Positions 1 to 64,000 of a stretch of 64,000 nt of DNA are shown one piece after another. Under the pieces are notes generated by a model. That model was not told the DNA's origin. It was given only the letters and a program-made list of their open reading frames with translations, and searched no databases. Origin of the DNA: Bacteroidales bacterium (lineage in GTDB: Bacteria > Bacteroidota > Bacteroidia > Bacteroidales > WCHB1-69); contig JAFSOZ010000003.1 of assembly GCA_017443175.1 (NCBI GenBank), positions 225,892 through 289,891 on the forward strand, given 5' to 3'. Position 1 is the first letter of the stretch; each line of letters starts with the position of its first letter. The position numbers and the translations under genes were made by a program.

Positions 1-12
1 AACAATCAGAAT

Positions 13-423
13 ATGCAATCTCAAACAGATAATTCCGTCTCATTGGTGCAGACTACTGAGCTGACACGCACCAGCCAAAGCTGGGACGGCGCGGAGTTGC
101 CCGACTACTTGCCGGGCCGTCCTGAACTGGTGGCTATGAAATACGAGTTCCCCGCCGGGCAGAAGCTGGGATGGCACCATCACCCCGTTATGAACTACGG
201 CATACTCGTGCAGGGTGAACTGACCATCATCGACCAGTACGGCAATGAGAAAGTGGTACATGAAGGCGAGGCCGTTGTGGAGATGGTCGGGACCGTCCAC
301 CACGGCGAAAACCGGGGCACCAAGCCCGTCATTCTCTACATGTTCTACCTCTCGCAGAAGGGCCTGCCGCTTTCCGTGCCGCATCCGGAGATGGAACCGT
401 ATTATACCCCCTCTCATCCTTAA
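13..423 (+). CDS. small cupin-domain protein
   Basis: A 136-residue single-domain cupin. The first cupin motif is seen as GWHHHPVMNYGILVQGE (about residues 52-68, histidine cluster plus Glu) and the second as VHHGENRGTKP (about 94-104), the usual metal-binding pair of this fold. There is no signal peptide, so it should be cytoplasmic. Cupins of this size include enzymes, sugar-binding sensors and proteins of unknown role; nothing here fixes the substrate. The gene is convergent with the Crp/Fnr gene, and the two reading frames overlap by 95 bp at their 3' ends. The upstream promoter may lie outside the window. Confidence 0.85.
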   Translation: MQSQTDNSVSLVQTTELTRTSQSWDGAELPDYLPGRPELVAMKYEFPAGQKLGWHHHPVMNYGILVQGELTIIDQYGNEKVVHEGEAVVEMVGTVHHGENRGTKPVILYMFYLSQKGLPLSVPHPEMEPYYTPSHP

Positions 424-997
424 CCACAAGCCCTTCGTCCAACATCTCCGAAAGCACTCGGCTGAGGGAGGGCCTTGTGGCACCCAACTGTTGGGCGACA
501 TCGGCAACGGAGGTGATGTTGACATTCTCCTCAAGATATTCGAGTACACGGTTTTTCAGTCCTTTCACAGCAAAAGAGCGCATCTTGCCGCTCAGGAAAT
601 GACCTTTCGCGGATAGTTCTTCCAAAAAGGCACGGAGCACAGACGGCTCTTGCTGCATGAAATCGAAGAAGGCTTCGCGGTTGATGTGCCACACGACGCA
701 GCCGGTCACGGCGGTAACTTCGACAGGAACAATATTGGGTGTGGCAAAGAGGAATGCAGGAGCCAGCAGCATCGGGGCATTCAGATGGTCCACGAGCAAC
801 TCGCGGCCCTCATCCCCCATCATCCTTGCCTCGGCCTGTCCTTCGACAAGCACCATCAGCGCACGGCAAGGGTCGCCAGCATTGAGCATACGTCTGCCCG
901 CAGGATATTCCTGACGGCGACACGGGCTTTTGAGAAGGCGTTCCAAAGCATCGTCGCTGCATCCCGCAAAGAGCTTGATTCGTTTTAGTTCTTCCAT
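329..997 (-). CDS. Crp/Fnr family transcriptional regulator (HcpR-like by context)
   Basis: A 222-residue regulator: N-terminal cyclic-nucleotide-binding-like beta roll (about 10-120), dimer helix, and a C-terminal winged helix with recognition segment VAQQLGATRPSLSRVLSEML (about 165-185). It lacks the N-terminal cysteine cluster of oxygen-sensing FNR. It is divergent from hcp, and a GTAACA-N2-TGTTAC palindrome of the Crp/Fnr type lies between them, so it probably activates hcp in response to nitric oxide or nitrosative stress, as HcpR proteins do in other Bacteroidales (family knowledge; the signal here is inferred). The last 30 or so residues are encoded antisense to the cupin gene and look unlike the family's usual end, as if an earlier stop had been lost. 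Confidence 0.88.
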   Translation of the reverse strand: MEELKRIKLFAGCSDDALERLLKSPCRRQEYPAGRRMLNAGDPCRALMVLVEGQAEARMMGDEGRELLVDHLNAPMLLAPAFLFATPNIVPVEVTAVTGCVVWHINREAFFDFMQQEPSVLRAFLEELSAKGHFLSGKMRSFAVKGLKNRVLEYLEENVNITSVADVAQQLGATRPSLSRVLSEMLDEGLVVKDERGYNTVPSPDAARKAAGPSARGRTCRE

Positions 998-1010
998 ATC
1001 ATTTTTTTTG

Positions 1011-1018
1011 CAAAAATA
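1011..1018 (-). promoter_or_regulatory. -7 promoter box of the Crp/Fnr gene
   Basis: TATTTTTG on the minus strand matches the Bacteroidota -7 consensus TAnnTTTG. Its end lies only 13 bp before the ATG at 997, giving a leader of about ten bases. Confidence 0.6.
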
Positions 1019-1036
1019 TCAAAAAAAAGGCGTGCT

Positions 1037-1050
1037 GTAACAAATGTTAC
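1037..1050. promoter_or_regulatory. Crp/Fnr-type operator palindrome
   Basis: GTAACA-AA-TGTTAC: perfect 6-bp arms around a 2-bp centre at 1043.5. The hcp -7 box (1073-1080) puts the start of transcription near 1084-1085, so the palindrome centre falls close to -41.5, the position from which class II Crp/Fnr activators contact RNA polymerase. The divergent Crp/Fnr gene is the natural candidate binder and may also autoregulate from here. Confidence 0.65.
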
Positions 1051-1072
1051 GCTTCACGTTGTGAGGCGGTTG

Positions 1073-1080
1073 TATTTTTG
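1073..1080 (+). promoter_or_regulatory. -7 promoter box of hcp
   Basis: TATTTTTG fits TAnnTTTG. There is no good -33 TTTG at the usual spacing, consistent with a promoter that needs the activator bound at 1037-1050. Confidence 0.6.
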
Positions 1081-1116
1081 TCCCAGAATTCAGTATTAAC
1101 TTAAACCTTATCTGTT

Positions 1117-2778
1117 ATGAACGAAAAAATGTTTTGTTTCCAGTGTCAGGAAACCGCCGGATGTGCCGGCTGCAAGATTTCAGGTGTGTGCGGAAAGACC
1201 CCGCAAGTGGCCCATGCACAGGATCTGCTGATTTATGTCCTTAAAGGATTGGGCGTTATCGCCAACCATCACCAACATGGCTGCGGACACGACTATTGCG
1301 ATTTCCGCAAGAGCATCCACGCTTTTGTGAACGACGCGCTGTTCTGCACCATCACCAACGCTAACTTCGATGTGGAGAGCATCTACGCCCGCATCGACAA
1401 GGGCTTGGAACTGCGCGATATGTTCAAAGACCGCGTGGTCAACAACAAAGGTATTGAGCTGCCGAAACTCGATGTGCTGGAATGGAACGTCATTCGCGAA
1501 CAATACGACGAAAAAGCCCAAACCGTGGGCGTCCTTGCCGAAAGCAACGAGGATATCCGCTCGCTGAAAGAACTCACCATGTACGGCCTCAAAGGTATGG
1601 CCGCCTACTTGGAACACGCCGCCCGTCTCGGTCAAGTGGGCAGCGACATCAACGAGTTTATCCTGCAAACCCTCGGACAGCTCGTCACCTGCAACGATGC
1701 CAACGAGCTCACCGCCCTTGCGCTGAAGACCGGCGAATGGGGCGTGAAGGCAATGGCCCTGCTCGACAAAGCCAACACCACCGCTTACGGCAATCCCGAA
1801 ATCACCGAAGTGAACATTGGCGTGGGTAACCGTCCGGGTATTCTCATCAGTGGACACGATCTGAACGACATCGAGCTGCTGCTGGAACAGAGCAAGGACG
1901 CGGGCATCGACATCTACACCCACAGCGAGATGCTGCCTGCTCATTATTATCCCAAACTGAAGCAATACAGCCACTTGAAGGGCAACTATGGCAACGCATG
2001 GTGGAAGCAGCGTGAGGAGTTTGAAGCCTTCAACGGCCCTATCCTCTTCACCACCAACTGCATTGTGCCGCCTACGGCCAACGCTACTTATAAAGACCGC
2101 GTTTTCACCACCAACAGCACGGGATTCCCGGGTTGGAAGCATATCCCTGCCGATGCCAATGGCAAGAAGGACTTCAGCGAAATCATCGCCTTGGCCAAGA
2201 CCTGCCAAGCACCAAAGGAGATTGAAACGGGCAAGATTGTGGGCGGTTTCGCTCACGAGCAGGTGTTTGCCCTCGCCGACAAGGTGGTGGAGGCCGTGAA
2301 GAGCGGTGCCATCCGCAAGTTCGTGGTGATGGCGGGCTGCGACGGTCGCATGAAGAGCCGCGAATACTACACCGAATTCGCCAAAGCGTTGCCCAAGGAT
2401 TGCGTCATCCTCACGGCAGGCTGCGCCAAATACAAGTACAACAAACTCAACTTGGGCGACATCGGCGGTATTCCGCGCGTACTGGATGCAGGCCAGTGCA
2501 ACGACAGCTACTCATTGGCACTCATCGCATTGAAGCTGAAAGTGGTGTTCGGTTTGGACGATGTGAACCAGCTGCCCATCGAGTATAACATCGCGTGGTA
2601 CGAGCAGAAGGCCGTCATCGTGCTGCTGGCTCTGCTGAGCCTCGGTGTGAAGAACATCCACCTCGGCCCGACCTTGCCCGCGTTCCTCTCGCCCAACGTG
2701 GCCAACGTGCTCGTTGAGGACTTCGGCATTGGCGGCATTAGCACGGTTGAGGAAGATATGAAGATGTTTGGAATCTAA
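1117..2778 (+). CDS. hcp: hybrid cluster protein (hydroxylamine reductase)
   Basis: A 553-residue cytoplasmic iron-sulfur enzyme carrying the hybrid Fe-S-O cluster; family members reduce nitric oxide and hydroxylamine and protect against nitrosative stress. The N-terminal cluster motif is present as C7-x2-C10-x8-C19-x5-C25, followed by GKTP and the conserved GCGHDYCDF region (about 53-61). Later signatures include [11 protein letters not shown] (ligand region) and [13 protein letters not shown] near residue 407. Length is normal for the family. It is transcribed alone from a promoter with a Crp/Fnr-type palindrome and ends in a hairpin. No hcr reductase gene lies next to it, which is common in anaerobes. 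Confidence 0.97.
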
Positions 2779-2820
2779 GGTTTTTGTAACCTTTCCCGTC
2801 TTTGATCTGTAAACCTACGT

Positions 2821-2857
2821 CCAGCATCTCCGGTTTCACGGATGATGCTGGCAAGGT
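2821..2857 (+). terminator. terminator after hcp
   Basis: CCAGCATC (2821-2828) pairs with GATGCTGG (2844-2851), with an inner CCG/CGG pair, followed by a short T run (AAGGTTTT). Confidence 0.6.
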
Positions 2858-2899
2858 TTTAATGAAATGCTATTCCTATAGAGAAAACAGTATAAATAT

Positions 2900-3424
2900 A
2901 TGAGAAAAGCAAGCAGACAAATGGATGCCGCCTTCGCATTGGAGGTGCTGGACAAGGCTCCATACGTGACAGTCAGTTTCACCCGTCCTGATGGGACACC
3001 CTATGGATTGCCCCTGTCGTTGGCGCGGACTGATGAAAGAACATTCTATTTCCATTGCGCCTTGGAGGGCGAAAAGCTTGACTGCATAGCACACTGTCCA
3101 ACGGTCTTCCTCTCGGCTGTCACCAAATGTGCGCCTACCGTTGGTCCGAAGGACGGCAACTTCACGCTGCAGTACAAATCAGCCACTGCCGTTGGAAAGG
3201 CAAAGTTGGTGACCGACCGCGAAGAGAAAATCGAGGGTCTTCGAGTTATCTGCCAGCGGTTCCTCCCCAAACACATGGACGCTTTCGATGCTGCCATTGC
3301 ACGCAGCTTCGAACGGACTGCTGTTGTGCGCATCACCCTCACGGAACCTCCCATCGGCAAGCGCAAGCAATACGACAAGGCAGGAGAGGAAATGACGAAC
3401 GAGCGAGAGCAGAGCTGTAGATAA
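2900..3424 (+). CDS. NimA-like pyridoxamine 5'-phosphate oxidase-fold protein
   Basis: A 174-residue split-barrel flavin-binding protein. The order of conserved segments (KASRQMD at 3-9, DKAPYVTVS at 18-26, DGTPYGLPLS at 31-40, FHCALEGEKLDC at 51-62, KCAPTVGPKDGNFTLQY at 76-92, LPKHMDAFDAA at 121-131) is that of the Nim/antibiotic-resistance branch of the PNPOx family, some members of which reduce 5-nitroimidazoles; most chromosomal relatives have no proven substrate. The normal C-terminus ends near KRKQYDKAGEEM; the last residues NEREQSCR run up to a broken acetyltransferase that begins immediately after the stop, suggesting a deletion junction here. Confidence 0.85.
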   Translation: MRKASRQMDAAFALEVLDKAPYVTVSFTRPDGTPYGLPLSLARTDERTFYFHCALEGEKLDCIAHCPTVFLSAVTKCAPTVGPKDGNFTLQYKSATAVGKAKLVTDREEKIEGLRVICQRFLPKHMDAFDAAIARSFERTAVVRITLTEPPIGKRKQYDKAGEEMTNEREQSCR

Positions 3425-3568
3425 AGTACCCCTCTTCATCGGCGACAACGTGACAATTGGAACGGACAGCGTGGTAACGAAAGACATCCCCCCTCGAACG
3501 TGGTGGCTTTGGGTAATCCGTGCAAAGTCTTCCATAAATTTATTGCAGCAAAACACAAAATTAATTAG
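3423..3568 (+). pseudogene. 3' remnant of a hexapeptide-repeat O-acetyltransferase, with a frameshift
   Basis: Translating from 3423 gives KVPLFIGDNVTIGTDSVVTK then DIPP, the last coil of a left-handed beta-helix acetyltransferase (maltose/galactoside/virginiamycin type). After the proline codons the frame slips: the typical ending SNVVALGNPCKVFHK followed by FIAAKHKIN and a stop is found in another frame. The shift lies in a run of six C (3488-3493) where seven would restore the frame. The front of the gene, including the catalytic histidine, is missing. It is a degraded gene, not a small functional one; the frameshift alone could be a sequencing error but the missing front could not. Confidence 0.75.
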
Positions 3569-3579
3569 AAATATTTGTT

Positions 3580-3587
3580 TATTTTTG
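3580..3587 (+). promoter_or_regulatory. -7 promoter box of the T9SS cargo gene at 3657
   Basis: TATTTTTG, matching TAnnTTTG, about 70 bp before the ATG. Confidence 0.5.
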
Positions 3588-3656
3588 CACTCGTTATATA
3601 CCACTGGAATGATATAATAAAACAACATTATTGTTGTGAGCTAAAATAAAGTCAAA

Positions 3657-5231
3657 ATGAAAAAGATTTCCTTACTAATCATCGCTCTGGCGACTACGTT
3701 CGTGCTGCAAGCCCAATGGGCCGACGACCCCATCAACAACAACCATATCGCGAATTGCGCTTCGGATGATGGCGAAATTTATCTTTCGGCCGATCAGGAA
3801 ACAGGTGACACATACGTGCAATGGGCCTCTTTTGGAAGTAACGGCTATGGCCCCGTCTTGCAGCGTCTCACTTCCGACGGTACTCCGCAATGGGGCGTTG
3901 ACGGCATTCGTATTACAGGACATAATTTCTACTCCTATTCGGAAGGCATTGCCATGACCACTACTACTGACCATGCCGTGGTGAGCTGTTTTGCCACCGC
4001 CAACGACCAGTCTGTGGCCGTTAAAATCAATCCCGACGGCACTTACGCATGGGGAGAGCAAGGTGTCAGACTCTTCAACGACAATGCCTTTTCACGTGTC
4101 GAGCTGGTCGCCGGCTATGGCGGAGGCGTTTGGGCCTTGGGTTACGACTACCAGCGGCTTTACCTGCAGTACATTAACGCCGATGGAACGCTGAACCCCT
4201 GCATCACTGTTGACGGTGGTAGCCAGAATGTGAGATACGGAAAACTTACCCTTGGCGTCGAGAACACTGTTTTTCTCACATACGAGAAAGTCAATTCGGG
4301 CGTTGGATTGTATGCTGACAAAGAGATGTACGTCGTCGGATATTCCCCTAATGGCACACAAATAGCCCCTGCGGTGAAACTGATGTCAACACAAAGTTTT
4401 CAAGTCACCTATCTCCACTATGCGATACCCGACGGCATGGGTGGCGGCTATGCCTATATCTGGCACCCGGGCATCGGAAACGCTTTCAACACCTACGTTT
4501 TCCATTACAACGGCGACGGCTCTTCCACGATTGCCGATCAGAACGGCATTCCCGTTCATTCTGCAGACCCGTCGAATTATTATGTTGAGGCCTACGGCAC
4601 CGTTGATCCTGTAAGCCACGACCTCATCATCGGATATGAGCAAACTGATGCTGTATCGCAAAGCGAATCAAGAATTTATGTTAACCGCATCACCCCGACC
4701 GGCACAAGAGTCTGGGGCGAGGGTATTCTGGTTGCCGACAATATAGGTGTCAGCTATTCCAATATCTTGGTTGATGCTTTTGAAGACGGCAGCGGCTTTT
4801 CTGTGATTTATAAGAAAAGCGGCAACAACAACCCCTATATTTCAACTATCGAGGCCGTAGGTATGGATATGAATGGCAACATCCTGTGGACCACAACATT
4901 AAGTTCCACCCAATACGACCGCACTGTTTGCAGAAACACCACGGGCTTTAATCTCGGACAAAATGTCGTGGCTTGGATCAACAGCACTTCCGGCGGATTG
5001 TACGCCCAAAACCTTTTGCCCGATGGCACAATGGGAGCACCTGGTCCTGACGACACCGGAATTGAGGAATGGACTAATAATGATGCTATCGTAACTGTCC
5101 TACAGGTGTTCAATATATTAGGACAGCCTCTGAAGGTCAAAGACTTGAAAGAGCTAAACAAGGGCATCTACATTCTTCAAGGCCTGACCGAAGACGGACA
5201 ATTAGTTAATAGAAAAGTGATTGTCAGATAG
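3657..5231 (+). CDS. secreted protein with type IX secretion sorting domain
   Basis: A 524-residue protein of unknown function. It starts with a clear signal peptide (MKKISLLIIALATTFVLQAQ) and ends with a C-terminal domain of about 60 residues containing VFNILGQPLK and GIYILQGLTEDG ending in RKVIVR, the pattern of T9SS type A sorting domains. The middle (about 60-450) is rich in repeated short blades with DG and WG motifs (SDGTPQWGVDGIR, PDGTYAWGEQGVR, PTGTRVWGEGI), suggesting a beta-propeller-like exported domain. It should cross the inner membrane by Sec and the outer membrane by T9SS. It stands alone, with its own promoter. Confidence 0.8.
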   Translation: MKKISLLIIALATTFVLQAQWADDPINNNHIANCASDDGEIYLSADQETGDTYVQWASFGSNGYGPVLQRLTSDGTPQWGVDGIRITGHNFYSYSEGIAMTTTTDHAVVSCFATANDQSVAVKINPDGTYAWGEQGVRLFNDNAFSRVELVAGYGGGVWALGYDYQRLYLQYINADGTLNPCITVDGGSQNVRYGKLTLGVENTVFLTYEKVNSGVGLYADKEMYVVGYSPNGTQIAPAVKLMSTQSFQVTYLHYAIPDGMGGGYAYIWHPGIGNAFNTYVFHYNGDGSSTIADQNGIPVHSADPSNYYVEAYGTVDPVSHDLIIGYEQTDAVSQSESRIYVNRITPTGTRVWGEGILVADNIGVSYSNILVDAFEDGSGFSVIYKKSGNNNPYISTIEAVGMDMNGNILWTTTLSSTQYDRTVCRNTTGFNLGQNVVAWINSTSGGLYAQNLLPDGTMGAPGPDDTGIEEWTNNDAIVTVLQVFNILGQPLKVKDLKELNKGIYILQGLTEDGQLVNRKVIVR

Positions 5232-5266
5232 TTTCAAAACAAGCAGATTCTTTAGCTATTTTTTAC

Positions 5267-5274
5267 TACTTTTG
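5267..5274 (+). promoter_or_regulatory. -7 promoter box of the methionine gamma-lyase-like gene
   Basis: TACTTTTG, matching TAnnTTTG, about 40 bp before the ATG. No SAM riboswitch or T-box fold is visible in the short leader. Confidence 0.55.
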
Positions 5275-5313
5275 CGATTTCAAAATCCAACAATAATCTA
5301 ATTCAAAAATTAT

Positions 5314-6510
5314 ATGGAAAAATTCGATCCCGCAACCAATTTGGAAAGATTGGACAAGAAAGACGCCTACCGTGGCGTAAACCCTGCTATCTGCGATAGC
5401 GCAACCTTTATGTTTGAACAGGCCAAGACGATGACCGACACCTTCCACGGCGAAACCGAGGGTTATTTCCTCTACTCCCGTCACTGGAACCCCAGCACCC
5501 TCTCGCTGGCACAGTCACTGGCCGCCATCGAAGGCACCGAGCTGGCATGGACCACCGGTTCCGGCATGGCCGCCATCACCGTAGCCCTGTTGCACGAAGT
5601 GAAGTCCGGTGACCACATCGTGTCCAGCATGACAACCTACGGCGGCACATTCGCTTTCTTGAACAACTATCTCAAGAAATTCAACGTGGATGTCACCTTC
5701 GTGAACATGCAGGACTTGGATGCCGTGAAGAAAGCCATTCGTCCGAACACCAAAGTGCTTTACACGGAGACGATGAACAACCCGTTGCTCCGTATCGCCA
5801 ACCTTCCCGAGCTTTCCAAGATTGCCCACGCCGCTGGCGCAAAATTATTGGTTGACAATACCTTCACCCCGATGATTTTCTCACCCTACCGTCTCGGTGC
5901 CGATGTAGTGATTTACAGTATGACCAAATATGTAAACGGTATGAACGACTGTGTGGCCGGCGCCATCTGCGGTTCTGCTGATTACATCAACTCCCTCATC
6001 GATGTGAACGACGGTACGGCCATGTTGCTCGGTCCGGTATTGGACACTTTCCGTTCCACCAGCATCCAGAAGAACCTTCACACACTGCACATCCGTATGA
6101 AGAAACACAGCGAAAATGCCATGTATCTTGCCAAGAGATTCAAAGAGACGGGTATCAAATACAACTATCCGGGTCTTCCCGAGCATCCTGACCACGAGCT
6201 CTTCAAATCCATGATGAACGACGGTTACGGCTTCGGCGGCATGATTTCCATTGACATGGGCACGGCCGAGAGAGCCAGCGCCATCATGGAGAAGATGCAG
6301 GAGCTGGGCGTGGGTTACCTCGCCGTCAGTTTGGGCTATTTCAAGACGTTGTTCAGCAACTCCGGCAAATCCACCTCTTCCGAGGTTCCCGAGGACATCC
6401 AAAAGGAGATGGGCATGAGCGAAGGCCTTATCCGTTTCTCCATGGGCTTGGACAACGATCCGGAAGCCACCTTCCAGCTGATCAAACAAGCCATCGACGC
6501 CACGAAATAA
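5314..6510 (+). CDS. Cys/Met-metabolism PLP enzyme, methionine gamma-lyase-like
   Basis: A 398-residue fold-type I PLP enzyme of the cystathionine gamma-synthase/beta-lyase/methionine gamma-lyase family. The PLP-binding lysine is K205 in IYSMTKYVNG; the cofactor-binding TTGSGMAAI (about 80-88) and DNTFTPMI (about 185-192) segments are present, and the C-terminal SLG and RFSMGLDN segments are normal. It could release methanethiol or hydrogen sulfide with a 2-oxoacid and ammonia, or act in trans-sulfuration; the sequence does not separate these. It is a single-gene unit between its own promoter and a two-way terminator. Confidence 0.85.
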   Translation: MEKFDPATNLERLDKKDAYRGVNPAICDSATFMFEQAKTMTDTFHGETEGYFLYSRHWNPSTLSLAQSLAAIEGTELAWTTGSGMAAITVALLHEVKSGDHIVSSMTTYGGTFAFLNNYLKKFNVDVTFVNMQDLDAVKKAIRPNTKVLYTETMNNPLLRIANLPELSKIAHAAGAKLLVDNTFTPMIFSPYRLGADVVIYSMTKYVNGMNDCVAGAICGSADYINSLIDVNDGTAMLLGPVLDTFRSTSIQKNLHTLHIRMKKHSENAMYLAKRFKETGIKYNYPGLPEHPDHELFKSMMNDGYGFGGMISIDMGTAERASAIMEKMQELGVGYLAVSLGYFKTLFSNSGKSTSSEVPEDIQKEMGMSEGLIRFSMGLDNDPEATFQLIKQAIDATK

Positions 6511-6526
6511 GCAGTTTAATCTCAAT

Positions 6527-6564
6527 AAAAAAAGCAGGGCTCACAAATGTGGGCCCTGTTTTTA
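6527..6564. terminator. bidirectional terminator between converging genes
   Basis: CAGGGCTCAC (6535-6544) pairs with GTGGGCCCTG (6549-6558) with one G-T wobble around an AAAT loop, flanked by an A run on the left and a T run on the right, so it can serve both the lyase gene and the YfcC gene. Confidence 0.85.
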
Positions 6565-6577
6565 TTTATTGAAGCTC

Positions 6578-8182
6578 CTAAAACCCTGCAAACGGCATGA
6601 ACAGCGGCGGAAGCAGGAGGACAAATCCAAGGATGATGAGGGCGAGCAGGAATTTCCAGATGAACTTGAACCACTTGGCATAGGGAATCCGGGCCACGCC
6701 CAGCACGCCGATCAGCACGCCGGAGGTGGGGGTGATCATATTGGTAAAGCCGTCGCCGAACTGGAAGGCCAACACAGTCAACTGGCGGGAGACGCCCATC
6801 AAATCCGACCATTCGGCCATCATGGGAATGGTGAGCGCGGCCTTGGCGGAGCCCGACGGGATGATCAAGTTGAGCAGGTTTTGCACCACATACATCACTC
6901 CCGCGGTGCCCACGCGCCCCGCATCGCCGAAGCCCTGCGAGACGGCATACAGGATGGTGTCAATAATCTTGCCTTCTTCCAAAATGATAATGATGCCGCC
7001 GGCCAAACCGACCACCAACGCGGCCACCATGATGTCTTTACAGCCTTCCAAAAAGAGACGCACGATGCGGTCCAGCTTCAGGTTGAAGGCAAAACCCGCC
7101 GCGATGCCCATGGCAAAGAACAGCCCGGCAATCTCCATCACGTACCAACCATAACCCAGCACTCCAATCACCAACACCACAATGGTAAGGAGCAGCAAGG
7201 TAAGGATGAAATGGTGCACTGACTTGCGGGCGGCGAAGAATCCGAGCAGGATATAGCACCCTGCCACAATAGGAAACACCACCATTCTATGACTGCCTAA
7301 ACCCACTGTGATATCCGTCTTGGGAATGGCAATCGCGCAAAACAACAGCACCGCCGCAATGATGCCATACACCACCCATGTGGCGACTGTGGATTTGGCC
7401 AGCGACTGCTCCGTGCTCACCTCTTCGCGCTTGTCGCGCCAATACTGGTCCAACTCATACATAATGGACTTTTGCGGATTTTTTCTAACCCAACTGGCAT
7501 AGATCAGCGTGAACACGATAGCCACGATGGTCAGCAGAATCCAGCAGAACAGGCGGTAGCCGATGCCGGAGAAGGTGGGCAGTCCAGAAAGTCCCTGTGC
7601 AATGCCGATAGTGAAGGGGTTGAGCATCGCGCCCGCAAAACCCACGTGCGCGGCCACATAACACATCAGCACGCCTACAATTGAATCGTAGCCCATGGAG
7701 ATGGCCAAGGGCACGAAAATGACAATGAAGGCGATGGTCTCCTCGCTCATGCCGAACACCGAACCGAACAAGCTGAACATGATCATAATGGCGACAATGA
7801 GCAGATTGTTCACCCCAACCACTTGGAAAAACCTGTGTTTCTGCATCTTCTGTGTTCTATCTAAAAAGAGGTAGATGCCCTTGTTGATGGCGTTGGTCTC
7901 GTTCATGATCCAGAACGCGCCGCCAATCATCAGGATGAACACGATGATATTTGCAGTGCGCTCGAAGCCCTTGAAAAAGGCGGTGAAGACCTGCCAGGTT
8001 TGGGGCTGGTTCTGCACATGATGGTAGGAATCGCCGACCACCACATTGCGTGCGTGACCGTCCACCATGACAGTCTGCCGCTCAAACTCTCCGCCCGGGA
8101 CAATCCAGGTGAGGACGGCACAAACCACAATGATGGCAAAAACGATAGTGAAGGTGTGAGGAATCTTGAAGTTGGTACGCAT
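6578..8182 (-). CDS. YfcC-family membrane carrier
   Basis: An integral inner-membrane protein of 534 residues from the chosen start, with about twelve hydrophobic helices and a hydrophilic loop near the middle. It begins MRTNFKIPHTFTIVF and has the family's VPGGEF, NETNAI and GAMLNPFTIGIAQGL segments; YfcC proteins belong to the C4-dicarboxylate/short-chain-acid carrier superfamily and are proposed to move amino acids or carboxylates; the substrate is unknown. A longer frame exists to 8218, but a -7 box at 8196-8189 places transcription start downstream of that codon, so the internal ATG at 8182 is preferred. Confidence 0.85.
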   Translation of the reverse strand: MRTNFKIPHTFTIVFAIIVVCAVLTWIVPGGEFERQTVMVDGHARNVVVGDSYHHVQNQPQTWQVFTAFFKGFERTANIIVFILMIGGAFWIMNETNAINKGIYLFLDRTQKMQKHRFFQVVGVNNLLIVAIMIMFSLFGSVFGMSEETIAFIVIFVPLAISMGYDSIVGVLMCYVAAHVGFAGAMLNPFTIGIAQGLSGLPTFSGIGYRLFCWILLTIVAIVFTLIYASWVRKNPQKSIMYELDQYWRDKREEVSTEQSLAKSTVATWVVYGIIAAVLLFCAIAIPKTDITVGLGSHRMVVFPIVAGCYILLGFFAARKSVHHFILTLLLLTIVVLVIGVLGYGWYVMEIAGLFFAMGIAAGFAFNLKLDRIVRLFLEGCKDIMVAALVVGLAGGIIIILEEGKIIDTILYAVSQGFGDAGRVGTAGVMYVVQNLLNLIIPSGSAKAALTIPMMAEWSDLMGVSRQLTVLAFQFGDGFTNMITPTSGVLIGVLGVARIPYAKWFKFIWKFLLALIILGFVLLLPPLFMPFAGF

Positions 8183-8188
8183 CTTTGA

Positions 8189-8196
8189 CAAATTTA
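8189..8196 (-). promoter_or_regulatory. -7 promoter box of the YfcC-family gene
   Basis: TAAATTTG on the minus strand, only 6 bp before the ATG at 8182. If used, the mRNA would be nearly leaderless, and it excludes the longer start at 8218. Confidence 0.5.
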
Positions 8197-8222
8197 AGGT
8201 GCAAAGCAAAAAAGCCAACAGG

Positions 8223-8753
8223 CTATTTCTTGACGATATTGGAAATCTTATAGGTCGTCACGGTGCCGTTGAACTCCTCAAACACCAATTCTACCGGAAT
8301 ATTATCGGATTTACGGTAAGTGATGACGATTTTGGAGTAGCCGCGCGGAGCCGCCTTCTTCGCACGCAACGTCACCACTTTGTTGGCTCCTTTTTCGACA
8401 ACGGAGCTCTCAGCGTTATTGTCGGTGGCCGCTTGTTTCCAATTGGCGTTGACACAGTTCATCAGGGTATTGCGATAGGTGCGCATGGAGGCGTTTTTTT
8501 CAGTATCTACCACCGACTTTTTGCCGCGGAGATTCGAACTCATGGTCTTGCCGTCAATGATGAAATAATCTCCGGCCGGCTTGGTGTATCGAAGTTCCAT
8601 CTTGTCGGCAGAAAAAAGCTTGAGATTGCCCTCCGCCTCAACGGTTTTGCCGGAGGCTTTGATGAATTTGGATTCGGTGAAACGGGCCTCCACCTTCTGG
8701 GCGGATGCGGCAAACGCCAACATGACAATGACAACAGTCAGAATTTTCTTCAT
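8223..8753 (-). CDS. LolA-like periplasmic lipid/lipoprotein carrier
   Basis: A 176-residue exported protein with signal peptide MKKILTVVIVMLAFAASAQ followed by the LolA-type half-barrel pattern: FTESKFIKASGKTVEAEGNL, LRYTKPAGDYFIIDGKTM and a C-terminal VELVFEEFNGTVTTYKISNI strand pair. LolA-fold proteins carry lipoproteins or other lipids across the periplasm. This one is shorter than canonical LolA and lies 12 bp after an MMPL/RND exporter gene on the same strand, a pairing known from aryl polyene loci and found here beside sphingolipid genes. I infer a carrier for a lipid product rather than the housekeeping lipoprotein carrier. Confidence 0.8.
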   Translation of the reverse strand: MKKILTVVIVMLAFAASAQKVEARFTESKFIKASGKTVEAEGNLKLFSADKMELRYTKPAGDYFIIDGKTMSSNLRGKKSVVDTEKNASMRTYRNTLMNCVNANWKQAATDNNAESSVVEKGANKVVTLRAKKAAPRGYSKIVITYRKSDNIPVELVFEEFNGTVTTYKISNIVKK

Positions 8754-8765
8754 ATTTCAATATTA

Positions 8766-11189
8766 TTAAATTTTTTCCACTCTTCGCTTCATATACGGCC
8801 ATTTCATCAGCCAGCGGAACAACAACGGCTGCAACGTGTAGGTAATCAGGATGGTGGAGATCATGCCAATCAACGCACACTCGCTGATGGAGACGATGGT
8901 CGGATGCTTGGCGAACAACATGGCTCCCATCACGACAATCAACACCAAAGCAGAAAAGAAAATGGCCACTTTATGGTACTCCAACAGATGACTCTCCTCC
9001 TGACGTTGCCGCTCAATGAGCCCTTTCATGACGAAAATGCTATAATCCACACCGATACCGAAGATAAAGGTGGAAATCACAATGTTGATCATATTGAACG
9101 ACAGCCCGAGAATAGCCATCCAGCCTTGCACTACATACCAACTCAGGAACATCGGCATGAAGGCGAGGAGCGAGATGAAAATGTCCCGGAAGGAGATGAG
9201 CAATACCAAAAACACAAAGATTGACGAGATGACCAACGCCATATTGAAATCTTTGTGAATCAGGGAGATCATGCCACCCGTGTAGTACAAGGGGTCCACC
9301 ACCACGGCGTGCGGTTTCGCGGCAACAAGGTCGTCAACCTCTTTCATTTTATCCTTGGAAAACTTCGGGGCGTTGAAAATCAGGAATTTACCATCTGTTT
9401 CTTCGATAAAGTTGCAGAGCAAGCCATCGGGGACAATGCCCGACTCGTATAGGTTGCCAGGTTCGTATTCGGCCTCAATCATGGCCTGGAACGGCACAAA
9501 GATGTCAGGGGAGAGGCCGTTTTTCGAAGCGGCGGACTTCACGGCAGCCATCGCCTGAGAGACCTTTTCGGGAGTCCAATAACGCTGCCAGGCGGCAATG
9601 CGGCGTTCCTGTTCCGCTTGCGATTGGAACAGCAGCGACGCCACCGGTGTGTAGGAGAAAATGTCTCCAGTCCCGCGCAACGAATCCAATGTGGTGGCAA
9701 GCACCATGTTGGCATCCAAAGCTTCGTCCAAATCAGCAGCGGTGACCGCATAATACCGCTGCATACCGCCTTGGTCGTTCTTCTCCTCATACAGATCCCT
9801 GGACTTCTGGAAAGCCTCGCTCTCATAACCGATATGTTTCAGGTCATTGTCGAACTGCACCTTGCCCGAAAAGATGAATCCAATCAGGATAACGATGCAT
9901 AATACTGTGATAATAATAGAGTTACGATCGTACGGATAATTATTGATCTTGTCAATTAATTTAAACGCTTTTTTGCTGTGTTTGGCATCTTTCACATTCA
10001 GGAAATGGGGCAGGAAAATTAATGCGAAAAAGGTGCTTCCAAGTAGTGCAAAGGTGGCGAACAGCCCGAAATCCTTCAATAGTTCGCTTTCGGTGAACAT
10101 CAGACCGAGGAAGGCGCCGACAGTGGTAAGACAGCCGAGGCAGACGGGAACGGCCTCATCCTTCAGCATCTGCTCCACATCACCCACAAACCGCTGATGT
10201 ACAATTATATGCAAACAATAACTGAGTGCAACGCCCAAAATTACGGCACCCACACCCAAGGCCATCAATGACATGCCCCCCTTGATCCAATACATGCAGG
10301 CCAACGCGAAGATTGTACCGTAAACAATCGGTAGCACATTCTGCCATATAATATTGTAGCTCTTGAAACTGATGCATAAATAGAGGAGAATCAGCACTAA
10401 AGAGATACCGATTGTAATGGCAATGTCGCGTTTCATGGTGCTGGCGTTGCCGACCGCCTCCACCGCGCCGCCATGCATGAGCACCTCCACATCCGGGTGC
10501 GCCTGATGAAATTGATCTATGCACTGGTTGAGATGGCTGACGAGCTTATGGCTGGCTTGTGAATCAAATGTTTGGAAATCAGGGGAGATGAAGATCAGTG
10601 CCACGGTGCTGTCGGGGCTGAAAAGATGTCCGTCAATAAGGGCAAAGCCCATGCCGCCGGAGATGTCGGACATCAGGCACTCGCGCAGCCCCAACGGGTC
10701 GGTAGAGACCAAATCCGAAGCCATGCCGGTCTCGTCGTTCATGATCAGCTCATAATTGCGGGCCATGGTTTCGTCAGCGTGAGCGATGGCGGAATCGAAG
10801 CGGGCGTACAGGGTCGTGTCCACGAACGACGGCACATGCATCATGGCATAATCGAGCGCGTTGAGGGCCATATCGGGCTCCAGACGGTAGAGCGTGTTGG
10901 CAATGCCCTCGTCGTTGGTGAGGATGGAGTCCATCAGCTCATCGACATAGCCGACCAACACCTCGGGTTCCGCCCCAGTCACTTGCATGAAGAGTTTGTC
11001 TTTGACCTTGATGTTGCCAAAGAGCAGCCCGCTTTCCGACTTCTCGGATTTCGGCAAAAGTTTCATCAAATCCTCTTCAAAATGCGCCTTTGCCGCAAAA
11101 AAGGCAAAAACGACACTGCTTAAAACCAAAAGTATATATAGAAGGAACTTATGCTGTGTGAAGAAGCGGTAAATTCTTACAAAAACCAT
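8766..11189 (-). CDS. MMPL/RND-family lipid exporter
   Basis: An 807-residue inner-membrane protein with the RND layout: one helix (about 13-30), a large periplasmic domain (about 35-245), five helices (about 250-400), then a second helix, periplasmic domain and five-helix block (about 420-800). The second-half stretch GLSFNMINIVISTFIFGIGV then DYSIF shows the charged residue pattern of helix 10 in MMPL proteins. Relatives flip or export lipids (mycobacterial MmpL3, hopanoid exporter HpnN). It is divergent from serine palmitoyltransferase and followed by a LolA-like carrier, so I infer export of sphingolipid or a related lipid. Confidence 0.85.
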   Translation of the reverse strand: MVFVRIYRFFTQHKFLLYILLVLSSVVFAFFAAKAHFEEDLMKLLPKSEKSESGLLFGNIKVKDKLFMQVTGAEPEVLVGYVDELMDSILTNDEGIANTLYRLEPDMALNALDYAMMHVPSFVDTTLYARFDSAIAHADETMARNYELIMNDETGMASDLVSTDPLGLRECLMSDISGGMGFALIDGHLFSPDSTVALIFISPDFQTFDSQASHKLVSHLNQCIDQFHQAHPDVEVLMHGGAVEAVGNASTMKRDIAITIGISLVLILLYLCISFKSYNIIWQNVLPIVYGTIFALACMYWIKGGMSLMALGVGAVILGVALSYCLHIIVHQRFVGDVEQMLKDEAVPVCLGCLTTVGAFLGLMFTESELLKDFGLFATFALLGSTFFALIFLPHFLNVKDAKHSKKAFKLIDKINNYPYDRNSIIITVLCIVILIGFIFSGKVQFDNDLKHIGYESEAFQKSRDLYEEKNDQGGMQRYYAVTAADLDEALDANMVLATTLDSLRGTGDIFSYTPVASLLFQSQAEQERRIAAWQRYWTPEKVSQAMAAVKSAASKNGLSPDIFVPFQAMIEAEYEPGNLYESGIVPDGLLCNFIEETDGKFLIFNAPKFSKDKMKEVDDLVAAKPHAVVVDPLYYTGGMISLIHKDFNMALVISSIFVFLVLLISFRDIFISLLAFMPMFLSWYVVQGWMAILGLSFNMINIVISTFIFGIGVDYSIFVMKGLIERQRQEESHLLEYHKVAIFFSALVLIVVMGAMLFAKHPTIVSISECALIGMISTILITYTLQPLLFRWLMKWPYMKRRVEKI

Positions 11190-11202
11190 ATCAAATCTTT
11201 AT

Positions 11203-11210
11203 CAAAAATA
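11203..11210 (-). promoter_or_regulatory. -7 promoter box of the MMPL-LolA operon
   Basis: TATTTTTG on the minus strand, 13 bp before the ATG at 11189. A second identical box lies at 11250-11243. Confidence 0.5.
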
Positions 11211-11263
11211 GTATCAAATAATGCCTGCCATTTTAGCGGCGGCAAAAATACTCAAATTTTATG

Positions 11264-11271
11264 TATCTTTG
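11264..11271 (+). promoter_or_regulatory. -7 promoter box of the serine palmitoyltransferase gene
   Basis: TATCTTTG, matching TAnnTTTG, leaving a leader of about 140 bp before the ATG at 11418. The leader contains an 18-codon hydrophobic reading frame (11338-11394). Confidence 0.55.
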
Positions 11272-11417
11272 CAGCTCATTAAAATGATTGATTAGATGCA
11301 TTTTATAAATATTAAAGAAACTTAAAATCAAAAAGATATGAAAATCATCATTCCGATTTTGCTTTTTTTGATTATTCATAATTTGTTGGTTTAGGTTGCA
11401 AAAAAATATTACTAAAC

Positions 11418-12608
11418 ATGAGAAATCATCTTTTACAAAAGAAATGCGCACAATACAGGGCTCCACAAATTGCAAAAGCCAAGGGAATCTATCCATACTA
11501 TAAGGCTATTGAGTCAGAACAGAGTACAGTAGTGAAAATTGGCGGCAAGAACGTGCTCATGTTCAGTTCAAACAGCTATTTAGGTCTTTCCAATGACCCG
11601 CGGCTGAAAGAGGCTGCCAAAGCTGCTATTGACAAATACGGAACGAGTTGCTCCGGATCACGTTTTCTCAATGGGACACTCGATATCCACGAAGAGTTGG
11701 AAAACAAACTCGCCCAATTGGTGGGCAAGGAAGGAGCACTGTGCTTCAGTACAGGTTTTCAGGTCAATCTCGGCGTGGTTTCCGCACTGTGCGGCCGCAG
11801 CGATTACCTACTGCTCGACAAGCTTAATCACGCCTCCATCATTGAAGGAAGCCGGTTGGCATTCGGCAAGTCGCTGAAATACGCCCACAACGACATGGAG
11901 AGTTTGGAGAAGCTTTTACAGCAATGCGAACCCGAATCTGTCAAGCTGATTGTAACCGACGGTGTCTTCTCCATGGAAGGCGACATCGTTCCGCTGCCCG
12001 AAATGGTGGCGCTGGCGGAGAAATACGATGCGGAGATCATGCTTGACGATGCCCACTCCATAGGTATCTTGGGACATCAGGGCAGGGGCACTGCCGACCA
12101 TTTCGGTCTGACCGACAAGGTGGATCTCATCATGGGCACCTTCTCAAAGTCGTTCGGTTCGTTGGGCGGCTTCATCGCTTCCGATGCTGACACCATCAAT
12201 TACCTGAAACACAATGCCCGCTCGCTGATTTTCAGCGCCAGCATGCCACCGTCCAACGTGGCTGCGGTCAGTAAAGCTATCGACATCATGCTCAGTGAGC
12301 CGGAGCGTATCCAGCACCTGTGGGACATAAGCAACTACGCCCGCAATCAGTTCAAGGAGCGCGGCTTCGACACAGGCCGCAGCGAAACGCCTATCATTCC
12401 GCTGTTTGTCCGGAATTCGGAGAAAGCCTTCTGGCTCTGCTCCCGCCTGTTGGAGGACGGCGTCTTTGTCACCCCGGTCATTGCCCCTGCGGTACCCGAA
12501 AGTGACGTGCTGATCCGCTTCGCCCTGATGGCCACGCACACCTACGAGCAAGTGGATGAGGCCGTTGACAAAATCACAAAAGCGTTTAAGGACGCGGGAA
12601 TCCTATAG
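11418..12608 (+). CDS. spt: serine palmitoyltransferase-type alpha-oxoamine synthase
   Basis: A 396-residue soluble PLP enzyme of the AONS/KBL/SPT family, which condenses an acyl thioester with an amino acid. The PLP lysine is K244 in GTFSKSFGSLGG; NSYLGLS (about 53-59), DKLNHASIIEG (about 134-144) and DDAHSIGILG (about 211-220) are conserved. The N-terminus with AKGIYPYYKAIE is the pattern of Bacteroidota serine palmitoyltransferases rather than of glycine C-acetyltransferase, and the neighbours (ACP, acyl ligase, reductase, acyltransferase) support the first committed step of sphingoid base synthesis. The downstream reductase gene begins 2 bp after its stop. Confidence 0.88.
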   Translation: MRNHLLQKKCAQYRAPQIAKAKGIYPYYKAIESEQSTVVKIGGKNVLMFSSNSYLGLSNDPRLKEAAKAAIDKYGTSCSGSRFLNGTLDIHEELENKLAQLVGKEGALCFSTGFQVNLGVVSALCGRSDYLLLDKLNHASIIEGSRLAFGKSLKYAHNDMESLEKLLQQCEPESVKLIVTDGVFSMEGDIVPLPEMVALAEKYDAEIMLDDAHSIGILGHQGRGTADHFGLTDKVDLIMGTFSKSFGSLGGFIASDADTINYLKHNARSLIFSASMPPSNVAAVSKAIDIMLSEPERIQHLWDISNYARNQFKERGFDTGRSETPIIPLFVRNSEKAFWLCSRLLEDGVFVTPVIAPAVPESDVLIRFALMATHTYEQVDEAVDKITKAFKDAGIL

Positions 12609-12610
12609 TC

Positions 12611-13405
12611 ATGGTTATTCTGATTACTGGTGTTTCGTCGGGTTTCGGTTTGGAAACCGCCCGTCTGCTGGCACAGGAAGGTCATACCGTTTATGGCACT
12701 GTGCGCCGTGAGGTGGAAGCGCTCCCCGGTGTGCATTATCTGAAAGTGGATGTCCGCGACCGCGAAGCGGTGAAAAACACCGTACAACAAGTGGTTGACA
12801 AGGAAGGTCGCATTGATGTGCTGGTCAACAACGCCGGCATGGGCATCGGCGGACCGGTGGAATTTGCCACCGAGGAGGAAATTCGGGAACAGATGGACGC
12901 CAACTTCATGGGGTTGGTACATTTTGTGACTGCCGTGCTGCCCTTCATGCGCAAGCAAGGTTCCGGCAAAATCATCGCAATGAGCTCCATCGGTGGCGTG
13001 ATGGGACTACCCTTCCAAGGCTTCTACTCCGCCAGCAAATTTGCCATCGAAGGCTACTGCGAAGCACTTCGCTTGGAAATTCAACAATTTGGCATCCAGG
13101 TTGTTGTAGTTCGTCCAGGCGATTTTTCCACGGGTTTTACCGCCAGTCGAAAAAAGACACCCAACACGGAAGCGATGCAGGTTTACCAAACCTACGCCGA
13201 GTCGATGAATAAGGTGGAACACGACGAAACCGGCGGGTTGAAGCCACAAGTGTTAGCCCGCAAAATCAGCCAAATCATCCGTAAAGAGAGACCTCGCCAC
13301 GGTTATGTGGTGGCCTCGTTCGAGCAACGCCTGTCAGTGCTCATGAAACGCATCCTGCCCGCCCGCTGGTTCGCGAAAATCCTCGGCAGTTATTACAAAT
13401 TATAA
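12611..13405 (+). CDS. short-chain dehydrogenase/reductase, candidate 3-ketosphinganine reductase
   Basis: A 264-residue classical SDR: nucleotide-binding TGVSSGFG (about 6-13), NNAG (75-78), catalytic Y139 and K143 in YSASK, and a preceding Ser in the IAMSS strand. It is translationally coupled to serine palmitoyltransferase. Reduction of the 3-keto group of ketosphinganine or of keto-ceramide is the step expected here, and eukaryotic ketosphinganine reductase is also an SDR, but the reductase described for bacterial ceramide synthesis (CerR) belongs to a different SDR subgroup, so the role is inferred from context. The stop codon overlaps a 36-bp palindrome shared with the converging operon. 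Confidence 0.8.
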   Translation: MVILITGVSSGFGLETARLLAQEGHTVYGTVRREVEALPGVHYLKVDVRDREAVKNTVQQVVDKEGRIDVLVNNAGMGIGGPVEFATEEEIREQMDANFMGLVHFVTAVLPFMRKQGSGKIIAMSSIGGVMGLPFQGFYSASKFAIEGYCEALRLEIQQFGIQVVVVRPGDFSTGFTASRKKTPNTEAMQVYQTYAESMNKVEHDETGGLKPQVLARKISQIIRKERPRHGYVVASFEQRLSVLMKRILPARWFAKILGSYYKL

Positions 13406-13440
13406 CGTGTAGAGACGTGCCATGGCGCGTTTCTACACGT
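13405..13440. repeat. 36-bp palindrome between converging genes
   Basis: Arms ACGTGTAGAGACGTGCCA and TGGCGCGTTTCTACACGT pair with two wobble mismatches around CCATGG. It contains the stop codons of both flanking genes or their edges. The core GAGACG...CGTYTC is shared with palindromes at 19360-19381 and (in variant form) 43460-43485. There is no T run, so it is more likely a dispersed palindromic element acting as an mRNA end stabiliser than a classical terminator. Confidence 0.75.
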
Positions 13441-14548
13441 GACGTTTATATGCCCTTCTGCGCATGAACGGAGTGGTTTTATATTCCCCGAACAGCGATT
13501 GCACTTTATAGTTCTCCTCTAATTGCGGGTTCATGATAATGGTGTCAATGCCCCGTTTGATACAGTTTTCGTGTAGATACTTGAATAGCAAAACAGGTAT
13601 TCCACGTTGCTGATACTCAGGCATTACGCCCATAATAAGCGCCTCCAAAGTATCGTTTTTCTTCAGCGCCTTCATGATGCGGATGAAACCGAAGGGAAAC
13701 AACCGTCCGTTGGACTTCTTCACCGCTTTGGAGAGCGACGGCACGCAGAACAGGAAGCCGATCGGCTTGTCTTGGCCGTTGACGGCTACTGCCACGAAGT
13801 CCTTGTCCAAGATAGGCACGTATGTCTTCAAATAGGCGTCTATCTGTTTGTCGGTCAGAGGTGAAAAACCGTGCAGCGGAGCAAAAGCCTCGTTATACAT
13901 GTGGAAAATTTCCATGCCGTAGCGCTTGCACATGTCGTTCATGCTTTTGGGGATGACCACATGCACATTGGATCTCTCTTCAATCAGGTGAGCGAATTGG
14001 AACATGGACGGCAGTTCGGGGGGCACCTCCAACGTCCGTTGGGTCCAGTCAACCTCCTTCGTAAAGCCGAGTTTTTCCAACATAGGCCCATAATAGGGGT
14101 AGTTGTAAAGGCAGGTAAAGGGACTCAAATGTTCGAAACCCTCCACCAACAGGCCTTCTTTGTCCATGTCAGTGAAGCCCCACGGACCTCTCATCGAGGT
14201 GCGTCCGCGCTGTTTTCCCCATTCGGCGACAGTGTCAATCAGGGACTTGAGCACCTCCTCGTCCTCGATGAAGTCGAGCCAGCCGAAACGGACGAGTTTC
14301 TGTTCGTCGTCGGCCTTGTGGTTGATGATGGCGGCCACGCGTCCTACAACCTCATCGCCGCGAAAGGCTAAAAAACAGTCTGCTTCGCAAAAGTCGTATG
14401 CGCCGTTTTTTTGAGGATTGAAAGTGTCATATTCGTCGCCTTCCAACGCCGGCACCCAATTATCGCAGTTTTTATAAAGATGAAGGGGAAAAGTCACAAA
14501 CTGCTTCAGCTGCTTGTGACTTTCCACCTTTACGATTCTAATATTCAT
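13433..14548 (-). CDS. GNAT-fold acyltransferase, bacterial ceramide synthase-like
   Basis: A 371-residue cytoplasmic protein with two tandem GNAT-like halves (about 1-180 and 200-370); the second holds the acyl-CoA/ACP-binding stretch GVMPEYQQRGIPVLLFKYLH. It ends in an arginine-rich tail. The bacterial ceramide synthase bCerS described in Caulobacter is a GNAT-superfamily protein of about this size, encoded near SPT, ACP and an acyl ligase, which is the arrangement here; N-acylation of the sphingoid base is therefore the best guess. The ATG at 14548 is preferred over 14587, which would lie inside the ACP gene. Alternative: another lipid N-acyltransferase. Confidence 0.72.
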   Translation of the reverse strand: MNIRIVKVESHKQLKQFVTFPLHLYKNCDNWVPALEGDEYDTFNPQKNGAYDFCEADCFLAFRGDEVVGRVAAIINHKADDEQKLVRFGWLDFIEDEEVLKSLIDTVAEWGKQRGRTSMRGPWGFTDMDKEGLLVEGFEHLSPFTCLYNYPYYGPMLEKLGFTKEVDWTQRTLEVPPELPSMFQFAHLIEERSNVHVVIPKSMNDMCKRYGMEIFHMYNEAFAPLHGFSPLTDKQIDAYLKTYVPILDKDFVAVAVNGQDKPIGFLFCVPSLSKAVKKSNGRLFPFGFIRIMKALKKNDTLEALIMGVMPEYQQRGIPVLLFKYLHENCIKRGIDTIIMNPQLEENYKVQSLFGEYKTTPFMRRRAYKRHV

Positions 14549-14567
14549 AAACGTAAAATATTGAACG

Positions 14568-14810
14568 CTATTTTGTTGCGTGTGCACTCACGTAGTCAAT
14601 CACTTCGCCCACCGTTTCAAACTTGGGCGTGCCTTCAAACTTGAAACCGAACTTGTTCTCAACGGCGAGGCTGAGGAGCAGGATGGTGAGGGAGTCGAGG
14701 CCGACATCACGGACGAGCTGTGAATCTTCGGTCACAGCAGACAAGTCCATGGAGGGTTTAATCAGAATCAGAATCTCTTTTAATTCGTTAAGAATAGTTT
14801 CTCTTTCCAT
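14568..14810 (-). CDS. acyl carrier protein
   Basis: An 80-residue acidic four-helix acyl carrier protein. Phosphopantetheine would attach to S40 in VGLDSLT. It is not in the fatty acid synthesis cluster but sits between an acyl ligase gene (3 bp upstream) and the GNAT acyltransferase gene, so it is probably a dedicated carrier that hands an acyl group to serine palmitoyltransferase or to the N-acyltransferase. Confidence 0.92.
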   Translation of the reverse strand: MERETILNELKEILILIKPSMDLSAVTEDSQLVRDVGLDSLTILLLSLAVENKFGFKFEGTPKFETVGEVIDYVSAHATK

Positions 14811-14813
14811 GTT

Positions 14814-16310
14814 TTATTGATTACGTGATACTTTCAGGGCACCTGTACGCTTGAAATCCTCCTTACGCACAGTAATTTTACTAACTTGATGTGTGCTGGG
14901 CAGCGTGGCGTTGACCTTGCCGACGAGCTCCTTGAAGTAAGCTTCCACTTCCTCCCATGGAGCGTTGCCGAAGTCGTCTATGCGCGGCAAGATTTCGATG
15001 GCAATCACTTGACGGCCATCCATTTCGTCTTCCTTGACAAGGCAGTCGCGAAGTTTGGGGTCTTTGTAGAAAGGCTCCTCGATACTTTCAGGGCTGATGT
15101 TTTCGCCGTTGGAGAGGATGATGAGGTTTTTGATGCGGCCCACGATGTACATAAAGCCGTCTTCGTCGAAACGGACAAGGTCTCCGGTTTTGACCCAGCC
15201 GTCGGGCGTGAGGGTCTCGGCGGTCTTTTCGGGTTCGCCGTAATAGCCGAGGAACACGTTGTCGCCGCGGAACCACAGTTCGCCGTCCACAACCTTGGCT
15301 TCCTGCTCCGGATAGAGCTTGCCTACGGAAGTGGGTCTGGTTTTCACGTCAATGTTGCCAGTGGTGAGGTTGGCACCTTCGGTCATGCCGTAACCGCCGA
15401 AGAGGTTGATGCCCAGTTCGTCGAATTCAGCGATGAGTTTCGGGGGCACGTTGGCAGCGCCAGAGATGATGACCTTCAGCTCGCCACCGAGGAAGGGCTT
15501 GCCGTACATCTTGATGAGACCCAGCAGGATTTCGCAGATGCCGGGCACGGCCACAATCATGGTGGGTCTGATGACAGGCAGTTTGCCGATGGTATCCTTG
15601 GTATTGCCTACGGAATACCAAGAGGCACCTTTATAGAGGACGGACAAAGTGCTGTAAATCAAGCCAAATACGTGACTGAGCGGCAACACGCAAGCGTAGC
15701 GGTGACAACCGAGCTGGTGTCCTGGGGCGTAAACGCCATTCAATGCACCGCGCATCAAGGCACGGTGAGGCAGGATAGCGCCTTTGGGAGCGCCCGTCGT
15801 GCCGCCCGTGAAGAATATGGCGGCGGGGTCGTTCTTATCGACTGTGGCGACCGGAGCGGTTTGGTCGGCGCAATCCGTGATGGCGATAACCTTACAAGGA
15901 GCACCATTCACGGCTTCCATAAAAGATTTTCCAGCAGCCAGCACCTTGACAGCGAACTTCATGCAACAGCCCATAATAGCCTGTGCAGGCAACATTGCCG
16001 GCAGGTTGATAGCGATGTAGCCCGCCGATGTGACGGCAAGAAACATCTCCACCGAATCGGTGGTGGAGTTATCCAAAATGGCCACTTTGTCGCCCTTTTG
16101 CAGCCCAAAGCTGTTGAGGAGGGCACGTTTGCGTGCCACGCGGTCGCAGACCTGGCGATAAGTATAGGTGTTCACCGTGTCGGAAAGACAGGGAAGGTCA
16201 GACCATTTCTGTTCGATCCAAGTTACAAATTCGGGGAGAGTGGGAATGTAATTCACCTGCGCGAGCTCCTCGGCAGGAAGCATAGATGGAAAATAGTTGT
16301 TCTCTTGCAT
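14814..16310 (-). CDS. AMP-forming acyl-CoA/acyl-ACP ligase
   Basis: A 498-residue adenylate-forming enzyme. Visible motifs are FFTGGTTGAPKG (A3, phosphate loop, about 171-182), GGYGMTEGANLTTG (A5), GDLVRFDEDGFMYIVGRIKN (A7/A8) and the C-terminal KRTGALKVSRNQ with the A10 lysine. It would activate a fatty acid as acyl-AMP and load the ACP encoded directly downstream. A frame open to 16352 begins upstream of the inferred transcription start (-7 box 16349-16342), so the ATG at 16310 is chosen. It is the first gene of the ligase-ACP-GNAT operon. Confidence 0.9.
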   Translation of the reverse strand: MQENNYFPSMLPAEELAQVNYIPTLPEFVTWIEQKWSDLPCLSDTVNTYTYRQVCDRVARKRALLNSFGLQKGDKVAILDNSTTDSVEMFLAVTSAGYIAINLPAMLPAQAIMGCCMKFAVKVLAAGKSFMEAVNGAPCKVIAITDCADQTAPVATVDKNDPAAIFFTGGTTGAPKGAILPHRALMRGALNGVYAPGHQLGCHRYACVLPLSHVFGLIYSTLSVLYKGASWYSVGNTKDTIGKLPVIRPTMIVAVPGICEILLGLIKMYGKPFLGGELKVIISGAANVPPKLIAEFDELGINLFGGYGMTEGANLTTGNIDVKTRPTSVGKLYPEQEAKVVDGELWFRGDNVFLGYYGEPEKTAETLTPDGWVKTGDLVRFDEDGFMYIVGRIKNLIILSNGENISPESIEEPFYKDPKLRDCLVKEDEMDGRQVIAIEILPRIDDFGNAPWEEVEAYFKELVGKVNATLPSTHQVSKITVRKEDFKRTGALKVSRNQ

Positions 16311-16341
16311 AGCTTTGATTCTATCATTTTTTTTCGGGGCG

Positions 16342-16349
16342 CAAAAATA
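16342..16349 (-). promoter_or_regulatory. -7 promoter box of the ligase-ACP-GNAT operon
   Basis: TATTTTTG on the minus strand, 31 bp before the ATG at 16310. It overlaps the region of the alternative upstream ATG (16352) and so rules that start out. Confidence 0.65.
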
Positions 16350-16424
16350 CATAAAATCTTAACATCTGTTAACATTTCCGGTTTATATTATCGTAGATAC
16401 AGCCTTTAGTCTATCACAGGATGT

Positions 16425-16460
16425 AAAAAATCAGCAAACTACGCTTGTAATTTGCTGATT
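16425..16460 (-). terminator. terminator after tRNA-Ser
   Basis: On the minus strand AATCAGCAAA (16460-16451) pairs perfectly with TTTGCTGATT (16438-16429), followed by a T run (16430-16425). Confidence 0.85.
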
Positions 16461-16483
16461 CTAAATAAATTTCAAACTTCTGC

Positions 16484-16567
16484 GGAGAGAGAGGGATTCG
16501 AACCCCCGGACCCGTGAAGGTCAACGGTTTTCAAGACCGCCGCATTCGACCGCTCTGCCATCTCTCC
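16484..16567 (-). tRNA. tRNA-Ser (anticodon UGA)
   Basis: An 84-nt class II tRNA. The acceptor stem GGAGAGA (16567-16561) pairs with TCTCTCC (16490-16484). The anticodon loop is CTTGAAA between GCGGT and ACCGT, giving anticodon TGA. A long variable arm (TTGACCTTCACGGGTCC region) and a GGTTCGAATCC T-loop are present. CCA is not encoded: the bases after the acceptor stem are GCA. It has its own promoter and terminator. Confidence 0.96.
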
Positions 16568-16578
16568 AGAACAGGGCG

Positions 16579-16586
16579 CAAAAATA
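16579..16586 (-). promoter_or_regulatory. -7 promoter box of tRNA-Ser
   Basis: TATTTTTG on the minus strand, ending 11 bp before the tRNA 5' end. Confidence 0.6.
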
Positions 16587-16651
16587 CTATTTTTTCCTTT
16601 TCAGTCCTTTCTACGCCGACAAGTTTTTGTAAACAATTGTTTTATAAGTAT

Positions 16652-17431
16652 TTATTTTCTTCTTTTGGAAATATGCCCATTCGCTAATATCTCAAACCCT
16701 TCACCCAAATTGAAACAGTCCCGGATATTCTCCGGCGTGAGCACCGCATCCTTGACATCATGCTGCACCACCTTGCCGTGCTTCACCAACAACGCGTGCG
16801 TGGAATACTCTATGGCAATCGGGAAGTCGTGCATGATGATGATGACCATCACGCCCTGGCGGTTCAAATCTGCCAAAATGTCCATAATCTCGTAGCGGTG
16901 CGCAACATCCAGATTGGACAAGGGCTCGTCCAACAACATGATGGGCGTCTGCTGCGCCATGGCGCGCGCGATAAGCGACCGCTGCAGCTCTCCCCCACTC
17001 AGCTCGCGCAAGAGACGCCCGCGCAAATGCGTGAGATTGCACTTTTCCAGCATCTTGCACACCACCGCATCATCCTCCACCGTTGGCAACTGCCACTTCT
17101 TCTGATAGGGATACAACCCCATCATCACCAAGTCATAGACGGAAATATCAAACACATTATCCTGTCGCTGAGGTACATACGAAATCAACTTGGCCAGTTC
17201 CATCGTCTGATAGGCTGTAATGGGTTTGCCATTAACCCTTATTTCACCGGAAGTAATAGGGAGAAGACCACAGATACACTTCAACAGGGTGGTTTTCCCC
17301 GACCCGTTAGGCCCCATCAGCGCACAAAACTCCGCATCCGCGACCTCAGCCGAGAGGTTCTGAAACAACGGCGTTTTATCATAACCAAAAGTAATGTTAT
17401 CTATCTCAATGCGATTCATCCCATTATTCAA
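16652..17431 (-). CDS. ABC transporter ATPase, iron-siderophore/cobalamin type
   Basis: A 259-residue ABC ATPase: Walker A GPNGSGKTT (40-48), Q-loop in YVPQRQDN, signature LSGGELQRS, Walker B MLLDEPLSNLD and the switch histidine in IIIMHDF. The pattern is that of FecE/BtuD/FhuC, ATPases of importers for iron chelates, heme or vitamin B12. No permease or binding protein gene is adjacent; instead the start overlaps the 3' end of mutL by 8 bp, so it is cotranscribed with a repair gene and must work with membrane partners encoded elsewhere. Confidence 0.88.
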   Translation of the reverse strand: MNNGMNRIEIDNITFGYDKTPLFQNLSAEVADAEFCALMGPNGSGKTTLLKCICGLLPITSGEIRVNGKPITAYQTMELAKLISYVPQRQDNVFDISVYDLVMMGLYPYQKKWQLPTVEDDAVVCKMLEKCNLTHLRGRLLRELSGGELQRSLIARAMAQQTPIMLLDEPLSNLDVAHRYEIMDILADLNRQGVMVIIIMHDFPIAIEYSTHALLVKHGKVVQHDVKDAVLTPENIRDCFNLGEGFEILANGHISKRRK

Positions 17432-19304
17432 AATAGCGTTTTAACTCGTCACCGCCAATCACATGCAGAATGCTTTTCTCCGAGGGCGAAGTGGCCGGAC
17501 AGGCGCACTGGAAGAGATCTTGCAGAAAACCTCTCACTTCAAGCGCACTTTTCGGCATCGCATAGCGACTCCGGTTCTGCCGCGCCATGCAGATGGCCAT
17601 GTTGCGGTTCTTGTCTGCTCTATATAAAAATTGGTTGGTCTTGAAAGATTCCAGAGCATTCTCAATCAGCGACTGCACATCGCCTTCCTCGCCGTCATTG
17701 GGCGTGCCGTTAACGGCGAAATGAGTATTGTCTATCTTTTCCAATTCATAGCCGAGTTTGAGGAAATCCTCTTTCATGGAATCGGCCAAGTCGGCCAAAG
17801 CCGGCGTAAGCGTGATGGTGTCGGGGAAAAGGCTCTGCTGCACCCTCAGCGGCGTATTCTCCAAGGCTGAAATATAGCGGTCGTACAAAATACGTTCCCG
17901 CGCATTCAAAGCATCTACCAGAAAAGCCTGTTCGTTCTGCTTGAAGAAGATATAGCGATTCTCCAAAATGAAAAACTCCAAATCCTCCGGAATCTCAATC
18001 TTGCACTCACAATTTTGATCCTGAGCAGACACTAAACCTTCTGCCTCAAGTTGTTTACTTTCCTGAACATCTTCCGTCTGCGTGCTGAGACCTTTCAGAA
18101 AATCCTCCCAGCCGCCCATACCGCCACGGTCTTTCCACGAACCGCCACTTCCAGAGAAGCTGTTAAATCCGCCGCCCTTATTATGCTGGACAGGCACGGT
18201 GTCGAACGGGTTGTAGTTGGGGTTTGCTCCGGTGCTCGGCATCACGATAGGATGCCCGGTAGGCCGCTCCGGCGGCACAAGTCCCTGCTCGGTGTCAAAG
18301 TCCAACTGTGGGGTCAGCGACATGGTGCCCAGAGACTTCTTCACCGCCGCATTCAAGAAGCCGAACATCAACTTCTCGTCCTGCAATTTCACCTCCACCT
18401 TGGTGGGACTCACATTAATATCAATAGCGGACGGATCAATCTCAATTTCAATAAAATATGCAGGTCTATAGCCTTGCGGAATCAGTTCCTGATAGGCCGT
18501 CTCCACCGCATAGTTCAGCAAGTTGTGGCGCACGTAACGGTGGTTGATGAACATGTACTGCTCGCTTTTCTTCTTCTTGGCATTCTCCGGCTTGGCAATA
18601 AACCCGCTGATTCGCATGAATTCAGTGCTCTGCTCCACGGGATAGAGTTTTTCCTTGAAATGGTTGCCGAAGATATGGATGATGCGCTGTTTGAAGTTGG
18701 AGGGTTGCAGTTGCAACACCGCCTTGCCGTTATGGTACAACGAGAATTCCAAATCGTGATGGATGAGTGCCACGCGGTAGAACTCCTCCTCGATATGGGT
18801 CATCTCCACATTGTCGGATTTCAGGAAGTTGCGGCGGGCGGGCACATTGAAGAAGAGGTTCTTCACGGACACGGACGTGCCGTCTTGCGTGGCAATCACC
18901 TCATGGGCTTTCACTTGCGAGCCCTCGATGAGCACGAGCGTGCCGGTGGGGTCCTCCGCCTTTTTGGTTTTGAGTTCCACATGCGCGATGGCAGCGATGG
19001 AGGCCATGGCTTCGCCCCTAAAACCCTTGGTAGTGATATGATAGAGATCGTCGGCGCTTCGCAGTTTGGAGGTAGCGTGCCGCTCGAAGCAGAGCCGAGC
19101 GTCGTTGAACGACATGCCTTTGCCGTTGTCAATCACCTGTATGAGGGTCCGTCCGGCGTCCTTCACGATAAGCTGGATGGAGGTCGCACCGGCGTCCACG
19201 GCGTTCTCCAGCAGTTCCTTCACCACAGAGGCAGGGCGTTGTACCACCTCGCCGGCCGCGATCTGGTTGGCCACCGCATCGGACAATAGTTTTATGATAT
19301 CCAC
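17424..19304 (-). CDS. mutL: DNA mismatch repair protein MutL with a degenerate endonuclease motif
   Basis: A 626-residue GHKL ATPase of mismatch repair. The N-terminal ATPase motifs are intact: ELLENAVDAGA (about 31-41), DNGKGMS (about 58-64) and RGEAMASIAAI (about 95-105). A low-complexity Gly-rich linker (about 370-410) precedes the C-terminal dimerisation domain. In MutL proteins that nick DNA, this domain has DQHA-x2-E-x4-E; here the matching place (about residue 472) reads DALNARERILYD, with Gln, His and the final Glu all replaced. The terminal CACPATSPSEKS segment is otherwise recognisable. I read it as a normal MutL whose metal-dependent nicking activity is probably lost or altered. 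Confidence 0.93.
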   Translation of the reverse strand: MDIIKLLSDAVANQIAAGEVVQRPASVVKELLENAVDAGATSIQLIVKDAGRTLIQVIDNGKGMSFNDARLCFERHATSKLRSADDLYHITTKGFRGEAMASIAAIAHVELKTKKAEDPTGTLVLIEGSQVKAHEVIATQDGTSVSVKNLFFNVPARRNFLKSDNVEMTHIEEEFYRVALIHHDLEFSLYHNGKAVLQLQPSNFKQRIIHIFGNHFKEKLYPVEQSTEFMRISGFIAKPENAKKKKSEQYMFINHRYVRHNLLNYAVETAYQELIPQGYRPAYFIEIEIDPSAIDINVSPTKVEVKLQDEKLMFGFLNAAVKKSLGTMSLTPQLDFDTEQGLVPPERPTGHPIVMPSTGANPNYNPFDTVPVQHNKGGGFNSFSGSGGSWKDRGGMGGWEDFLKGLSTQTEDVQESKQLEAEGLVSAQDQNCECKIEIPEDLEFFILENRYIFFKQNEQAFLVDALNARERILYDRYISALENTPLRVQQSLFPDTITLTPALADLADSMKEDFLKLGYELEKIDNTHFAVNGTPNDGEEGDVQSLIENALESFKTNQFLYRADKNRNMAICMARQNRSRYAMPKSALEVRGFLQDLFQCACPATSPSEKSILHVIGGDELKRYFE

Positions 19305-19359
19305 AGTTGTGTTTGGTTTTTATGTTTATAAAGTTGTAAGGTTATAAAGTTGCAAAGTA

Positions 19360-19381
19360 GAGACGCACAATTGTGCGTCTC
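19360..19381. repeat. 22-bp perfect palindrome (GAGACG family)
   Basis: GAGACGCACAA / TTGTGCGTCTC, a perfect inverted repeat in the gap between the small membrane protein gene and mutL. It shares its GAGACG outer core with the element at 13405-13440. To its left (19325-19358) is an A/T-rich tract built from AAGTT and TATAAAG units, lying directly upstream of mutL. Confidence 0.7.
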
Positions 19382-19412
19382 AAAAACATTGCGAGAACAA
19401 TATAGCGTTTGC

Positions 19413-19664
19413 CTATTGTTTCGAGAAAAATTTAAAGAAAATGATGCCCAGAATGACCGCGAAAAACAGCATGGTCACGATGGTGAGCCACGGGATATGT
19501 TTGTCGTTCTTGTCGTGGCGGCGTTTGCTGCTCCACTCGCGGTGCAGTTCATTGGCGAAATCCCTGCGGTGGTCATCCGTAGGTTTCTGGTCGTCAGGGG
19601 TATAGAAGCGCGGTTTGTAATTGAACTCGCGGGGTTCGGGTTTATTGAAATTGAACAGTGCCAT
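19413..19664 (-). CDS. small conserved-type membrane protein of unknown function
   Basis: An 83-residue protein: a charged, Pro- and Arg-rich N-terminal half (KPEPREFNYKPRFYTPDD, then RRDFANELHREWSSKRR) and a single C-terminal membrane helix (WLTIVTMLFFAVILGIIFF). The orientation rule suggests the basic N-terminus is cytoplasmic. The start at 19664 is chosen because the longer frame's ATG (19688) overlaps the -7 box. I do not recognise a characterised family. It is separated from mutL by a palindrome and an A/T-rich repeat tract. Confidence 0.7.
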   Translation of the reverse strand: MALFNFNKPEPREFNYKPRFYTPDDQKPTDDHRRDFANELHREWSSKRRHDKNDKHIPWLTIVTMLFFAVILGIIFFKFFSKQ

Positions 19665-19685
19665 AATCGTTTTGTTTTTATGGTG

Positions 19686-19693
19686 CAAAAGTA
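19686..19693 (-). promoter_or_regulatory. -7 promoter box of the small membrane protein gene
   Basis: TACTTTTG on the minus strand, 21 bp before the ATG at 19664; divergent from the gltX promoter. Confidence 0.6.
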
Positions 19694-19715
19694 CGAAAAA
19701 AGATGAAAAATATTG

Positions 19716-19723
19716 TACCTTTG
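19716..19723 (+). promoter_or_regulatory. -7 promoter box of gltX
   Basis: TACCTTTG, 28 bp before the ATG at 19752. It lies inside the longer reading frame and so fixes the start. Confidence 0.65.
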
Positions 19724-19751
19724 CAGCCCTAATCTAAAAAACAATCCGAAT

Positions 19752-21266
19752 ATGAATCCAAGAGTCAGATTTGCGCCCAGTCCTACGGGACCGCTGCACA
19801 TCGGCGGCGTGCGCACCGCATTATACAACTATCTGTTTGCCAAGAAAAACAACGGCACTCTCCTGCTGAGAATCGAAGACACCGACCAGACACGCTTTGT
19901 GGAAGGTGCCGAAGAGTATATCATTGAGGCCTTCCAATGGCTCGGTATCGCCTTTGACGAGGGCGTCGGCATCGGCGGCGAGTACGGCCCGTACAAACAA
20001 TCCGAGCGCAAAGCCCTCTACAAGCCCTACGCCGAGCAGCTGGTCAACGACGGCTGGGCATACTACGCCTTCGACACACCCGAGCAACTGGATGCGAAAC
20101 GCAAGGAGGCCGAAAGCCAGAAAAAGACATTCCAATACGACGCCAACACCCGCATGGGCATGGTGAACTCACTAACCCTTCCCGCTGAGGAGGTGGAACA
20201 ACGCCTGGCCTCGGGCGAGCACTACGTCGTCCGCTTCAAATACCCCGCCAACTTGGATATCCATGTGCAGGACCTGATTCGCGGTGAAGTTGTCATCAAC
20301 TCCAACTTATTGGATGATAAAGTTTTATACAAATCCGACGGGATGCCCACCTACCATCTCGCCAACATCGTGGATGACCATCTGATGAAAATCACGCATG
20401 TGATCCGTGGCGAAGAGTGGTTGCCGTCAGCACCGCTGCACGTGATGCTGTACAAGGCCTTTGGCTGGGAGGCTCCCCAATTCGCTCATCTCCCACTGCT
20501 GCTCAAACCCGATGGCAACGGCAAGCTGAGCAAGCGCGACGGCGACCGCCTCGGTTTCCCGGTGTTCCCGTTGCAATGGCATGACCCCAAATCAGGCGAG
20601 ACCTCTTCAGGTTACCGCGAGTCGGGCTACCTGCCGGAAGCCGTCATCAACATGCTGGCTCTCCTGGGCTGGAACCCCGGCAACGACCAGGAACTGATGT
20701 CCATGGACGAACTCATCAACCTCTTCTCCATCGACAAAATCAGCAAGGCCGGTGCCAAGTTCTCATTGGACAAAGCCAAGTGGTTCAACCACGAGTACAT
20801 CCTGATGAAACCCGCCGCCGAACTCCGTCCCCACTTCCGCAAAATTTTGGACGAGAAGGGCGTAACCTGCAGCGATGAATATTTGGATGCCGTAACCGAC
20901 CTCGTGAAAGACCGCCTGAATTTCCTGCCCGACTTTTGGGAACAGGCCGGCTATTTCTTTGTCGCACCCACTGAATACGACCCGCAAGCACTCAAAAAAC
21001 GCTGGAAAGAGGGCACGGGCGAAAAACTGCGCGTCATCGACGAGATGTTGTGCGGCATCCAGCCGTTCGACAAGGACAAAGCCCACGACATGGTGATGCA
21101 GTACATCCAAGACAACGAACTGAACATGGGCCAAGTGCTCAACAGTCTGCGCATTGCCATAGTCGGCACGGCCCGAGGCCCCGAACTGTTCACCATGATT
21201 GACGTGATGGGCATCGAGGAGGTGCACAAGCGTGTCATGAGAGCCATAGAAGTAGTTAATTTATAA
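19752..21266 (+). CDS. gltX: glutamyl-tRNA synthetase
   Basis: A 504-residue class I aminoacyl-tRNA synthetase that charges tRNA-Glu. It begins [19 protein letters not shown], containing the HIGH-type motif, and has KLSKRDGD as the KMSKS loop (about residue 261). The C-terminal helical anticodon-binding domain (about 320-504) is complete. The frame is open upstream to 19713, but that codon lies within the -7 box, so the ATG at 19752 is used. tex follows 11 bp downstream and is probably cotranscribed. Confidence 0.97.
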
Positions 21267-21277
21267 AAGATTAACTA

Positions 21278-23410
21278 ATGGCCATGGAGAAATACGCGAA
21301 GCGCATAGCGGAAGAACTGCATCTCACGGAAGAGCAAGTCAAGAACACCCTGGAACTGTTGGAAGGCGGTGCCACCATCCCGTTTGTGGCCCGTTACCGC
21401 AAAGAGGCCACGGGCAGTTTGGACGAGGTGCAGATTGGGCAAATCAAGGAGTTGCACACCAAATGGGTGGAGTTGGACAAGCGGCGCGCCGCCATTCTGG
21501 ACTCCATCCGCGAGCAGGGAAAACTCACACCCGAATTGGAGGCAAAAATCAACGAGGTGCTGAGTATGAGCGAATTGGAAGACCTGTACCTACCCTACCG
21601 CCCCAAACGCAAAACCCGCGCCACCATGGCCATTGAGAAGGGTTTGGAGCCCTTGGCCAAGATTATCGCCCGCCAGCAGGAGACTGACCTGCACGCTTTG
21701 GCCACCAAGTACGTAAACCCCGACAAGGGCGTCCACAATATCGAAGAGGCACTGGCCGGCGCGCGCGACATCATCGCCGAGCACATTAGCGAGAACCTCT
21801 CCGTACGCGCGCGCCTGCGCAACACCTTCCGCCAGCATAGCCGCATCTACTCCAAACTCGTCAAAGACAAGGTGGACGAGGGCGAGAAGTACAAAATCTA
21901 CTACAATGCGGAAGAATTTTTAGCAAAAGCGCCCTCTCACCGCATCCTGGCCATGTTCCGTGGCGAGGAGGAGGGCATTCTGCGCCTGACCATCGAGCCG
22001 AATGAGGAGAAGACGCTGGAGATGCTCCGGCGCGCCATCATCCGCAACAGCAGCAACTGCGCCCAACAGGTGTGGATGGCGGCCACGGACGCCTACAAGC
22101 GTTTGCTCCAGCCACAGATGGAGACCGAGATGCGCAAACTGTACAAAGACAAAGCCGACACCGAGGCCATTGAGGTGTTTGTACAAAACCTGCGCCAACT
22201 GCTCATGGCCGCGCCTTTGGGACAGGTCACCACGCTGGCCATTGACCCAGGATTCCGCACCGGCTGCAAGGTGGTTATCCTGAATCCCCAAGGCAAACTG
22301 CTGCACAACGAGACCATCTATCCGCATCCGCCGGTAGCCCAGTACAAGCTGGCCTCCGACAAACTCAAACGGCTGGTTTTGCAATACAAGGTGGACGCCA
22401 TCGCCATCGGCAACGGCACCGCAGGCCGCGAGACCGAGAAGTTCGTGAAGTTCATCCCCTTTGAGCGGGATGTCAAGGCTTTTATGGTGAACGAGAGCGG
22501 CGCCTCTATCTACTCCGCCTCCGCCGTGGCGCGCGAGGAGTTCCCCGATTACGATGTCACTGTGCGCGGCGCGGTCTCCATTGGCCGCCGCCTCATGGAC
22601 CCGCTGGCCGAGCTGGTCAAGATAGACCCCAAATCCATCGGCGTGGGGCAATACCAGCACGATGTGAACCAAAAACGGCTGCAAGAGAGTTTGAACACCA
22701 CTGTGGAGAGTTGCGTGAACCATGTGGGCGTGGAGCTGAACACAGCCAGCAAAGAACTGCTGTCCTATGTTTCCGGCGTGGGTCCCGCATTAGCGCAGAA
22801 CATCATCGACTACCGCAACGAAAACGGGCCGTTCCCATCTCGCGAGAGTTTGAAGAAAGTGCCGCGCTTCGGCGCCAAGGCATTTGAGCAGGCCGCCGGA
22901 TTCCTGCGCATCCGCGATGCCGAAAACCCGCTCGACCGCAGCGCCGTGCACCCCGAGTCTTACGCCATCGTGAAAGCTATGGCCAAGGACCTGAAATGCA
23001 CCGTCGGCGACCTGATCCTCAAGGAAGAGTTGCGCAAACAAATTAATCTCCAACACTATATGACCGCCACTGTGGGTATGCCCACCCTGAAAGACATCAT
23101 GCAGGAGCTGGCCAAGCCCGGCCGTGACCCGCGCAGTCACTACGAGATGTTCGAGTTCGACAAGAATGTGCAGAAGATGGAAGACCTCGTGCCCGGCATG
23201 GAACTGCCCGGCATCGTCACCAACATCACCAACTTCGGCTGTTTCGTCGATATCGGCATCCACCAGGATGGGCTGGTGCACATCAGCAACATGTCTGACC
23301 ACCGCATCGCCTCGCCCAACGAGGTGGTGCATCTCAATCAGAAAGTCATGGTGAAGGTACTCAGCGTGGAAATCGAGCGCAAGCGCATCAGTCTGGCGCT
23401 GGTAAAATAG
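21278..23410 (+). CDS. tex: Tex family RNA-binding transcription accessory protein
   Basis: A 710-residue cytoplasmic nucleic-acid-binding protein related to the core of eukaryotic Spt6. Domains in order: N-terminal helical region with LYLPYRPKRKTRATMA (about 103-118), YqgF/RNase H-like domain starting near TTLAIDPGFRTGCKV (about 315-329), helix-hairpin-helix segment with YVSGVGPALAQNIIDYRNENG (about 494-514), and a C-terminal S1 RNA-binding domain (GIVTNITNFGCFVDIGI, about 642-658). It is directly downstream of gltX. MEKYAKR two codons later is an equally possible start. Confidence 0.95.
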   Translation: MAMEKYAKRIAEELHLTEEQVKNTLELLEGGATIPFVARYRKEATGSLDEVQIGQIKELHTKWVELDKRRAAILDSIREQGKLTPELEAKINEVLSMSELEDLYLPYRPKRKTRATMAIEKGLEPLAKIIARQQETDLHALATKYVNPDKGVHNIEEALAGARDIIAEHISENLSVRARLRNTFRQHSRIYSKLVKDKVDEGEKYKIYYNAEEFLAKAPSHRILAMFRGEEEGILRLTIEPNEEKTLEMLRRAIIRNSSNCAQQVWMAATDAYKRLLQPQMETEMRKLYKDKADTEAIEVFVQNLRQLLMAAPLGQVTTLAIDPGFRTGCKVVILNPQGKLLHNETIYPHPPVAQYKLASDKLKRLVLQYKVDAIAIGNGTAGRETEKFVKFIPFERDVKAFMVNESGASIYSASAVAREEFPDYDVTVRGAVSIGRRLMDPLAELVKIDPKSIGVGQYQHDVNQKRLQESLNTTVESCVNHVGVELNTASKELLSYVSGVGPALAQNIIDYRNENGPFPSRESLKKVPRFGAKAFEQAAGFLRIRDAENPLDRSAVHPESYAIVKAMAKDLKCTVGDLILKEELRKQINLQHYMTATVGMPTLKDIMQELAKPGRDPRSHYEMFEFDKNVQKMEDLVPGMELPGIVTNITNFGCFVDIGIHQDGLVHISNMSDHRIASPNEVVHLNQKVMVKVLSVEIERKRISLALVK

Positions 23411-23481
23411 ATCAATCCTTAAGGCATCTTACAGAAAAAAAGCACCGTTGATATTGGCAGCGTAGAGCATCAGCATTATCA

Positions 23482-24999
23482 TCAATTCCCTTCCAAAAGT
23501 ACATTATCCATAAACAGTCCCACCCGGTTCAGCACAATGCAGGCGCGGCTTTTGTCAATGACAATACGAACTTTCTTGGTGGTTACAGTCTCCGTGAGCA
23601 CAATGCGCTTGTAGCCGATGGTGGTCTCAGAGGCGATAGTGCGCCAGTTTCCGTTGTCATCCTCCACCTCAACATGAAAGCGCTCTACGCGTTGACCGAG
23701 AGGGATGTACTCTTGCAGCATAACACGATTGAAAGTTTTGGGCTCATAGAATTGAATTTCCACCCAACCATTGGTTATCGTATCATCCGCACACCAATAG
23801 GTGTTATCATCCCCATCAATGAGCGAAAATCCGCAATATGGCTCCGGAAAAACGGTATTACGCCATGAATAACAGTTCCCCGTTTGATCGGGTTTATGAA
23901 TTCTACGGAAATTCGACACACAAATCGTTTTTACATCCTTTGCCAGATCGTGCGCGAAGATACTGTCCAAAGCGGCGCGGAACTCCATGAGCCGGAGGGA
24001 GTCCTCGGCGGGGATGAGACCTCGGTTGTCGGGCGGCACGTTGAGTAGCAGCAGGGAGTTGCGGCCCACGCTGTTGTAGTAGATCCGCAACAGTTCCTGC
24101 ACGCTCTTCGGGTGCTCGCTCTCGCGCCAGAACCAGCCCGGGCGGATGGAGACGTCCGTCTCGGCGGGAATCCAGCACGCGCCGTTGTAGTTGCCGGCAT
24201 TGAGCGTGTCCTGCGACGGAGCATTCTTGCCCGGCTCGAGGCCTTCTATGTCAAGTCGCGACCAGCAGGTGCGCCCACAGGTGCCCTCCTCGTTGCCGAC
24301 CCAGCGGCATCCTGGCCCCACATCACTGAAAATCACCGCATTGGGCTGCAGTTTCAAAGTTTGGGCGTTGAATCTTTTCCAGTCATAGACTTGTCGTTTG
24401 CCGTTCGGACCTTCGCCGTTGGCCCCATCAAACCATTGCTCGAAGATGGGACCATAGTGTTTGTGCGCGTGTCGCAATGTTTTGAGAAACACTTTGTTAT
24501 ATTTTTCCGTGCCGTAGGTAGGTGCGTTGCGGTCCCAGGGGGAGATGTAGATACCGAACTTCACCCCTCCCCTCTTGCACGCCTCCGACAACTCCTTCAG
24601 CACATCGCCTTTGCCGTTGCGCCACGCGCTCTGGCGCACCGTATGCCGACTCTGAGGATTAGGCCACAGGCAGAAGCCGTCGTGGTGCTTGGCAGTGAGA
24701 ATAATCCCTTGAAAACCAGCGTTCTTGGCCACGGAAACCCATTGGTTGCAGTCGAGGGCAGTGGGATTGAAGATGTCCTCAGTTTCTGTGCCCTCGCCCC
24801 ACTCGAGGCCGGTGAAGGTGTTCGGTCCGAAGTGGCAGAATAGGTTCATCTCCATCTTTTGCCACTCCACCTGCGCAGGCGTGGGCACAGGGCCATAGGG
24901 CGCAGGAGGATCCGCAGGCTTCACTTTCGGAGGATGTTTCTGCGCGTAAAGAAATATACCCAAAAGGCAGAGTATCAGGAGCAAGGATGTCTTTTTCAT
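23482..24999 (-). CDS. exported alpha-L-fucosidase, GH29, with a discoidin-like C-terminal domain
   Basis: A 505-residue protein with signal peptide MKKTSLLLILCLLGIFLYAQ. The GH29 barrel is recognised from NLFCHFGPNTFTGLEWGEG (about 53-71), GIILTAKHHDGFCLW (about 98-112) and EQWFDGANGEGP (about 196-207), whose Asp is in the position of the family's nucleophile. The C-terminal part (about 360-505) resembles an F5/8-type (discoidin) carbohydrate-binding domain (WVEIQFYEPKTFNRVMLQEY). It would remove terminal fucose from host or dietary glycans in the periplasm or at the surface. It stands alone, with no SusC/SusD pair nearby. It is convergent with tex. Confidence 0.9.
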   Translation of the reverse strand: MKKTSLLLILCLLGIFLYAQKHPPKVKPADPPAPYGPVPTPAQVEWQKMEMNLFCHFGPNTFTGLEWGEGTETEDIFNPTALDCNQWVSVAKNAGFQGIILTAKHHDGFCLWPNPQSRHTVRQSAWRNGKGDVLKELSEACKRGGVKFGIYISPWDRNAPTYGTEKYNKVFLKTLRHAHKHYGPIFEQWFDGANGEGPNGKRQVYDWKRFNAQTLKLQPNAVIFSDVGPGCRWVGNEEGTCGRTCWSRLDIEGLEPGKNAPSQDTLNAGNYNGACWIPAETDVSIRPGWFWRESEHPKSVQELLRIYYNSVGRNSLLLLNVPPDNRGLIPAEDSLRLMEFRAALDSIFAHDLAKDVKTICVSNFRRIHKPDQTGNCYSWRNTVFPEPYCGFSLIDGDDNTYWCADDTITNGWVEIQFYEPKTFNRVMLQEYIPLGQRVERFHVEVEDDNGNWRTIASETTIGYKRIVLTETVTTKKVRIVIDKSRACIVLNRVGLFMDNVLLEGN

Positions 25000-25092
25000 A
25001 ACAGGATGATTCTGTCGGCGAAGATACGAAAGTTATGGTATAGAACGACGTTAAAAAAAAATCCCCATAATGCTATCGTATTAAAAAAAATG

Positions 25093-25100
25093 TATTTTTG
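25093..25100 (+). promoter_or_regulatory. -7 promoter box of the SPFH-protein gene
   Basis: TATTTTTG, about 50 bp before the ATG at 25152. Confidence 0.55.
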
Positions 25101-25151
25101 CGGTGATATTATTTTGATATTATTTTAATCACTTAAAAAATACATAACATT

Positions 25152-26123
25152 ATGGAATCCAATGAATTTAACAAAACCATGACAACGGGAAACAATGGTT
25201 TCCTGCATCTTTTCATCAACCTTGTACTGCTGGCATTCTCCATCTGGCTGGTGGTGCGCTTCGCCAAATTCGACTGCATGCTGGATGCCGACGGCGAGCC
25301 CACCGCATGGATATTGCTGCCCATCCTCACGGGTGTGTTCATGTTTTTCATCTACATCCTTGATTTGGTCGGATTCATGGTGGTGCAACCCAACGAATCA
25401 CGCGTGCTCACCTTCTTCGGCAAGTACTCCGGCACGGTGAAACAGAACGGCTTTTTCTGGATCAACCCCTTCTATAGCAAAGAAAAACTCTCATTGCGCG
25501 CCAAAAACATGGATGTGGAGCCCATCAAGGTGAACGACAAGAACGGCAATCCCATCATGATCGGCCTAGTGTTGGTATGGAAGATCAGTGACACCTACAA
25601 AGCTTGCTTCGAGGTGGATTCGGATGTACGCAGCACCATCACGGAGAACTCCATGAAGTCTGTCAAGAGCTTTGACTCCTTCGTGCGCGTGCAGAGCGAC
25701 GCTGCGCTGCGCAAAGTGGCGGGCATGTACGCCTACGACAACATGGACCGCAACGATGAGGGAGTGACGTTGCGCTCGGGTGGCGATGAAATCAACGAGC
25801 GACTGGAGGGCGAATTGCGCAAGCATCTGGAAATCGCCGGCATAGAGGTTGTGGAAGCCCGTATCAACTATCTGGCCTACGCCGCCGAGATTGCCAGCGT
25901 AATGCTGCGCCGCCAGCAAGCCGACGCCATCATCTCCGCCCGCGAGAAGATTGTGGAAGGCGCCGTCAGTATGGTGGACTTAGCTTTGAAGAAACTGTCG
26001 GAGGACAAGATCGTGGAACTGGACGAGGAACGCAAGGCCGCCATGGTCTCCAACCTCTTAGTGGTGCTGTGCGCCGACGAATCCGCGTCACCGGTGATCA
26101 ATACGGGGACGTTATACCAATAA
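25152..26123 (+). CDS. SPFH/band-7 membrane protein
   Basis: A 323-residue protein with two N-terminal membrane helices (about 15-35 and 52-78) followed by an SPFH domain: NESRVLTFFGKYSGTVKQNG (about 84-103), RAKNMDVEPIKVNDKNGNP, and the typical helical arm with AAEIASVMLRRQQADAIISA (about 244-263) used for ring assembly. SPFH proteins form large membrane-bound cages and often hold proteases in check; the partner is unknown. The next gene, 2 bp downstream, encodes a ribbon-helix-helix protein, an arrangement common in Bacteroidota and suggesting a fixed two-gene unit. Confidence 0.9.
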   Translation: MESNEFNKTMTTGNNGFLHLFINLVLLAFSIWLVVRFAKFDCMLDADGEPTAWILLPILTGVFMFFIYILDLVGFMVVQPNESRVLTFFGKYSGTVKQNGFFWINPFYSKEKLSLRAKNMDVEPIKVNDKNGNPIMIGLVLVWKISDTYKACFEVDSDVRSTITENSMKSVKSFDSFVRVQSDAALRKVAGMYAYDNMDRNDEGVTLRSGGDEINERLEGELRKHLEIAGIEVVEARINYLAYAAEIASVMLRRQQADAIISAREKIVEGAVSMVDLALKKLSEDKIVELDEERKAAMVSNLLVVLCADESASPVINTGTLYQ

Positions 26124-26125
26124 TT

Positions 26126-26305
26126 ATGAAAAAGAATTTCGCCTTACGCGTCGATTCCGAGATATTCGAGGCCATTGAAAGATGGGCCGCGGACGAATTT
26201 CGCAGCGCAAACGGGCAGATCGAATGGATATTGTCCACCGCGCTGAAGAAGGCTGGGCGGCTGCCGAAGAAACCCAAAGGCGAGCCCCCCGCCTGTAATC
26301 CCTGA
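26126..26305 (+). CDS. small ribbon-helix-helix (Arc-type) protein
   Basis: A 59-residue protein starting MKKNFALRVDSEIFEAIERW. The FALRV strand followed by two helices (SEIFEAIERWAADEF and SANGQIEWILSTALKKAG) is the Arc/MetJ ribbon-helix-helix DNA-binding fold. The ATG at 26126 lies 2 bp after the SPFH gene stop; the upstream part of the frame overlaps that gene and is not used. It could regulate its own operon or act through the SPFH partner; neither is shown by the sequence. Confidence 0.8.
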   Translation: MKKNFALRVDSEIFEAIERWAADEFRSANGQIEWILSTALKKAGRLPKKPKGEPPACNP

Positions 26306-26307
26306 GA

Positions 26308-27369
26308 TTAAAGCTGCAACAGGGCTTGCACAATCTTGCGGGCCGCATGGCCGTCGCCGTACAGGTCATCGGAGAAAACCGGTGGCATCTCCAGAAAATT
26401 ACGGGTAGTAGTCACGATGTCCACATGATTATGGCCTAATAGATGATTGTACCCGCGAGCACACAACTCCACCCATTCGGTTTCTTTGCGCAACGTGAGG
26501 CAATACTTATGGGCAAAATAGGCCTCCTTTTGCACGCCACCGCTGTCGGTAAGCACCAATGCACAATGATTCAACAGATACAGCATTTCCAAATAGCCTA
26601 CTGGATCGATGAACATAAGACGGGAGGTGTCAAACGGATATGCAATCTCGTTCAGTTTATTCTTTGTTCTCGGATGAAGCGGCAGGACCACCGGTACAAA
26701 TTCGGCAATCAGCTCCAGCGAGAGCATCAGTTCTTTCAAAACATCAGGATTGTCGGTGTTTTCAGCGCGGTGCAAGGTACAGAGCACGAACTTGTCAGGA
26801 ATGTCCGTCTGGGGTTTGCGTGCCAGCGGAGCGAAGACATACGCGGCATCCTTCATCACATCGCCGGTGAGCACCACTTTGCACAAGTCCACTCCTTCGC
26901 GCCGGAGGTTCTCCACGGCCACTTCGGTGGGCACGCACAGCAGGTCGCTGATGCGGTCGGTCTGTATGCGGTTGAACTCCTCCTGCATTTGCGTGTTGAA
27001 CGAGCGCAGTCCTGCCTCCACATGGCAGAGTTTCACGCCACACGCGTGCGCGGCGCGCGCACCCGCCAGCGTGGAATCCGTGTCTCCATACACCAGCACC
27101 CAGTCGGGACGCTCCTTTTCAACAATCTCCACCATCTGTTCCTGCATCTGCTGCACCATCGCTTCATGCGGGAGACTATGCACGCCCAGATAATAGTCCG
27201 GTTTGCGAAGCCCCATCTCCTCGAAGAAGAGCTGCGACATGTTGGCATCGAAGTGTTGACCGGTATGCACGAGCACGTCCTCAAGACCCGGAGTACGGGC
27301 TATCTTTGCACTCACCACGGCGGCTTTCACAAACTGGGGACGAGCCCCTATGACACTGAGTATCTTCAT
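26308..27369 (-). CDS. wecB: non-hydrolysing UDP-N-acetylglucosamine 2-epimerase
   Basis: A 353-residue GT-B-fold cytoplasmic enzyme interconverting UDP-GlcNAc and UDP-ManNAc for surface polysaccharide. It starts MKILSVIGARPQFVKAA and contains HTGQHFD (about 37-43), HVEAGLRSFN (about 116-125), TLHRAENTD (about 206-214) and the C-terminal DSGGVQKEAYF (about 284-294) that binds the nucleotide. An ATG four codons upstream (27381) is possible. It lies 20 bp after ispD on the same strand; no other polysaccharide genes are adjacent. Confidence 0.94.
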   Translation of the reverse strand: MKILSVIGARPQFVKAAVVSAKIARTPGLEDVLVHTGQHFDANMSQLFFEEMGLRKPDYYLGVHSLPHEAMVQQMQEQMVEIVEKERPDWVLVYGDTDSTLAGARAAHACGVKLCHVEAGLRSFNTQMQEEFNRIQTDRISDLLCVPTEVAVENLRREGVDLCKVVLTGDVMKDAAYVFAPLARKPQTDIPDKFVLCTLHRAENTDNPDVLKELMLSLELIAEFVPVVLPLHPRTKNKLNEIAYPFDTSRLMFIDPVGYLEMLYLLNHCALVLTDSGGVQKEAYFAHKYCLTLRKETEWVELCARGYNHLLGHNHVDIVTTTRNFLEMPPVFSDDLYGDGHAARKIVQALLQL

Positions 27370-27389
27370 TATCATTCGCAACTATATCA

Positions 27390-28082
27390 TCAATCCGAAA
27401 CAGGAATCCGGATAATATCTTCAGGGTAAGTCACTTTAAAATTAGCAGGGCTTCCTTGCACAATCTGAATCGGGACATCCGGGCGATAATGGGCCACCAC
27501 GCCACTTTCATCCGTGGGCAGAAAGGTGCCGTCGGCAAACAGTGCTTCGAAGCAGTCGTAGAGCAAACCGGAGCAGAACGCCTGTGGGGTTTGGGCGTAG
27601 TAGAGGGATTTGCGGTCGAGGGTAGTTTGCAGGTGGAGATTATCGTCCACCCGGATCACAGTGTCGGTGGCCGGGATGGCCGTCACGGCAGCCTCATTAT
27701 CTTGCAGGGCATCCAGGACATCGTCAATGATACGTGGCGTGAGTCCGGGACGCGCGGCATCGTGCAGAAGCAGGTTATCCTCCCTGCGGTCAATAAACCA
27801 CTGGATGGCACTCCAGGAGGACTGGAATCGCTCTTCGCCGCCCGCCAACAGACGGTTTACCTTCGGGTAATTGTCGAAGAGATATTGCAACAATTCCTCC
27901 ATTTTAAGATATTCCTCCGGCAGCACGACATAGATCTCATCGATGCGCGGGTGGTTTTGGAATGTCTGCAAGGAATACTCCAACAGCATCTTGCCATGGA
28001 CTTCCATGAACTGTTTGGGGAGTTCTCCGCCCACGCGGACACCCTTGCCCGCCGCCATTAATATCGCCACATTCTGCGCCAT
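27390..28082 (-). CDS. ispD: 2-C-methyl-D-erythritol 4-phosphate cytidylyltransferase
   Basis: A 230-residue nucleotidyltransferase of the non-mevalonate isoprenoid pathway (MEP + CTP to CDP-ME). The N-terminal AAGKGVRVGGELPKQFME loop binds CTP; HDAARPGLTPRIIDDV (about 106-121) and AIPATDTVIRVD (about 137-148) are diagnostic. The PKQF segment favours IspD over the related ribitol enzyme. It heads a two-gene unit with wecB and is divergent from the VanX-like gene. Confidence 0.93.
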   Translation of the reverse strand: MAQNVAILMAAGKGVRVGGELPKQFMEVHGKMLLEYSLQTFQNHPRIDEIYVVLPEEYLKMEELLQYLFDNYPKVNRLLAGGEERFQSSWSAIQWFIDRREDNLLLHDAARPGLTPRIIDDVLDALQDNEAAVTAIPATDTVIRVDDNLHLQTTLDRKSLYYAQTPQAFCSGLLYDCFEALFADGTFLPTDESGVVAHYRPDVPIQIVQGSPANFKVTYPEDIIRIPVSD

Positions 28083-28105
28083 TGGTTCTCAAAATTTTCA
28101 AGGCG

Positions 28106-28113
28106 CAAAAATA
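28106..28113 (-). promoter_or_regulatory. -7 promoter box of ispD-wecB
   Basis: TATTTTTG on the minus strand, 23 bp before the ispD ATG; back to back with the promoter at 28145. Confidence 0.6.
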
Positions 28114-28144
28114 CGAAAATATCCGCGTGATTCGCGGAAGATAG

Positions 28145-28152
28145 TATCTTTG
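28145..28152 (+). promoter_or_regulatory. -7 promoter box of the VanX-like gene
   Basis: TATCTTTG, 18 bp before the ATG at 28171. It shows that the frame open further upstream (which overlaps ispD antisense) is not translated. Confidence 0.65.
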
Positions 28153-28170
28153 CAGTCCATAATACTTGTT

Positions 28171-28944
28171 ATGAAGATCCCGAAAAAACAATATATATTC
28201 ATCTGTCTGTTGACATTACTCTCAACTCTTTTCTTCACATGCAGAAAACCTCAACCGGCGCAACAGGAACGTCTATCACCTGATACCGAAAAACAAACTA
28301 CTCTTAAAGAAGCAGACTTGGAACCTTTGCCCGACGGTTTCTGCCTCCTCACCGACTCCATTCCGGATGCCATTCTGGAAATCCGTTACTACAGCGATAA
28401 TAATTTTGTGGGCACATGCATTGACGGCTACGAAGAGCCCGTGGCCCTCATCACCCAAAAGGCCGCCTCCGCGCTGCGCAAAGCCAGCGATGAGTTCCAC
28501 AAAAAAGGGTACCGCATTAAAATCTACGACGCCTACAGGCCACAGCGCGCCGTGGACCATTTTGTGCAATGGTCGAAAGACCCGGCCGACACCGCGATGA
28601 AGTCCGTCTTTTACCCGCACATCCAAAAGACTACCATCTTCTCGCGCGGATACGTGGCTCGCAAGTCCAAACATTCGCGCGGTTCCACCGTTGACATGAC
28701 CTTGGTGGATCTCAAAACCGGCAAAGAGGTTGATATGGGAGGCTCTTTCGATTATTTCGGGGATATCTCACGCACCAAGTCGGAAAGCATCACAGCAGAA
28801 CAACGTCAAAACAGACTTTTATTGAGAAATATCATGGTAGCCAATGGTTTTTATCCGGTCCAAGGCGAATGGTGGCACTTCACGCTCTGCAATGAGCCCT
28901 ACCCTAACACGTATTTTGATTTTCCCGTGAAGATGTATCGGTAG
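28171..28944 (+). CDS. VanX-type D-Ala-D-Ala dipeptidase, probable lipoprotein
   Basis: A 257-residue M15-family metallopeptidase. The N-terminal hydrophobic segment ends in LFFTC, a weak lipobox (Cys24), so it may be anchored in the outer membrane or periplasm. The zinc motif is present as SKHSRGSTVDMTLVD (His and Asp ligands) and GEWWHF (catalytic Glu, His ligand); YDAYRPQRAVDHF is also diagnostic. Relatives outside vancomycin clusters (DdpX) release D-Ala from peptidoglycan turnover products, which is the likelier role because no vanH/vanA genes are nearby. Confidence 0.88.
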   Translation: MKIPKKQYIFICLLTLLSTLFFTCRKPQPAQQERLSPDTEKQTTLKEADLEPLPDGFCLLTDSIPDAILEIRYYSDNNFVGTCIDGYEEPVALITQKAASALRKASDEFHKKGYRIKIYDAYRPQRAVDHFVQWSKDPADTAMKSVFYPHIQKTTIFSRGYVARKSKHSRGSTVDMTLVDLKTGKEVDMGGSFDYFGDISRTKSESITAEQRQNRLLLRNIMVANGFYPVQGEWWHFTLCNEPYPNTYFDFPVKMYR

Positions 28945-29051
28945 TTGGGAATTGGGGATTGGGAGTTGGATGTTGGGGAAAGCCGTCACCAACAACCAAC
29001 AACCAACAACCAACAACCAATCACTAATCACCAATCACCAATCACTAATCA
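28945..29051. repeat. low-complexity tract between converging genes
   Basis: Left half: variants of TTGGGGATTGGGAGTTGG. Right half: about four tandem copies of AACAACC followed by several AATCACC/AATCACT units. The two halves are roughly complementary in composition (TTGG against CCAA), so the region may fold back. It is not a CRISPR: there are no spacers. Confidence 0.7.
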
Positions 29052-30416
29052 CTAACAGCTCTGTCCAAAATGCTGATAGAATTGGATAATCGTCTCTATA
29101 CCTTTGTAGAAATGATCCAATCTGTAATTCTCGTTAGGTGAGTGGATAGCATCTTCGCCAAGGCCGAAGCCCATCAATATTGACTTGATACCCAACACCT
29201 TCTCAAAGGTAGCAATGATGGGGATACTACCACCGCTGCGCATCGGGATGGGCAGTTTGCCGTAGGTGTCCATGTAGGCAGCCTCCGCAGCCTTGTATGC
29301 CGGATGGTCGGTCGGGCAACCGTAGGCCTGGCCACCATGCAATGAAGTCACCTTCACATCCACATAATCGGGAGCATTCTGCTCGAAATAGTTCTTTACC
29401 AATTCGGCAATCTTCTCGTGATCCTGGTTCGGCACCAGACGGCAAGACAACTTGGCGTACGCTTTCGACGGCAGTACCGTCTTGGATCCTTCTGCAGTAT
29501 AACCACCCCACATACCGCAGAGATCGAACGTCGGACGAATGCCCACATGCTCAATCTTCGTGTATCCTTTCTCTCCGCGCAGAGCCTTCACGCCCAGCGA
29601 CTTCTTGTATTCTTCCTCATTGTAGGGAGCCATGTTGAGCAACTCGCGCTCGCGAGCGGAACACTCCACCACGTCATCATAGAAATGCGGGATGGTGATG
29701 TGATTGTTCTCGTCCATGCACTTGGCAATCATCTCGCACAAGGTGTTCAGCGGATTGGCCACGGAGCCGCCAAAAATGCCGGAATGCAGGTCGGCGTTGG
29801 GCCCAGTTACCTCAATCTCCCAATAGGAAAGTCCACGCAAGCCCGTGGTGATGGAGGGCACATCCGTGGCAATCATGCTGGTATCGGATACGAGGATGAC
29901 ATCGGCCTTGACCAAATCTTTGTTCTCCACAATCCATTTCGACAGGCTAGGAGAACCGATTTCCTCCTCGCCCTCCAACATGAATTTCACATTGCAAGGC
30001 AGCGTATTGGTCTTCATCATCGTCTCGAAAGCCTTGGCATGCATGAAGGACTGGCCTTTGTCGTCGTCGGCTCCACGTCCCCATATCTTGCCGTCTTTGA
30101 TGACCGGCTCAAAAGGTTCAGTGTTCCAGAGTTCCACTGGATCCACAGGCATCACGTCATAATGTCCGTAAACCAACACGGTCTTGGCTTTGGGGTCAAT
30201 GATTTTTTCACCATACACGATGGGGTTGCCTTCGGCGGGCATCACCTCGCACTTGTCCGCACCGGCCTCGAGGATGAGCTCGCGCCAGCGCTCCGCACAG
30301 CGTATCATGTCCGGCTTGTGCTCACTCTCCGAGCTGATGGACGGAATGCGCAACAGGGTGAAAAGTTCGTCTAAAAATCGTTTCTGATTCTCTTCAATGT
30401 ATTGTTTGGGTTCCAT
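29052..30416 (-). CDS. M20-family dipeptidase
   Basis: A 454-residue cytoplasmic zinc peptidase of the M20/PepV-carnosinase type. Metal ligands and catalytic residues are visible in YGHYDVMPVDP (about 82-92), GRGADDDKGQ (about 113-122), EGEEEIGSPS (about 147-156) and VSDTSMI (about 177-183); the lid domain contains the conserved SGIFGG (about 218-223). The C-terminal GLGEDAIHSPNE has the last histidine ligand. No signal peptide. The upstream flank is an AAAGTT-rich tract without a recognisable -7 box. Confidence 0.93.
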   Translation of the reverse strand: MEPKQYIEENQKRFLDELFTLLRIPSISSESEHKPDMIRCAERWRELILEAGADKCEVMPAEGNPIVYGEKIIDPKAKTVLVYGHYDVMPVDPVELWNTEPFEPVIKDGKIWGRGADDDKGQSFMHAKAFETMMKTNTLPCNVKFMLEGEEEIGSPSLSKWIVENKDLVKADVILVSDTSMIATDVPSITTGLRGLSYWEIEVTGPNADLHSGIFGGSVANPLNTLCEMIAKCMDENNHITIPHFYDDVVECSARERELLNMAPYNEEEYKKSLGVKALRGEKGYTKIEHVGIRPTFDLCGMWGGYTAEGSKTVLPSKAYAKLSCRLVPNQDHEKIAELVKNYFEQNAPDYVDVKVTSLHGGQAYGCPTDHPAYKAAEAAYMDTYGKLPIPMRSGGSIPIIATFEKVLGIKSILMGFGLGEDAIHSPNENYRLDHFYKGIETIIQFYQHFGQSC

Positions 30417-30420
30417 AATA

Positions 30421-30463
30421 AAGTTTTTAAAGTTATAAAGTTTAAAGTTCTTAAAGTTGAAGG
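30421..30463. repeat. AAAGTT-type low-complexity tract upstream of the M20 gene
   Basis: Irregular tandem AAAGTT/TATAAAGTTT units. Similar tracts lie upstream of mutL (19325-19358) and hflX (43028-43090). Confidence 0.6.
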
Positions 30464-31972
30464 CTATTGGCCGTTAGCCGTTGGCTGTTGGCCGTCGGGG
30501 TCAATTTTTCGGGCGGTCCAGAAGTCGGCGTTTGGAATGTTCAGTTTTTCTGAATCGAAGACGGGATCCTTGCCCTCTTTCTCCTGTTTCTCATAATCTC
30601 TTAATGTCCTATGTGCCTTGGGAGAGAGGAGAAGAATGGCTATGATGTTGATCCATGCCATCATACCCACTCCAATGTCGCCGACATTCCAAGCGGTGCG
30701 CGCCTCCTTGAGGGTACCGAACACCACGGCGACAAGAATGCACACGCGCAGTATCCAAACCACCACATGTTCTTTCCTACCCTTCCCGAAAAGATACACG
30801 ATGCTGGTCTCGGCATAATAGTAATACGCCATGATCGTGGTGAACGCGAAAAACGCCAGCGCAACCGCCACCACGGCATTGCCCAATGTAGTGCCCAGCA
30901 GCGTGCCGATGGCCGCGGAAGTATAGGAGACATCCGGTGCGCCCAGGTTGTAGGCGGAGGTAAAGAGGACCTCGCCAGTGTTGGCGTCTATCACATTGTA
31001 GGTCTTAACTGCCATGATCATCACTGCGGTGGCGGTGCACACGAGCAGCGTATCGACATACACGGAGAATGCCTGTACCAGACCCTGCTTCACGGGGTGC
31101 GACACTTTGGCGGCTCCCGCCACGATAGGGCCAGTGCCTTGTCCAGCCTCATTGGAGTAAATGCCGCGCTTCACACCCCAGGCAATGGTGCTGCCGATGA
31201 TACCACCAAACACCTCATGCGTGCCGATGGCGCCCTTGATCATGTCCAACAATACGGATGGGATGGCAGTATAATTGCAAATGAGCACCACGATGGCCAA
31301 AACAACATACAGAATGGCCATGAACGGGGCCACAATCTGCGCCACCTTGGCGATACGCGTCACCCCACCGATAATGACAAGACCGAGTATGACAGCCACC
31401 ACAATGCCAGTGTAAACAGGAGGAATCTGCACAGAGTTGGCAAACGCGATGGCAATGCCATTGCTCTGCACCGGAGGCAAGAGCAGTCCGCATGCAATGA
31501 GTGAGCAGACGGCAAAAACCACTGCCAGCCACTTGCAACGCAAGCCCTTTTCAATGTAATACGAGGGGCCTCCCCTGAACTGACCATTGTGGTCTTCTTT
31601 GTATATCTGAGCCAGAGTGGCCTCCACGAAAGAGGTTCCTGCACCTAAAAAGGCGATAATCCACATCCAGACGATAGCACCCGGACCGCCATAGCCGATA
31701 GCCGTGGCCACGCCCACGATATTGCCCGTCCCTACGCGGCCCGACAACGCCATGGCAAAGGCCTGGAACGAGGAGATGCCTGTCTTCTGCGTCTTGTCGG
31801 TGGAAAATAGCAATCGTGCCATCTCGCCCAAACGGCGGACCTGCACAAAACGGGTGCGGATGGAAAAATAGAGTGCCGAGCAAAGGCAAAGCACTACCAA
31901 GGCCGGACTCCAAACCCAGGAGGAGAGTACGGAGGATATCTTTTCTATGGAGATTGCACCGAGTGTTATCAT
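30464..31972 (-). CDS. alanine/glycine:cation symporter (AGCS family)
   Basis: A 502-residue inner-membrane transporter with about eleven helices. The family signatures GRVGTGNIVGVATAI (about 79-93), GPGAIVWMWIIAFLGAGTSF (about 96-115), YSNEAGQGTGP (about 273-283) and SVYVDTLLVCTATAVMI are present. It would import alanine or glycine with sodium. It starts 3 bp after maf on the same strand. The extreme C-terminus (about the last ten residues, DPDGQQPTANGQ) is encoded by a low-complexity TTGGC-type tract and looks like read-in from repeat sequence. Confidence 0.93.
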   Translation of the reverse strand: MITLGAISIEKISSVLSSWVWSPALVVLCLCSALYFSIRTRFVQVRRLGEMARLLFSTDKTQKTGISSFQAFAMALSGRVGTGNIVGVATAIGYGGPGAIVWMWIIAFLGAGTSFVEATLAQIYKEDHNGQFRGGPSYYIEKGLRCKWLAVVFAVCSLIACGLLLPPVQSNGIAIAFANSVQIPPVYTGIVVAVILGLVIIGGVTRIAKVAQIVAPFMAILYVVLAIVVLICNYTAIPSVLLDMIKGAIGTHEVFGGIIGSTIAWGVKRGIYSNEAGQGTGPIVAGAAKVSHPVKQGLVQAFSVYVDTLLVCTATAVMIMAVKTYNVIDANTGEVLFTSAYNLGAPDVSYTSAAIGTLLGTTLGNAVVAVALAFFAFTTIMAYYYYAETSIVYLFGKGRKEHVVVWILRVCILVAVVFGTLKEARTAWNVGDIGVGMMAWINIIAILLLSPKAHRTLRDYEKQEKEGKDPVFDSEKLNIPNADFWTARKIDPDGQQPTANGQ

Positions 31973-31975
31973 GGT

Positions 31976-32608
31976 TTATGGTCTTCTATCTGTTGAGACG
32001 TACGGTCGTATGTCTTTACATAATACGATTGTAGTCAGCATCTCCCACAGCAGTCGGGTGGGCAAGCCCATCACATTGTAGAAGGATCCGGTGATGGACT
32101 TGATGCCTACACAGCCTATCCATTCCTGCACGCCATACGCACCGGCTTTGTCGAGTGGCTGATAATGTTCCACATAATAGCGCAATTCGCTATCGGGAAG
32201 GTCAGCGAAGGTGACATCGGTGGAACGGTAGTCGGTGAGCATGCGGGCGGGCGTGGCCACGGTGAGGCCGCTGAGCACCTTGTGGGTGTGTCCCGACAGT
32301 TGGCGAAGCATAAACAGCGCCTCCGCATGGTCCTTCGGCTTGCCGATAATCTTCCCGTCCACCACCACAATCGTATCACAGGCGATAAAGATGGTGTTGG
32401 CGGGGTATTGCGACATATCTATGGTGGAGAGTTTGAGTTTGGAGAGGTACTGCACCACCTCAGCGGGTGTCAGTGTAGGGTCGTACGACTCCTCCACATC
32501 CGTGGAGAGCAGTTCGTAGCGGATGCCCATATCCGAAAGCAGTTCCCGCCGCCGCGGCGACTTGGAGGCCAAGTAGATTTTGTAGCTTTTCAGTTCGTCC
32601 AATAGCAT
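31976..32608 (-). CDS. maf: Maf-type nucleoside triphosphate pyrophosphatase
   Basis: A 210-residue cytoplasmic house-cleaning enzyme that hydrolyses modified or canonical dTTP/UTP. The N-terminal LASKSPRRRELL (about 13-24), STDVEESYDP and IACDTIVVVDGKIIGKPKD (about 70-88), and the SGHTHKVLSG (about 99-108) segments are standard. The ATG at 32608 is used; the one at 32632 overlaps the -7 box. Cotranscribed with the alanine symporter. Confidence 0.94.
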   Translation of the reverse strand: MLLDELKSYKIYLASKSPRRRELLSDMGIRYELLSTDVEESYDPTLTPAEVVQYLSKLKLSTIDMSQYPANTIFIACDTIVVVDGKIIGKPKDHAEALFMLRQLSGHTHKVLSGLTVATPARMLTDYRSTDVTFADLPDSELRYYVEHYQPLDKAGAYGVQEWIGCVGIKSITGSFYNVMGLPTRLLWEMLTTIVLCKDIRPYVSTDRRP

Positions 32609-32629
32609 AACCGATGTGTTTGTCGGCTG

Positions 32630-32637
32630 CAAAGGTA
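32630..32637 (-). promoter_or_regulatory. -7 promoter box of maf-AGCS
   Basis: TACCTTTG on the minus strand, 21 bp before the ATG at 32608. Confidence 0.65.
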
Positions 32638-32717
32638 CAAATTTATGTGGAAAATGTAATGATGGATTTGAGATTTGCCGTTGTCAGGTCAGCCTATTAA
32701 TCACTAGCGGGAAACCG

Positions 32718-33938
32718 TTACTGTTTCATCATCTTGCATACATCCAGCAACTGGTTCTGCCGCATAAGCTTCATCACATACATACCAGCCGGCAAGTTAG
32801 ATATATCCAGCGTGGTAAATGCATCGTTCACCATTTCGGTACGGCATAGTTTTCCGAATACATCATACACCAGGATGGTCGTTCCACCTTCTGTCGCTTT
32901 CGGGCAGGAGATGTGTACGATTCCGGATGTCGGGTTGGGCCACAGGGATACGGTGGCAATATCTGCGACATCTTCAACCTTGGTCGGGACACCAGCTACC
33001 GTGGTATAATGGATCAGCATGGCCAGATTCAGCTTTGAAATCTCAGCGGCATAGTCGTAATTGTACAATCCGGTAGTGTCGCCCGGCTCGTGGTATGCGG
33101 GCGAGAAGTTGTTCTCAATGGCAAAGACCGAACGGAACCCGTTCTGCGCATAGTTCCAGCTGTCGCTGGCCTGACGCTCGTCATTGTCCGCGCCCATCGG
33201 CACAAACGGGGTAAGTTCCGTGTATTTCTGACAAAAAGAAACGGCGGTATCTCGATCTTCGATGGCGTTATCATACCAATGCAGCGTCACTACCCGCTCG
33301 TCATCGGGATCATTGGCCACCATGTCATTATTCAACATGACAATCACTTTATCCCCGGCATCATGCCTTGTTGCCGCATCATACTCACTACCCCACAATC
33401 CAAACTCTTCCCCGTCGTAGGTCATAAAGTCAATGGTGTAGTCGGGCGAAAAGCCGTGTGATTGCAGAACACGGAGCACTTCAAGCATGACGGCACAACC
33501 GGAGGCATTGTCATCGGCTCCGGCGGTGTTCTCATACATGACATTATAAAAGGGCGGATTGGTAGTGATGCAATCGTGGTGCGCGCCCATGATGACAATG
33601 GAATCCGATATGGTCACCCCTGGCAGCCTGCCACGGACATTATACAGATTGTGATTCACATAATCGTGCAACAACCAAGTGTATTCATTTATCGGAAAAG
33701 AGTCAATTATCACATCGGTCAGTCCATACTGCCGCATACGGCCGGCGATGTATTGCGCCACTTCCAGATTGCTGGTGGCGGCAAAGCGATTGGGGATGTC
33801 CACCATGTCCTGAACCGTGGCCCGGATGCTGTCGGCATTGATTTCGGAAAGCATCTGGTTGAACTCATGGTGTGACACTTGCGCAGAGGAGAGAAACAGG
33901 CTGCACACAAAACCCACTAAAACAATTACCTTTTTCAT
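32718..33938 (-). CDS. secreted M28 zinc peptidase with T9SS sorting domain
   Basis: A 406-residue exported aminopeptidase-type enzyme: signal peptide MKKVIVLVGFVCSLFLSSAQ, M28 catalytic domain with zinc ligands in GAHHDC (about 118-123), ADDNASG (about 141-147), DGEEFGLWG (about 175-183), NNDMVAND and HEPGDT, then a C-terminal T9SS type A domain (SLWPNPTSGIVHI ... YDVFGK ... LPAGMYVMKL). The usual final basic motif is replaced by MMKQ. It is expected to be released or attached at the cell surface and to trim amino acids from peptides. Confidence 0.9.
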   Translation of the reverse strand: MKKVIVLVGFVCSLFLSSAQVSHHEFNQMLSEINADSIRATVQDMVDIPNRFAATSNLEVAQYIAGRMRQYGLTDVIIDSFPINEYTWLLHDYVNHNLYNVRGRLPGVTISDSIVIMGAHHDCITTNPPFYNVMYENTAGADDNASGCAVMLEVLRVLQSHGFSPDYTIDFMTYDGEEFGLWGSEYDAATRHDAGDKVIVMLNNDMVANDPDDERVVTLHWYDNAIEDRDTAVSFCQKYTELTPFVPMGADNDERQASDSWNYAQNGFRSVFAIENNFSPAYHEPGDTTGLYNYDYAAEISKLNLAMLIHYTTVAGVPTKVEDVADIATVSLWPNPTSGIVHISCPKATEGGTTILVYDVFGKLCRTEMVNDAFTTLDISNLPAGMYVMKLMRQNQLLDVCKMMKQ

Positions 33939-33985
33939 AATTATAGTTTTAAAACAAAAAAATCCCTTTTTTAGATATTATGCCA

Positions 33986-34435
33986 TCATTTCCAAAACAT
34001 TGCAGTGATATCTTCCCACTCGTTGCCGTTTCTGCGGTAGAGCCGCTGGTTGGTCGTGCGCGACTTCAAACTGCCTTTGTCGGCCATATAAGGCCCCAGT
34101 TTCACAAAGTCGAATAAAGCAGGATGAGGCGGCATTTCATTGCGCCCAGAATACCAGCCAATCTTCAAATCGCTGTGCTGACGAACGTAAGTAGCCAGAC
34201 GTTCCAACTCAATCACATCACGGTCACCGCCCATGAAGCAAAAACAGGTGATATCATCGCCATATTTGGCCAATAGAGCATCGATTACTAAAGTGGTCAA
34301 CTCCTCGCCGACATCCTGCTGCAAGTGCGGACTGTGGCAGCCTTCGCATCCGTTGGGACAATGCGTGATGTTGATGGCCAAGGTCACCTCATCCGGAATC
34401 TCTTGGAAAACGATATCGTAATTGTGGAATTTCAA
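33986..34435 (-). CDS. nrdG: anaerobic ribonucleotide reductase activating protein
   Basis: A 149-residue radical SAM enzyme. The cluster motif is CPNGCEGC (Cys-x3-Cys-x2-Cys, about residues 27-34), and FCFMGGDRD lies in the SAM-binding region. It generates the glycyl radical on NrdD. It follows nrdD on the same strand, separated by a 123-bp tract of low-complexity AGACT/GTCTCC repeats, and is presumably under the same cobalamin riboswitch. Confidence 0.95.
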   Translation of the reverse strand: MKFHNYDIVFQEIPDEVTLAINITHCPNGCEGCHSPHLQQDVGEELTTLVIDALLAKYGDDITCFCFMGGDRDVIELERLATYVRQHSDLKIGWYSGRNEMPPHPALFDFVKLGPYMADKGSLKSRTTNQRLYRRNGNEWEDITAMFWK

Positions 34436-34469
34436 GACGATATGAAATTAGTGCTTGTAAATTGTTGTG

Positions 34470-34558
34470 TGAAATTTTAGACTTTAGACTATAGACTGTA
34501 GAACGATGAACTATGCAATCTTCAGTCTCCCGTCTCCAGTTTTCGGTCTCCAGTCTAA
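34470..34558. repeat. low-complexity AGACTTTAGACT / CAGTCTCC tract
   Basis: Two neighbouring families of short imperfect repeats (TTTAGACTATAGACTGTAG, then AGTCTCCCGTCTCCAG and GGTCTCCAGTCT) fill the nrdD-nrdG gap. Confidence 0.6.
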
Positions 34559-36649
34559 TTATTTCATAGTCCCATAATACCTTCTGCCGGCCTCTTCCTG
34601 GCGGGCGTGCGAGAAGTTGCTCACGCGTTTCATGTAGCCGATGATACGGGTGAGATAGTCCACATTCTGGCTGTGGCAGTGAGGGCACTCCTTCAGGTAG
34701 CGTTTGTCAATGTGTCCGCAGTCATTGCACACCGTGTTGGGGATATTGAAGGTGAAATAGTTGCAACCTTCTTGTGCAGCCACGCGCAGCAGTTGGCGAT
34801 ACTGCTTCTTGGACAAGTGCTCAGCCAGATTCATGTGCAGCGCGGAACCTCCTGTAAGGTGCGTGATGTAGTTGCGTCCGTGCAGTTTGAACTTCTCAAT
34901 CACATCCAAGGAGTCATCTTCCACGATGTAAAAATAGCTGTTGTAGCAGTCGCGCGGCACCTTGTAACCGTCTTCACGATCCCATTTGGCGTGTTTCACG
35001 CCCACGTTTTCAGCAGGAATCATCTCGCAGTTGAAGAGCAAGCCCTTCTTGCTGTATTTCTTGTTGTATTTCTCGATGAGGCCCAGAATACTTTCAACAA
35101 ATTTCTGGTATTCCTTGTTGTCGTTGATGGTAATGCCCATATACTCCGCGGCTTCCACCAGACCATTGATGCCGATAGTGAGGTATTGGCGGTTGATGGC
35201 AATGAAGCCGGCATCGAATAGAGGCAGCATGCCTTTCTCCAACAGGTATTTCAGATTCTCGTTGTACGACATCTGCACCTTATGGGTAAGGTCGATGATC
35301 TCTTCCAGATATTGGAGGAAGGGAACATCTTCCCTGTGGGCTTGCTGGATGCAGCGGTTGAGGTTAATGGTGAGCACGCTCTTGGAACCGGTGGACACAC
35401 CTCCGGCGCCCAAGGTGTAGCTGAAACCATTGTCCTTGATCTCGTTGCGCAAGCGGCAGCAACTGCTCAGGGAGTCGGCGTTGTCGCTCACGTAGGTGAA
35501 GAAGGAGTGGCCTTCGGCGTACATCTCAGCCGTAAAGTCGGCGTATTCCTTGTCCTTGATGTCGCCGTTTTCGGAGAGCAGGGCCATGGTTTCCACCGGG
35601 AAGGTGAGCACGGCACGGGTGCGTTCCTGGTTGAACCAGCGCATAAAACGCTTCTGGAGCCAACTTAAGGATTCCCAGTGGGGTTGGCTGCCGTCGGGGA
35701 AGCGGAACTCGCCGAAGAGGCTCTTGAAATAGTATTTGTCGTAGTAGGAGATGTTCCAGAACACCGATTGGAAGTTGCGCGCACCCGTGGGTTGGTTGAT
35801 GGAATAGACCACCTGTTGGAAACAGTCGGTGATCATCTTGTCGATGGTGCGCTGCTTGGTGGAGAGATCGACAACCTTGTCGGGGTGCTGGTAGTAGTCG
35901 GGACCGTATTCCTGGCTGATGAAGTAGTTGAGGTACATCAGGAACTCAGGCGTGGCGCACGCGCCGCTCAACATGCTGGACACCATGAACACCATGTTGA
36001 TGAAGCCGCCGCAGAAAGATTTCAGGTTAGTGGGTTTGGTAGCGTTGCCGCCGATGCTCTGTGTGCCGCTGAGCAGCCACGGATACATCGTGATGCTGGC
36101 GCAGTAGTTGGCGATGCTCGTTTCATCATTCTTATAGATAAAATGATGATTGAGCAGATATAAGTACTTGTCGGACACCTCTTTGCCGAACATCTCCTTG
36201 ATACGATCGCAGAGCATGCGGCGATTGAGACGGATGAAGCTCGACTTCGGCAACTCGCCGATCAGCGTGGCGATGTTTTTCTTCTCCACATTGGCGTTGG
36301 CGTCGTACTTGCTGCCGGTGGCCGCGTTCTTAGCATTGCAATAGTTGATGAGGAAGTCCAGTTTATCCTTCACTTCGCGGTCTTCATAGTGCTTCTGGCG
36401 GTAGAGAATATAGGCTTTGGCCACTTCGTAGTAGCGTTCGGCCATCAGCGATTTCTCCACTTGGTTCTGGATTTCCTCCACGGCGATGCCATCAAAGATG
36501 GAGAGACGGCCCAGGATGTTGATCATGTCCTCTTGTGATGGGAATGAGCCCACCGAGACAAAAGCCTTGGTGATAGCGTTGCGAATCTTCTCCATGGAGA
36601 AGGGTTCCCGTTTGCCGTTTCGTTTGATAATGTAGGTGTCTTCGATCAT
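34559..36649 (-). CDS. nrdD: anaerobic (class III) ribonucleoside-triphosphate reductase
   Basis: A 696-residue oxygen-sensitive enzyme making deoxynucleotides. An ATP-cone regulatory domain lies at the N-terminus (IIKRNGKREPFSMEKIRNAI, about 7-26). The C-terminal zinc site is CNDCGHID...CPHC (about 645-665), and the glycyl-radical loop is RIIGYM (about 673-678), in place of the CGY of the E. coli type and as in related Bacteroidota enzymes. The gene is preceded by a cobalamin riboswitch, which implies it is shut down when vitamin B12 is present. Confidence 0.96.
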   Translation of the reverse strand: MIEDTYIIKRNGKREPFSMEKIRNAITKAFVSVGSFPSQEDMINILGRLSIFDGIAVEEIQNQVEKSLMAERYYEVAKAYILYRQKHYEDREVKDKLDFLINYCNAKNAATGSKYDANANVEKKNIATLIGELPKSSFIRLNRRMLCDRIKEMFGKEVSDKYLYLLNHHFIYKNDETSIANYCASITMYPWLLSGTQSIGGNATKPTNLKSFCGGFINMVFMVSSMLSGACATPEFLMYLNYFISQEYGPDYYQHPDKVVDLSTKQRTIDKMITDCFQQVVYSINQPTGARNFQSVFWNISYYDKYYFKSLFGEFRFPDGSQPHWESLSWLQKRFMRWFNQERTRAVLTFPVETMALLSENGDIKDKEYADFTAEMYAEGHSFFTYVSDNADSLSSCCRLRNEIKDNGFSYTLGAGGVSTGSKSVLTINLNRCIQQAHREDVPFLQYLEEIIDLTHKVQMSYNENLKYLLEKGMLPLFDAGFIAINRQYLTIGINGLVEAAEYMGITINDNKEYQKFVESILGLIEKYNKKYSKKGLLFNCEMIPAENVGVKHAKWDREDGYKVPRDCYNSYFYIVEDDSLDVIEKFKLHGRNYITHLTGGSALHMNLAEHLSKKQYRQLLRVAAQEGCNYFTFNIPNTVCNDCGHIDKRYLKECPHCHSQNVDYLTRIIGYMKRVSNFSHARQEEAGRRYYGTMK

Positions 36650-36749
36650 AGGTTGGTTTGGTTGTTAAGTTGTTATTTAAAATAGCAACTCATCAGGAAT
36701 ACGGATATATCCTCACGGACAAGTGCGCTTTTATCCCGAAAGCTACTAA

Positions 36750-36920
36750 AAGTTCGGATGCAGGCAGGTCTTCTGGCTTGTCTTGCTTCCCGGCGTCTTC
36801 CCAACAATTTTTCTATCGTCAGTGACATGGTGCCGGAAAGTTGTAAAGAACTGACAGCTACGGGAATAGCTCCTGATTCTCACAGGATTCCCTTTTAATC
36901 TTTTCAGAACCTGTATCTGG
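36750..36920 (-). promoter_or_regulatory. cobalamin (B12) riboswitch in the nrdD leader
   Basis: Read on the minus strand, the consensus elements appear in the right order: ACAGGT (P2, 5' arm), AAAGGGAATC, GTGAGAATCAGGAGC, TATTCCCGTAGCTGTCA, the B12 box TGTCACTGACG with GGGAAGACGCCGGGAAG, and the closing AGCCAGAAGACCTGCCT. Downstream, a 10-bp hairpin (AGTTGTTATT/AATAGCAACT, 36668-36690) sits 18 bp before the nrdD ATG and could be part of the expression platform. By analogy with B12-controlled B12-independent isozymes, cobalamin should repress nrdDG. Confidence 0.9.
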
Positions 36921-36923
36921 TTG

Positions 36924-36931
36924 CAAAAGTA
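36924..36931 (-). promoter_or_regulatory. -7 promoter box of nrdDG
   Basis: TACTTTTG on the minus strand with a TTG 18 bp upstream; transcription would start at the first base or so of the riboswitch. Confidence 0.7.
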
Positions 36932-36954
36932 AGACTTTTGGAGGTGACGCAATC

Positions 36955-37007
36955 AAAAAAGCCCTTGAATTTTATGCACATGGGAAGTGTGTCTAAAATA
37001 AGGGCTT
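36955..37007 (-). terminator. terminator after higBA
   Basis: On the minus strand AAGCCCTT pairs with AAGGGCTT, with further TTTTA/TAAAA and CACA/TGTG pairs inside, followed by TTTTTT (36960-36955). Confidence 0.85.
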
Positions 37008-37140
37008 GCAGGGAATCCGGGATAAATTGTTAATAAGTCCTAATGGCTCTTTCGGTAGGGTCTTTCAAAGAATGCCAACCGGCCATTATGCTGCTCATTG
37101 CAGACTCAATAGATATAATCTCCGATTCTGTTTTTGATAT

Positions 37141-37452
37141 TTAAAGAACAGCGGCCACTTTCCTGATTTTTTTCAGCAATTCAGCCATAGATGAATCTCT
37201 TCGTGCTGTTTGCATATTATATTTCATCTGAAGATACATCAGAGAATCGGCAGGCACATCAAGAGCGGCTTCAAACATCAAGGCCGTTTTCGCTGTCAAA
37301 GGGCGGCGCGCATTCAGAATCTCGTTAACAACAGAGTATGTCAATCCCATACTTTCTGCCAATTGGCGTTGGGTGATGCCGCGTTCCTCAATCTCGTCTT
37401 TAATCACTTCCCCCGGATGCGTCGGGTAAGCTCCATAACCTAAATTCCCCAT
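37141..37452 (-). CDS. higA: HigA-type antitoxin
   Basis: A 103-residue Xre-family DNA-binding antitoxin. The opening YPTHPGEVIKDEIEERG is the classic HigA/VapI start, and the helix-turn-helix lies in ITQRQLAESMGLTYSVVNEI (about 25-44) followed by NARRPLTAKTALMFEAAL. It follows the toxin gene by 8 bp, toxin first, as usual for higBA. After its TAA stop the frame stays open for another 36 codons, ending at 37030. Confidence 0.93.
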   Translation of the reverse strand: MGNLGYGAYPTHPGEVIKDEIEERGITQRQLAESMGLTYSVVNEILNARRPLTAKTALMFEAALDVPADSLMYLQMKYNMQTARRDSSMAELLKKIRKVAAVL

Positions 37453-37460
37453 AGCTGTTT

Positions 37461-37769
37461 TTATTTATAATGATTTGACAATTCAATGATATTACAAATG
37501 GTGATTTCGCCTTTAGCCGATGTTTTGAATTCTATTCGATATTGGTCGTTTACACGAATAGACTCCAACCCATCTTTGTCTCCCGACAGCTTTTCGTAAC
37601 GAAGCGAACGATATCGTTGCAAGTCCATTACTTTGACTACTGAATCGAGAATGTTCACTGCGCGTACATATCGTTTGACAATATGAGGCTGGTAAAGATG
37701 CTGTTTGTCTCTGGTTATGCCATTGTAATATAGTTCTTTCAGATACTCTTTCTCGAATATGATCTCCAT
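37461..37769 (-). CDS. higB: RelE/HigB-type toxin
   Basis: A 102-residue small basic protein of the RelE/ParE superfamily, whose HigB members cut mRNA on the ribosome. The conserved LRYEKLSGDKDGLESIRVND and YRIEFKT pattern (about 55-85) carries the basic residues used for catalysis. The ATG at 37769 is chosen because the earlier one (37793) overlaps the -7 box. Paired with the HigA gene directly downstream. Confidence 0.92.
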   Translation of the reverse strand: MEIIFEKEYLKELYYNGITRDKQHLYQPHIVKRYVRAVNILDSVVKVMDLQRYRSLRYEKLSGDKDGLESIRVNDQYRIEFKTSAKGEITICNIIELSNHYK

Positions 37770-37790
37770 TTTGTTTTTGATTTCAAAGTG

Positions 37791-37798
37791 CAAAAATA
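37791..37798 (-). promoter_or_regulatory. -7 promoter box of higBA
   Basis: TATTTTTG on the minus strand, 21 bp before the ATG at 37769. Confidence 0.6.
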
Positions 37799-37858
37799 AT
37801 ACTTTATTTTATAATTCGCAAAAAATGCGATTTTTTCATGGAAAAGATATTGTTATGT

Positions 37859-37899
37859 CTTGCTTGAAAGAAATCTGAAATAGATTGTGAACAAGCAAG
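37859..37899. repeat. inverted repeat downstream of the ECF operon
   Basis: CTTGCTTG (37859-37866) pairs with CAAGCAAG (37892-37899), with an inner ATCT/AGAT pair. There is no T run on either strand, so it is a weak terminator candidate for the operon that ends at 37938. Confidence 0.4.
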
Positions 37900-37937
37900 A
37901 AAGGTTGTGGTTCTTTCTAGGAGCAAAAAATTGCCTA

Positions 37938-39455
37938 TTACTTCCGCTTCCCAAAGGTATGAATATACCCTATCTGCATGTAGAACATGTTGCTGCGCAG
38001 ACGATAGGTACCATTCTCGTATCTGTCTGTGGGAGGAGGTATATGCATTGTGACAGTGCTCGGAACTTCTTCTATCATATGCAAAGAGTAGGAACCCGTG
38101 GAAAAATCCTGAATCGGACAGCTCACGCCAATTGTCCAGCGCAGAAAATCGTTTTTGCCTAATTGGAAGTAAAAACCGACGTTGGCCAATATATCGACAT
38201 TAATGCGATTCGGATCAAGAACAGAAGGCGTAAGATTCAACTGGGGGTAAGGCTCCTCCGTTTCGTCGGAATCGTCCACACCTATCAGTGAGTTACCGGA
38301 ATTGAGAATGCCTTTGTGGCGGATAAAGATGGTTCCCCAAGGTACACGAAGACGCATTCCGGTAGAAAGCGTTACCCATACTTTGGGTGAAATGGGAGCA
38401 TGAAACTCGAATTTCACGGGTAGTGAGATTCCCAAATGATAAAAAGCGTAATCCTTCTTGTCGAAGGGCACGATATAGCCCATGTCACAATGTGCATGGT
38501 AACGGAAAGCACCCGTAGTGCCGTAGTCCATGCCTGCCGACACGCCAAAATATTTGTTGAAATGGTAGGAAAACTCCAATCCAAAGCGTCCTCCAGCCCC
38601 TATTTTCGACTGTATATATGTTGTACTTGACAATTTTGCAGGTGACATAATACCGGCATCTATCAGACAGCCAATATGGAATCCGTCAAAAGGAGATGAT
38701 AGCTGTTTCCGCTCTTTTGCCCTTGTCTTGATTGTCTCGTTTGGATCTTGCTGTTCAGGTTCTGAACTCTCATCGTCCATCATGTCGCTAACGGATGTAG
38801 TTTGGATTTCAGTGGAATAACCTGTCTGATTCAAATCCACATTTTGTGGTTGGTCGGGATAGCGCAGCGATTCGGGCTCGGTAAGCGTACTGTGCACAAC
38901 CTGCGTGTCATACACATGAGACGCATTGTTTGCGATGTCGGTCTGCTCAACGACAACCAATTTTGCAGGAGAATCAGAGGGAATAAGATCCGAAGTATTG
39001 GTTATTGCTTGTTGGGATTGGCTATTTGCGGACGGACCGGCGACATTTGACAAAGAACGCTGTACTGGAGCCGCGTGACTGTGGTCATCTGTCGTCTGCA
39101 TATTGTGCTCATGTTGGCAGATGCCATGGTTAGTATTCAAGTTAGTATCGGTGTAAACATCACGTGTATCCGTTTTGGTGGTGGAATTTTGAGGATGATC
39201 GGATAGTGTGGATGGCGAATGCCACAAGGGAATGGTGGCAACAACACTAACAAGGAGCAAGATCAAAACAATCAGGATCTCTTTGGCGTGTGCCATCAGC
39301 CAGATCCCAACGCCGCCTTTGGAAGCGGCCGCGGCCACCTTGATCTGTTCGTCCGACAAGGTCTTTTGGGGCATACGCTCCACACCGGACACACCCTGCT
39401 CAAAGAGACGGTCCAGTTCTGTTCCATTGTTGCGTTGTGAATGTTTTGGTTGCAT
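37938..39455 (-). CDS. protein with cytoplasmic N-terminus, one inner-membrane helix and a C-terminal outer-membrane-barrel-like domain; possible anti-sigma factor
   Basis: A 505-residue protein. Residues 1-58 are hydrophilic with no signal peptide; 59-77 (EILIVLILLLVSVVATIPL) form one membrane helix; 78 to about 260 is a polar, low-complexity Ser/Thr/Asn/Gln linker; from about 265 the chain alternates amphipathic strands (FHIGCLIDAG, GRFGLEFSYHF, YFGVSAGMDYG) and ends MQIGYIHTFGKRK, like small outer membrane beta-barrels. It is the last gene of an operon led by an ECF sigma factor. The architecture resembles anti-sigma/outer-membrane-barrel fusions seen in Bacteroidota; sigma binding by the N-terminus is inferred from position, not from a recognised motif. 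Confidence 0.7.
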   Translation of the reverse strand: MQPKHSQRNNGTELDRLFEQGVSGVERMPQKTLSDEQIKVAAAASKGGVGIWLMAHAKEILIVLILLLVSVVATIPLWHSPSTLSDHPQNSTTKTDTRDVYTDTNLNTNHGICQHEHNMQTTDDHSHAAPVQRSLSNVAGPSANSQSQQAITNTSDLIPSDSPAKLVVVEQTDIANNASHVYDTQVVHSTLTEPESLRYPDQPQNVDLNQTGYSTEIQTTSVSDMMDDESSEPEQQDPNETIKTRAKERKQLSSPFDGFHIGCLIDAGIMSPAKLSSTTYIQSKIGAGGRFGLEFSYHFNKYFGVSAGMDYGTTGAFRYHAHCDMGYIVPFDKKDYAFYHLGISLPVKFEFHAPISPKVWVTLSTGMRLRVPWGTIFIRHKGILNSGNSLIGVDDSDETEEPYPQLNLTPSVLDPNRINVDILANVGFYFQLGKNDFLRWTIGVSCPIQDFSTGSYSLHMIEEVPSTVTMHIPPPTDRYENGTYRLRSNMFYMQIGYIHTFGKRK

Positions 39456-39478
39456 ATTGTGAATGATTGCCGGAGGAC

Positions 39479-39955
39479 TTATACTGTGATGTTCTGCTGA
39501 AGCAGCTCGTATCCGTCTAATAAAATAATCAGGGTGTAATTTCCAGAAGGCAGATTCTGGATGGAATAATTCAAGGTTTTAGGACAGAGACAGTTGGCGG
39601 AGATATTGTCATCAACCGTATAATTGATGGTGATGACGTTGCCAGAGATGGAGGCCTCTATGGCCACGGCTGATGATGCACAGTTCAGCATCAGCTCGTG
39701 GGTGATATGGAGCACACCGCCTATGTATTGATAGGTCAGGGCGTCACCGTCGGACTTATCATCAGACTGACAAGCAGACAAAACGCTGTCGGATGTGGTC
39801 ACGGAAGTGTGCAGTTCAGGCCTGTCGCAGGATAGGGCCAGCGTGGCCAGAATCAGCATTATGCTGGTGCCCACCCGTATTATTCGGCCTCCGGATGTCA
39901 GAGTGGTTGGCAGATGGCTCTTACGTGAATAATCTTTAAAAATGGTCTTTTTCAT
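39479..39955 (-). CDS. lipoprotein of unknown function in the ECF operon
   Basis: A 158-residue protein with a lipobox LALSC (Cys43) after the hydrophobic core MLILATLALS. The n-region before the core is unusually long (about 32 residues, KDYSRKSHLPTTLTSGGR and on). The mature part has a two-strand beta pattern (HITHELMLNC, VAIEASISGNVITINYTVDD, YSIQNLPSGNYTLIILLDG), suggesting a small Ig-like or plug-like fold with paired cysteines. The next gene starts 23 bp downstream. The alternative ATG at 39994 would overlap the preceding gene. Confidence 0.75.
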   Translation of the reverse strand: MKKTIFKDYSRKSHLPTTLTSGGRIIRVGTSIMLILATLALSCDRPELHTSVTTSDSVLSACQSDDKSDGDALTYQYIGGVLHITHELMLNCASSAVAIEASISGNVITINYTVDDNISANCLCPKTLNYSIQNLPSGNYTLIILLDGYELLQQNITV

Positions 39956-39972
39956 AATTGTTCTTTTTTCAT

Positions 39973-40488
39973 TTATCTCTTTTTCCATCCCCACGCTTCG
40001 TCGTAATGCTCGTTCGTGATGATGAACGTGAGTTTGCCGTATGTAGGATGGCCGTTGAAGACCCAGCCATTATTGTGTTTTTCTTCATATTGATAATGGG
40101 TACCCTTGAAGTTGAAGGGACTGATCCCCGTGGTGTCGGTGATATAGTAAATCACCTGTGGTGATGGTTCTATCTCGATATTGGGGAAGAGTATCGTGAC
40201 GCTGTCGCCATAGTACTGCTGAAACGTTGCAATACCCTCCTCAAGGCTGGCGCCGCCGATGCCGCCGTTACTCTGGATTATCACTTCCTGGTTAGGCGCG
40301 ATTGTATAGGATTTGTTCTCCTCATCATAATCAGGCTCTTCGGTGGCACATTCGCGTGTACCGGGGATGATGGTCACCGTGTAGGACGAAGCGTTGCGGA
40401 TGACCATGTCCTCGTTATATCCGGGGTCGCAGGCGGTGGCGAAGATGGCCAAGAGTGCTATCGCTAATAATTTTGCTGTATGTTTCAT
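39973..40488 (-). CDS. lipoprotein of unknown function in the ECF operon
   Basis: A 171-residue protein with a good lipoprotein signal (MKHTAKLLAIALLAIFATAC, Cys20). The mature domain opens with VIRNASSYTVTIIP, like small beta-sandwich lipoproteins that carry an NSS/NNT strand at the start, and has one later cysteine (about 47). No known enzyme motif. Middle gene of the ECF sigma-led operon. Confidence 0.78.
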   Translation of the reverse strand: MKHTAKLLAIALLAIFATACDPGYNEDMVIRNASSYTVTIIPGTRECATEEPDYDEENKSYTIAPNQEVIIQSNGGIGGASLEEGIATFQQYYGDSVTILFPNIEIEPSPQVIYYITDTTGISPFNFKGTHYQYEEKHNNGWVFNGHPTYGKLTFIITNEHYDEAWGWKKR

Positions 40489-40559
40489 ATCATTGTTATT
40501 TTTATATCATTTGGTTATGCATGTCCATTGACGAAGAGAATAATATATGCCCGGATTCA

Positions 40560-41171
40560 TCATTTCTTCACAAAAGTGTTGCAAAAGCCATCGCAGCATT
40601 CATTGCAGATAGATAGCACTTGTCCTTCTGCTTCGCTGTATCCGAGGGTGGCTATGAGTTTGTATGCACTCAGCGATATGGTCCCGTCGGTGGCCTCCGA
40701 CATTTTCTTCCACTGAGCCTCCGTCAGATGAAAGCGTATGTTGAACCAAGAGTAGAAAGGTCCGTTATTGTTTCCCTTGTTGGTGTATAAGCTTTCATCA
40801 ACCTTGTAGTCAATGTGATAAGTCCCAGACACAACTTTCTTGCCGTCCTTGTAAAAGGTGAATTGACTGCCTTTGAAGACGATTTCGGCCTCGAAGCCCT
40901 CGCTTTCGGGCGTGTAGTACCACCCGCCGATGCCGCCTGAGGTGCTGGTCCATCGCCATGTGCCGGCGAGTTCTTTCTTTTCGGGTTTGCTGCAGGATAC
41001 TGTCAGTAGGGAGAGTGCCAGTATGATGATGGTGACTATCCCCATACTGCGGCCTGCGGCCGTGGTGTTGGTCTCCGACCCCATACTGCGGCCTGCGGCC
41101 TTGTAAGGGGTTAATTGCACTTCGTGCGTGTCGTCTCTCCGAGACTGCTCAATGAAATTAATTTTCTTCAT
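40560..41171 (-). CDS. lipocalin-like lipoprotein with repeat-derived N-terminus
   Basis: The mature part after the lipobox LLTVSC reads ELAGTWRWTSTSGGIGGWYY and then alternates strands (FEAEIVFKGSQFTFYKDGK, VVSGTYHIDYKV, GTISLSAYKLIATLGYS), the pattern of small lipocalin-like lipoproteins. The start is uncertain. From 41171 the protein is 203 residues, but the first 42 are encoded by palindromic and duplicated sequence (AAGRSMG occurs twice), whereas the ATG at 41045 (MGIVTIIILALSLLTVSC) would give a normal signal peptide and 161 residues. First lipoprotein after the ECF sigma gene. Confidence 0.72.
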   Translation of the reverse strand: MKKINFIEQSRRDDTHEVQLTPYKAAGRSMGSETNTTAAGRSMGIVTIIILALSLLTVSCSKPEKKELAGTWRWTSTSGGIGGWYYTPESEGFEAEIVFKGSQFTFYKDGKKVVSGTYHIDYKVDESLYTNKGNNNGPFYSWFNIRFHLTEAQWKKMSEATDGTISLSAYKLIATLGYSEAEGQVLSICNECCDGFCNTFVKK

Positions 41172-41225
41172 ATTTTTTACCATTCTACCGAGCTCTTGTC
41201 CCTAACGGGACTGCTCAATGTAATT
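41038..41225. repeat. cluster of direct repeats and short palindromes
   Basis: CCCCATACTGCGGCCTGCGG is repeated at about 41040 and 41080. CTGCTCAATGNAATTA occurs at 41147 and 41211. Short hairpins follow: GTCTC/GAGAC, GCAC-TTC-GTGC and GTCCC/GGGAC. The cluster fills the gap after the ECF sigma gene and extends into the 5' end of the lipoprotein frame, as expected of REP-like intergenic elements. Confidence 0.65.
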
Positions 41226-41239
41226 ATTAATTATTAACT

Positions 41240-41300
41240 ATTATCTCTCAACTCTCATTTCTCCTCTCCTCCTCTCCTCTCCTCCTCTCCTCCTCATCTC
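41240..41300. repeat. CTCCT tandem tract within the ECF sigma 3' end
   Basis: Imperfect tandem TCTCC/TCCTC units (pentamer-based). Because the unit is not a multiple of three, a change in copy number would change the last residues of the sigma factor. Confidence 0.7.
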
Positions 41301-41795
41301 TCCCATCACCCTCAACCTCGCCTGCAGCTCGGCTCTTGCGCGGAAGAGCAGCACTTTGGAGTTTGCGACGGAGATGCCGAGCACTTCGGCTATCTTCGCG
41401 TGCGAGTAATGCTCCACCGCGTAAAGGTTGAAAACTGTGCGTTGTTTGACGGGCAACTTGCTGATGGTCTCCAAAAGTTCCTCTTGCGAGAAAGCCACCT
41501 GCGGTATCGTTGCGTCTTCGGTATGTGTCCCCTCATCAGCTATTTCCACTTCCATTTCCACCATGTCGGGCCGCTTGCGCAAATACATCAACGCTTCGTT
41601 CACGGCTATCTTCTTGAGCCATCTCCCGAAGCTTCCCCATGCACGGTAGGTATCCGACTTTTCGATAGCGTGAAGGAACGCATCCTGAGCCAGATCCTCT
41701 GCCAGCTGCCAATCACCCACATATCGGTAGCAGGCGCCCACCATCTTGCCGATATGGCGCTGATACTCCTTTGCCCAGAATTCAGCCTTCTTCAT
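41241..41795 (-). CDS. ECF sigma factor (sigma-70 family)
   Basis: A 184-residue ECF sigma factor: region 2 with YVGDWQLAEDLAQDAFLHAI (about 25-44) and the following Trp-containing segment, and region 4 with LPVKQRTVFNLYAVEHYSHAKI then AEVLGISVANSKVLLFRARAE (about 113-155). The last 17 residues (Arg/Gly/Glu-rich) are encoded by a GGAGA-type repeat tract and are not part of the family fold. It leads an operon of three lipoproteins and a membrane/barrel protein that may sense the envelope and hold it inactive. Confidence 0.92.
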   Translation of the reverse strand: MKKAEFWAKEYQRHIGKMVGACYRYVGDWQLAEDLAQDAFLHAIEKSDTYRAWGSFGRWLKKIAVNEALMYLRKRPDMVEMEVEIADEGTHTEDATIPQVAFSQEELLETISKLPVKQRTVFNLYAVEHYSHAKIAEVLGISVANSKVLLFRARAELQARLRVMGEMRRRGGEERRRGEMRVER

Positions 41796-41823
41796 CCTCT
41801 TTCGTTGCTACATAAAGATGATG

Positions 41824-41831
41824 CAAAAGTA
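41824..41831 (-). promoter_or_regulatory. -7 promoter box of the ECF operon
   Basis: TACTTTTG on the minus strand, 28 bp before the ATG. It is a housekeeping-type box, so the operon is transcribed at least partly without its own sigma factor. Confidence 0.6.
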
Positions 41832-41852
41832 TGAAAAGGTTACAAAAAAAGT

Positions 41853-43019
41853 TTAGTATAGAAAATTATTATAGGGATAAATCTGGATATGCAGCTTCTT
41901 GATTTCCTCGTACAGCATATCCTTCATCTCTGGCACATTCTCTTTGGTCTTGGCGGAGATGAAGAAGGTTTTGTGGGCACTTTTGGCCATCCAGGTGGCC
42001 TTCAATTCTTCCAAGGTGATATTTTCTTTCCCTTTTGGTGTTAAATCCTCGGGGTCTTTCTCCACCCAGGTATATTGGTCTATCTTGTTGAAGATGATAA
42101 TCATGGGTTTGTTACCCGCATTGATCTCAGAGAGAGTCTGGTTCACTACGGCAATCTGCTCCTCGAAGTCCGGGTGGCTGATATCAACCACATGCAATAG
42201 GAGGTCGGTCTCTCGGATTTCGTCCAAAGTGGATTTGAAGGAGTCCACAAGGCTATGCGGCAGCTTGCGGATGAAGCCTACGGTGTCGGAGAGCAGGAAG
42301 GGCAGGTTGCCGAACACGACCTTGCGCACGGTGGTGTCCAAGGTGGCAAAAAGTTTGTTCTCAGCAAACACCGCCGCATTGCTTAGCATGTTCATGATAG
42401 TGGATTTGCCCACGTTGGTGTAGCCCACCAACGCCACGCGCACGAACTTGTCGCGGTGCCCGCGCTGAGTGGCCTTCTGACGGTCGATGGCTTTCAACCT
42501 GTCCTCCAACAACGAGATACGGTTGCGAATGATACGACGGTCGGTCTCGATTTCCTTCTCGCCGGGGCCTCTCATACCAATACCGCCTCGCTGTTTCTCC
42601 AAGTGCGTCCACATGCCCGTGAGTCGGGGAAGCAGGTACTTGTACTGAGCAAGCTCCACTTGCACTTTGGCATGGGCGGTTTGCGCGCGCTTGGCGAAGA
42701 TGTCCAGAATGAGATGCGTGCGGTCCATCACACGGCAGCCCAAAACGCCTTCAATGTTGCGCTGCTGCGAAGGCGACAACTCGTCGTCCACCACCGCAAA
42801 GTCAATGCCGTTCTCGTGCACATACTCAGCCACCTCCTTGATTTTGCCAGAACCCATATAAGTGCGTGAATCTGGATGTTGCAGATTCTGGACAAACTGC
42901 TTCACAGCCTCCCCACCGGCAGTATCAACCAGAAAGGCCAATTCATCCAGATATTCTCTGGTTTTCTCTTCGGAAATGTTGGGAGTGGATACGGCAAGAA
43001 GTACAGCGGTCTCGGGCAT
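41853..43019 (-). CDS. hflX: GTPase HflX
   Basis: A 388-residue ribosome-associated GTPase of the OBG/HflX group. An N-terminal HflX domain contains the glycine-rich GMRGPGEKEIETDRR (about 148-162); the G domain has GYTNVGKST (G1, about 201-209), DTTVRK (G2), DTVGFI (G3), NKID (G4) and SAKT (G5). It splits or rescues stalled ribosomes in stress. The promoter is divergent from that of the 6S-like RNA. Confidence 0.95.
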   Translation of the reverse strand: MPETAVLLAVSTPNISEEKTREYLDELAFLVDTAGGEAVKQFVQNLQHPDSRTYMGSGKIKEVAEYVHENGIDFAVVDDELSPSQQRNIEGVLGCRVMDRTHLILDIFAKRAQTAHAKVQVELAQYKYLLPRLTGMWTHLEKQRGGIGMRGPGEKEIETDRRIIRNRISLLEDRLKAIDRQKATQRGHRDKFVRVALVGYTNVGKSTIMNMLSNAAVFAENKLFATLDTTVRKVVFGNLPFLLSDTVGFIRKLPHSLVDSFKSTLDEIRETDLLLHVVDISHPDFEEQIAVVNQTLSEINAGNKPMIIIFNKIDQYTWVEKDPEDLTPKGKENITLEELKATWMAKSAHKTFFISAKTKENVPEMKDMLYEEIKKLHIQIYPYNNFLY

Positions 43020-43027
43020 AGAAGTGA

Positions 43028-43090
43028 AAAGTTAGAAGGTTCGTAAAGTTAGAAGGTCCATAAAGTTATAAAGTCATAGCTCATAGTTAA
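43028..43090. repeat. AAAGTTAGAAGGTT-type low-complexity tract upstream of hflX
   Basis: Three to four imperfect copies of AAGTTAGAAGGT[TC]C[GA]TAAAGTTA occupy the leader between the hflX -7 box and its ATG. Confidence 0.6.
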
Positions 43091-43098
43091 AGCTGCCG

Positions 43099-43106
43099 CA
43101 AAAATA
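43099..43106 (-). promoter_or_regulatory. -7 promoter box of hflX
   Basis: TATTTTTG on the minus strand, about 80 bp before the ATG; the leader between them is the low-complexity tract at 43028-43090. Confidence 0.55.
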
Positions 43107-43135
43107 ATAAAAATCGCATTTAAATCATTTTTTGC

Positions 43136-43143
43136 TATCTTTG
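43136..43143 (+). promoter_or_regulatory. -7 promoter box of the 6S-like RNA
   Basis: TATCTTTG, placing the RNA 5' end near 43147-43149, exactly where a small 5' hairpin begins. Confidence 0.65.
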
Positions 43144-43146
43144 CAA

Positions 43147-43385
43147 CGCTGTTTATGATAAGCAGCATGACATATTAAGAAAGCGCATTTTCGCTTATTC
43201 CGATGGTGTGAAATTCGACCCTTCGCTAAATAAGACCGGAATACGAGAAGAACGCTCATCTATATGTATTTGTGATTGCCAATACATTAGGTGGGGCTTG
43301 TTCTTCCTTATTCGTCTTATGGGAGGTCGAACCCCGCACTATGAATAAGGTCTGGAATCTTGCTCCACTTTCTTTATGTCATCTT
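43147..43385 (+). ncRNA. ssrS: rod-shaped structured RNA, candidate 6S RNA
   Basis: About 235 nt without a convincing reading frame. A small hairpin (43148-43166) is followed by a long rod built of successive complementary segments: GACATA-TT-AAGAAAG (43169-43183) with CTTTCTTTATGTC (43368-43380); CTTATTC (43194-43200) with GAATAAG; TTCGACC with GGTCGAA; ATAAGAC with GTCTTAT; GAATA with TATTC; GAAGAAC with GTTCTTC; and ATGTATT with AATACAT at the tip. Between the first two stems both strands are unpaired (about 10 and 17 nt), forming an open bubble like the RNA polymerase-binding bubble of 6S RNA. The family name is inferred from shape and length only. Confidence 0.65.
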
Positions 43386-43459
43386 TGAATAAATGCAAAA
43401 TATGCTGCCAAATGGCTGCTTTCTATAGACATACCATGAAAAGTGAATAAAAAAGGGTT

Positions 43460-43492
43460 GGGAGGCGCACGATTGTGCGCCTCCCGTTTTTT
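43460..43492 (+). terminator. GC-rich palindrome with T run
   Basis: GGGAGGCGCAC pairs with GTGCGCCTCCC around GATT (43460-43485), followed by TTTTTT. It can end transcripts coming from the 6S-like RNA. Its core belongs to the same palindrome family as 13405-13440 and 19360-19381. Confidence 0.75.
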
Positions 43493-43508
43493 CACCGCCA
43501 AACATTGC

Positions 43509-43536
43509 AAAAAAGGGTAGAGCCGAAGCCCTACCC
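43509..43536 (-). terminator. terminator of the rpoBC operon
   Basis: On the minus strand GGGTAGGGC-TTCG-GCTCTACCC followed by TTTTTT (43514-43509): a UUCG-capped stem with one wobble. Confidence 0.9.
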
Positions 43537-43580
43537 TATCCATCATTAATATTTAAGAATTTGAACGTTTCTTTCTGAAA

Positions 43581-43883
43581 CTATGCCAAACCACCACCGT
43601 TCATCATGGGCGGGATGGCACCCTGCTGGTTGTCCACGATGACTCCGTTCTGCTCCTCATACTTGGAGACGTTGTCAGCCAAAGCATTCAACAAGCGCTT
43701 GGTGTTCTGCGGGGTCATGATGACGCGTGAACGCACCGTGCCTTTCTGCACGCCCGGCAGGAGGGACACAAAGTCCACAATAAACTCCGTGTTGGAATGG
43801 GAAATTATGGCCAAATTGGAATATATTCCCTGTGCCACTTCTTCCGGCAAATTGATATCGATTTTCTGATCTGGCATTTTCAA
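43581..43883 (-). CDS. DUF3467-family protein
   Basis: A 100-residue cytoplasmic protein of a family of unknown function; the pattern INLPEEVAQGIYSNLAIISH, TEFIVDFVSLLPG and SRVIMTPQNTKRLLNAL (about 9-71) is typical. The C-terminus is a Gly/Pro/Met-rich tail. It lies 13 bp after rpoC and before the operon terminator, a position conserved in Bacteroidota, so it is coexpressed with RNA polymerase. The second ATG (43877) is equally likely as start. Confidence 0.85.
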   Translation of the reverse strand: MKMPDQKIDINLPEEVAQGIYSNLAIISHSNTEFIVDFVSLLPGVQKGTVRSRVIMTPQNTKRLLNALADNVSKYEEQNGVIVDNQQGAIPPMMNGGGLA

Positions 43884-43896
43884 TTGTTTTTAGATG

Positions 43897-46800
43897 TTAG
43901 TTATTCACTTCTTCCATCACCATTTCCTCCTCCTTGGAGGCCATCAGGGATTCGTACTCCTCTTTGGAGCCGACCTCGATGGTCTGGTATCTGCGGATAC
44001 CCGTACCGGCCGGAATCTTCTGACCGACGATGACGTTCTCCTTCATACCAATCAGGTTGTCGGACTTGGCGTTGATGGCAGCCTCCGTGAGGACCTTGGT
44101 GGTCTCCTGGAAGGATGCGGCGGAAATAAAGCTGTGCGTCTGCAGGGAAGCACGTGTGATACCTTGTAAGATAGGCTTACCGGTAGCGGGACGTGCATCG
44201 CGCACCTGCACGAGCTTCATATCCTTACGTTTCAGGATAGAATTGATGTCGCGCAACTTCTTGGCAGAGATGATCTGACCCTTGCGAACCTCATCGGAAT
44301 CGCCCGGATCTTCCACCACCTTCTTGTCCCAAATGATGTCGTTCTCCTCTTGGAAGTCGATCTTGTTGATCAACTCACCTTGCAAGAATTTGGTATCACC
44401 CGGATCCTCGATTTCCATCTTGCGCATCATCTGACGCACAATCACTTCAAAGTGCTTGTCGTTGATCTTCACACCTTGGAGACGATAGACTTCCTGGATT
44501 TCGTTGATGATGTATTCCTGCACCTTCTGGGCACCCTTGATATTCAAAATGTCAACCGGGGTGAGAGAACCTTCGGACAGCGGCGTACCAGCCTTCACGA
44601 AGTCGTTCTCCTGAGCCAGAATCTGCTTGGAGGTCGGGATGAGATAAACCTTGGCACCTTCGCCATCGTCGTTACGCGGCGTGATCTTCACCACACGGTT
44701 ACCACGCTTGAGCTTCTTCTCGAAGGAAACCACACCGTCGATTTCGGAAACCACAGCGGGATCCGACGGGTTACGGGCCTCGAACAACTCGGTGACGCGC
44801 GGCAGACCGCCCGTGATATCGCCAGACTTACCAAAGGAACGCAGAATCTTGACCAGGATTTCACCAGAGTCAATGTCCTGACCCTCTTCCACGGACAGAC
44901 GAGCACCCACAGGCACGTCAAAGCTCTTGATCACATCACCGTGCTTGTCCAAAATGGAAATGCTCGGGTTCTTGGTCTTCAAACGGCTCTCAATGATCAC
45001 CTTATCGTGGATGTTGGTCTGTTCGTCCGTTTCCACACGATAGGTCACACCTTCGATAATGTCGTTGAACTGGACCTTACCAGCCACGTCAGACAGAATC
45101 ACAGCGTTGAACGGATCCCAATCGGCAATCAAATCACCCTTCTTGATGGGGTCGCCATGCTTGAAGTAGAGGTTAGAACCGTAAGGTACGTTGGCGGAAG
45201 CCAGTGCAATGCCGGTCTTCACGTCGATAATCTTGATTTCAGCAGTACGGCCGATGACCTTGTAATAAGTCTTGCCGAAAGCGTCCGTCTTCTCCAAAGC
45301 ACGCAACTCGTCGATGCTCAACACACCGTCGTAGGAAGCTTGGATAGAAGAGTTGGCGGCCACGTTACCGGCCACACCACCGACGTGGAACGTACGCAGG
45401 GTCAGCTGTGTACCAGGCTCACCGATGGACTGTGCCGCGATGACACCGACAGCCTCACCAATCTGAACCATCTTGCCGGTAGCCAGGTTACGACCGTAAC
45501 ATTTCTGGCAGATACCATGCTTGGACTCGCAGGTCGGCACTGAACGGATTTCCACTTCCTCGATAGGAGATTCTTCTATAATCTTGCAATATTTTTCTGT
45601 CAACTCCTCACCGGCCTTGATAATCAATTCGCCGGTTTGAGGATGATACACATCGTGCAAAGTCACACGACCGAGCAAACGATCGTAAAGGGTCTCGACA
45701 ACCTCTTCATTCTTCTTCAATGCGCTCACAGTCATACCGCGCAATGTACCGCAGTCTTCTTCCATGATGATGACATCGTGGGAAACGTCAACCAAACGAC
45801 GGGTCAGGTAACCAGCGTCTGCGGTCTTCAAAGCGGTATCGGCCAAACCCTTACGGGCACCGTGGGTAGAGATGAAGTACTCTTGCACGGACAGACCTTC
45901 TTTGAAGTTGGACAAAATCGGGTTCTCGATAATCTCGCCACCGGAAGAACCGGCCTTACTCGGCTTGGCCATCAAACCACGCATGCCGGAAAGCTGACGG
46001 ATCTGCTCGGCAGAACCACGAGCTCCGGAATCACGCATCATGTGCACAGGATTGAAGCCCTGACGGTCTTCCTCAATCTCTTTCATCAAAATCTTGGAGA
46101 GGCGGGCGTTGCACTGTGACCAAACGTCAATCACCTGGTTGTAACGCTCGGTGTTGGTGATGAAACCCATGTTGTAGTTCATGGTAATCTCATCCACCTG
46201 GGCATTGGCTTCGGCGATGAATTCCGGCTTCTGCTTCGGGATGATCACATCACCCAGGTTGAAGGACAAACCGCCTTCGAAAGCCATACGATAACCGAGG
46301 CTCATGATGTCGTCCAGGAACTGGGCGCAAACCTTGTTACCGCACTTGTTCAGCACATCACCGATGATGTCACGCAAGGCCTTCTTGGTCAACAGCATGT
46401 TGATATAACCGTACTCCTTGGGAACCACTTGGTTGAACATCACACGACCAACGGTAGTGTCGATGATCTTGATGGTGCCATTGCCGTCCACATCGACTCT
46501 ACATTTGATCTTGGCATTCAAATGCACTTTCTTCTCGTTGTAGGCAATCATCACCTCCTCTGGTCCGTAGAAAATGCTGCCCTCGCCCTGCACCTTGTGA
46601 TCAGGGGTGGAAGGAAGCTCTTTGGTGATATAGTACAGACCCAACACCATGTCCTGGGAAGGCACAGTTACAGGCGCGCCGTTGGCAGGGTTCAAGATGT
46701 TGTGGGAGGCCATCATCAGCATCTGGGCCTCCATGATGGCGGCATTTCCAAGGGGAACGTGCACAGCCATCTGGTCACCATCAAAGTCGGCGTTGAAAGC

Positions 46801-48207
46801 CGTACAGCACAACGGGTGCAGGCGGATAGCCTTACCTTCCACCAATCTCGGCTGGAAGGCCTGGATACCCAGACGGTGCAACGTAGGAGCACGGTTCAAC
46901 AATACGGGGTGACCCTTCAGGATATTCTCGAGGATTTCCCAAACAACGGGATCCTTACGATCGACAATCTTCTTGGCGGATTTCACCGTCTTCACGATAC
47001 CTCTTTCCAGAATCTTGCGGATAACATACGGTTTGAACAACTCAGCCGCCATGTCTTTCGGCAGACCGCATTCATTCAGATGCAAGTCGGGACCGACGAC
47101 GATAACGGAACGGCCGGAGTAGTCCACACGTTTACCGAGCAGGTTCTGACGGAAACGTCCCTGTTTACCCTTCAAGCTGTCGGAAAGGGATTTGAGCGCA
47201 CGGTTGGAGTCGGACTTCACCGCGCTGGATTTCTTGGAGTTGTCGAACAGAGAGTCAACAGCCTCCTGCAACATACGCTTCTCATTACGCATGATGACAT
47301 CCGGAGCCTTGATCTCGACGAGGCGTTTCAGACGGTTGTTGCGGATGATGACGCGACGGTAGAGGTCGTTCAAGTCGGAAGTGGCGAAGCGGCCACCATC
47401 CAGCGGGACGAGCGGACGGATCTCCGGCGGAATCACCGGCACGATCTTGACAATCATCCATTCCGGTCTGTTCTCCGCACGTTTGCGGCTGTCGCGGAAC
47501 GACTCAAACACATGCAGACGTTTGAGCAGGTCTTTCTTACGCTGTTGAGAGGTCTCATTGTTGGCTCTGTCTCTCAACTCGTAGGATTCTGCATCGAGGT
47601 CCACCTTGCAGAGCAGGTCATAGAGGGCTTCAGCACCCATCTTGGCCACGAACTTGTTGGGATCGTTATCGTCCAGCAATTTGTTCTCTGCGGGCAGATT
47701 GTCCACAACCTCGTAATACTCCTCTTCGGTCAGCAGCGTGTTCTTGCGAACATTGTCGCTCTCTGCCATACCGGGTTGGATGACGATGTATTTCTCATAA
47801 TAGATCACAGCATCCACATCCTTGGAGGAGAGGCCGAGCAACGCACCGATCTTGTTCGGCAAGGATTTGAAGAACCAAATATGGGCGACGGGCACCACGA
47901 GCTGGATATGGCCCATCCTTTCGCGACGCACCTTTCTCTCGGTCACTTCCACACCGCAACGGTCGCAAGTGATGCCTTTGTAGCGGATTCTCTTGTACTT
48001 ACCGCAGTGGCACTCCCAGTCTTTGGTCGGTCCGAAAATCTTTTCGCAAAACAGACCATCGCGCTCCGGCTTGTACGTCCTGTAGTTGATGGTCTCCGGT
48101 TTCAGCACCTCGCCATGTGACTGTTGGAGGATGGTCTCCGGAGAAGCCAGACTGATGGTAATTTTTTGAAATTCTTTTCTTGTATTACTGTCTTTTTTAA
48201 AAGCCAT
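43897..48207 (-). CDS. rpoC: RNA polymerase beta' subunit
   Basis: A 1436-residue catalytic subunit. The N-terminal zinc ribbon is [20 protein letters not shown] (about 66-85), the catalytic metal motif [12 protein letters not shown] lies near residue 470, and the bridge-helix and trigger-loop region ([19 protein letters not shown], about 737-755) is intact, as is the second zinc site with [13 protein letters not shown]. Length is normal for the phylum. Follows rpoB by 24 bp. Confidence 0.99.
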
Positions 48208-48231
48208 GATTTACAATATTATCTTGTTGTC

Positions 48232-52032
<3,801 letters not shown>

Positions 52033-52104
52033 GACTTTGATAATTAGATTGTTAATACTGATTTTAAGGGGAATACCAATCAGTGGGTATTAAAGACAAC
52101 AATA

Positions 52105-52140
52105 AGTACAATACTTCCACCGAAGTGGAAGTGTTGTACT
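52105..52140 (-). promoter_or_regulatory. rplL-rpoB intergenic hairpin
   Basis: On the minus strand AGTACAACACTTCCAC-TTCG-GTGGAAGTATTGTACT: 16 pairs with one wobble and a C(UUCG)G tetraloop. Only a poor T run follows, so it may be a partial terminator (attenuator) or an RNase III processing site setting the ratio of ribosomal protein to polymerase mRNA, as in the E. coli gap at the same place. Confidence 0.7.
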
Positions 52141-52162
52141 ATTGATGGGGGTTGGTTTGAAA

Positions 52163-52543
52163 TTAGTTGAGTTCGACCTCAGCGCCAACTTCTTCGAGGG
52201 CTTTCTTCAAAGACTCAGCTTCGTCTTTGGAAACGCCTTCCTTAACGGCCTTGGGAGCACCGTCAACGAGTTCCTTAGCCTCTTTCAGACCAAGGCTGGT
52301 GAGTTCCTTCACTAATTTGACAACTTGCAATTTCTGAGCACCAGCGGATTTCAGAATCACATTGAATTCGGTTTTCTCCTCAACGGCTGCTGCGCCAGCG
52401 CCGGCTGCGGGACCTGCTGCCACTGCTACTGCTGCAGCTGCGGGCTCAATACCGTATTCTTCTTTCAAAATTTGAGCTAACTCGTTAACTTCTTTAACGG
52501 TCAAATTAACTAATTGTTCTGCAAATGCTTTCAAATCTGCCAT
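52163..52543 (-). CDS. rplL: ribosomal protein L7/L12
   Basis: A 126-residue stalk protein with the N-terminal dimer domain, an Ala/Gly-rich hinge (about 37-55) and a C-terminal domain carrying [20 protein letters not shown] and [13 protein letters not shown]. It ends VELN. It follows rplJ by about 57 bp and precedes the long hairpin-bearing gap to rpoB. Confidence 0.98.
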
Positions 52544-52600
52544 AATTTTATTTTTTTAAAAGTTTTTACTAAAATGATTTGTTTGTTAAATTTGATTTTT

Positions 52601-53119
52601 TTATTGTCTTTCGGACAAAGTCTTGACGATACCGGCCAATTTGCCGCCACCAGACTGCAGTGCGGAGACCACATTCTTGGCGGGTGATTGCAACAGGGCC
52701 ACGATGTCGCCGATCAATTCCTCGCGGGACTTGATATTGCACAGAGCTTCCAACTGGTCGTCTCCGATGTAAGCGGTCTCCTCGATGAAGGCAGCCTTGA
52801 TGAGGGGTTTGTCGTTCTTTGCACGGAACTCCTTGATCAAGCGGGCAGGCACGTTGCCTGTGTTGCACAACATGATGGAGGTGGCGCCGTTCAGCACCGG
52901 ATAGATTTCGGAATAGTCTGCCTCAGCCTGGTCCATAGCGCGTTTCAGCAGGGTGTTCTTCACAACCTTCAGCTTGACGTCGCGTTTGAAACAGAGTCTG
53001 CGCAACTGGTTGACTGTACTAACCGTGAAACCGGAAATATCGGTTACATATACATGGGAATAGTTAGCCAAGTCCTGTGCGATTTCTTCGATAATCTGAG
53101 CTTTTTGTTCTTGTTTCAT
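52601..53119 (-). CDS. rplJ: ribosomal protein L10
   Basis: A 172-residue base of the L12 stalk; the family pattern YVTDISGFTVSTVNQLRRLC (about 24-43), LKVVKNTLLKRA and GATSIMLCNTGNVPARLIKEF is clear. In many bacteria L10 with L12 represses its own operon; the 17-bp gap before it leaves little leader, so any such control here would act elsewhere. Confidence 0.98.
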   Translation of the reverse strand: MKQEQKAQIIEEIAQDLANYSHVYVTDISGFTVSTVNQLRRLCFKRDVKLKVVKNTLLKRAMDQAEADYSEIYPVLNGATSIMLCNTGNVPARLIKEFRAKNDKPLIKAAFIEETAYIGDDQLEALCNIKSREELIGDIVALLQSPAKNVVSALQSGGGKLAGIVKTLSERQ

Positions 53120-53136
53120 ACTAACTAATCTTTAAA

Positions 53137-53832
53137 TTATAATGTAACGGATTTGGGATCCACCTGGACACCAGGACTCATGGTCGTGGAAAGGTAGATG
53201 CTCTTGATGTACGTACCCTTGGCGGAGGTCGGTTTCAGCTTGATGACGGTGCCGAGCATTTCGCGGGCATTGTCGGTCAACTGGTCCACGGAGAAATGAT
53301 TCTTGCCGATGGAGGTGTGGATGATACCGTATTTGTCCACCTTGAAGTCGATCTTACCGGCTTTCACTTCGGAGACGGCCTTGCCGACTTCCATCGTTAC
53401 AGTACCGGATTTGGGGTTCGGCATCAAACCGCGGGGTCCCAATATTCTACCGAGAGCACCGATCTTCGGCATCACGCTCGGCATGGTGATGATGACGTCA
53501 ACGTCGGTCCAGCCTTGCTTGATCTTGTCAACGTATTCATCCAAACCAACATAGTCGGCTCCCGCAGCCTTTGCCTCTTCTTCTTTGTCAGGAGTACAGA
53601 GCACGAGCACGCGGATGACTTTTCCAGTACCATGGGGCAGCGTCACAATACCACGGACCATCTGATTGGCCTTACGAGGGTCAACGCCCAGACGCACGTC
53701 AATGTCAAATGATGCATCGAATTTGGTATATGTGAGGTCTTTCACCACCTGGATAGCTTCCGGTAAAGCGTACACTTTACTCTTATCAAATTTAGCAAAA
53801 GCCTCTTTGCGTTTTTTTGATATTTTAGCCAT
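53137..53832 (-). CDS. rplA: ribosomal protein L1
   Basis: A 231-residue L1-stalk protein: [16 protein letters not shown] (about 18-33), [20 protein letters not shown] then HGTGK (about 47-71), [18 protein letters not shown] (about 127-144) and [19 protein letters not shown] at the end. Standard length. Can bind its own mRNA in other bacteria. Confidence 0.98.
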
Positions 53833-53854
53833 GTGATTTGTTTTTTACTTGTTA

Positions 53855-54304
53855 TTAATTTTTCTCAAAAGGATTCTGGCCACCTTTCACGGTAACGCCC
53901 AAACTGCGAGCTGTACCGGCAACCATAGACATGGCGGACTCGACCTCGAAACAGTTCAAGTCGCTCATCTTGGTCTCGGCAATGGTTCGCACCTGGTCCC
54001 ACGTGATGGAACCGACTTTGGAACGGTTAGGCTCACCGGAACCTTTTTGAAGTTTGGCTGCTTCCTTAATTTGTACAGCAACCGGAGGGGTCTTCGTGAT
54101 GAAGTCAAAGGACTTGTCCTTGTAAACCGTAATCACAACAGGGATGATCTTGCCAGCCATTTCCTGCGTACGCGCATTGAACTGCTTGCAAAAGTCCATG
54201 ATGTTCACACCCTTGGAACCCAACGCAGGTCCTACAGGGGGTGCTGGATTGGCGGCTCCTCCTTTAATTTGTAACTTAATTAATCCAGCTACTTCTTTTG
54301 CCAT
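53855..54304 (-). CDS. rplK: ribosomal protein L11
   Basis: A 149-residue protein of the GTPase-associated centre: [20 protein letters not shown] (about 9-28), [15 protein letters not shown] (about 33-47) and the C-terminal RNA-binding [11 protein letters not shown] normal start [12 protein letters not shown]. Precedes rplA by 22 bp. Confidence 0.98.
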
Positions 54305-54343
54305 TGTTTAATTTGATTTAATTGTTTGTAACTATTTGTGGCG

Positions 54344-54898
54344 CTATATTTTTTCAACTTGCATAAAGCCCAGCTCCAGCGGGGTTTTACGGCCGAAGAT
54401 TTTCACCATAATCTTCAGCTTCTTCTTCTCCGTGTCTATCTCTTCGATAAACCCGTTGAATGTGTTGAAAGGCCCGTCAATAACCTTAATCTCCTCACCC
54501 ACCGTGAAAGGCTGCAAATATGAATCGTCTTGGGTCATCAATTCGTCAACCTTACCCAGCAAACGAGAGACTTCTGCCGGACGCAATGCTACGGGAATGT
54601 CGCTCTTGTGCTTGCAACCTACAAAGCCCAACACCCCGGGAATGTCCAGAATCATGCTGAAAATCTCTTCCATCTTGACTACCTCAATAAAGATGTAGCT
54701 CGGGAAGTAGTTCTTCTCAGTCACAACCTTCTTTCCACTCTTGGTAATGTGGTGAACCTTTTCTGTAGGTATCAACACCTTCGTCACATAATCCTTCAGA
54801 TGGGAAAGCTCAACCTCGGTCTCGATGTTCTGCTTCACCTTCTTCTCGGTGCCTGTGACCGCTTTAATCACATACCATTTACGCTCGACTTCTGCCAT
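54344..54898 (-). CDS. nusG: transcription elongation/antitermination factor NusG
   Basis: A 184-residue factor: NGN domain with KWYVIKAVTGTEKKVKQNIE (about 7-26), PTEKV and SYIFIEVVKMEEIFSMI, GVLGFVG, then a KOW domain starting near GEEIKVIDGPFNTFNGFIEEID (about 135-156). Links RNA polymerase to the ribosome or Rho. Confidence 0.98.
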   Translation of the reverse strand: MAEVERKWYVIKAVTGTEKKVKQNIETEVELSHLKDYVTKVLIPTEKVHHITKSGKKVVTEKNYFPSYIFIEVVKMEEIFSMILDIPGVLGFVGCKHKSDIPVALRPAEVSRLLGKVDELMTQDDSYLQPFTVGEEIKVIDGPFNTFNGFIEEIDTEKKKLKIMVKIFGRKTPLELGFMQVEKI

Positions 54899-54939
54899 GA
54901 TTCGCTATTTTGGATATAACAACCACTGATAAAAGAAAA

Positions 54940-55128
54940 CTACATAGCCGGGAATACGAGATCCATTCCCAAGTTGAAGACGGCATCCATCAAAAACACG
55001 ATTAACGCGATGATTAGGGAAGCAATAGACACCACCACAACACTGTTGCCAAGTTCTTGCATAGTCGGCCAAGTTGTCTTGTGTACCAACTCGTCGTAAA
55101 CTTCTTTACAATAATTAACTATTTTCAT
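54940..55128 (-). CDS. secE: preprotein translocase subunit SecE
   Basis: A 62-residue single-helix SecE: amphipathic N-terminus KEVYDELVHKTTWPTMQELG with the conserved TWP, then one membrane helix (about 27-50). First gene of the secE-nusG-rplKAJL-rpoBC operon. The tuf gene and tRNA genes often found before secE in this phylum are not present here. Confidence 0.95.
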   Translation of the reverse strand: MKIVNYCKEVYDELVHKTTWPTMQELGNSVVVVSIASLIIALIVFLMDAVFNLGMDLVFPAM

Positions 55129-55394
55129 CTTCTTATATTTTTTTCGTTTTTTATCTGTTTTAGAAACTTTTTGTCAACTTTCTGCCAAATCCACCCTACC
55201 GCACTAACACTCTTGTGTTGAAAAATCAAAAGCGCAAATTATTGTCATTTAGACGATTATAGAAACTTACTCACAATCCCGGTCCCTCATTGCGCCTATT
55301 TTCTAACAAGTTGGCAAATATAGTATTTTTTTTATATGAAAATATTTTTTTATGAAAAAAATATGATATGGCACTATTTTTGTTTCAAGCGCAC
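55129..55394. promoter_or_regulatory. leader/promoter region of the secE operon
   Basis: 266 bp without a gene. A minus-strand TATATTTG at 55322-55315 fits the -7 consensus and would give a leader of about 180 nt before secE. A plus-strand TATTTTTG (55374-55381) has no sense gene ahead of it. I see no tRNA and no riboswitch fold. Confidence 0.45.
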
Positions 55395-56057
55395 CTAAAT
55401 CTTCAATTTCAAGTACGAAATCGTGCGTCCTTCCGCCAGCCACATCTTCTCGTAAAAGGTCTGAACCTCCGTCAACAAAGCATCCGCAGGTTGCGTATAG
55501 ACATTCTCAACATCCTCCAACACAGTCCATTGCTCCTGCGGCGCAGTCTCGCGCACATACTCGTACAGGAGCCGGCTGTCCGTCTTCAGATTCAGCACTC
55601 CCCCACCCTCGGGCAACACCTCGCGGTAAAAACCCACAAAGCGCGGGGACACCAACCTCCGGCGCTCACTCTTGGGCTGCGGGTCCGGAAACGTGACCCA
55701 GATTTCGCTCACCTCACCCTTCTCGAAATAATATCCAATGTTGTCGATATTGATACGGAGGAATGCCACATTGGGCATTTCGCCCTCGATGGCGTCCTTG
55801 CAGCCACGCCACAAACGCGCCCCCTTGCGGTCAATGCCGATGAAATTACGGTCTGGATAACGCTTCGCCATGGCAATGGTATAGTCACCCTTGCCACAAC
55901 CCAGCTCCACCGTAATCGGATTGTCATTGTGAAAATAATCCCTACCCCACTTGCCCTTCAACGGGAAAGGAATGTTCTGCCGGTCATAACTGGTATGTTG
56001 GAACAAATTTCCAAATGTCTCGTTTTCCGCGAATCTCGCTAATTTATGTTTTGCCAT
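55395..56057 (-). CDS. trmB: tRNA (guanine-N7)-methyltransferase
   Basis: A 220-residue SAM-dependent enzyme that makes m7G46 in tRNA. VELGCGKGDYTIAMAKRYPD then RNFIGIDRKGARLWRG (about 51-86) is the SAM site; EIWVTFPDPQPKSERRRLVS (about 117-136) holds the catalytic Asp-Pro region. The N-terminus MAKHKLARFAENETFGNLFQ is typical for Bacteroidota. Its upstream flank is a TTCACC-type repeat tract. Confidence 0.95.
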   Translation of the reverse strand: MAKHKLARFAENETFGNLFQHTSYDRQNIPFPLKGKWGRDYFHNDNPITVELGCGKGDYTIAMAKRYPDRNFIGIDRKGARLWRGCKDAIEGEMPNVAFLRINIDNIGYYFEKGEVSEIWVTFPDPQPKSERRRLVSPRFVGFYREVLPEGGGVLNLKTDSRLLYEYVRETAPQEQWTVLEDVENVYTQPADALLTEVQTFYEKMWLAEGRTISYLKLKI

Positions 56058-56084
56058 ATTGTTGGTTTTAATTTACTTAACTCA

Positions 56085-56200
56085 CCCCTTTCACCTCATG
56101 TACCCCATTCACCATTCACCATTCCCCTTTCACCTCATGCACCTCATGCATCTCATTCACCCCATGCACCCACTTCACCTATTTCACCCCTTTCACCATC
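56085..56200. repeat. TTCACC/CTCATG low-complexity tract
   Basis: Many imperfect copies of CATTCACC, TTTCACC and CTCATGCACC between trmB and the ABC exporter gene, overlapping the last codons of the latter. Confidence 0.7.
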
Positions 56201-57969
56201 CTACTATACACTCCGCACTGTGCAAGCAGCTTCTCGTGTCTGCCCTGCTCCACAACACGCCCTTGGTCCAGCACCACAATATTGTCTGCCTTCTGAATAG
56301 TGGACAGTCTGTGGGCAATCACCACCGCCGTCCGATTCTGCATAACATTGTCCAAAGCGGCCTGCACCAAACGTTCAGACTCCGTGTCCATGGCGGAAGT
56401 GGCTTCGTCCAAAATCAGGATGGGCGCATTGTGCAACACGGCGCGCGCAATGCTGAGCCGCTGACGTTGGCCACCCGACAAGTTCAAACCACGATCGCCG
56501 ATATTGTGCTGTAAACCGTCCGGCAATGTTTGGATAAAATCAAAAATATTGGCCACTCGCGCCGCTTCCAACACATCCTCTGTACTCACATCCGTCCGAC
56601 CCAACACAATATTATTATATATAGTGTCATTGAACAACACCACATCCTGCGACACCAAAGCAAACAAAGACCGATATTGATGAATATCATAGGAACGGAT
56701 ATCTATTCCATCCAGAAGGACTGCACCATTGATGGGATCATAGAAGCGCTCCAGTATGTCGGCAATGGTAGTCTTTCCCGCGCCCGACTGCCCAATGAGT
56801 GCAACAACTTGCCCTTTATGAATCTCAAGATCGAGATGGTCCAATACAGGTTTGTCCCCGTAAGCAAACGACAAATCCTTCAACACAATACTGTCATGGA
56901 AGCCATTGAGCGGCACAGGATTCTCTGGGCTTGTAATAGATTCCTCTACATCCAGAATTTCATTAAGACGGTCAAGGGCCGATTGTCCACGACGATAGTT
57001 TGCGAAAGCTGTGGAGAGATTTTTCACTGGATTGATAATCTGAGAAAACAGGGCTATGTAGGTGATGAACAATTCAGCGGTCAGTGTAGGTGTTGGTGAC
57101 AGTACTAACATACCGCCAATCACCAAGACTACCATCACAAAAGAAACACCCAGAAACTCTCCAAAGGGTGAGGCTATATCAATCTTTCGATAGATGTAAC
57201 GCTGCTTGTCGGAGAACTTAGTGTTAAGGCGATCAAAAACTTGCTGGGCAGTTTGTTGAGCATTGAATCCCTTGATGATGCGCAGACCGGAAAGGGTCTC
57301 TTCCACATGGGAGAGTAAGGATCCAAGACGTTGCTTGGAAGTCTTTGCATCTTTGCGCAACGATCTCGTAATCCACCCAATAATAAGGAAAGTGGCAGGC
57401 AGCAGGATAAGGGAATATAGTGACAGACGGACACTGATATAGAATAGCACCACAAGATAGAAAACAATGGTGATGGGGTCGGTCAGAAAAATCCGTAAGG
57501 CGCTCAAGATGGTAAACTCTATCTCGTGCGTGTCGTTCACGCCGCGTGAAACCACATCTCCCCTGCGCTGAGAATTAAAATATCCGAGGGGCAAATGCAG
57601 TATCTTATCGTACAACTGGTTCCGCAAAGTAAAAATCAAGTCGCTACGCATAGATGCCATCACCCACTGTGACAGATAGGCGAACAAGTTCTTGAACAAG
57701 TAGAGGAGAATCGCCGCTACCACCAAGCCGAACATGGAATGACTGGCAGCTTGCAAATCCACCATTTTACCAAGCAGGGAAACAAAGAACGATGAGATTG
57801 GGCTCAACCCATCCAAGGTACCTCTGAAAAGCAGCCTGCAAAATGGCTCAATCAACATAAATACCAGGATGGAAAGCAGCACAGAAATAAAATTCAGGAA
57901 GAAAACCAATGCCAGCCGCCAGCCATACCTGCGGAGCAAAACTATGATGAAACCGGTATTCTTCCTCAT
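56179..57969 (-). CDS. MsbA-type ABC exporter (fused permease-ATPase)
   Basis: A 596-residue half-transporter working as a homodimer: six membrane helices (about 10-310) then an ATPase domain with Walker A GQSGAGKTT (about 390-398), Q-loop VSQDV, signature NLSGGQRQRLS (about 490-500), Walker B ILILDEATSAMD (about 509-520) and the H-loop in IAHRLST. MsbA-like members flip lipid A; drug or peptide export is possible. The ATG at 57969 is chosen because the longer frame begins inside the terminator of the upstream gene. Confidence 0.9.
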   Translation of the reverse strand: MRKNTGFIIVLLRRYGWRLALVFFLNFISVLLSILVFMLIEPFCRLLFRGTLDGLSPISSFFVSLLGKMVDLQAASHSMFGLVVAAILLYLFKNLFAYLSQWVMASMRSDLIFTLRNQLYDKILHLPLGYFNSQRRGDVVSRGVNDTHEIEFTILSALRIFLTDPITIVFYLVVLFYISVRLSLYSLILLPATFLIIGWITRSLRKDAKTSKQRLGSLLSHVEETLSGLRIIKGFNAQQTAQQVFDRLNTKFSDKQRYIYRKIDIASPFGEFLGVSFVMVVLVIGGMLVLSPTPTLTAELFITYIALFSQIINPVKNLSTAFANYRRGQSALDRLNEILDVEESITSPENPVPLNGFHDSIVLKDLSFAYGDKPVLDHLDLEIHKGQVVALIGQSGAGKTTIADILERFYDPINGAVLLDGIDIRSYDIHQYRSLFALVSQDVVLFNDTIYNNIVLGRTDVSTEDVLEAARVANIFDFIQTLPDGLQHNIGDRGLNLSGGQRQRLSIARAVLHNAPILILDEATSAMDTESERLVQAALDNVMQNRTAVVIAHRLSTIQKADNIVVLDQGRVVEQGRHEKLLAQCGVYSRMVKGVK

Positions 57970-57982
57970 ATAAATCAGTAAT

Positions 57983-58018
57983 AAAAAAGGGAGTTGTGGA
58001 ATAAGGCACAACTCCCTT
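57983..58018 (-). terminator. terminator of the giant surface protein gene
   Basis: On the minus strand AAGGGAGTTGTG pairs perfectly with CACAACTCCCTT around an 8-nt loop, followed by TTTTTT. Confidence 0.95.
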
Positions 58019-58039
58019 AAGTATGATAATAACTATTGA

Positions 58040-61000
58040 TTATTTCGTAATGACAAGCTTACGTGAAATCACAGCGTCATCATTGACGATTTGCAGTACA
58101 TAAACGCCAGGTGTGAGATCCGACACATTGAACGTTTCGATAGAGAAGTCGTTATCAATGCTGATAGCACGGTGAGCAACTGTCTTACCAGTCAGGGTAG
58201 AGATTCTGATGGTGGTTTGACCACTGATACCCTCGATACGGACATTGACATTCTCGGAAGTCGGGTTCGGGTAAAGCTTAACAGTAGGCTCGCTGGCGAT
58301 AGGATCAACAGCAGGAGCTTCAGGTGACTCGTTAGCAGCAATAGCAGGACCATCATTGACATGGATGGTGAAGACATCAGAAGCTAACCATGTAGCACCA
58401 TGATAGTCATGACCACCAATCTTCTTAGATGTGCCATCAACATAGTAGATGTTGATATCAGAACCATCAGTAGCATAGAGTGAATAACGAATCTCATATT
58501 TGCCAGTCTGAGTGAACTGAGCAATAGTATTGGTCACATCTCTTGATACGAGGAAGTGGAGATAAACCCAGCTATAGTCGTATGAACTACCACTCAAGTT
58601 GAAGTAAGGATAATGATTCTGCATTGATGTGTAGAATGCATAAGCATTCAAAACAGGACCACTGGTCGGATACTCAACATATTGGTTGGTGTTCCAAGTA
58701 TGAGAAGTAAGATCAACCGTAGTAGTAGCAGTGGAGATGTAGTTACTAATCTGAGAAGCGGGGATAAGAGTATCATTATGATAGATATCGAATGTTACAA
58801 ATACCTTAGTATCATCCGGGTAATCGCAGTTACCGAGCGTCCATCTATAACCAGTCGTTTCGTTGTTAATAGAGGAGTTGATATCGTGAGTCTCAACACC
58901 GCTCAAGTTAGTGAATACGAAGTAAGGCTTGCTGGTCACTTTCACGGTAATCACATCAGAAGAGATGGTATCAGATGAAACATTGATTTGAGTTTTGGAA
59001 ACACAATTGTTTACATCAGTTTCCACAACGAAGAATGTCATCACAGTGTCAACCACACCAGCAGGAAGTGTAACAGAAGGTGCGTTTGCAACTAAAACGC
59101 TATCTGAACCAAACCACTCGTAAGAGGAGTTGACATTTGCATTCTTAACACTCAATGTGAAGGTGTTGCCAGCACCAGCACATACCACAGTGTCAGCCAA
59201 CATGGAAGGAACAGGAAGAGTATTAATAGTGATGGTCTGCTCGTATTCATTGCTACCGCAGTCATTAGCGATGACGAGTTTGATCTTCTTACCATTATAG
59301 GTAGCAGCATCATAAATAGTATTGAAATCAAGAGCAACACCGTTGATGGTCCAGGTCTTAGTGACCACACCACCGTTAGCATTGACGTACACGGTCGGCT
59401 CAACACCGCCATTGAACTTCTGACCCTCACAGATTGCTGCAATAGTGAACGGAGTTGCATCCACAAAGGTAGGAGCATGATCAAATCCGAGAACAACATA
59501 AGCAGACATAACCGGATTAGATGTGCACTGAGTGGTTGCACCGTAAGCAATCGTGGTATGTTCAGCAATAACGCTATCGGTAGCAGATACAATCTTCACA
59601 TAGGTTGAACCAACTTTCTTGTACCAACCTTCGCTCAAAATCACAGTAGCATTGGACGGTAAAGTGACTTCAGGCGTACCGTTCACGATAAAGTCATTCA
59701 GCTTATTGTTTTCACAAGTATCGCGGAATGTCACAGAGGCAATACTTACGACAGGAGCACCGGCAACACGTACCACAACAGTGTCAGAGTAGTTGGTACC
59801 GCAGCTGTTGGTAACCTTATTGTAGATCAAGGCGCTGTCCATAGCAACAGTCACAGGAGTAGTGATTGTGAATTCAGAGTAACTTGTAGCAGTCTTGGTC
59901 TTCATGAAGTAAGCATTCGTCGGAGTATCTGAATGGTTAGCTGTAATATTCAGCGTAGGATTGATAACAGCACCAGCGCAAAGCGTGTCGTCAGGTACAC
60001 TAAGTGTAGCCGTCGGCTTGTTATTCAACTTGATGGTGATGGTATCAGTCTTGTCATAAGATTGACAAGTTGTACTCACAGTAGAAACAGTACCCTTCAA
60101 GGTGTACGGGAAGGTAGCGGTAGCAGGAAGTGTAACCGTACCAGAAATCGTACTGCCCGTGACAGACAAACCAGCTGTAGTAAGATTTGTAGAGAGCACG
60201 AGCGGTTTGTTGGTAGTCATGACGATGTCAGCGATTGCTTCACCGTAGCACAATGTTTGCGTCATATTTGCAGCAGCAGTCAACTTGGCAGTATCATTAA
60301 CGGTAATGAAAACTACGTTAGAGTAAGTATCACCGCACTTGGTTGTAACTTTGTAACGAAGTGAAGCACCATTATAGGAGGATGACATTGCAGTAGTGGT
60401 GGTGAAAGCACTGTAATCGGAATCACCAGACTTCTTAACCTGCCAACCTTGTGAATAGATATTAGCATTACCCGTAGTAGTAGGAGTAGTAAGAGTAAGA
60501 GTTTGACCCTCGCAAACAGCTGCAGGAGCAGTGATGTCGGCAATAGAACGTTTGTCTGTGACAAGGAATGCCACTTGTTTCGTCTTAACACCACAGCCAT
60601 TCAAACCAGTAGAGGTAACAGTCACAGTAGCAGAACCAACAGAAACAGCGGTCACAATGATGTTAGCACCAACATGGGATACTGTAACATTAGCTGAAGG
60701 AGAAACGGTAACAACATTGGTAGCATTGGTGTCGATGGAATAAGTAAAGGCTTCACCAACACACAAGGAATCAAGAGTACCATTCACAACCAACTTAGCT
60801 GTATCGTACACATGGAGAGTAGCTTCGTTGGAAGTAGTCGTACCACAGCAGTTCGTAACAAAGTAAGTCAACTTAGCATTGTTATGAGCTGTTGTAATAG
60901 TCGTAGTGGCAGGATTGAATGCAGTGCCGTCAAGTTTCCAACCTTCGCTTCTGACATTACCATTAGCAGTATAGGAAGGAGCAGTAAGCGTGAGCGTGGT

Positions 61001-64000
61001 ACCGACACAAGCATTGACATCTGCAGGTTGAGATGTAAATACAGGCGTTGTAGCGGCCTTGAAGGTCTTGGTGACGCTAGCAGAACCGCAAGCACTGTTA
61101 GCAGCTGTGCTAGTAAAGACAACGGAAACAGGACCAACAGCAGTAGGAGTAACAATCACTTGATTGCCATTCTTTTGGATAGTAGCATTCGTCGGAGTGA
61201 TAGTCACAATGTTGGTAGGCAATGTATCGATAGTATAAGTCTGGGTAGAACCTAAACAAACAGTATCTGCATTACCAGTAACAACCATACGGGCAGTGTC
61301 AGTAACTGTAATCGCTACACCGTTGGAGGCAACTGCAGAACCGCAAGAGTACGTAACATTAGCAACAAAACTCTTACCATTATCATTTGCTTTGAGAGCA
61401 GTACCAAGAGTATAGGCAGTGCCACCTAAGGTATAGGACGGGTTACCGACAACACTTGCAGTGGTATTGTGTGTAATGGTAATGTTAGATGCTTGAATAG
61501 ATTGGCCTGCACAGAAGCTCGTGACACCAAGAGCAAGTGTAGGAGCAGCAACTGTATGAACAGTAAGTTGAACAGGAGTAGAATAGGTTGTACCGCAATG
61601 GTTGGTAGCTGCGAAGAATACATACTGACCATTATTCTCTGTGTTGGCATTAGTAATAGCAGTAGCAGTTGCAGGATTTGTAGTGGAGCTTACCTTCCAA
61701 GTACTAGTCATAGTACCTGTTGTTGCATTCCAATTGGTAACAGAAGCACTAAGCGTAGGTGTAATAGGACTACCGGCGCAGAAATCTGGAGTACCGGAAA
61801 TCGTGGAAACAACAGGCAGCGAGTCAACAAAGAGTTTACCAATCATAGCGTAAAGAGTATCACAAGCGTTGTATGCGTATGCATAAACATTCATATTGTT
61901 CATACTACGAGTAAGAGCAGCAGTAGGAACGAAAGGAGCATCCGTCATGAAGGATGTCTTTGTCAACTGATCACTATTGGTAATTCTGTAACCAGAAGCA
62001 GTTGCATGATTAGTTGTAATAGTGAATGAAGAAGGTAACACATCACCGTCACAACGTACAACCTGACCTAAAGCGTTAATAGCTGCGGTAACATTCAGTG
62101 TAGGATTAGCTTTAATAGTTACGGTGTAAGTAACAATGCTGTCGCAAGTGTTCGCAGCGTAGAAGGTATCTACTACAGTATAGACATTAGCTGCGCCATC
62201 AATATATTGATAGTCATAAACCTTACCGCTTCTATTGGAAACATAGTGGAATGAACCACAAACTTCCATATCAGTAGCATAAGTGGCAACAGGACGAGTA
62301 ATAACATTGGCGACAGAGTTAGCTGTACAACCATTATTGTCCATAACCCACACGCAGTAGGATGTCATGCCTTCAGTCAGCTGATAAGCAGGAACTGTGA
62401 ACTGATAGACATTCGTATCAACATGACCATTAGACCAAACAACAGAATCATAAGAATGGTTAACGATACCAAAATTGAATGCATAATTCTCACAATTCGT
62501 ATAGGTTACGGTCGGATTAGCATACAAATACTGAATATTGGCACCAGTAGCATAGAATTCAATTGTCGGATTAGGATCAACAACAACAGTAACAGCCATT
62601 GTAGAAGAACAGCCAGAGCTATCACCCACAGCAGTTACAGTGTATGTACAAGAGAATACATCGCCAGTCCAAACATCCATTGTATTGGTGTTGGAAATGA
62701 TAGGATGACAATCGCGTGTCCAAGTGTAGGTAAATGACGGGTCACAAGCGCTTGTAGCATCAGCAACCAATTGAGCATTAACTGTACCAAGGCAGAAGTA
62801 GTAGTCATTACCAACGTGCTTGTTATTATTCACGGCAGAAACAGTAATGCTGGGTGAACAAATATTTTCGGTGGTAAGGGTAACTGAAATAGTTGTATCA
62901 CATCCAGTAGTATTGTCCGTGATGGTAACCTTATACTCAATACCATTGAGGTGACCCCAACCATTGGTAATAGTAGTAGCATAATCAACAACAGAGTAAT
63001 CAACATTAGTAAGAACAGCTGAATAGTCAACATCAGTACCATCGTTGTACTTCACACCGGTAATAGTGATGGAACCGTTATACAAAGCAGGATCACATGC
63101 GGTATTGTTAACAGTAGCAAATGTGACATTAAGTTGTTTCTCCACCGTGTTGATAGTAACATCCTTGTTAGCGCAGGTGTCATACAGGCAGTTGAACCAG
63201 GTATCTTTTACAAGGATCTCATAATTTCCAGAAGTAAGGTTATTAATGGTAGCGCCGCTATTGTGCCATGTAGTACCACCATCGATACTGTAAACGAGAA
63301 CAGCATCCAGATTGTCAGCAGTAGCTGTAACTGTGATAGAACCGTTACCATAACCTTGTGTACAAATATTGTTGTCCGTAGCTACAACATCAAGTGTAAC
63401 GTGAACAGTAGAATCAGGAACGAATACATAATTTGTAGCGACACATCCAGTGACCGTATCAGAAATCACAACGGTATAAGTGGCAGAAGCCAGAGAACAC
63501 CACTTGTAACTCGGGATATCAATACTATTGGTTTCCCAAACACCAGGCAAAGTGAGGGAATAGGTATAGTTGTTATGTTGTGCATTGTTATGCGGTTCCA
63601 TAACATAGATACAACCCGTACCCGGCATATTAATAGTAGGAGCGCAAGTGAAGTCCGGTGTAATAACAAAATCGGTCTCAATGAATGCACTGTCAACGAC
63701 AGAAATTAAACTGGTAGTAGAAGGACAATGCAAATCACTTGTGAAATGAACAGAATAAGAATTGCTATTGAGGCCTGTGAAGACACCCGTAGTATTATTG
63801 GCAACCTCAAGTGAACCATAGTAGATATAATAGGTACCAGGAACTATACTATCAAGAGTAACTGTAACAGTACCATTCTTATCTGTAATACAATTGTAGT
63901 TAGGAGTAGATGTGACAGTAGCAATTTGTGGAGTGTAACTATTCAAAGAAACAGTGATAACAGTATCATAGTTACAATTCGTTACATTATTGAATGCATA
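58040..64000 (-). CDS. giant repetitive T9SS-secreted surface protein (partial, 5' end outside window)
   Basis: The frame is open to the right edge: at least 1986 codons; the true start lies beyond 64000. The visible part begins with SprB-like modules (GSITVTATADNLDAVLVYSI, then DGGTTWHNSGATINNLTSG), then a long run of Ig/PKD-like repeats of roughly 80-110 residues, each opening with a Cys-x-Gly signature (FCAGSPI, FCAGQSI, VCLGSTQ, ACVGTTL, LCVGEAF, VCEGQTL, LCYGEAI, LCAGAVI, ICEGQKF, VCAGAGN). It ends in a T9SS type A sorting domain (VKLYPNPTSENVNV ... TPGVYVLQIVND ... RKLVITK). Very Thr-, Val- and Asn-rich and more A/T-rich than its neighbours. Likely an adhesin or gliding/aggregation factor; that role is inferred. 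Confidence 0.85.
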   Translation of the reverse strand, partial: YAFNNVTNCNYDTVITVSLNSYTPQIATVTSTPNYNCITDKNGTVTVTLDSIVPGTYYIYYGSLEVANNTTGVFTGLNSNSYSVHFTSDLHCPSTTSLISVVDSAFIETDFVITPDFTCAPTINMPGTGCIYVMEPHNNAQHNNYTYSLTLPGVWETNSIDIPSYKWCSLASATYTVVISDTVTGCVATNYVFVPDSTVHVTLDVVATDNNICTQGYGNGSITVTATADNLDAVLVYSIDGGTTWHNSGATINNLTSGNYEILVKDTWFNCLYDTCANKDVTINTVEKQLNVTFATVNNTACDPALYNGSITITGVKYNDGTDVDYSAVLTNVDYSVVDYATTITNGWGHLNGIEYKVTITDNTTGCDTTISVTLTTENICSPSITVSAVNNNKHVGNDYYFCLGTVNAQLVADATSACDPSFTYTWTRDCHPIISNTNTMDVWTGDVFSCTYTVTAVGDSSGCSSTMAVTVVVDPNPTIEFYATGANIQYLYANPTVTYTNCENYAFNFGIVNHSYDSVVWSNGHVDTNVYQFTVPAYQLTEGMTSYCVWVMDNNGCTANSVANVITRPVATYATDMEVCGSFHYVSNRSGKVYDYQYIDGAANVYTVVDTFYAANTCDSIVTYTVTIKANPTLNVTAAINALGQVVRCDGDVLPSSFTITTNHATASGYRITNSDQLTKTSFMTDAPFVPTAALTRSMNNMNVYAYAYNACDTLYAMIGKLFVDSLPVVSTISGTPDFCAGSPITPTLSASVTNWNATTGTMTSTWKVSSTTNPATATAITNANTENNGQYVFFAATNHCGTTYSTPVQLTVHTVAAPTLALGVTSFCAGQSIQASNITITHNTTASVVGNPSYTLGGTAYTLGTALKANDNGKSFVANVTYSCGSAVASNGVAITVTDTARMVVTGNADTVCLGSTQTYTIDTLPTNIVTITPTNATIQKNGNQVIVTPTAVGPVSVVFTSTAANSACGSASVTKTFKAATTPVFTSQPADVNACVGTTLTLTAPSYTANGNVRSEGWKLDGTAFNPATTTITTAHNNAKLTYFVTNCCGTTTSNEATLHVYDTAKLVVNGTLDSLCVGEAFTYSIDTNATNVVTVSPSANVTVSHVGANIIVTAVSVGSATVTVTSTGLNGCGVKTKQVAFLVTDKRSIADITAPAAVCEGQTLTLTTPTTTGNANIYSQGWQVKKSGDSDYSAFTTTTAMSSSYNGASLRYKVTTKCGDTYSNVVFITVNDTAKLTAAANMTQTLCYGEAIADIVMTTNKPLVLSTNLTTAGLSVTGSTISGTVTLPATATFPYTLKGTVSTVSTTCQSYDKTDTITIKLNNKPTATLSVPDDTLCAGAVINPTLNITANHSDTPTNAYFMKTKTATSYSEFTITTPVTVAMDSALIYNKVTNSCGTNYSDTVVVRVAGAPVVSIASVTFRDTCENNKLNDFIVNGTPEVTLPSNATVILSEGWYKKVGSTYVKIVSATDSVIAEHTTIAYGATTQCTSNPVMSAYVVLGFDHAPTFVDATPFTIAAICEGQKFNGGVEPTVYVNANGGVVTKTWTINGVALDFNTIYDAATYNGKKIKLVIANDCGSNEYEQTITINTLPVPSMLADTVVCAGAGNTFTLSVKNANVNSSYEWFGSDSVLVANAPSVTLPAGVVDTVMTFFVVETDVNNCVSKTQINVSSDTISSDVITVKVTSKPYFVFTNLSGVETHDINSSINNETTGYRWTLGNCDYPDDTKVFVTFDIYHNDTLIPASQISNYISTATTTVDLTSHTWNTNQYVEYPTSGPVLNAYAFYTSMQNHYPYFNLSGSSYDYSWVYLHFLVSRDVTNTIAQFTQTGKYEIRYSLYATDGSDINIYYVDGTSKKIGGHDYHGATWLASDVFTIHVNDGPAIAANESPEAPAVDPIASEPTVKLYPNPTSENVNVRIEGISGQTTIRISTLTGKTVAHRAISIDNDFSIETFNVSDLTPGVYVLQIVNDDAVISRKLVITK

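Follow-up and report, generated by a model that had tools for sequence, protein, structure and literature searches.

A probable dihydroceramide locus of Bacteroidales in which a KDSR-like SDR looks like a replacement for CerR

The window is a stretch of 64,000 nucleotides from the genome of a Bacteroidales bacterium. Seven ORFs between positions 8223 and 16310 were found at the positions and on the strands given in the original prediction, and the broad family assignment of each is backed by Pfam and NCBIfam. On the plus strand, the gene of a serine palmitoyltransferase (SPT; 11418..12608) is followed by that of a KDSR-like SDR (12611..13405), a proposed 3-ketosphinganine reductase. The ORF list confirmed that these two genes are separated by only two bases, as had been predicted. 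On the minus strand are the genes of an AMP-forming acyl ligase, a proposed acyl-ACP synthetase (14814..16310; Pfam AMP-binding, 192.7 bits), a dedicated acyl carrier protein (ACP; 14568..14810; Pfam PP-binding, 25.2 bits against a cut-off of 20.8) with a GLDSL site in its sequence, and a tandem-GNAT N-acyltransferase, a proposed ceramide synthase (13433..14548; Pfam GNAT, 23.8 bits against a cut-off of 20.7). These three genes converge on the SPT-SDR pair, again in agreement with the prediction, and the layout recurs in the genus. Also on the minus strand, at the other side of the SPT gene, are the genes of an MMPL/RND-type lipid transporter (8766..11189; 807 aa; Pfam MMPL, 69.4 bits) and a LolA-like periplasmic carrier (8223..8753; 176 aa; Pfam LolA, 32.3 bits against a cut-off of 23.6). 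The divergent promoter region between the MMPL unit and the SPT unit (11190..11417) contains TANNTTTG boxes, one on the plus strand and two on the minus strand by raw count; we take TANNTTTG to be the Bacteroidetes -7 consensus.

Two of the gene starts were adjusted. The GNAT ORF (13433-14587, minus strand) opens at a GTG at 14587; the alignments with many relatives begin only near residue 14, so the ATG at 14548 is the likely start. The ligase ORF (14814-16352, minus strand) opens at 16352, and position 16310, the end coordinate given in the original prediction, is the likely start because many relatives align only from residues 12-15. Elsewhere in the window, the protein at positions 2900-3424 shows a weak likeness to nitroimidazole resistance proteins of the NimIJ family (67.6 bits; cut-off 270), and its gene is not a confirmed resistance gene.

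The assignment of the first enzyme as SPT-type was borne out by its family model, its nearest structures, an active-site residue and a tree. It scores 654.6 bits on NF047600 (SerpalmtaseCFB, the Bacteroidetes SPT equivalog; cut-off 640), and the scores on the Kbl, BioF and ALAS models, the α-oxoamine synthases listed, are all under their own cut-offs. An SPT paralogue in the same genome passes the Kbl model instead (665.2 bits; cut-off 493). In a control, the SPT model matched in 11 of 14 known genomes, over the cut-off in one of them (Bacteroides ihuae). The nearest PDB chains, 8guh and 3a2b, are serine palmitoyltransferases. In the alignment, counterparts of Asn53, His140, and Lys251 are present; the PLP lysine is residue 244, and 30 residues later alanine 274 occupies the position of SulA Lys281. 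According to an excerpt of PMC9304779, 7U7H is the structure of SulA of Alistipes finegoldii, and Lys281 is proposed as a mark of SulA as opposed to alanine in SPT. Alanine occupies this position in all 32 other SPT rows of the examined loci. In a tree of 29 rows, the window SPT falls into a group (100/100) with the SPTs of the genus, of near kin, and of the relative G037, separate from the Kbl group (100/99). Where this group parts from BioF, itself on a long branch, and from the cysteate type, support is weak and the branches are long. Grouping with glycine C-acetyltransferase (Kbl) or BioF, the check proposed with the prediction, was thus looked for and not found, and cysteate acyltransferase was excluded as well: judged from its sequence, the window enzyme is none of these three.

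The prediction had also drawn a parallel to the Caulobacter pathway, in which the reductase is CerR. This part was not supported: the window enzyme is a classical SDR, and CerR was not matched in the genus. The best of 220 NCBIfam matches of the SDR is NF049977 KdsR, with 339.8 bits (the next has 232.5). Since this score misses the cut-off of 400, which would count against a KdsR-type enzyme, the SDR is called KDSR-like and is not filed as a KdsR member. The reaction proposed for it is the same as that of the 3-ketosphinganine reductase BT_0972 (PMC9278070, in the part consulted), to which it is likened by description. CerR gave no match at E 1e-35 in G000, the genome holding the window (59% complete), or in the 35 further members of the genus that were searched; with a profile made from CerR of Bacteroidota and E. 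coli, G000 gave none at E 1e-50 either.

The same distribution was observed in wider samples. Among 60 relatives, 26 have an SPT over the cut-off: 19 of them have an SDR (>320 bits) and no CerR match, and the other seven have CerR and no such SDR. Each of the 20 SDR matches above 320 bits is at most 110 bp away from an SPT over the cut-off. CerR was also matched in G045, which is 61% complete and lacks an over-cut-off SPT. The match in G046 is by construction, because sequences of G046 and E. coli made up the CerR profile used for the 60 relatives. In a draw of 198 Bacteroidales, SPT was found in 68 genomes (E 1e-160 or better); among the best 8, 12 or 11 candidates scored per genome, 49 of these have CerR, 16 have an SDR beside SPT, none has both, and three have neither (Fisher p 7e-13 for SDR beside SPT against CerR, genomes being counted without correction for kinship). 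By family, the SDR type was found in 13 and the CerR type in 31, with no overlap. The three genomes with neither type are G188, with a 365-bit SDR elsewhere, G196, with a partial SPT match, and G256, with a 219-bit SDR 1.2 kb from SPT. For six of the 16 SDR genomes, all candidates had been scored in the CerR search of the 60 relatives. The CerR profile for the draw includes rows from seven of the 198 genomes, and the search left a gap: its limit was E 1e-50, and no match is weaker than E 2.5e-91. By score alone (>270 bits), an SDR is present in 20 SPT-positive genomes, 17 without and three with CerR (G108, G168, and G170). Such an SDR without SPT was found in two genomes (G184 and G259), and CerR without SPT in three (G124, G145, and G186).

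In at least 13 of the 49 CerR genomes, CerR lies 1141 to 1443 bp from SPT, which leaves room for one GNAT gene, as in the loci L034 and L130. It should be mentioned that L130:8715-12539 and L141:8760-13314 each hold SPT, GNAT, and CerR and then a second GNAT in one gene run, which amounts to a CerR-type equivalent of the window locus in compact form. SPT and CerR are both present in all of five Bacteroides genomes and one Draconibacterium assembly (6/6 each; three of the six gave rows of the CerR profile), and the SDR model gave no match in them at E 1e-60. In the control of this model, Lactococcus lactis matches at E 1e-60 and nothing does at 1e-62. In a small tree, the SPT-adjacent SDRs form one group, which includes one SDR beside two GNATs (97/95). 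The SDR thus looks like a replacement for CerR, as far as sequence and distribution indicate.

Within the genus (36 genomes, G000 to G035), 15 genomes have an SPT over the cut-off, and 16 of their 17 SPT copies have an SDR beside them. The ligase (E 1e-60 or better) was found among the 60 relatives in exactly these 15 genomes, plus G037 and G052. The arrangement is more than chance, while the 15 co-occurrences are not independent events because the genes are physically linked. Convergence of ligase, ACP, and GNAT on SDR and SPT recurs in the examined regions of the SPT-positive genomes, except for L044, at a contig edge, and G023. The survey of gene neighbourhoods in Bacteroidales, proposed as a check, came out in favor of both linkages, SPT with SDR and ligase-ACP with GNAT. 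G023 has two copies of the locus (L047:8332-12491 and L048:9012-12215). One is without the SDR; in the other, two ORFs make up the GNAT, and neither ligase nor ACP is close by. Together they make up one full set, and this may be an assembly error.

The GNAT protein aligns over its full length with E. coli YghO (391 columns, 28.6%, E 2e-41), whose neighbours in the E. coli record are SPT, ACP, an epimerase-type reductase, and a ligase. This comparison was made directly; the tie to Caulobacter CC_1154 is made via PMC9386255, where a listing in the part seen gives yghO as its counterpart. In a midpoint-rooted tree of 83 rows, the window clade (33 rows, 100/99) joins the GNATs of L034, L130, and L176 (100/97), and a group with Bacteroides GNATs is next out (95/87). 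The GNATs of L034 and L130 adjoin SPT and CerR. By GNAT, the nearest named relatives are uncultured Bacteroidales assemblies, with titles including goat rumen, sheep reticulum, red deer, and reindeer. The fold of the predicted structure (pLDDT 91.8, 40 sequences) is that of a tandem GNAT. The ceramide-synthase type that had been predicted is therefore supported, by membership in the YghO/bCerS family and by the place in the tree next to members in SPT-GNAT-CerR runs, and the protein is proposed to be a ceramide synthase that N-acylates the sphingoid base. A GNAT of the window type (>540 bits) is present in exactly the 15 SPT-positive genomes among the 36 of the genus. The GNAT is not a universal partner of the SPT-SDR pair, since G039, G040, and G056 have the pair, and their GNATs are all more distant and of kinds that SPT-negative genomes have as well.

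Taken together, this stretch very probably encodes synthesis of the ceramide backbone found in bacterial sphingolipids; a dihydroceramide locus is the best explanation of the genes, with a probability of about 0.74. The basis is formed by gene content, homology, linkage, co-occurrence, and exclusion. The scheme that we infer is a prediction as to every enzyme activity, the sequence of the last two reactions, acyl-ACP as the donor of the GNAT, and the export step. In it, SPT would form 3-ketosphinganine, and the SDR, adjacent to SPT and presumably co-transcribed with it, would reduce this to sphinganine in the cytoplasm. The ligase of the minus-strand operon would activate a fatty acid and then load the dedicated ACP. 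The GNAT would transfer the ACP-borne acyl chain to the amino group to give dihydroceramide. The SDR would stand in place of CerR in this lineage, so that reduction probably precedes N-acylation, as in eukaryotes. The product may be exported by the MMPL-LolA pair, which need not be specific to it. The original prediction of a path from free fatty acid to ceramide plus export within 8 kb is thus retained as to the backbone, on the SPT and GNAT families, and given up as to export specific to this pathway.

The roles of the ligase and the ACP were considered from 29 named loci with a window-type GNAT (L102 to L131 without L130; 28 of these are in the GNAT tree, L120 having been dropped for its short ORF). 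A ligase is within 350 bp of the GNAT in 20 loci, within 1.7 kb in one, and was not found in eight, some of them at contig ends. ACP adjoins the ligase in all 21 loci holding one, as counted with an ACP profile built in part from these same loci. At least four gene orders occur among the ligase-ACP-GNAT loci, which suggests a shared function rather than one inherited arrangement. Of the 29 genomes, 22 have SPT, mostly away from the GNAT locus, compared with 68 of 198 in the draw of the order (p 3e-5). In 15 of the 22, an SDR is beside SPT, with scores down to 228 bits. CerR was found in none of the 29 at E 1e-40. SPT was not found in seven of the 29, three of which have an SDR match of at least 278 bits. 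In G037, the SPT-SDR pair is on one contig and ligase-ACP are next to the GNAT on another. At L101:4948-7365, a window-type ligase and ACP adjoin a PlsC-type acyltransferase; the genome, G052, lacks both a GNAT match and an over-cut-off SPT.

The simplest reading of these neighbourhoods is that the ligase-ACP pair supplies acyl-ACP to the neighbouring acyltransferase. Here it probably feeds the N-acyl chain; it is assigned to N-acylation and not to SPT because the linkage follows the GNAT gene, and SPT is mostly elsewhere. The alternative that ligase and ACP supply SPT, in the manner of AasR and AcpR of Proteobacteria, with the GNAT linkage as mere clustering, seems rather unlikely. It has a precedent in the Proteobacterial ACP and ligase that serve SPT (PMC9386255, in the part seen), and all the genes are together in the window. 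However, outside the genus the pair mostly stays with the GNAT while SPT-SDR is elsewhere, the pair of G052 is with another acyltransferase in a genome with no SPT over the cut-off, and Bacteroidetes SPTs use acyl-CoA according to a passage of PMC11324152. The window pair is not orthologous to the Proteobacterial one, contrary to the Caulobacter scheme of the prediction, and is linked to the GNAT, not to SPT. The E. coli ligase scores 871 bits on NF006624, a model of fatty acyl-AMP ligases (cut-off 600), and this family is absent among the 25 best listed for the window ligase (down to 112.7 bits); between the window and E. coli ACPs there was no blastp match at E 1e-3.

In Caulobacter, CerR is located in the periplasm, and its proposed place in the pathway is after N-acylation. 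The replacement of CerR by the SDR thus suggests that reduction comes first, and this order is also read from the operon structure and from an SDR without a signal peptide. In the opposite, Caulobacter-like order, the GNAT would acylate 3-ketosphinganine and the SDR would reduce the N-acylated ketone, CerR being replaced in chemistry and order alike. This order is argued for Caulobacter in the portion of PMC11087976 consulted, and the replacement pattern by itself does not distinguish the two orders. Nevertheless, the SDR begins directly with its nucleotide-binding fold, without a signal peptide by eye, and is therefore expected in the cytoplasm, like SPT; free 3-ketosphinganine is the substrate of its closest named family; and the SDR gene is two bases from that of SPT, with the GNAT in another unit. 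Acylation before reduction is therefore unlikely, and cytoplasmic reduction followed by N-acylation is preferred.

That the locus serves a sulfonolipid (capnine) or another amino-lipid instead of a sphingolipid is highly improbable: a further paralogue, of a 265-304 bit class in the SPT search, does occur in 30 of the 36 genomes of the genus, and that of G020, the sole one compared with PDB, matches the SulA structure 7u7h (574.7 bits) and the cysteate-C-fatty acyltransferase 28eh (537 bits), but the window enzyme passes the SPT model, on which the G020 paralogue has 267.3 bits (cut-off 640), has alanine where both cysteate-type paralogues of the genus looked at (G020 and G004) have lysine at the SulA Lys281 position, and is in a separate tree group, although the deep branches are weak. 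Given these paralogues, sulfonolipid synthesis in the genus probably proceeds through a separate gene. In this connection, a GNAT of a second clade forms a pair with another SDR in all five genomes of the genus looked at, for example at L083:4117-6025 (G022), L084:4486-6511 (G020), and L100:3593-4852. By score, this GNAT is present in 25 of the 36 genomes; as 15 of these are without SPT, it is unlikely to be the sphingolipid GNAT. It and its SDR are candidate enzymes for the N-acylation and reduction steps in making sulfonolipids. The co-occurrence is imperfect: several genomes with the SulA-class paralogue lack the second GNAT.

As for export, the two genes reach only the broad Pfam models LolA and MMPL. 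The best NCBIfam match of MMPL is HpnN (TIGR03480) with 139.4 bits, below its cut-off of 751.85, and the LolA-like protein has 25 bits against 112 for lolA (TIGR00547) and is below the cut-off of LolA2_flexi as well; its N-terminus is signal-peptide-like by eye. An MMPL gene is at the SPT locus in eight of the 15 SPT-positive genomes, with LolA beside it in seven of the eight, the window counted. MMPL matches above 1000 bits were found in all 15 SPT-positive genomes and in eight of the 21 SPT-negative ones. In six of these eight, LolA is also beside MMPL, followed by an ORF of about 280 aa; two such ORFs were scanned (G010 and G002), and both are PF01553 acyltransferases. Sets of MMPL-LolA and then an acyltransferase-like ORF, as at L187:6006-9837 and similarly in L184 to L189 and L192, are found in SPT-negative genomes and, away from SPT, in the SPT-positive G002; such a set might be a lipid transport unit. 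The close homologues in SPT-negative genomes mean that export is possible and not specific to the sphingolipid. An export role of MMPL-LolA is weakly supported, and the predicted export step is not specific to the pathway.

Compared with the genes of Caulobacter and E. coli BL21 (spt, acpR, aasR, epi or cerR, and aca/yghO or cerS; PMC9386255, as far as covered here), the window is alike in having SPT, ACP, an AMP-forming ligase, a reductase, and a YghO-type GNAT in one region. It differs in its CFB-type SPT, in a classical SDR instead of CerR, in a ligase and ACP of other families that are linked to the GNAT, and in MMPL-LolA instead of LptF/LptG homologues; the Caulobacter parallel of the original prediction is thus not supported for the reductase or for the ligase and ACP. 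With the dihydroceramide genes of Bacteroides, the window shares the SPT family, and one Bacteroides GNAT is 44% identical to the window GNAT. We infer that this GNAT is the orthologue of BF9343_4218, used as the CerS of B. fragilis together with BF9343_4240 as CerR in the section of PMC10865984 available. In contrast to the window, all five Bacteroides genomes have CerR and no SDR-model match at E 1e-60, and no ligase or ACP match is listed near the GNAT in their five loci.

Each enzyme type is already known. In the open-licence PMC literature, which leaves out a key survey that may hold part of the pattern, no earlier account was found of the mutual exclusion of CerR and an SPT-linked SDR in Bacteroidales, or of the ligase-ACP-GNAT unit. 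Non-homologous replacement of bCerS and CerR has been raised as a possibility (PMC11334938, in the passage seen), and the window-type SDR is a concrete candidate for the replacement of CerR. We tentatively consider it possible that Bacteroidales have two complete, interchangeable dihydroceramide pathways: the CerR route and a cytoplasmic, reduction-first route with a KDSR-like SDR, an acyl-ACP-dependent ceramide synthase, and its own ligase and ACP. In the part of PMC11087976 seen, the core enzymes, by context Spt, bCerS, and CerR, are stated to be present in all sphingolipid-making bacteria, and the order of the last two steps is described as disputed. The SPT-positive genomes with no CerR match and with an SDR beside SPT speak against universality as worded in that part. 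A survey based on CerR would miss such producers, and the SDR-type genomes provide a natural system for the disputed order of reduction and N-acylation.
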